IMG/VR virus record: IMGVR_UViG_3300027906_000178
Span: 1 to 21,568 of that record
Length of the DNA stretch: 21,568 nucleotides
Direction: 5' to 3' (one strand)
DNA from: a virus
Shown: positions 1 to 21,568 of the stretch, piece by piece
How positions within the stretch are numbered: position 1 is the stretch's first letter
Layout of the letters: every line of letters starts with the position of its first letter
Made by a program: the position numbers and the translations under genes
Notes under the pieces: generated by a model
What the model was told of the DNA's origin: nothing
Databases searched by the model: none
The model's input: only the letters and a program-made list of their open reading frames with translations

Positions 1-198
1 ACCCCTCGGCCATTTAATACGAAATTCTGTATTCATAACAACGTCATTTTCCATCATTGTTTGTTGAGTCTCTATTTGATTTAAACGCTCAACAATACCA
101 AAATACGCCCAAGTAGCAATTGAAGCACCAGCTATCATTGAAAGTATATTTCTAAGCGGTAACGCTACTTCGGTATTTTCATTCACTTTAGTCGCCAT
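1..198 (-). CDS. Small single-span membrane protein, 3' end beyond window
   Basis: The reading frame opens with MATKVNENTEVALPLRN at position 198 and is still open at base 1, giving 66 residues. AAGGA lies 8 bases before the ATG, and a perfect T4-type late octamer lies about 20 bases upstream. Residues 16-35 (ILSMIAGASIATWAYFGIV) form one likely membrane span. A polar, probably helical stretch rich in Gln, Glu and Met follows (RLNQIETQQTMMEND), then an EFRIKWPRG segment that runs off the edge. I recall similar short proteins in marine T4-like phages but know no function. It lies downstream of spanins and a lipase, so a lysis or holin-like role is possible, but nothing in the sequence proves it. 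Confidence 0.75.
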   Translation of the reverse strand, partial: MATKVNENTEVALPLRNILSMIAGASIATWAYFGIVERLNQIETQQTMMENDVVMNTEFRIKWPRG

Positions 199-217
199 AA
201 TCTTATCCTTCCTATAC

Positions 218-225
218 TATTTATA
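218..225 (-). promoter_or_regulatory. T4-type late promoter octamer TATAAATA
   Basis: On the minus strand the sequence reads TATAAATA, identical to the T4 late promoter -10 consensus. It sits 20 bases upstream of the ATG at 198 and in the 65-base gap after the 264-548 gene. The position fits a start of late transcription just ahead of the last, partial gene. Octamers of this kind also arise by chance in AT-rich DNA, so position carries most of the weight. Confidence 0.55.
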
Positions 226-263
226 TCGAGTCAAAGTTTTGACAACAAGAATAATTTGACACA

Positions 264-548
264 CTATTTTGTCAGTTTTTCTACTTCTTGCAATCTTCGT
301 TCCAACTCGTCAATTTTCTTAGTCACATATGGATATTTTTTTCTCCATGCGTCCTCTGGTTGTTGTAACCAAGTCCACCCCCACCGTTCAACGAGGTAAT
401 CTAAAATCATATCAAATTTTGCATAACACCAAAGGCCTGCTCGTGTACCTTGAAAATACGCAAGAAAAGCTGCACCAAATAATGAACCAACAATACCAGT
501 ATAAATCCATAATCTATCGGTTGCCATTCTTTCTAACATCTCTAACAT
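264..548 (-). CDS. Small membrane protein with C-terminal helix
   Basis: This 94-residue protein starts MLEMLERMATDRLW. The ATG overlaps the stop of the lipase gene as TAATG, which suggests translational coupling. Residues 13-32 (LWIYTGIVGSLFGAAFLAYF) form one membrane span. The middle is rich in aromatic residues (ERWGWTWLQQPEDAW), and residues 75-94 (KKIDELERRLQEVEKLTK) should form a charged amphipathic helix or coiled coil. Internal Met4 or Met8 could be the true start. I do not recognise a family with certainty. One span plus a charged tail, directly after spanins and a lipase, makes it a candidate holin or lysis regulator, but this rests on context only. Confidence 0.75.
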   Translation of the reverse strand: MLEMLERMATDRLWIYTGIVGSLFGAAFLAYFQGTRAGLWCYAKFDMILDYLVERWGWTWLQQPEDAWRKKYPYVTKKIDELERRLQEVEKLTK

Positions 549-1291
549 TATACGTCATATCCTTTTACTCTTTTAGTATATGAGGTAATATTATGGTCAT
601 AAATTCCATCAAAGAATTGTTTTTTTGACCATGCTTTAAATCTACCACGCATACCATCAATAAATCTTCTCCACATACTCATTTTACATATTTTACCAGT
701 GTAACTAATATATACACTCTTCCCATGATGTCTGTACCCCATAATCCAGAAAGGTACTTTACATACTACATCATTGTTGTTCTGGAAACGATAGTGTGGA
801 ATTTGTAAACTTTTTACCCATCTTTTATCACCAACTCTTGGTGAACCGTAGGTATATAAACATTGAACTTCTATTTTTTGTTCTTGTAATCTCTTCGCAC
901 AAATAGTAGCCATTGCACCCCCTAGTGAATGACCAGTTATATAAATTTTATGGTCTTTAAGTTCATTAACTTTTTCTAATATTAAATCCCATATTTTGTT
1001 TATCTCGCCTTGAAATCCACCATGAACATCACCTTTATTATTCAATCCTTGTCTTTGGACTGCATTTAAATCTGCCTTTATATCTGACACTTCTTTTGGT
1101 TCTGTTCCTCTAAAACAAATAACTGCATCAGTGTCATTCCAAACAACATAACATTGAGCTCCCTTTTTATTGCAGAATTTGGTATCATAGAAACCATGTT
1201 TTCTAAATTTCTTATTGACTTCAGATGGTTCTCCGTATGCAAGACCAGATAAAATCGCCATTATATAAGGTTTATTTTGTATTTCCTTCAT
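548..1291 (-). CDS. Class 3 (alpha/beta hydrolase) lipase
   Basis: This 247-residue enzyme has the full set of fungal-type class 3 lipase signatures: FRGTE at 60-64, HGGF at 90-93, the nucleophile elbow GHSLGGA at 120-126 (Ser122), TYGSPRVGD at 147-155, the acid segment NNNDVV at 171-176 (Asp174), YRHHG at 186-190, and a late DHNITSY (His233) equivalent to the catalytic His segment of Rhizomucor lipase. The Ser-Asp-His triad therefore looks complete. The family hydrolyses ester bonds of glycerolipids. There is no obvious signal peptide, so it would act from the cytoplasm or after membrane failure. Its start lies inside the o-spanin gene (20-base overlap), preceded by GGAAAGAAG, and its stop overlaps the next start. 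I infer a role in breaking host lipids at lysis. A virion role or lipid scavenging is also possible. Confidence 0.85.
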   Translation of the reverse strand: MKEIQNKPYIMAILSGLAYGEPSEVNKKFRKHGFYDTKFCNKKGAQCYVVWNDTDAVICFRGTEPKEVSDIKADLNAVQRQGLNNKGDVHGGFQGEINKIWDLILEKVNELKDHKIYITGHSLGGAMATICAKRLQEQKIEVQCLYTYGSPRVGDKRWVKSLQIPHYRFQNNNDVVCKVPFWIMGYRHHGKSVYISYTGKICKMSMWRRFIDGMRGRFKAWSKKQFFDGIYDHNITSYTKRVKGYDV

Positions 1292-1676
1292 CTTCTTTCC
1301 TTTCGGTAGGTTTTACAGCCTCTTCATAGTAAAGAATAATTTGTTTCTGTTGTTCTATGTATCTTCTCAGTTCTGCAAAGTTCTTTCCAAGGTTTTCATA
1401 ATCCTTTACTGATATTGCAATATAAGAATCTGCACCATTTTTTTCTTCAAATTCTTTTTTAAAGTCTTCAAAGTTTTCCTCTGGTGATACAACATAAATC
1501 TTAATCTCATTCATCTGTACTGATTTTGGGTGAGGAACAGTTGGTATCTGTCTCTCTATGAGTTTTGTTACTGTAACAATTTCTTTTTCTGGTTTATAGA
1601 AACTAGAGCAACCACTAATCAGTAGTGTTGTCACTAGTAACAGACTCAAGGTCACCCCATAGTTTATCTGTCGCAT
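1272..1676 (-). CDS. o-spanin (Rz1-like outer-membrane lipoprotein)
   Basis: From the ATG at 1676 this encodes 134 residues. I chose this start over the TTG at 1694 because AAAAGGA sits 7 bases before it. The N-terminus is a lipoprotein signal: basic MRQ, a hydrophobic stretch, then the lipobox LISGC, with Cys23 as the lipidated residue. The mature part holds a proline-containing segment (RQIPTVPHPK) and a long charged helical region. The 5' end overlaps the i-spanin frame by 62 bases in another frame, the classic Rz/Rz1 arrangement. O-spanins join i-spanins across the periplasm and fuse the inner and outer membranes in the last step of lysis of Gram-negative hosts. At about 112 mature residues it is longer than lambda Rz1. 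Confidence 0.8.
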   Translation of the reverse strand: MRQINYGVTLSLLLVTTLLISGCSSFYKPEKEIVTVTKLIERQIPTVPHPKSVQMNEIKIYVVSPEENFEDFKKEFEEKNGADSYIAISVKDYENLGKNFAELRRYIEQQKQIILYYEEAVKPTERKEDEGNTK

Positions 1677-2004
1677 TTTGCATCCTTTTCTCAATCAACC
1701 CAGGCTTCTTATTTGCAAGGTGGGTCAAGTCGTGTTTATTTAATGTCTCACGCAACTGGTCACCATACTCTTCTGACTTTCTCAAGTCTTTGTTTAGTTG
1801 GTCAGTAAGTGCGTTTAACCTTGTACTGTTTTCTGTCATCTTCGTGATGGTTGCTTGGTTCTCCTCATTCGCAACTTCTAGTTTTGCGTTGTTCTCACGC
1901 AATTGTGCTATCGTTGCTTGTGTGGTATCGTAGTAGTACTTGGCGGCATAAGCTGCACCGCCAAGTAACGCAATCACGAATATCATAGCATATAATCTTA
2001 TCAT
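1615..2004 (-). CDS. i-spanin (Rz-like inner-membrane protein)
   Basis: This 129-residue protein has one N-terminal membrane span (residues 4-21, LYAMIFVIALLGGAAYAA) followed by a long periplasmic, Gln/Asn/Glu-rich coiled coil (about 28-90, with TIAQLRENNAKLEVANEEN and ALTDQLNKDLRKSEEYGDQL). That is the standard layout of an i-spanin. The last 62 bases are shared with the start of the lipoprotein o-spanin gene in another frame, which supports the pairing. The ATG directly abuts the stop of the 44-residue membrane protein upstream (TAAATG), and AAGGAAA lies before it. It should form the inner half of the spanin complex that completes lysis. I see no sequence similarity strong enough to name a specific Rz family. 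Confidence 0.8.
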   Translation of the reverse strand: MIRLYAMIFVIALLGGAAYAAKYYYDTTQATIAQLRENNAKLEVANEENQATITKMTENSTRLNALTDQLNKDLRKSEEYGDQLRETLNKHDLTHLANKKPGLIEKRMQNATDKLWGDLESVTSDNTTD

Positions 2005-2139
2005 TTATGATAGTTTCCTTTTTAACCATAGAACTAGAGCATAGACTGTAAGAAAATATACAGTTGCAACTCCAACATCTATTAAATGCTCACGCATATG
2101 ATAGATGAATTCTATGCCTGCTTGAACGTCACCTTCCAT
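2005..2139 (-). CDS. Tiny single-span membrane protein (44 aa)
   Basis: This 44-residue frame starts MEGDVQAGIEFIYHMREH and ends LWLKRKLS. Residues 19-38 (LIDVGVATVYFLTVYALVLW) form one membrane span, with an acidic N-terminus and a basic C-terminus, so by the positive-inside rule the C-terminus should face the cytoplasm. Its ATG overlaps the stop of the 53-residue gene as TAATG, and its stop abuts the i-spanin ATG, so it sits exactly in the coding chain. The placement directly ahead of the spanins makes it a candidate holin, antiholin or pinholin-like protein. There is no family match I can name. Confidence 0.7.
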   Translation of the reverse strand: MEGDVQAGIEFIYHMREHLIDVGVATVYFLTVYALVLWLKRKLS

Positions 2140-2300
2140 TATTCGGACTTCCAAATTGTCCAAAGACCCCAAGCAATTGCAAGACCAGCTGCAATTTTAG
2201 CTAGAGGTGCCATGAATAGAATCATAAGTCCAAGACCAATGCATACTGCACCATCCCAAGACGTTCTTTCACCTACTCTGTTTTTAATCCAATTAATCAT
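2139..2300 (-). CDS. Tiny membrane protein (53 aa), holin candidate
   Basis: This 53-residue frame starts MINWIKNRVGERTSWDG and ends GLWTIWKSE. A very good ribosome site (AAGGAGA, 6 bases before the ATG) supports it. Residues 17-33 (GAVCIGLGLMILFMAP) and 35-50 (KIAAGLAIAWGLWTIW) can form two short membrane spans separated by a proline and a lysine, a hairpin shape seen in small holins. I recall comparable short proteins in marine T4-like phages, without a proven function. It is followed with a one-base overlap by another tiny membrane protein, then by the spanin pair. I infer that it takes part in membrane permeabilisation at lysis. Confidence 0.75.
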   Translation of the reverse strand: MINWIKNRVGERTSWDGAVCIGLGLMILFMAPLAKIAAGLAIAWGLWTIWKSE

Positions 2301-2321
2301 TTGTTTTCTCCTTAATTTAGA

Positions 2322-3335
2322 TTATGCATAATTTATAACTTTACTAGTTGTTTTAAAATCTTTCTTTCGCATTATTGTTTTGTTTGTTACTTCAAAACTA
2401 TCATCACCTTTTGTTTTAATAACAACTGGTAAATTCAAATTCGTTGACATATCTTTAAGAACCGCTTCAACATCTGGATTATTTCTAATATTCTTACCTT
2501 TATTTCTTTGTATCTTTTTAAAGAACTTCTGTAGTTCTGATACTTTAATTGCTGGACTATTTCGTGGGTCATTTAACCTATCTACGAAATGTCTAGTAAA
2601 CTCTACATCAATACCATACTTTGCAAGTATTCTATCTGCGAATTTTTCTAAATCGTTTACATCTTTCTGGGTAAAGTCTTCACTTACATAATCTCTATTG
2701 ATAATCAGCATCAATTTTTCTGCAAGTAAATTTCCTACAATATAGTCTGCAAGATAATGAAACCCTGCTTTTACTCTACCCAATCCACCTTCTTTTGCGG
2801 CTCTTATTAGTTGTTCTTTATGTGTTGGGTGTCTTTGCGAAGCGTATAGTGCTACTATCATCGCTTGACACGCATGACCACTTGGATAACTTCTAGTCTT
2901 ATTCGTTTTACTGTTCATAGGACGAATAGACTTGTCTACTTCAAATGGTCTGTCTATATTAAATCTCTTTTTAAATTTTCCTATAATACTAGAAGAAGCG
3001 TTCACTAACGCTTTATGTTCGTCATAATCAAACTCTAAATCATTCTCTCTACAATATTGTTCTACTGCATAAAATGAGTGTTCATCATGATTACGAATTG
3101 ACTCTTCATCCTCTGGAGTTCTTTTCGCAATAATGGGTTTGATTTTATCTGCTTCCTTTTGCATATCTTTTGGGGGGAGAGGAAGTTTGATACGCTTATG
3201 TGCGTTCATAGGAAAAAAGTTATATTCTTTTTTCTCTTCTACTTTCTTTGTTTTCTTAACAAGACGTTTAACCTTTGCGTTTAGTTTTGCAACTGGTTTA
3301 AAACTTGTATAATTTGTATATGTTACTAAACTCAT
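2322..3335 (-). CDS. PAP2-superfamily phosphatase with added C-terminal domain
   Basis: This 337-residue protein carries the three PAP2 active-site motifs in order and with the right spacing: K-x6-RP at 122-130 (Lys122, Arg129), PSGH at 151-154 (His154), and R-x5-H-x3-D at 187-197 (Arg187, His193, Asp197). PAP2 enzymes remove phosphate from lipid phosphates or other phosphoesters through a phospho-histidine. No membrane spans or signal peptide are visible, so it resembles soluble acid phosphatases more than integral lipid phosphatases. The N-terminal 70 residues are basic and low in complexity. After about residue 240 there is a separate domain (FTRHFVDRLNDPRNSPAIKV, then DKSIMRKKDFKT-like endings at 318-328) that I recall as a recurring module in marine T4-like phages. 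It precedes the tiny membrane proteins and spanins. Confidence 0.8.
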   Translation of the reverse strand: MSLVTYTNYTSFKPVAKLNAKVKRLVKKTKKVEEKKEYNFFPMNAHKRIKLPLPPKDMQKEADKIKPIIAKRTPEDEESIRNHDEHSFYAVEQYCRENDLEFDYDEHKALVNASSSIIGKFKKRFNIDRPFEVDKSIRPMNSKTNKTRSYPSGHACQAMIVALYASQRHPTHKEQLIRAAKEGGLGRVKAGFHYLADYIVGNLLAEKLMLIINRDYVSEDFTQKDVNDLEKFADRILAKYGIDVEFTRHFVDRLNDPRNSPAIKVSELQKFFKKIQRNKGKNIRNNPDVEAVLKDMSTNLNLPVVIKTKGDDSFEVTNKTIMRKKDFKTTSKVINYA

Positions 3336-3343
3336 TGTATCCC

Positions 3344-3568
3344 CTAGTGGTCATAAAGACCAACTGTATCCTTATTTATGTATACTGGTTTACAATAAGC
3401 GGTTGCTCTATGTTCTGGGGGAATGAGAGAAGAATATCCGTAGTTACCATATCTTTTCACGACTTGACTTGCATACCAGTTGCATACAGTAATGTCACGA
3501 AAATACATAGGTTGACCACCTTGTTTTGCGTCACCTAAAAGAAACACCAAGAGAAATGCGTGTATCAT
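3344..3568 (-). CDS. Small conserved protein, possibly exported
   Basis: This 74-residue frame begins MIHAFLLVFLLGDAKQG, a short hydrophobic segment that could be a signal sequence, although its charge is weak. The remainder carries two cysteines (Cys29 and Cys59) that could pair outside the cytoplasm, and a motif CNWYA...TAYCKPVYI that I recall from small proteins of marine T4-like phages. Its stop lies 9 bases before the start of the PAP2 gene, and it starts 4 bases after the upstream stop. The function is unknown. The frame fits the gene chain exactly, which supports it as a real gene. Confidence 0.65.
   Translation of the reverse strand: MIHAFLLVFLLGDAKQGGQPMYFRDITVCNWYASQVVKRYGNYGYSSLIPPEHRATAYCKPVYINKDTVGLYDH
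3373..3380 (-). promoter_or_regulatory. Late-type promoter octamer CATAAATA
   Basis: The minus strand reads CATAAATA, matching the NATAAATA late octamer of T4-like phages. It lies within the last codons of the 3344-3568 gene and 38 bases ahead of the PAP2 start, so it would start transcription into the PAP2-spanin-lipase block. Chance occurrence cannot be excluded in DNA this AT-rich. Confidence 0.4.
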
Positions 3569-3571
3569 GCA

Positions 3572-4078
3572 TTACTTAAAGACAACCCCAACAAGTTTCA
3601 TGAATTGTGCTTTACCACCCTTGTTGATAATATCTTCCATCTTCTTTTTAGTATCTGGTCTTACCTTTTCAAGAGCTTGAGTTAGTGCAGATGCAGTAAA
3701 CAAATCAACTCGCACACTTCCATCTTTTAATTTAATCTTATTGTTTTGTTTGTCTTTAACAATCTTTTTAAGAACATCTACGTTTGCTTCGTTTAGATAC
3801 TCTTCACCAAAGTCATCTATATTTTCTTTTACAGATTTTCTAAATGCCTGTTCTCTTTTTGCTCTTAACTCACTCATTCTTCTAACAAATGCACGAGCCT
3901 CTTTAGTACGACCATCATATGGATTTTTCTGTATTTCTTTTTGTTTCTTTTTACTTACTGCATTGGGTGCCATATCAACTCCACCAGCAGAGACAGAATT
4001 TGTTGGTGCATCTTCGTTTTTGATTCCCAACATCTCATCTTCGTAAAACTTTTTCATTATGTCACTAAATTTTGTCAT
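3572..4078 (-). CDS. Hypothetical phage protein with conserved C-terminal module
   Basis: This 168-residue, lysine-rich and soluble protein starts MTKFSDIMKKFYEDEM. The middle (45-90) is a very basic helical region with NPYDGRTKEARAFVRRMSEL. The C-terminal 70 residues (LNEANVDVLKKIVKDKQ, then RVDLFTASALTQALEKV, ending GGKAQFMKLVGVVFK) look like a compact helical module that I recall from several proteins of marine T4-like phages, apparently linked to virion functions. Its ATG overlaps the stop of the gene before it (ATGA). I cannot assign a function; structural or assembly roles are plausible from context. Confidence 0.7.
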   Translation of the reverse strand: MTKFSDIMKKFYEDEMLGIKNEDAPTNSVSAGGVDMAPNAVSKKKQKEIQKNPYDGRTKEARAFVRRMSELRAKREQAFRKSVKENIDDFGEEYLNEANVDVLKKIVKDKQNNKIKLKDGSVRVDLFTASALTQALEKVRPDTKKKMEDIINKGGKAQFMKLVGVVFK

Positions 4079-4710
4079 AGTTCCAAATCCCCTATTCCAA
4101 CTTCTTTTATATCCTCTGCACTAACAAAGATTTTTGATTGTGTTGGTATATGTATAACTGGGAATATTTCTACTCCCAAAACTGTGTCCGTAGGTGCAAC
4201 TGGTTCAAACACTTGAACCTCATCACCTTCTAGTGCATCTGGACTTTCAGCATCTTCTGCATCAAATGTAATATCATTTACAAGTTTATATAAACCTTTT
4301 GGTAATTGACCGTTATCTAATGTAACTTCTTCTGATATTGTATTATCTAGTTCAATATTGTTCTCTTTTAGATACTTCATAAACTCTTGTTCCCACATCT
4401 TTGGGTCAACATCTTCTTTGAATGTATCTTTCAATAAAAATAATGCAGCTGCATAACTACCTAGTTTTGTTCTAAGACCAGGCACCTTTGCAAATATCTT
4501 TTTAATATTAAAAACTAATTTATGGAGAACTGTATACGAATTCTTTTCTTTAATTGTATTAAGAATGGTAGGTTTATTAGTGCCTGGAATTAGAATACGA
4601 TTACCAGACTTGTCAATAACTCCAAGTTTGTATGCTTCTTGTTTCTCAAAAGGTGTAACCAATATCTTGATAAACCTATAAGTAACAAATAAATCAATCG
4701 CTCTTCCCAT
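4075..4710 (-). CDS. Conserved T4-like phage protein, probably virion-associated
   Basis: This 211-residue protein starts MGRAIDLFVTYRFIKILVTP. That N-terminus, with AYKLGVIDKSGNRI at 26-39 and the helix LGSYAAALFLLKD at 83-95, is a pattern I recall in an uncharacterised family found across marine T4-like phages, including vibriophages and cyanophages. The second half is acidic (about 115-175) and ends in a beta-rich stretch (VLGVEIFPVIHIPT). No catalytic motif is visible. It is joined to its neighbours by one-base and four-base overlaps. An assembly or structural role is likely from the company it keeps, but this is inference. Confidence 0.75.
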   Translation of the reverse strand: MGRAIDLFVTYRFIKILVTPFEKQEAYKLGVIDKSGNRILIPGTNKPTILNTIKEKNSYTVLHKLVFNIKKIFAKVPGLRTKLGSYAAALFLLKDTFKEDVDPKMWEQEFMKYLKENNIELDNTISEEVTLDNGQLPKGLYKLVNDITFDAEDAESPDALEGDEVQVFEPVAPTDTVLGVEIFPVIHIPTQSKIFVSAEDIKEVGIGDLEL

Positions 4711-5072
4711 TATAGTTCCCTTAAAACCTTACTAATCTTCTTATCGTCATCTATCTCTTGCAATTCTTGTTCTGGTAACATATTTAAATATACAAGAAAG
4801 GATTTCAATTGTGACCAATGTTCTGGTTCTATCTTAAATAGTAATAAAGTAGAAGCAGCATCAGGCCCGAATACATTATTTAATATAATAATATGATTCA
4901 ATAACAAGCGTTCTTTAATGACACCATCAACTTTATACTTTTTAAGTAATCTCTTGATATACTTAAATCGTTTCATGTCATCATAAAACTCTTTTTCGCC
5001 TTCACATTGTGGATTATCATAATGTTTTAGTGCAAATAATAATACATTATCAGTCGTTATTTTTTCAAACAT
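4710..5072 (-). CDS. Conserved small T4-like phage protein
   Basis: This 120-residue helical protein starts MFEKITTDNVLLFALKHYDN. The core DDMKRFKYIKRLLKKY (31-46) followed by KERLLLNHIIILNNVFGPDAA (53-73) is a signature I recall from an uncharacterised family conserved in cyanophages and other T4-like phages. The C-terminus (LKSFLVYLNMLPEQ) completes that pattern. Start and stop are coupled to both neighbours (TAAATG upstream, TAATG downstream). No enzyme motif or membrane span is present. The strong conservation of such a short protein suggests a structural or assembly job. Confidence 0.75.
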   Translation of the reverse strand: MFEKITTDNVLLFALKHYDNPQCEGEKEFYDDMKRFKYIKRLLKKYKVDGVIKERLLLNHIIILNNVFGPDAASTLLLFKIEPEHWSQLKSFLVYLNMLPEQELQEIDDDKKISKVLREL

Positions 5073-5468
5073 TTAAGAAATTTGTGCAAATACCTTGTGT
5101 GTTCCAGTTGCAAGTTTTTCATATACGAAATTAATACTTCTGCCACTCTCAGTTTCGTTAACTACTTCTTCTGGGGCACTGTCAGTATCTTTTCCATAAA
5201 CTCCACCATGTTTTACTAGAGGTACAGAAATTTCTCCTTGTTCTCCAGTAAATTGAACATCACCAAAATTTATTCCAACTCTCATTAGTTTGTTTCTTAA
5301 TTCATCTACGGCTTTCTCTGGATTTAAATATTCTCTAATTCCTATAGAACCAACAAATGCATTAAGTTTTTCAATAACAGAATCATCAGACAAATCCATC
5401 AAGTTACCGTCTTCATCAACAGCATTTTGATGTTCGTCCAAAGATGTGTATTCTAAAAACGTCTTCAT
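5073..5468 (-). CDS. Conserved small phage protein with CTS-like N-terminus
   Basis: This 131-residue acidic protein starts MKTFLEYTSLDEHQ. The first 12 residues resemble the T4 capsid-targeting leader (MKTYQEFIAE) and end in L-D-E, which fits the L/I-x-E rule of the T4 prohead protease. The rest (LNAFVGSIGIREYLNPEKA, then DELRNKLMRVGINFG) matches my memory of an uncharacterised small protein in marine T4-like phages. The C-terminal part is beta-rich. The ATG overlaps the stop of the 56-residue gene upstream. The function is unknown; capsid localisation is inferred from the leader only. Confidence 0.7.
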   Translation of the reverse strand: MKTFLEYTSLDEHQNAVDEDGNLMDLSDDSVIEKLNAFVGSIGIREYLNPEKAVDELRNKLMRVGINFGDVQFTGEQGEISVPLVKHGGVYGKDTDSAPEEVVNETESGRSINFVYEKLATGTHKVFAQIS

Positions 5469-5635
5469 TCTTTATCTCCATGTTCTTCGTCAAAACCATC
5501 ATCTCCATAGATTTCTTGAAGAGGTTGTTTCTTTGTTTCTTTTTTTACTGGTGCAGATTTTTCCACTGGAGCAACCTCTTTAGGTTGTTTTACCATTGGA
5601 ACACCACCAGCACCATATACAATATTATCACCCAT
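5465..5635 (-). CDS. Short hydrophilic phage protein (56 aa)
   Basis: This 56-residue frame starts MGDNIVYGAGGVPMVKQP and ends DDGFDEEHGDKE. It has a strong ribosome site, AAGGAGAT, 6 bases before the ATG, and its stop overlaps the next ATG by four bases. The middle is a Lys/Pro/Val-rich disordered stretch (about 17-38) and the tail is acidic. The gene exactly fills the gap between the fibre-like protein and the 131-residue protein. The function is unknown. A small virion-associated or chaperone-like peptide is possible. Confidence 0.7.
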   Translation of the reverse strand: MGDNIVYGAGGVPMVKQPKEVAPVEKSAPVKKETKKQPLQEIYGDDGFDEEHGDKE

Positions 5636-5646
5636 GAATTATCTCC

Positions 5647-6393
5647 TTATGATATTGTTACACCATTTGATGATACAACAACCCAATCACTTCCAGTGAA
5701 AGCTAGGGTTGCACTGTCACCAACATCATTCCAAACAATAGAAGTTGAAACTTGAGCTGCAAGTAGATTACCACCAGCCTGTGTCATTGTTGCATTACCA
5801 CCATCTGTTTTCATAACAATAGTTTTCATTTGACCAACAGCACCATCAGCAAGTGTAATAGCATTTGCACCAGTTGTGACCAATAATGTCATTGGGTGAG
5901 TTAATGAAACAGCACCAGCACCAGTAAGAGTTTGTGGTGTAAAGATGTTACCTCTGTGTCCTACAACAGTCCATTCACTGTTTGTAAACACTAACATAAC
6001 TGCATCACCTTCTGCACCAAAGGTTAAAGAATCATAACCATTTCTTGCAGCTGGTGTAAGAGTATAAGTTCTAGCATTTGTTGGTGCAGTTGTCATAACA
6101 ACTATTTTGATTTGACCATTTGTTCCAGCAGCCAAAGCTCCAGTTGCACTACCACTTAAAGATGCACCGTCAAGAGTTGTTATTGAGGTAGTTACATTTA
6201 CTGCTGTACTACCAGTAATGTTTTGTGCAGTACCATCTAATGCAACATAAGTTGGAATGTTATTGAAGATGTTTGCAACACTAATCTTTTTGTTAACTGG
6301 TGTTCCAGATGGGTCATCAATCACATGAATTAAATCTTCTCCAGCGATTGCATTACCTAAATCGGTAAGTGCTGTAATTTTCTTATCAGCCAT
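5647..6393 (-). CDS. Virion fibre-like structural protein with internal duplication
   Basis: This 248-residue protein starts [20 protein letters not shown]; this opening, with [17 protein letters not shown], is typical of phage fibre or appendage proteins that attach by the N-terminus. It is rich in Gly, Ala, Thr, Val and Asn and low in charge. The body contains a duplicated unit of about 95 residues: GQIKIVVM at 93-100 with [12 protein letters not shown] at 134-145, and again GQMKTIVM at 187-194 with [12 protein letters not shown] at 230-241. Such repeats suggest a beta-rich, probably trimeric, surface protein. A good ribosome site (AGGAGAA) precedes the ATG. Whether it is a tail fibre, head fibre or decoration protein cannot be told. 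Confidence 0.75.
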
Positions 6394-6406
6394 TTATTTT
6401 CTCCTA

Positions 6407-6631
6407 TTAACCCTTTTTCTTGGGAATGCTACTGCCAGTATCCTCTGGCACCACCTTTAATTCAGAAAGGAACAAATCACATTGCTGGATTGCACCACTA
6501 ATTGCGTGATGTTGTGCAACGAGATTTGACCTTTCTGTATCAAGTTTATTTAAACTATCTTTCACCGTTTCCAAATCACTTTGTAGTGTTTGTTTACGAA
6601 TATTAATTTCAGTCTCAGTCAATTGAGGCAT
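6407..6631 (-). CDS. Small coiled-coil protein
   Basis: This 74-residue frame starts MPQLTETEINIRKQTLQSDL. Residues 5-58 form an almost unbroken amphipathic helix with heptad-like spacing (LETVKDSLNKLDTERSNLV). The last 15 residues are a loose tail (EDTGSSIPKKKG). TGGAGAT precedes the ATG at a good distance. It lies between two fibre-like structural genes, so a structural accessory or chaperone role is plausible. No named family is recognised. Confidence 0.65.
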   Translation of the reverse strand: MPQLTETEINIRKQTLQSDLETVKDSLNKLDTERSNLVAQHHAISGAIQQCDLFLSELKVVPEDTGSSIPKKKG

Positions 6632-6669
6632 TATGTATCTCCATTATTTAAAACATTATATTATATATA

Positions 6670-8247
6670 TTAACTATCTGGGGTTGCGATATCCTCTGCA
6701 TCACCAGAAATACTTGAAGCGGCAACTAGAGTTTCATAGTGAACTCTACCAGCACGACCACCAGTACCTACAGTTTTCTTAACCCAACCAATGTGAGCAA
6801 CTTCTCTACTATCAGTATCACCACTGTCACCTAAACCTAGATGTGCAGTTACAGATGCAGTTGCACCAGTAAATGAGTGTGCAGAACCACCAGATGCAGT
6901 AGCAGTTAAGTCAATTTGAGTTCCAGCAACAGCGTTTGCATAAGTTGTTGCAAGTTTCATTCTGTTTGATGTACCAGATTTGATTGCAAAGTAAACAGTA
7001 CCATCTGTTAGGTCTGCTTGAGCACCAGAACCACCTTGTGCATATGTCATTGCATCACCAGTTACAAGTACAGCGTACAATGCAGCTGGGATAACAATCT
7101 CATCTGTTGAAGTTTTAAGAACTGCTGATTGTTGCAAGTTCAAACTTCCAGTACCATTAGCAGCTGCGACTGTGACTGTAGGTGCAGACTGATAGTCAGA
7201 ACCAACATTCGTTACTGTAATTCCAGTAACTTTACCACCAGAAGTAGTTGCAGTTGCAGTCGCTTGAGTACCCTCAAGTGTCTGTGCATTGTTACCAGTT
7301 CCAGTTAAAGTAATTTCAGTACCAGCTTGTGCGTTTGAAAGTGAAGAAGCAAGTTTGATATTGTCTTCATCTACTCTAATTGCAAAGTATTCAGTATTAT
7401 CAGTAAGACCAGCAAGTGCAGTTCCACCACCATCTTGATATGTTAAAGAAGTACCAGTTCTCATATTGTGACTTGCAATCTCAATTGAGTCAGTACCAGT
7501 AGTAACTTTTGCAGTTGCAATAGTTCTTACAGTTGGTGCTGGGATTGTTACTGCTGGGGCAGAACCGTGATAGGTGTTACCACCAACATAGTCAATACCA
7601 CCAAGACTTGAAGTTCCAACACTTACACTAGCAATATTATCCAAACCACCAAGTGATTCAGCAGATGTAATACCTAAAACATTACTATCAATAACAGCAG
7701 TAGTAGTGCCGTCAACTGTAGTTTTTCCGTGTCCATTAATAGGTGGTCTTGTTACTGTGCAAGATGAACCACTATTTGTAGATGGTGTAAAAGCATTAGT
7801 TGCAGTGAAAGCTTTAGTGGATGTACCACCAAAAGTTTGTGCGTTGTTTCCACTACCAGTTAAGTTAATTGCAGTACCACCTTCAGTTGCACTTATTTTA
7901 AATTTATCAGCGTCTACAACGCTTTGAACAAAGTAAGTTGTGTCATCTTCTAAACCAGCGATTGCAGTTCCACCATTTGCTTCATAATGTACATTTTGGT
8001 TTGCTACGAAACCGTGGTTTGTAATTGTTATTCTTTCGTTACCAGTTGATACAGCTGATGTTGCAACAGTTCTTTTAGGTTCAATATCTGCAACCCTTAC
8101 TTTATCACCGTTGTCATCAATGACAATATCACCGACTTTAATTTCGGATGTATCTGCACTTGAGTTTCCTTGTACTATTGCACTTGCGTTTGTAAGTGTG
8201 TAAGCACCAGTTAATGCAGAACCATCATTCATACTCCATGAGCTCAT
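6670..8247 (-). CDS. Virion structural protein with three internal repeats
   Basis: This 525-residue protein is rich in Ala, Gly, Thr and Ser, nearly free of Lys clusters and with a single Cys, like surface structural proteins. It starts MSSWSMNDGSALTGAYTLTN. A unit of about 70-80 residues occurs three times, at about 70-139, 252-324 and 381-460. Each has a GG/GS-x-A-xx-LxD-x-T-x-YF core (LEDDTTYF, LTDNTEYF, LTDGTVYF) followed by an ISA/KLA stretch and a Gly/Thr-rich close. The C-terminus, GRAGRVHYETLVAASSISGD, is a motif I recall from cyanophage structural proteins. A late octamer lies about 37 bases before the ATG, and AAGGAGA is the ribosome site. A fibre or whisker-like role is likely. 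Confidence 0.75.
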   Translation of the reverse strand: MSSWSMNDGSALTGAYTLTNASAIVQGNSSADTSEIKVGDIVIDDNGDKVRVADIEPKRTVATSAVSTGNERITITNHGFVANQNVHYEANGGTAIAGLEDDTTYFVQSVVDADKFKISATEGGTAINLTGSGNNAQTFGGTSTKAFTATNAFTPSTNSGSSCTVTRPPINGHGKTTVDGTTTAVIDSNVLGITSAESLGGLDNIASVSVGTSSLGGIDYVGGNTYHGSAPAVTIPAPTVRTIATAKVTTGTDSIEIASHNMRTGTSLTYQDGGGTALAGLTDNTEYFAIRVDEDNIKLASSLSNAQAGTEITLTGTGNNAQTLEGTQATATATTSGGKVTGITVTNVGSDYQSAPTVTVAAANGTGSLNLQQSAVLKTSTDEIVIPAALYAVLVTGDAMTYAQGGSGAQADLTDGTVYFAIKSGTSNRMKLATTYANAVAGTQIDLTATASGGSAHSFTGATASVTAHLGLGDSGDTDSREVAHIGWVKKTVGTGGRAGRVHYETLVAASSISGDAEDIATPDS

Positions 8248-8283
8248 TAGATTTCTCCTTAGTTTATAAGTATATACTACCTC

Positions 8284-8291
8284 TATTTATG
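8284..8291 (-). promoter_or_regulatory. Late-type promoter octamer CATAAATA
   Basis: The minus strand reads CATAAATA in the 45-base gap between the HAD phosphatase gene and the repeat-bearing structural gene, 37 bases ahead of that gene's ATG. A perfect 10-base palindrome, AGTATATACT (8269-8278), lies between the octamer and the ribosome site. This is the best-placed late promoter for an abundant structural protein in the window. Confidence 0.55.
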
Positions 8292-8292
8292 T

Positions 8293-8823
8293 TTATTTGA
8301 AACCTAACCGTTTCAATTGTGCAATAGTATCACTAGGAGATGTGTGGTGAACTCCCATACCACCTTTTGCTTTCCATTCGTTTATATTTTTGATATAATC
8401 GTCTATCAATAAGTTAGGTTTACCATCCGTTGTCATTGCGTATTTCTGTTTATCCTCACGCATAACTAGATGAATTCTACTTTTTTTATTTAGTTTTGCA
8501 TTTTTACTCAACCATTTATACTTACCCTTTCTAGAGTTTGCATCTTTAGTAGAGTATGCAGATAGAATATGTGCATCATATTTATCAATAAATGACCACA
8601 TTCTTTTTGCACCAGGCATCCATTCTAAACTTTCCCAGAAATCTTTCTTTGCAGATATCTTAGGCCATTTAGTTCCTTTCTCCGCTTTTGGAAAAGGAAC
8701 ACCCAATACTTCCTCTGCACCTTTTAGAAAGTCACAGAGTACCATATCCATGTCACAATAGATAGTCGGTAAATTTTCAACCGACTCCGTGACTTCGTTT
8801 AATACATTATATAAGTTTTTCAC
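8293..8823 (-). CDS. HAD-superfamily phosphatase, 5'(3')-nucleotidase-like
   Basis: This 176-residue enzyme uses GTG as start codon (AAGGTG is the ribosome site; the nearby ATG is followed at once by a stop). The HAD motifs are clear: motif I YCDMDMVLCDF at 22-32 (Asp24 and Asp26), motif II ILSAYS at 86-91 (Ser88), a likely motif III Lys near 125-127, and motif IV LLIDDYIKN at 138-146 (Asp141 and Asp142). The pattern is closest to the 5'(3')-deoxyribonucleotidase branch, which removes phosphate from nucleotides; small phosphoesters or polynucleotide ends are alternatives. The N-terminus MKNLYNVLNE resembles the T4 capsid-targeting leader and ends in L-N-E, so the enzyme may be packaged. It follows the 1007-residue gene directly. 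Confidence 0.75.
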   Translation of the reverse strand: MKNLYNVLNEVTESVENLPTIYCDMDMVLCDFLKGAEEVLGVPFPKAEKGTKWPKISAKKDFWESLEWMPGAKRMWSFIDKYDAHILSAYSTKDANSRKGKYKWLSKNAKLNKKSRIHLVMREDKQKYAMTTDGKPNLLIDDYIKNINEWKAKGGMGVHHTSPSDTIAQLKRLGFK

Positions 8824-8825
8824 AT

Positions 8826-11800
8826 TTACACCTTATTATTAGTTTCTTTTATTTTAGGCATTTTTACAGACGTTTCAACTGGAGTTACCTCTTTACCAGT
8901 ATCCGTCATATTCTTTGTACCATTTTTCTTCTCTTTTGTCAAGGTCTTTTTTTCATTCTTTTCTTCTTCATGGTCTGGAGTATGTTTCTCTCCCCACATT
9001 TGAAGAACTGCATCTCTCAAAGAACCTTTTTTAGTTTCGTGGTATCTTTCAATTGACTCACCCTTTACAGCTTTAGAAACTGCTTTACGTCTTTTGTGTA
9101 GAAATTTATCAGAATCATCAACATCTCCATCATTGTCAATGTCTTTATCTTTTCTGTCCTTAAACTTCTTCTTGACTGCTTTTGGTTGAACTGCATCAAG
9201 ACCGTCACCATCATCAGACTTGTCATTCTTGTTAGTTTCAGTTCTATTCGCTTTTAGACGATTATCACCTTCTTTAACTCTTTTCTTAGTTCCGTCTGCT
9301 TGGACAAACTCTTTCATTTCTCCATTTTCATCATAGTCTTCACACTTATAAGTTTTACCAGCAACTACGAAAGTTTCATCACCATTTTCTCTTGCAGCTT
9401 GTAGAGCGGCACCAAATGCGTTACCTTCATCTTTTTTATCAGATGCTTCTGTCCACATTTCCAAAATAGTATCTTTTAATGATTTAATCATTTCATTCTC
9501 CTCTTTATACATATTCAACTCAAATGGTTTTGAACCACCTTTGTTATAAACTTGGATTTGTAGATTTCCACCTTTACCTTTGAGTCTGTATTTGTTTGTT
9601 TTACCCTCAGCTGGTTTCTTCGGGCCAGTTGCGACTTTACTGTCAATTTCTTTTGGGTCTACAGTAATACCCAATTTCTTCTTTGCATAGTCATATGCGT
9701 GTTGCATTGCATCAGAAAAAGTCTTGTGATATAAGTCATACTTCTCATCAAGTTCAACTTCTTCACTCATATTTAATTTTTTAATTTTGAATAACTTTTT
9801 AGTATAATCTACACCCTTATTTCCAAAAAATTCTTTTGCAGCTTTTCCAAAAGCACCAATAACTACATCTTGGTCATCTTTGTTTAATTTCTGTACATAA
9901 TTATAAAATGCTTTAAAATTACCTTGCATCGCCAAGTCATTTAATTTCAGTGGATGTATCCTATCAAGTTTTGCTTTAACAGATGGTTCGTATAAATTGC
10001 GACCAATTTTATTTCTCATCATTGCAGCTGGGCCTTCACTTGACTTTCTAGTAGTTCCAAATTCTGGTGGACTTTCTAATTCTTCTGGGGGCCACTTCTC
10101 ATCAAGTTCAACTTCTTCCTTTACCAGTGCTTGAATATCTTTACCAGCAATATAGTCTGGAAGAACCTTCTCCAAAGACTTTTTAATGTCCATAGATTTC
10201 ATTGCATCTTTTTTAAATTTGTCTGCAAATGATTTCATCTGTTTATCTTTTTTCATCTTTGCAACAATAGAGTCAATCTTCATAGAAAGGTCTTTCATCT
10301 TACCTTCATCAAGGTCTTCACTCATTTTAATAACTGCATCAACTAGTTTAGTTGCTTCTTTCTTTGAAACTTTTAAACCTTTCATCACAAACTCAATACC
10401 TTGTTCCCTATTCTTAGATGGGCCCATAAGGTCTTGTGCTTTTATCAGAAGGTCTTTCATTTTACCTTCATCAAGGTTTTCATTTGCTTTCTTCAAAGCA
10501 GCTGCAACCTCTGGATAATCTGATAATCCATCTCTGATTTTTTCAATTGCCTTTACAGCGCCTGAATAGTTACCTTGTTTGTATCTAGGGTCATTTGCAA
10601 TACCGATTGCCATTTTAACTTCTTTACTAGAAGGTCTTCTTGATTGAAACTTTTCTTTCATTTCAAAGATTGCATCAAGAATTTGATTTATGACTTCTCT
10701 TGGTTCTGTATCTGTAGCACCATGTTTAGAGTATTTGTTTTGAACTTTCATCATATGTTTTCTTGCAGTTTCTTTATCTTTCATTCTAACTGCTTTGTGT
10801 ATCTCTTTGTTCATGTCTGCATTTGCTTTATCTGAACCAGGCGAATCTTCGTCATCAAATAATTGAAAATCAAACTTAGCGTTAGGTTTCAATTTGTTCT
10901 TTTCTTCAAGTTCTAACTCTTCACCCATTTTAAGAGAACCAATTTTCTTTGCAACATTTAACATATCTCTTTTTGATTTACTAATCATTGCAACAAACTT
11001 TTCTTTGTCTCTTGGTTTCTGGATTTTCATATGTGCTTTGGTCATCATATCTAGTATTTTTGGGTCTACTTTTTCTTTCTTACCATTTGCAAATTCAATA
11101 GGCATATTACCTCTAACATCCATCGCTTTTCTCATTTGCATGATGATGTTCTTGTCTGCGGCTTTCTTGTCAGCATCAGTTGCATCTAAATCTAAATCAG
11201 CAGGGTCAATCGCTTCTTCAACTTCTTCCATACGTTTACCTTGAGTTGCACTTGTGTTAGTTGGAAACTTATCCATCCCATCTGGTAATGGTCTATTAAT
11301 CATCATGTCACTCTTCTTGTTATCTGGAAGAGGTTTTGTTAGAGTAACAACTCTACCTTTTTCTCTTCTTGCCATATCCTTTGCATCAGATTCCTTAGAT
11401 GCAAAACCAATAACTAATCCTTTTTTATCTACAGCGGCAAACTTGTAAGCCATACCTTCATCAAGTTCTTCTACTTCAATCTCTTCAATAATCTCATGAT
11501 TGGTTAAGGAATACTTTTCTCTGATATCATCAATAGATGCAGCCATATCACCAACTGCAAATGTTACCTTACCATCTCTTCTGTATAGAAATTTCTTTAC
11601 ACTAGTAGGACTATCTTTTCTTGCAAGTGTAATCTTTTCAACTCTACCTTTGTTTACTACATTCTTTGATTTAACAATGTATTCGATAAAATCTTTACCT
11701 CTTTCCAAGGTGGAACTATGTTTTATTTTAACTGTATCACCCTTTTTAAGTTTATCAAAAATCTTGTTTAACTTAGGGTCATTCATTTTTAATTCATTCA

Positions 11801-11849
11801 TTTGCATCTGTGCAAGTGTCTGACTCATTGGTTGTCCATATTTACTCAT
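8826..11849 (-). CDS. Large modular protein with repeated L-D-E linkers
   Basis: This 1007-residue, Lys/Glu/Asp-rich protein has no membrane span. Several compact segments are separated by acidic linkers: EEIEVEELDEG at 121-132, EELELEEK at 310-317, ENLDEGKMKDL at 457-467, EDLDEGKMKDL at 511-521, KEEVELDEK at 577-585 and SEEVELDEK at 695-703. Segments I recall as free-standing modules in marine T4-like phages include 239-307 (MRKAMDVRGNMPIEFANG), 409-456 (VKMAIGIANDPRYKQGNYSG) and 704-782 (YDLYHKTFSDAMQHAYDYAK). A helix with LxDxxLxMWxE occurs twice (791-801, 945-954). Residues 903-914 form an EF-hand or dockerin-like loop with Asp at loop positions 1, 3, 5 and 12. The linkers fit the L/I-x-E cleavage rule of T4 prohead protease, so I infer a processed internal head or core protein. 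AAGGAAA precedes the ATG. Confidence 0.8.
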   Translation of the reverse strand: MSKYGQPMSQTLAQMQMNELKMNDPKLNKIFDKLKKGDTVKIKHSSTLERGKDFIEYIVKSKNVVNKGRVEKITLARKDSPTSVKKFLYRRDGKVTFAVGDMAASIDDIREKYSLTNHEIIEEIEVEELDEGMAYKFAAVDKKGLVIGFASKESDAKDMARREKGRVVTLTKPLPDNKKSDMMINRPLPDGMDKFPTNTSATQGKRMEEVEEAIDPADLDLDATDADKKAADKNIIMQMRKAMDVRGNMPIEFANGKKEKVDPKILDMMTKAHMKIQKPRDKEKFVAMISKSKRDMLNVAKKIGSLKMGEELELEEKNKLKPNAKFDFQLFDDEDSPGSDKANADMNKEIHKAVRMKDKETARKHMMKVQNKYSKHGATDTEPREVINQILDAIFEMKEKFQSRRPSSKEVKMAIGIANDPRYKQGNYSGAVKAIEKIRDGLSDYPEVAAALKKANENLDEGKMKDLLIKAQDLMGPSKNREQGIEFVMKGLKVSKKEATKLVDAVIKMSEDLDEGKMKDLSMKIDSIVAKMKKDKQMKSFADKFKKDAMKSMDIKKSLEKVLPDYIAGKDIQALVKEEVELDEKWPPEELESPPEFGTTRKSSEGPAAMMRNKIGRNLYEPSVKAKLDRIHPLKLNDLAMQGNFKAFYNYVQKLNKDDQDVVIGAFGKAAKEFFGNKGVDYTKKLFKIKKLNMSEEVELDEKYDLYHKTFSDAMQHAYDYAKKKLGITVDPKEIDSKVATGPKKPAEGKTNKYRLKGKGGNLQIQVYNKGGSKPFELNMYKEENEMIKSLKDTILEMWTEASDKKDEGNAFGAALQAARENGDETFVVAGKTYKCEDYDENGEMKEFVQADGTKKRVKEGDNRLKANRTETNKNDKSDDGDGLDAVQPKAVKKKFKDRKDKDIDNDGDVDDSDKFLHKRRKAVSKAVKGESIERYHETKKGSLRDAVLQMWGEKHTPDHEEEKNEKKTLTKEKKNGTKNMTDTGKEVTPVETSVKMPKIKETNNKV
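9740..10118 (-). repeat. Exact 25-base direct repeat encoding EEVELDEK
   Basis: The 25 bases at 9740-9764 recur exactly at 10094-10118, 354 bases apart and in the same frame. They encode the E-E-V-E-L-D-E-K linker on both sides of one module of the 1007-residue protein. Exact DNA identity, where synonymous codons could differ, points to recent duplication, gene conversion or recombination through the linker. Confidence 0.8.
10287..10482 (-). repeat. 34-base near-identical direct repeat encoding LDEGKMKDL
   Basis: The bases 10287-10320 and 10449-10482 match at 32 of 34 positions, 162 bases (54 codons) apart and in frame. They encode the E-N/D-L-D-E-G-K-M-K-D-L segment of the 1007-residue protein. 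The two differences are C/T changes. They bracket one short helical module, as the 25-base pair brackets another. Confidence 0.8.
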
Positions 11850-11860
11850 ATCTTTTTCCT

Positions 11861-13627
11861 TTAGTTATCTACTGTAGGTAGTTTTGATAACATCTTTTCA
11901 TATGTACTATTTAGTTTTTTCAACCACTCATCACCATATCTCTCTTGATATAGTTTAATAGTTTCGTCTGAAGAATACCACAATTCAATAGATTCATTAG
12001 ATGCTGATTTAATTCCTAATTGTTGAGAGGAATTACCTCTTATTTTTTTTACAAGAGTATTATATGATTCTTTCTGGTCATATTGTGCCATTAGATTCAT
12101 AGGTAACATACCCTTTTTAACTAGTTTATTAATATAATCAATAAGTGGAAATGCCGAACTCATTCCAAACATTGTTGCAACTCTAGATGCATAGAATTTA
12201 TTTGAGTGTTTATCACCTTGGTCTTTTACCATCTGAAGGTATGATTGCAACATTTTTGCATAACCTTTTGGATGAGTTGCTCGGTGAATTACACTCTTTA
12301 TAAGAGCTGGTAGATTGATTTCTTCTATACTCTCACCTTTTGCCATTTTAGTTAGAGTTGCATAGTAGATTGATTCACCTTCCTCTTTTCCATACCTATC
12401 AATAAAATCTTTTTTGTCAATATCTTTTTCGTATTTCTTTAACTTATCTTTTTCACCGTCAGTAAGTTTTCTTTCTTGTGCAGAAAGTTTTGCAACTCTT
12501 TCTTGGTCTTGTGCTATTCGTAATTGAAGTTGTGCAACCCTTTTCGCTTTTTGTAATTTACCAAATTCATCTTTTTTCTTAGCTTGGTCAGACTTTGGTT
12601 TCTCTTTATCGTCTTGTTCATTTATCTTTGAGGTATCAGTTGCCATAAATCGACCTCTCCTCAAAGTTCTAAATGGAATTTTCATTTCATTACCAAATAT
12701 TTCTGCTGGGTGTATAATGTTAAACGTAACTATTTGACTAGAGTTGTCAATACCCACTAACTCCATATCTATCTCTTTATAATTCTTACCTTTGAATGAA
12801 TATCCAAATGCAGTCACAAGTTTCTGAACCTTACCACCAGCAACGGCTTTCTTTGCTCTTTTTTCATTTAAGTCGTGTAACCAAACTTTTTTCATACCTT
12901 CTTCTAATACAACATAGTTTGTTCCTTTACGAACAATAGTACCTTCTTCACCAAGTTTTGTTTCGACAACATCTCCTACATTCCAGATTTCCCCACGAAT
13001 ATATGCATCTCTTAATACTTCTTCATCAGACCAGTTTTGTTCATTAACACCCATAAATTTACGAACATCACTAAACAATTTTGCACTATCTTTAAACCCT
13101 TTAGGTAGACCAAGTTTAAATTGTTCAAACTCATTCTTCTGTGCGGCTTCTCTCATCTTAGATGCAGACATTCCAGTAACACCTTCTGCATCTGGGTCAC
13201 GCTCTCCAGCAGATACTACCTTAATATCATCAAATCCGTAATAACCGTGTCTACCATCTACACCATTATATGTGTTAAGTAATCTATCAAACTCTTTAAC
13301 TCTATCAGAACCAACAACCATAATGATTGCTCTATGTCCTTTGTTATGCAATTCTACTGCAATGTCAAATACATTTCGTGCTTTACTTACGATAATAGTC
13401 TTTGCATATTTTGGAAACATCTTCTTCATATATGCTACTTTTCTTCCGTGTGGAAGTGGGTCTTTTTTAGGATTTTGGGAATGTGATGGATACACATACA
13501 TTGGTGAACCAGCAACTTTATTTTTGTCAAGTGCTTTGATTAACTTTTCATGTCCAGTTGTTGGAGGATTAAATCTACCAAATGTAAATACAGCAGTATC
13601 ACCTTTTGCTTCAGAAAATGTTTTCAT
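11861..13627 (-). CDS. Nucleotidyltransferase with long multi-domain extension
   Basis: This 588-residue protein has an N-terminal domain (about 10-190) with the hallmarks of the HxGH/TxGH nucleotidyltransferase fold that includes NMN and pantetheine-phosphate adenylyltransferases and cytidylyltransferases: FGRFNPPTTGH at 16-26, VGSDRVKEF at 105-113, and MSASKMREA at 153-161, equivalent to the ISSTxxR motif. These enzymes move a nucleotide monophosphate from NTP to a phosphorylated small molecule; the substrate cannot be read here. A small beta domain follows (215-252, VGDVVETKLGEEGTIV), then a second beta-rich region (262-330), a Lys/Glu helical linker (340-405), a KDFIDRYGKEEGESIYYAT motif (406-424) and a C-terminal helical domain. 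The opening MKTFSEA resembles the T4 capsid-targeting leader. It is co-transcribed with a basic protein and a ligase-like protein. Confidence 0.75.
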   Translation of the reverse strand: MKTFSEAKGDTAVFTFGRFNPPTTGHEKLIKALDKNKVAGSPMYVYPSHSQNPKKDPLPHGRKVAYMKKMFPKYAKTIIVSKARNVFDIAVELHNKGHRAIIMVVGSDRVKEFDRLLNTYNGVDGRHGYYGFDDIKVVSAGERDPDAEGVTGMSASKMREAAQKNEFEQFKLGLPKGFKDSAKLFSDVRKFMGVNEQNWSDEEVLRDAYIRGEIWNVGDVVETKLGEEGTIVRKGTNYVVLEEGMKKVWLHDLNEKRAKKAVAGGKVQKLVTAFGYSFKGKNYKEIDMELVGIDNSSQIVTFNIIHPAEIFGNEMKIPFRTLRRGRFMATDTSKINEQDDKEKPKSDQAKKKDEFGKLQKAKRVAQLQLRIAQDQERVAKLSAQERKLTDGEKDKLKKYEKDIDKKDFIDRYGKEEGESIYYATLTKMAKGESIEEINLPALIKSVIHRATHPKGYAKMLQSYLQMVKDQGDKHSNKFYASRVATMFGMSSAFPLIDYINKLVKKGMLPMNLMAQYDQKESYNTLVKKIRGNSSQQLGIKSASNESIELWYSSDETIKLYQERYGDEWLKKLNSTYEKMLSKLPTVDN

Positions 13628-13628
13628 A

Positions 13629-14033
13629 TCAACCCTCCCTCTGAGCGAGTGAAGATTTTGCTTTCTTTACTCTCTCTCCTTCTTTTGCTTTTAAACCACG
13701 CAAGAGTTTCTTGGTTATCTTTTGAATAACTTTTGCTTTCTTAGCAACAACTTTCTGGTCTATTTGAATTCTTTTTTGTAATGGGAGTTCATTATAGTTA
13801 ACATTAGGCCCCAACTGTTTCTTGATGATTATCATCTTTGCTTGTTTTGCAGCTGATTTTGAAAGAGAAGCTGTATCTCTCCTTCGGAGAAGAGCTCTTT
13901 TCTTCTTTATTTTTGTGGAAGATTTCTTTGCAAGAAGCTTCATTCTTCTACCCATCTCTCTCCGTCTTTGCATTGGAGATTTAGTAGGTTTGATTGGTGC
14001 CTTCTCGCACAACATTTCTTTTAAAGTTTTCAT
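13629..14033 (-). CDS. Very basic small protein, putative DNA-binding internal head protein
   Basis: This 134-residue protein has about a third of its residues as Lys or Arg, with clusters such as KSPMQRRREMGRRMKLLAKK (19-38) and TKIKKKRALLRRRD (40-53), and a long helical C-terminus. It starts MKTLKEMLCEKAPI. The first ten residues resemble the T4 capsid-targeting leader and end in L-C-E, a fit to the prohead-protease rule. T4 internal proteins that carry this leader are also small and basic and are packaged with DNA. I recall this basic family from other marine T4-like phages without a function. Its start overlaps the end of the ligase-like gene by four bases, and the nucleotidyltransferase gene follows after one base. 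Confidence 0.75.
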   Translation of the reverse strand: MKTLKEMLCEKAPIKPTKSPMQRRREMGRRMKLLAKKSSTKIKKKRALLRRRDTASLSKSAAKQAKMIIIKKQLGPNVNYNELPLQKRIQIDQKVVAKKAKVIQKITKKLLRGLKAKEGERVKKAKSSLAQREG

Positions 14034-15271
14034 TTATCCCATGCCTTTATTGCAGTAAAGTTGTTAAAACTAAATTCCATTCTATCAACTAACTTTACAG
14101 CGTCACCAGACACCCTATCAATTGCAACATAACCCTCTGGGTTAACCACTTTAAATCCATTACTAGTCTTGATAAAGGTATCTGTTAAACCTTTAACACT
14201 ATTTAGTTTTTTAACAATCCCCATCTTTGCATTTACAAGGTGCATCTGAAATGCAGTCACTTGTTGCAGATTGGGTAACATCTTTTTAAATTCTCTAACG
14301 TATTCTATCTTCTTTGTTTCCAGAACATCTTTGGATTTCTGGGTCTTTAGTTTTTCAATCTCTTTTTGAAAATGATTCTCTACATGAGTAACGTAACCAT
14401 TTGCGTGTCCTTTGGGGTCTGAAACAGCCTGCCCAGCACGAACCTTGGTATTGTTATATGTCTTATAACTTGCACCAGCTAACTTACCAGTAAGTGAATC
14501 TTGTAACCTCAAAAACTTCTTGAGTAGTGGTGCATTAATTCTTTGGAATGTTTTACCAGCGTTAGATAAGTGTGCAGTAACCTCAGCAGTTTCTTTTGAA
14601 GTCATAGTTGCTTTACCAGAAACATCTTTGTAAGTTGCATCATCCATCCATACTGTTTTTGATTTTGTAAGTCCAGAAATATTTGCACCAAATGATGCTT
14701 TCATATCTTGTAATGTAGAACCTTTATATGTTGTATGCCATACCACACCAATCTTTGCACTATTGATACTTCTACCAATATCAGATGTAGGGTCAACTGC
14801 ATATACAATTGTATTAGGTTGGAATGTGATAAATGACTTACCATCAATCTTATCTTTACCTTTGTCCTCAGAAGTAAACATCAAGTCACCTTGAAGAACT
14901 CCCTTGATACCAAGTTTTGAAAACTCTGTAAATGATGTTGTAAACTTAGATTTCAAAGTACCACTTAGTTCAGTTGCATCTGCAATTTCTTTGACACTTT
15001 TATACAGTAATGGTTTTTCATTGAATACTGATTTCTTTGCGACAAAGAACTTACCATCACTTGGGTCTTCTCCAGCAAAGATTGCAGGAGCACCATCCCA
15101 TTTGACTGTCATATTGACTGAAGACCTTGCTTCTCCAGCAAGCATATCTCTTAGGGAACGAACAAAGTTAATTGCAGCTCTACCCCCAGGCACACCAAAG
15201 TTTAATATCTCATCTTCGATATGTTCTAAGTGTAGGTTCTTACCTTCTTTTCCCTCTAGTAAATTCATCAT
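14030..15271 (-). CDS. Ligase-superfamily-like protein (KxDG nucleotidyltransferase motifs)
   Basis: This 413-residue protein has motifs in the order and spacing expected of covalent nucleotidyltransferases (DNA/RNA ligases, capping enzymes). A motif I-like VKWDGAPAIF lies at 56-65, with Lys57 as the would-be AMP-linked residue. KFFVAKKSVF is at 74-83 and GVLQGDLMF at 124-132, in the place of motif III. A motif IV-like PEGYVAID lies at 378-385 (Glu379) and a motif V-like AVKLVDRMEF at 391-400 (Lys393). The conserved frame (HLEHIEDEILNFGVPGG, ITFQPNTIVYAVDP) matches my memory of an uncharacterised cyanophage family, possibly DUF6267; I could not check this. Between motifs III and IV lies a helical insert of about 150 residues. 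The N-terminus MMNLLEGKE contains an L-L-E site. The start overlaps the upstream stop as TAATG. Confidence 0.65.
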   Translation of the reverse strand: MMNLLEGKEGKNLHLEHIEDEILNFGVPGGRAAINFVRSLRDMLAGEARSSVNMTVKWDGAPAIFAGEDPSDGKFFVAKKSVFNEKPLLYKSVKEIADATELSGTLKSKFTTSFTEFSKLGIKGVLQGDLMFTSEDKGKDKIDGKSFITFQPNTIVYAVDPTSDIGRSINSAKIGVVWHTTYKGSTLQDMKASFGANISGLTKSKTVWMDDATYKDVSGKATMTSKETAEVTAHLSNAGKTFQRINAPLLKKFLRLQDSLTGKLAGASYKTYNNTKVRAGQAVSDPKGHANGYVTHVENHFQKEIEKLKTQKSKDVLETKKIEYVREFKKMLPNLQQVTAFQMHLVNAKMGIVKKLNSVKGLTDTFIKTSNGFKVVNPEGYVAIDRVSGDAVKLVDRMEFSFNNFTAIKAWDK

Positions 15272-16593
15272 TAGTCACCATACTTCGCATAAGGCCCAGA
15301 TAAATCTGATGATGCAGATGCATATCCAGCGATTGCATCACATACCTCATTTTGTTTTCTACTGTTAATCATACTTGAAACTATAAACATTGCCCAATAC
15401 TTAGAGTATAAGAAATCTGGTTTCTCTTTGTCAAGTAATTTATTAAATTCTTCTTGTTCCATCTTTTTCTTAGTTTCTAATGAAAGATACAATTCATAGA
15501 ACTCTTGTAAGAATTGTGGAGTAGGTTTAGATGCAAGACCCTTAACTTGTTTTGCAGATAACTTATTTGAAATTCCAGTAATCTTTTCTAATATTGCAAG
15601 GATAATACCACCACCGATTTTACCAGCGGCCGCAGTTCTACCCTTAACCTCACCTTGGAATTGAAAGTTACCGAATGTTCTAAGTTGAATGTTTCCAGCA
15701 CCCTTCATCTGAAAATACATATCTTTTGAATTAAAGAAATCTCTGGTATATAAAGTATAACCACCAAATGTAACTGGTCTACGAATAAATCCAGTTATAT
15801 TATATTCACCAAAGGGAACAGAACCTTTTGCTTTTTTAAGTGAAATACCTACCAAATTTTTTGCATCATACATTTCTTTGAAATGATTATTAAACTCACC
15901 AAGAGTTTCAAACTGTGAGAAGTTAGGAGTAAAACCTTTCTTCACTGCCCATATATCTGCTGGACTCCATTTGTTAATATTAGAAAATGCTTTTTCTTTT
16001 CTATTAAGTTCTTTGAATTTACCTTCAATATCTTTCACAAGAGGAGAACCTTTGTGATAAGTAAAACTTCCAGACATTTTCTTTTTCATAAGTTGTGCGA
16101 TTAAAGTAGATGACTCAATCCATGAATCATCTAGTGCAGCTTCTATTTTTGATAATTGTGTGTCTATTTCAAAGTCTTTAGATTTTAATGCTTTGAAATC
16201 TATGTCTTCTGGTTTTACACCACTTTGCATTTCAGAACAGTAAACACATTGCATACATTCTGTTATGTCTGTATTTTCTGCACCCCCACCAGAACCACGA
16301 CCACCACCAAACATAGATGTTTTCATAACATCTTTTAGTGTGATTTCTACACCGTCTTTTGTAAGGAATACTTTTTTGAATTTTCTATTAAAATAAAATG
16401 CAGTATCTAAGTCACCACTTTCAAAAGCAACTTTATCTACATCATTAATGAAAGAAAGAGGAGTTGTGCCTTTAGAAGTTTCCAAAGGTGTACCTTTTTC
16501 AATTGCAGTTTTTAATATGTTTATGTTGTCTCTTTTCAGAAGTTGCGTTTTATCCATAGAAGCTTCTGAAAGAAAACCTTTAAATCCTAACAT
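15271..16593 (-). CDS. Unknown protein with Gly-rich loop and Cys cluster
   Basis: I do not recognise this 440-residue protein with certainty. It starts MLGFKGFLSEASMDKTQLL, whose first ten residues resemble the T4 capsid-targeting leader and end in L-S-E. A glycine-rich loop (MFGGGRGSGGGAENTDITEC, 94-113) runs straight into a CxxCxxC cluster (Cys113, Cys116, Cys119). NKWSPADIWAVKKGF at 207-221 looks like a conserved core motif, and FQFQGEVKGRTAAAGKIGGG at 310-329 is another Gly/Lys-rich segment. A helical C-terminal region follows. It is the first gene after the late-type octamer at 16622 and is translationally coupled to the ligase-like gene, so the two may act together. Confidence 0.7.
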   Translation of the reverse strand: MLGFKGFLSEASMDKTQLLKRDNINILKTAIEKGTPLETSKGTTPLSFINDVDKVAFESGDLDTAFYFNRKFKKVFLTKDGVEITLKDVMKTSMFGGGRGSGGGAENTDITECMQCVYCSEMQSGVKPEDIDFKALKSKDFEIDTQLSKIEAALDDSWIESSTLIAQLMKKKMSGSFTYHKGSPLVKDIEGKFKELNRKEKAFSNINKWSPADIWAVKKGFTPNFSQFETLGEFNNHFKEMYDAKNLVGISLKKAKGSVPFGEYNITGFIRRPVTFGGYTLYTRDFFNSKDMYFQMKGAGNIQLRTFGNFQFQGEVKGRTAAAGKIGGGIILAILEKITGISNKLSAKQVKGLASKPTPQFLQEFYELYLSLETKKKMEQEEFNKLLDKEKPDFLYSKYWAMFIVSSMINSRKQNEVCDAIAGYASASSDLSGPYAKYGD

Positions 16594-16620
16594 CCAATTA
16601 CCCCATCTATAATAATAGTA

Positions 16621-16830
16621 TTATTTATGCGTTAGGAAACTTGGAAAACCGTAGTCACCAAATGGTTTATGTTCTGTCATCCATTTAGCAACAACCTTTG
16701 CATCATCTTCAAAATCGTATTCTCTAATAATCTTTCTAGAGGGAAGTTCGATTACTTCCCACTTTTTAGATTCTACGTTGATGTCGTAGTGATATTTTAT
16801 GTTAGACCTTGATGTCCGAAAATTTCTCAT
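16621..16830 (-). CDS. Small conserved phage protein
   Basis: This 69-residue protein runs from the ATG at 16830. An upstream in-frame ATG at 16893 would add 21 residues but would overlap the helicase gene by 92 bases; the later start overlaps it by 29. The core KKWEVIELPSRKIIREYDFE, followed by DDAKVVAKWM and a GDYGFPSFL ending, resembles a short conserved protein I recall from T4-like marine phages. It is beta-strand then helix in character, with no membrane span or catalytic motif. No strong ribosome site is visible, so it may depend on coupling to the helicase gene. The function is unknown. Confidence 0.6.
   Translation of the reverse strand: MRNFRTSRSNIKYHYDINVESKKWEVIELPSRKIIREYDFEDDAKVVAKWMTEHKPFGDYGFPSFLTHK
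16622..16629 (-). promoter_or_regulatory. Late-type promoter octamer CATAAATA at the module border
   Basis: The minus strand reads CATAAATA, overlapping the stop codon of the 69-residue gene and lying 29 bases ahead of the ATG at 16593. It stands exactly between the replication genes and the block of proposed head-cargo genes, where an early-to-late switch would be expected. Confidence 0.5.
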
Positions 16831-18208
16831 ACTTGCTAGTCTTTCCAGCAAATGGAGTGTTGTCGAATACAGGCTCTTCATTGATTTGTCCACTATCTAC
16901 CAAGTCCTTTTGTGCTTCTTGTTCAACATCATACAGTTTCATCTTCGCTCTGTCAATACCTAATATAAATCTTTTATTCATAGTAGGGTCATTATAACGA
17001 TTCTTTAACTGTTTTACACAGATTTGGTTGAGGTCTTCAAGTTCTTCTGTAGAAATGAGAGCAAACATAAGGTCAGCCGTAGCTGGTAGACCAAAACTTT
17101 CTGACGTATCTTCCAACCCAATGTCGCTTGAGACAAACCCCCCTCTAGTAGTTTGTGTCGCTGACATAATCGGTACGTTTGTTTCAACGGCAAGGCCTCT
17201 AAGTTCCTCTGCAATCGCTTTGATATAAAAGTATGAACCAACATTTGCATTTCCTTTAAACCTTGAAGACGCACATATATTCAGATAGTCAATAAAAATA
17301 ATGTCTGGTTTAAAACTTCTCTTTAATGCGAGTTCTTTAATCAGACTTCTAAAGTTACCAACATGAGCTGATGCAGTTGGGTATTCTTTGACAATCAACT
17401 TTCCATTTGTCTTTTTATTTATTTTTGTAAGATAACTTTCAAACATCTTCTTAGGGAGTGTGTGCAAGTCATCTATCGTTACATTCATTAAGTTTGCATC
17501 AATACGTTCTGCAATGCGTTCTTCTGCCATCTCTAATGTGATATACAGAACATTTTTACCTTGCATAAGCGTAGATGCAGCCATATGACACATAAACAAC
17601 GACTTACCAACTCCAGTTCCAGCAAGTGCAATATTTAGTGTCTTTTGTGGTAAACCACCTTTCGTTATCTTATTGAAATAATCTAGGTCAAATGGTATCT
17701 TAATCTCTTTCTTATGATAGAAATCATACCTATCTAAACCATCTTCAACATAGTCGTGTCCTACTGATAAGTCAAACGATACAGCAAGTGCATCTGAAAG
17801 TATAGAAGGAATTGCTTCTGGAGTTCTACTCTTATCTTTCCCATCAATAATACCTATTCCATCAAGTACTGCGTTATAAATCGCTTTGTCTTTACAGAAC
17901 TTTTCGGTTTCGTCATGTAACCATTGTAAGTCCACTTCGGTCTTATCAAGTGAACTAATGATATCCACAACTTTTTTATACTCTTCGTCATTGATATCTT
18001 TTCTATTATCAATTCCAATAGTAAGAGTTTCTTTTGTTGGTAGAGAATTATATTTCTCTAAAAACTTTTCAATTTCTTCAAAGACAACTCTCTCTTGTCT
18101 ATTTGCAAAATACTCTGCTTTTATGAAAGGAAGTACCTTTCTAGTATAATCCTCATTATAAATTAAATTTGTGAGAGTTGTTCTCTCAATCGTTTGCGTT
18201 GTTGACAT
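16802..18208 (-). CDS. 41: Replicative DNA helicase, DnaB/T4 gp41-like
   Basis: This is a 468-residue hexameric RecA-fold helicase that should unwind the fork 5' to 3' together with a primase. The N-terminal domain is helical (about 1-150). The ATPase domain shows Walker A AGTGVGKS at 196-203, the catalytic segment YITLEMAEERIAERI at 222-236, Walker B IIFIDYLN at 303-310 and the SATQTTR sensor-like motif at 349-355. Its length is close to that of T4 gp41. I prefer the ATG at 18208 (MSTTQTIERTTL); a TTG at 18229 and an ATG at 18223 are possible alternatives. It overlaps the preceding gene by 23 bases. It lies downstream of UvsX, as in other T4-like phages. Confidence 0.88.
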   Translation of the reverse strand: MSTTQTIERTTLTNLIYNEDYTRKVLPFIKAEYFANRQERVVFEEIEKFLEKYNSLPTKETLTIGIDNRKDINDEEYKKVVDIISSLDKTEVDLQWLHDETEKFCKDKAIYNAVLDGIGIIDGKDKSRTPEAIPSILSDALAVSFDLSVGHDYVEDGLDRYDFYHKKEIKIPFDLDYFNKITKGGLPQKTLNIALAGTGVGKSLFMCHMAASTLMQGKNVLYITLEMAEERIAERIDANLMNVTIDDLHTLPKKMFESYLTKINKKTNGKLIVKEYPTASAHVGNFRSLIKELALKRSFKPDIIFIDYLNICASSRFKGNANVGSYFYIKAIAEELRGLAVETNVPIMSATQTTRGGFVSSDIGLEDTSESFGLPATADLMFALISTEELEDLNQICVKQLKNRYNDPTMNKRFILGIDRAKMKLYDVEQEAQKDLVDSGQINEEPVFDNTPFAGKTSKYEKFSDIKV

Positions 18209-18491
18209 ATTGTAAGTTTCCATCCTCAAGTTGTTTATCCATTATATCATAAAGTATGTCACCAATCAAGTTAAAAAAGTCATCTTTAAAATATTCTTTT
18301 GCTAACCCATTGGAATCTAATATTTCCCAATCAAATTGTAATCTCAATTTATCCTTCTCTTCAATTGGAGTAACTTTTCCATATCTGTAAACTACCCCTT
18401 GATAAAAACCAGCTTCTTTGGTTAAACCAATACCTTGCCATTTTGCACCTTTATTTTCTACAAAGGTATATTTTTTTTCAATATCAGACAT
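18186..18491 (-). CDS. Conserved small phage protein between oxygenase and helicase
   Basis: This 101-residue protein starts [21 protein letters not shown] beta-rich first half (YQGVVYRYGKVTPIE, KLRLQFDWEIL) is followed by a helical FKDDFFNLIGDILYDIMDKQL (68-88) and an acidic end (YVNNAND). I recall this pattern, with GDIL and a terminal VNxxN, from an uncharacterised protein of marine T4-like phages placed near replication genes. Its ATG lies 8 bases inside the end of the oxygenase gene, with AGGAAG upstream. The function is unknown. The position suggests a recombination or replication accessory, but it is not recognisably UvsY. Confidence 0.7.
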   Translation of the reverse strand: MSDIEKKYTFVENKGAKWQGIGLTKEAGFYQGVVYRYGKVTPIEEKDKLRLQFDWEILDSNGLAKEYFKDDFFNLIGDILYDIMDKQLEDGNLQYVNNAND

Positions 18492-19032
18492 AGTGTAAAT
18501 AACTTCCTATAATATACTTAGGTTTTGTTCCCATAACAGCATTACCAGAATGTAAGTGAGTCCACATTGGTGGGAACATACACATTCTACCAACTTTAGG
18601 TTTTATTTTTTTACCATTGAAACAATGAAACTCTGTTTCTCCACCTTCTGGCTCATTCAGATACAAAAAGAAAACTAGAAACCTTCTTGCAGTATTATAA
18701 TCCATAACATCTACATGGTTTCTAAATTGGTCTTTACCGTCTGGTAAATATCTTTTCATTCTATATTGTTCAAATCCAAACTTTTTAGGAAACATTCTAT
18801 CAACAATTTGACAATCATCTTTATATCTTTCTATACAAGACCTAAATGATAAATCTAAATCATCATAGAATATTCTCCAATCATTATGTTTCATTAAGTT
18901 GATTTGAGTAAAACTCATGGCAACATTATCTTGAATTTCATACTGACTATTAGATTGCTCAAATTTATCTATGAGACTTTGACAAATATCCTCATCTAGA
19001 ATATTATCATAACTCCGTATGTACGTTTCCAT
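18484..19032 (-). CDS. 2-oxoglutarate/Fe(II)-dependent oxygenase (prolyl-4-hydroxylase-like)
   Basis: This 182-residue protein runs from the ATG at 19032 ([12 protein letters not shown]). An earlier ATG at 19059 would add nine residues. The iron ligands are visible: HVD at 106-108 (His106, Asp108) and a distal His in WTHLHSG (His159 or His161). The 2-oxoglutarate-binding basic residue is in KPKYIIGSY (Lys172). [14 protein letters not shown] (122-135) is the usual core of the prolyl-4-hydroxylase-like superfamily. Such enzymes hydroxylate or demethylate protein or nucleic acid with 2-oxoglutarate and oxygen; the substrate is unknown here. The gene overlaps the end of uvsX by 26 bases, so it is expressed with recombination and replication genes, and a DNA or protein target tied to them is possible. 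Confidence 0.8.
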
Positions 19033-20035
19033 ATTTGAATTCTTTCTCTGCACATTCATCTAACTGTTTCATAATATCTTCAGTGAAAAACTTCTCTGGA
19101 TTATTATTAATCGTTTTACCAAAAGTTTTAGAACCATCTGGTAATTCAATACGAGTTGAAACATTTTTGAATATATCATATTTTAGTGCTAAGTCAAGTA
19201 GTCCATAATATTTATCCAAACCTTTATCATAAGTCAAACGAACATCAACCATCTTGTTTTCAATAGTCAACCTTGACTTGTGATTTTTACAGTGAACAAT
19301 ATTACCGATTACTTCAGTTCCATCTTTCTCTTTTTTCTTTGAAAGGTATACAATTGAAGAAGCTGCATACTTCAGACCAGAACCACCACCCATTTCTTTC
19401 TGTGGGAACATTGAACCCACAACATCATAGGTATGGTTAGTAATTACCATAGGAACTTTTGCACGACCAAGTTTCAAAGTCAATACACGAAATGCAGCTT
19501 TAAGAACTTGTGCTCTAGTCATATCCCTAGTCTCTTTTCCATCAGCAGTATCTTCTACTTCTTTTGTAGTAGATAACATACCAAGTGAATCAAGACAAAG
19601 TAGAATAGGTTTTCTATCTGCTTCATTCTGTTCTAAATATTTTTCTAGTACTTTGAGTGCTTGAGTTCTAAATTCTTGCACAGTAGTTACTGGAAACAGT
19701 ACCATACGATTTGGGTCAATACCTCTATCAATTACCATCTGTGAAGTAATCGCACTTTCACTTTCAAAGTATATAACACCAGCATCTGGATTTGCATCCA
19801 GAAAGTTTTTAACCATACCCATTACAAAAAATGTTTTACCAGTTGCACTTTCACCAGCGATTGCAGTAATCTTATTTGCAGGCAATCCACCGTGAATACT
19901 ACCACTTAGTAATGCATTAAAAATATAAGAACCAGTATCTATAAACGAATCTACATCTCCTGCTTCTACACCATCTGCAACTAGACCAGCATATTCATTA
20001 CCAGCCTGTTTTGCAATATTTTTCAAAAAATCCAT
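19007..20035 (-). CDS. uvsX: UvsX recombinase (RecA family)
   Basis: This 342-residue RecA-family strand-exchange protein drives recombination-dependent replication and repair in T4-like phages. Walker A is GESATGKT at 61-68, the catalytic Glu lies in IYFESESA at 88-95, Walker B is ILLCLDSLG at 144-152, and the DNA-binding L2 region includes [15 protein letters not shown] at 213-227. It is shorter than T4 UvsX (391 residues), mainly at the C-terminus, as in other marine relatives. The ATG overlaps the MazG-like stop as TAATG, with GAGG upstream. The oxygenase gene begins within its last codons. Confidence 0.93.
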
Positions 20036-20439
20036 TAAATGTCATCCTCATCTCTGTTGTCAGAACGAAACTCATCAAATCCGCCAGGATATCTGGCTTC
20101 AAGTTTCGCAGTATTAATATCAATCAGTTCTTCTATATCAGTTCCTAATGCAAGACAACCTTGTGCAATATACCACATAATATCTCCAAGTTCTGATTTC
20201 AGATGAGTGACAACATCCTCATCCATTTCTTTACCTTGAAAGAAACATTTCTTTACAATATCATTGAATTCTCCAACTTCTCCAGATAGACCGATAGATG
20301 CAGTAAGTAACCTTGTTGGTTCTACACCTTGTTCTTCTATAATATCAACTGCATCACTAAAATCATCAATGTTCTTAGTTGCATCACTGGATACTTCATC
20401 AACGAATTCTTGATAATCTTTTAATAAACTATCATCCAT
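20035..20439 (-). CDS. mazG: MazG-like nucleotide pyrophosphohydrolase
   Basis: This 134-residue protein belongs to the all-alpha NTP pyrophosphohydrolase group. The metal-binding acidic set is visible: [15 protein letters not shown] at 50-64 (Glu54, Glu57) and [14 protein letters not shown] at 80-93 (Glu83, Asp86). The helix [14 protein letters not shown] at 108-121 is the typical phage ending. Such enzymes cleave (d)NTPs to the monophosphate. In marine phages a role in tuning host nucleotide or alarmone pools has been proposed, though the true substrate is debated. A strong ribosome site (AGGAGAT) and a sigma70-like promoter lie just upstream, so it is the first gene of the MazG-UvsX-oxygenase-helicase unit. 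Confidence 0.87.
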
Positions 20440-20459
20440 TTGTATCTCCTATTTTGTAT

Positions 20460-20488
20460 AATATACATTATTTATTTGTAAAAGTCAA
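20460..20488 (-). promoter_or_regulatory. Sigma70-type promoter ahead of mazG-uvsX operon
   Basis: In the 52-base gap the minus strand carries a -35 box TTGACT (20488-20483), a 17-base spacer and a -10 box TATATT (20465-20460). This is one or two changes per box from consensus with ideal spacing. It lies about 20 bases before the mazG ATG, with AGGAGAT between. An inverted repeat, TGTATA-N-TATACA (20455-20467), covers the -10 box and could be an operator. This fits early or middle transcription by host RNA polymerase. Confidence 0.65.
20469..20476 (-). promoter_or_regulatory. Late-type octamer AATAAATA inside the sigma70 spacer
   Basis: Within the spacer of the sigma70-like promoter the minus strand reads AATAAATA, a match to NATAAATA. 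It may be chance in an AT-only spacer. If real, it would let the replication operon also be read late. Confidence 0.25.
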
Positions 20489-20491
20489 GTC

Positions 20492-21562
20492 TTATGACCA
20501 ACTTCTAAGTTTTTCATTCAATTTCTGTGTAAACTCACCTTCTACACTATCTTGAACAAATAAACAAACTTGGTCAGTACCAAATTCCTCAGTTACTTGG
20601 GGAATACCACCATATAATACTAAGTTTTTAGGTTTAATAGTAGCTCCACCAAAATATATATTACTATAGTTATCTAATTGAGTATGCCAATCTACCCAAA
20701 ATTTTGTTAACCTTGTAGTGTATTGTTCAATCCCATTAGTAATAATTCCACAATGAACTATAACTCTGACCTCTTCATTAGGATATTTTTTCGCTAGACC
20801 AACAGCAGTAACTTGACCCTTAGATACAAAATCATAAGATAAAGGAATATATCTTACTTTATCTTTTATATCTTTATACTTTGAACCCTCTAACCAAGTC
20901 CTTGCTTTTTCTTGTGTCATTGGTAATACTGGTTTGTCATCAGTATTGTTTAGAATAGTCATTGCAAGATAACTACACCTACTTTTTCCAATACCTACTG
21001 CATCACATTGAGGTTTGATTCTATCAAAAACTAATTGATAAACATTTGGGTCATCTCTATCAATCCATTTCTCTACAACAATTGCTCTTGTGCCTTCATC
21101 AATAATATCATACTCTTTTGCTTCAAATTGTGGTAGGTTTTTAGGGTTAAAAATATTACCTAACTGTGAAAGTTCATTTCTAATGTCATCATCAGTAAAA
21201 CCATCTTTTCTTTTATACACTGCAACTAATCTATTTGAAAAATTGTATTTTACATATCTACCATCTCTAGTCTGACCAGTAATGTAAATATAATTTTTGT
21301 CACCCCTTTCATAAACTGCTCCAGGCGGTACACTTAATACGACACCTTTAGTTGAAAGTGAGGTATCTAATTCTTTCTCTTCTGTATCACTCACACCACC
21401 ACCTTTTCTTGCTTTTTGAAATGCAACAGATGTTGTCTCAATTTGTTTTGTATCCAAACTAATATTTTCTGAATCAATAATATCAAATCCATCAAAGTAA
21501 ATGGTTTTAAAATTATCTCCATATAATGATGGATATGCATCTAGATTAATCAATGAAATCAT
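20492..21562 (-). CDS. Unknown phage protein, possibly ParB/Srx-like N-terminal part
   Basis: This 356-residue frame runs from the ATG at 21562. The frame stays open to the window edge six bases upstream, so the true start may lie outside. I do not recognise the protein with confidence. The segment STKGVVLSVPPGAVYERG (69-86), followed by YIYITGQTRDGRYVKYNFSN (91-110), resembles the ParB/sulfiredoxin pattern, in which a GxxR motif follows a conserved PP-containing strand; this is a weak, by-eye likeness. A middle segment (145-200) and a C-terminal mixed alpha/beta domain with VRVIVHCGIITNGIEQYTT (266-284) follow. No membrane span is present. It lies just upstream of the mazG promoter, near replication genes. 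Confidence 0.6.
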   Translation of the reverse strand: MISLINLDAYPSLYGDNFKTIYFDGFDIIDSENISLDTKQIETTSVAFQKARKGGGVSDTEEKELDTSLSTKGVVLSVPPGAVYERGDKNYIYITGQTRDGRYVKYNFSNRLVAVYKRKDGFTDDDIRNELSQLGNIFNPKNLPQFEAKEYDIIDEGTRAIVVEKWIDRDDPNVYQLVFDRIKPQCDAVGIGKSRCSYLAMTILNNTDDKPVLPMTQEKARTWLEGSKYKDIKDKVRYIPLSYDFVSKGQVTAVGLAKKYPNEEVRVIVHCGIITNGIEQYTTRLTKFWVDWHTQLDNYSNIYFGGATIKPKNLVLYGGIPQVTEEFGTDQVCLFVQDSVEGEFTQKLNEKLRSWS

Positions 21563-21568
21563 TGATTC

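Follow-up and report, generated by a model that had tools for sequence, protein, structure and literature searches.

Head targeting in T4 and virion enzymes of cyanophages

The mechanism of the T4 CTS has been established by others, and genetic analysis assigns residues 4 and 7 of this leader to targeting and residues 8 and 10 to processing (PMC9026906). Published work has also placed orthologues of one enzyme of the locus described here, a cytidylyltransferase, in cyanophage virions, where mass spectrometry (MS) detected them in S-SM1, S-SCSM1, and S-CREM2; the authors of the S-SCSM1 and S-CREM2 studies cautioned that abundant cytoplasmic proteins may co-purify with virions (PMC3037559, PMC9602691, PMC10665884). 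None of the papers searched reports a CTS in cyanophages, the two terms occurring together only in a T4 review. Sequence comparison suggests that the present locus belongs to a T4-like marine virus in which late enzymes with exchangeable CTS-like leaders are probably loaded into the head and delivered with the DNA as a kit.

Leader peptides and candidate cargo proteins

The window is the whole 21,568-nucleotide stretch analysed (IMG/VR virus record IMGVR_UViG_3300027906_000178). A sequence-only reading had pointed to six proteins that open with short leaders, often ending in L-x-E, and all six N-termini were verified on the minus strand of the window sequence. In the leader strings given here, a slash marks the predicted cut, after Glu.

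15271..16593, minus strand: p440, candidate cargo protein of 440 aa, first gene of the operon (PHROG 1462)
16564..16593, minus strand: leader MLGFKGFLSE/ of p440, with F4, F7, L8, and E10 as in T4 IPIII
14030..15271, minus strand: DUF6267 protein of 413 aa with an invariant KWDG (PF19782, E=7e-99)
15254..15271, minus strand: leader MMNLLE/ of the DUF6267 protein; every leader variant of the relatives closes with [LI]xE
13629..14033, minus strand: small basic candidate cargo protein of 134 aa, pI 11.3
14004..14033, minus strand: leader MKTLKEMLCE/ of the basic protein, matching the exact T4 rule
11861..13627, minus strand: cytidylyltransferase/NMNAT-like protein of 588 aa (PHROG 395, E=2.4e-65)
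13610..13627, minus strand: short leader MKTFSE/ of the cytidylyltransferase (N-terminus MKTFSEA), following the grammar of relatives
8293..8823, minus strand: HAD-family deoxyribonucleotidase-like protein of 176 aa with a GTG start (PHROG 2643, E=2.5e-26)
8794..8823, minus strand: leader MKNLYNVLNE/ of the HAD protein, matching the exact T4 rule
5073..5468, minus strand: p131, acidic protein of 131 aa
5433..5468, minus strand: leader MKTFLEYTSLDE/ of p131; relatives read MKNFSKFITE/ and MKTFKQYMKE/

The exact rule derived from T4 mutagenesis, M-x-x-PHI-x-x-PHI-PHI-x-E (hydrophobic residues at 4, 7, and 8, and Glu at 10), is matched by three of the 23 window CDS, namely p440, the basic protein, and the HAD protein, where shuffles predict 0.07 (p = 5e-5). 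The window leaders of the DUF6267 protein, the cytidylyltransferase, and p131 have a shorter or longer spacing; in relatives, all four T4 positions are exact in 21/44 DUF6267 and 7/15 p131 N-termini. The cargo proteins have a pI of 9.0-11.3, with the exception of the acidic p131, compared with 4.1-5.9 for gp43, UvsX, gp41, and MazG.

Functional assignment differs among these proteins. On the window cytidylyltransferase, PF01467 scores 17.2, below the cut-off of 21, and the Melnitz orthologue scores above it. A ligase-like protein had been named in the sequence-only reading; for DUF6267 this description would follow from the KWDG motif, which is invariant across the alignment and has the KxDG form of the nucleophile motif in RNA/DNA ligase-like covalent nucleotidyltransferases. 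The structure model of DUF6267 (pLDDT 63) has no meaningful match in the PDB, and neither has that of p440 (pLDDT 80, residues 1-9 disordered). Candidate assignments are a ligase for DUF6267 and a nuclease for p440. Profile searches of the PDB gave no match, Pfam and NCBIfam hold no named family for p440 or for the neighbouring 1007-aa protein, and p131 has no family match in profile searches.

Conservation of the leader among relatives

L-x-E is common in any proteome, so inspection of a single sequence proves little, and conservation across relatives is taken as the decisive evidence that the leader pattern is real. Among distinct relatives from IMG/VR, the grammar is kept by 44/44 DUF6267, 34/34 cytidylyltransferase, 15/15 p131, 30/31 basic protein, and 18/20 HAD N-termini, that is, by 90-100% in five cargo families compared with 11-32% for shuffles. 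The gp41 helicase of such relatives has it in 0/21 cases, UvsX and MazG satisfy the loose rule at about 15%, which is the shuffle level, and 2OG lies at or near that level; p101, another control family, reaches 46%. Both the retention of the grammar in aligned N-termini and its absence from replication genes are in keeping with the sequence-only reading, which had proposed them as checks. All 19 cyanophage orthologues of the cytidylyltransferase start with an MKxFxxFLxE-type leader. Homologues without the leader also exist, including DUF6267 in S-PRM1, S-PM2, and S-SM1, and the HTVC008M cytidylyltransferase, which reads MKTLKELLRKK.

Alternatively, the enzymes might be cytoplasmic and simply start with an amphipathic helix, as many proteins do, L-x-E arising by chance from the abundance of Leu and Glu. 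In line with this possibility, a loose pattern (hydrophobic-x-E near the N-terminus) is present in 43/259 S-SCSM1 proteins (about 17%) with no virion enrichment (10/48 virion versus 33/211 other proteins, p = 0.39); the loose rule applied to a single genome does not separate the two groups and was dropped as evidence. The family alignments nevertheless make chance helices highly improbable. DUF6267 has 45 distinct leader strings, every one ending in [LI]xE directly before a near-constant body, with a mean pair identity of 0.42 for leaders versus 0.79 for the body, and P3 and P1 are fixed in 53/53 while leader length and sequence vary. Moreover, the same grammar occurs on unrelated bodies, leaders are swapped near the site, exact-rule matches number zero in each non-cargo control family, and orthologues have been found in virions.

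Single genomes give a mixed picture. Six of 218 S-CREM2 proteins match the exact T4 rule (p=3.5e-6), and 5/6 of these are MS-detected in virions (p=0.003). In S-SCSM1, a leader PWM ranked the proteins weakly (p=0.08) and the exact rule, too, shows no virion enrichment; two proteins that match it, gp30 (MKTFKQFMSE/) and UvsX (MDFLKDVVKE), are not flagged as virion proteins.

Exchange of leaders between protein bodies

In the first cargo slot, unrelated proteins in syntenic position carry the same leader. A blastp comparison of p440 with Melnitz gp15 gives 69% identity over residues 1-13, a weak match (E=0.06), and no convincing homology of the bodies, and p440-homologous bodies in four relatives (L052, L093, L078, and L024) have a different, longer leader. 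Homologous bodies can bear either a short leader (6-12 aa) or a long one (about 26-33 aa), the two being swapped on the same bodies, and homology starts near the predicted cut: in L058/L105 (77% identical) at 27/7 with predicted sites at 30/10, in L031/L109 (84% identical) at 28/7 with sites at 30/9, and in L072/Melnitz (57% identical) at 24/4 with sites at 30/10.

Prohead targeting could also serve head assembly or DNA condensation, as for T4 IPIII and gp22, with no injected effectors involved. The basic character of most cargo would suit such a role, T4 IPIII affects head assembly (PMC9026906), and the 134-aa protein and the modules of the putative polyprotein resemble DNA-binding or structural fragments. 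The variation of first-slot bodies among phages, however, would fit accessory effectors better than assembly factors, and the nucleotidyltransferase, HAD, and DUF6267 proteins bear conserved enzyme motifs. A purely structural role is judged unlikely, though it deserves serious weight.

Putative late promoter of the operon

Two late-promoter-like elements accompany the block, and they extend the sequence-only reading, as does the 1007-aa modular protein.

16622..16629, minus strand: late-promoter-like CATAAATA, directly upstream of the putative cargo operon
8284..8290, minus strand: another late-promoter-like element, ATAAATA, ahead of the gene for the 525-aa protein, present in 12/12 relatives

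Among distinct relatives, 37/37 have an equivalent NATAAATA ahead of the gene that opens the cargo block; HTVC008M gp460 has no NATAAATA within 110 bases upstream. In Melnitz, the same motif stands before cargo gene 15, gp22, the MCP, and the sheath gene, and not before gp41 or UvsX. The T4 late-promoter form WATAAATA seemed to be absent from the block, where the cyanophage form NATAAATA detects the promoter. The promoter motif thus suggests late expression of the cargo operon alongside head genes.

Virion proteomics and the prohead protease

The virion-detected cytidylyltransferases start with MKKFSAFLNE (S-SM1), MKSFLQFLKE (S-SCSM1), and MKNFSSFLTE (S-CREM2). The p440 orthologue S-SCSM1 gp90 is annotated as an MS-detected virion protein, and in the syntenic block of S-SCSM1 seven genes bear virion-protein annotations. 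Virion proteomics had been named as a check in the sequence-only reading, and published proteomes hold orthologues of two of the six proteins, the cytidylyltransferase and p440. For the DUF6267, HAD, and basic proteins and p131, packaging may be inferred from leader, synteny, and late promoter.

A gp21-like prohead protease (PF03420; S77), whose presence that reading had also listed as a check, is encoded by Melnitz (E=1.5e-31), S-CREM2, and S-SCSM1; the protease is known from these relatives only, as the window is a 21.6-kb fragment that excludes the gp21-protease region. The MCP maturation sites FGSFLTE/A (T4 gp23), SGSFLAE/A (S-SCSM1), DSAFLSE/A (Melnitz), and GTGLLTE/A (S-CREM2) match head maturation in T4 and its relatives, and the last three contain FLAE/A, FLSE/A, and LLTE/A, which resemble FLSE/A, FLTE/A, and FLKE/A in the leaders. 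Leaders of the window type agree with the T4 CTS at all four positions that matter, exactly so in p440, the basic protein, and the HAD protein. Together with leader conservation and the orthologues in published virion proteomes, this match lends support to the earlier proposal of T4-CTS-type head loading.

The leader could conceivably have a different function, as a general signal for degradation or for the membrane, or as a peptide that docks onto another assembly such as the baseplate; N-terminal amphipathic peptides can have other uses, and MS is silent on the location of proteins within the virion. The leader matches, however, the four T4 positions as well as the site at which the MCPs of these phages mature, and no tested tail protein family carries it; a function of this other kind is judged extremely improbable.

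Modular 1007-aa protein

The neighbour of the cytidylyltransferase and HAD genes consists of shuffled modules set apart by [LIV]xE sites and is probably a head polyprotein.

8826..11849, minus strand: 1007-aa protein built of modules, probably a head polyprotein; one module, at about aa 868-930, is EF-hand-like
11793..11849, minus strand: N-terminal stretch MSKYGQPMSQTLAQMQMNE/ of this protein, a different leader type
11457..11459, minus strand: predicted internal site Glu131, EELDE/GM (module B, 11/11 contexts)
10902..10904, minus strand: predicted internal site Glu316, EELELEE/K
10467..10469, minus strand: predicted internal site Glu461, NENLDE/GK (module F, 4/4)
10305..10307, minus strand: predicted internal site Glu515, EDLDE/GK (module G, 7/7)
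10098..10100, minus strand: predicted internal site Glu584, EEVELDE/KW
9744..9746, minus strand: predicted internal site Glu702, EEVELDE/KY (module I, 19/23)

In different phages, the first module is preceded by IEIDE/, LDLDE/, or MNE/. S-SCSM1 gp92, annotated as a virion protein, combines a related EF-hand module with EEVELDE. It has to be weighed whether these [LIV]-x-E stretches are flexible linkers that are never cut, since they are acidic and linker-like and some module boundaries lack them, modules C, D, J, K, and N having the site in part or not at all. Against this, E[LIV][DE][LIV][DE]E occurs four times versus 0.009 expected, and a site precedes the same module across phages and contexts (A 21/24, B 11/11, G 7/7, I 19/23, M 44/47) compared with a background of 9-16%. 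Uncut linkers are a credible alternative that falls somewhat short of being the probable one.

Proposed mechanism and significance

Taken as a whole, the data are very likely best explained by a late operon of head cargo whose CTS-type leaders are cut by gp21 and whose products are delivered to the host. The region 16629-8290 would be transcribed late as this operon, each cargo protein being made with a short N-terminal leader that acts as the CTS does in T4. The leader would bind the prohead core through its hydrophobic residues near positions 4 and 7. A prohead protease of the gp21 type, its gene lying in another part of the genome, would then cut after Glu in [LIVFM]-x-E and so release the mature protein within the capsid; the same protease probably cuts the 1007-aa protein into several pieces. 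Cutting at the predicted sites and packaging of every member would follow from this mechanism and, by analogy with T4, the NMNAT-like nucleotidyltransferase, DUF6267, HAD, p440, and basic proteins may be carried into the next host along with the DNA. A broader proposal, which we regard as evenly balanced, is a payload cassette comprising swappable CTS leaders and a head polyprotein of recombining modules, each flanked by a protease site, in which one gene yields several small proteins and cargo is gained by leader addition or module insertion.

If correct, the mechanism would account for the recurrence of NMNAT-like and further "non-structural" enzymes in cyanophage virion proteomes, whose authors were unable to distinguish them from contaminants. 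It would make a packaging code readable for an abundant group of ocean phages (Kyanoviridae and methylophage relatives), render injected proteins predictable from N-termini and late promoters, and suggest a new layout in which the modules of a head polyprotein can be exchanged. Among the cargo there would also be first candidates for functions in counter-defence or in taking over the host before replication; speculatively, an injected NMNAT could counter NAD+ depletion.

Comparison with known systems

The T4 CTS system (IPI, IPII, IPIII, and Alt, cut by gp21) shares with this locus a short leader with hydrophobic residues at 4 and 7, L/I at 8, E10, and a predicted cut after Glu, as well as basic cargo, late expression, a gp21-type protease, and hypervariable cargo bodies. 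Unlike in T4, most cargo here are enzymes (NMNAT-like, DUF6267, and HAD), the operon adjoins replication genes, short and long leaders are swapped on the same bodies, and the set extends to a modular protein that has internal sites.

The cyanophage NMNAT/cytidylyltransferases of S-SM1, S-SCSM1, and S-CREM2 are orthologues in a syntenic block with the same leader type and virion MS detection; the corresponding papers report the enzyme as packaged or as a possible contaminant and do not describe a packaging signal. Giant-phage ejection proteins (SPN3US, phiKZ, and 201phi2-1) are likewise carried in the head without being structural, and a prohead protease removes their propeptides by cutting after Glu, but their motif differs (A-x-E in SPN3US), most of their propeptides are far longer, and their cargo is unrelated. 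Finally, T4 gp22, gp67, and gp68, scaffold and core proteins fragmented by gp21, resemble the 1007-aa protein in having multiple internal Glu sites that yield small peptides, whereas the latter has discrete recombining modules between the sites and is not the scaffold, Melnitz having a separate gp22.

Genomic context and late promoter

The window, a 21.6-kb IMG/VR fragment, originates from a T4-like myovirus, and a head-loading system resembling the T4 capsid-targeting sequence (CTS), acting on a late cargo operon, is very probably the best explanation of the leaders found there. Among complete relatives, Methylophilales phage Melnitz (MZ577097, Kyanoviridae) is nearest, with DUF6267 at 70% identity, and the two share the gene order UvsX, 2OG oxygenase, gp41 helicase, cargo block and small structural/lysis genes.

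16622-16629, late-promoter motif NATAAATA
15271-16593, minus strand, p440, first cargo gene
14030-15271, minus strand, DUF6267 protein
13629-14033, minus strand, basic protein (134 aa)
11861-13627, minus strand, cytidylyltransferase (588 aa)
8826-11849, minus strand, 1007-aa modular protein
8293-8823, minus strand, HAD protein
5073-5468, minus strand, p131

In 37/37 distinct loci, the stretch separating gp41 from the first cargo gene, whichever gene that is, holds the T4/cyanophage-type late promoter, of which about 0.02 per 100 bases and strand would be expected by chance; HTVC008M gp460 is an exception to this upstream motif. In Melnitz, it precedes cargo gene 15, gp22, MCP and sheath, and is not found ahead of gp41 or UvsX.

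Leader grammar and exchange

The six leader-like N-termini named in the sequence-only reading were borne out by re-reading of the window. The loose pattern (hydrophobic-x-E near the N-terminus) is present but weak alone (43/259 S-SCSM1 proteins, virion set not enriched, p=0.39), and the claim was therefore tested by comparison with relatives. Orthologues of every window gene were collected at 80 loci carrying DUF6267 and 20 carrying the 1007-aa protein, and distinct N-termini were counted against a fixed grammar rule (Glu within residues 6-14, a hydrophobic P3 and a further hydrophobic residue at 3 or 4). Leader grammar is kept in five cargo families (DUF6267 44/44, cytidylyltransferase 34/34, p131 15/15, basic 30/31, HAD 18/20), with start codons picked by SD score plus distance, a choice that may slightly bias leader length and not residue content; shuffled sequences conform at 11-32%. 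Replication proteins, predicted to lack the leader, conform at 0/21 (gp41), 15% (UvsX) and 16% (MazG), and the other control families at 0/14 (p120), 0/3 (p211), 29% (2OG) and 46% (p101, whose 12-residue stretch is a fixed sequence).

DUF6267 carries 45 different leader strings (such as MINLLE, MLNFDLIIE, MISFAQLTE, MINFSSYLTE and MLNFSGFLAE), all with an [LI]xE end followed by a near-constant body (pairwise identity averages 0.42 in the leaders and 0.79 in the body). Leaderless DUF6267 occurs in the Synechococcus phages S-PRM1 (locus L006:14998-16200), S-PM2 (L007:14992-15570) and S-SM1 (L121:22295-23269), so that whether the protein is packaged or stays cytoplasmic may differ between clades; these phages offer a natural control for proteomics.

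The gene ahead of DUF6267 varies among phages, yet many versions begin with one leader type: MLGFKGFLSE (window), MQGFKTFLSE (Melnitz), MEGFKKYLRE, MLRFKGYLQE, MKGFTNFVSE, MKSFNQFNE and MYNFSNFLVE. p440 and Melnitz gp15 have only residues 1-13 in common (69%, weak E-value 0.06). Conversely, the leader on a single body can be short in one phage and long (MSIRKYYRQLNP...ELTE) in another, with homology between the two versions beginning near the predicted cut. Such exchange, common leaders on differing bodies and differing leaders on one body, is the behaviour of a putative cleavable targeting peptide rather than of a domain.

Exact T4 rule, virion proteomics and protease

Mutagenesis of T4 IPIII assigned residues 4 and 7 to targeting and 8 and 10 to processing (PMC9026906). 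The exact T4 rule (M-x-x-PHI-x-x-PHI-PHI-x-E) is matched in the window by p440, basic and HAD proteins (0.07 expected, p=5e-5) and in S-CREM2 by six proteins (0.39 expected, p=3.5e-6), 5/6 of which were virion-detected (p=0.003; PMC10665884, Table 3); every non-cargo control family gave zero matches.

Table. S-CREM2 proteins matching the exact T4 rule and detected in virions
Protein, leader
SAM lyase, MKDFDSFLEE
gp13, MKDLHSFLTE
Kinase, MKRFDAFLTE
gp136, MQTFSMFFSE
Cytidylyltransferase, MKNFSSFLTE

Three S-SCSM1 proteins match, only one flagged as a virion protein. S-SCSM1 gp30 (L012:44215-44535; MKTFKQFMSE/S, the slash marking the predicted cut) matches and sits among structural genes, with no virion flag.

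In the syntenic S-SCSM1 block, genes 89, 90 (p440 orthologue), 91 (cytidylyltransferase), 92, 93, 95 and 97 are annotated as virion proteins (PMC9602691; 48 proteins flagged in the record by our count versus 45 stated in the paper). Cytidylyltransferase T4-GC190, with leader MKKFSAFLNE/A, was found in S-SM1 virions and missed by S-PM2 proteomics (PMC3037559); in S-PM2 it is fused to the DUF6267 C-terminus and lacks a leader. This absence fits leader-dependent packaging and is only suggestive, as S-PM2 proteomics also missed other head/tail proteins. Contamination of virion preparations was left open by the proteomics authors; the leader argues against it.

A gp21-like protease (PF03420), the predicted processing enzyme, is encoded by the relatives Melnitz, S-CREM2 and S-SCSM1. 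The MCP maturation sites of these three phages and of T4 (FLSE/A, LLTE/A, FLAE/A, FLTE/A), known from experiment for T4 and read from sequence for the others, agree with the leader ends.

Probable cargo proteins

KWDG, typical of covalent nucleotidyltransferases, is invariant in DUF6267, whose predicted structure was of poor model quality and gave no fold match. The p440 model is fair (pLDDT 80, leader disordered), and no known relatives were found with it. Most of the cargo proteins have a basic pI (9.0-11.3), and the replication proteins an acidic one. The window cytidylyltransferase is NMNAT-like by PHROG 395, and the S-SCSM1 authors name theirs NMNAT (PMC9602691).

The 1007-aa protein contains six strong [LIV][DE]E junctions and four copies of E[LIV][DE][LIV][DE]E (0.009 expected), and its modules reappear in further phages, in changed order and in different genes. 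[LIVM]xE precedes modules A (21/24), B (11/11), E (19/26), F (4/4), G (7/7), I (19/23) and M (44/47; DUF5824, in the Melnitz cytidylyltransferase tail) against a background of 9-16%. Module starts were placed in part by the sites of the window itself, which makes the window copy non-independent evidence; the other contexts are independent. For modules C, D, J, K and N, this boundary is absent or only partial. S-SCSM1 gp92, annotated as a virion protein, combines a related EF-hand-like module with EEVELDE. We infer that the 1007-aa protein is probably a head polyprotein cut by the prohead protease. At about aa 868-930, it has a conserved module with a canonical EF-hand-like loop (DIDNDGDVDDSD) and then a basic helix; S-SCSM1, S-SM1, S-PRM1, S-PM2 and HTVC008M carry related versions of this module.

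Further head-protein candidates

The virion-detected S-CREM2 gp160 (L013:18342-19235) and S-SCSM1 gp97 (L008:33121-33306) each carry a 24-aa near-copy of their own MCP's mature N-terminal arm (scores 95 and 83; shuffled maxima 38 and 36; next protein per proteome 40 and 39), which may be a second packaging signal that works by mimicking the MCP arm. p168 (3572-4078; MTKFSDIMKKFYEDE...EDAPTNSVSAGG) shows a weak form of this match (APTNS), and its homologue Melnitz gp30 scores above all shuffles; p168 is a possible further head protein.

S-CREM2 gp12 (L116:7704-10313), virion-detected and annotated as CRISPR Cas9/Csn1, a name with no supporting match in Pfam or NCBIfam, has a longer leader ending ...LRFASFMAE/A. 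Outside the block, the Melnitz RimK-type ATP-grasp enzyme gp2 (L001:82-1131; MTQKFSQFITE/E) and P-loop protein gp118 (L002:15855-16523; MKTFAELQE/G) have leader-like N-termini and are candidates for further cargo. The HTVC008M block contains a P-loop homologue.

Comparison with T4

If T4 is a guide, the cargo would be injected. Cyanophage cytidylyltransferase N-termini are of MKxFxxFLxE type in 19/19 distinct cases and resemble T4 MKTYQEFIAE; what is new is the extent of the system in marine phages, with enzymes, swappable leaders and a module string.
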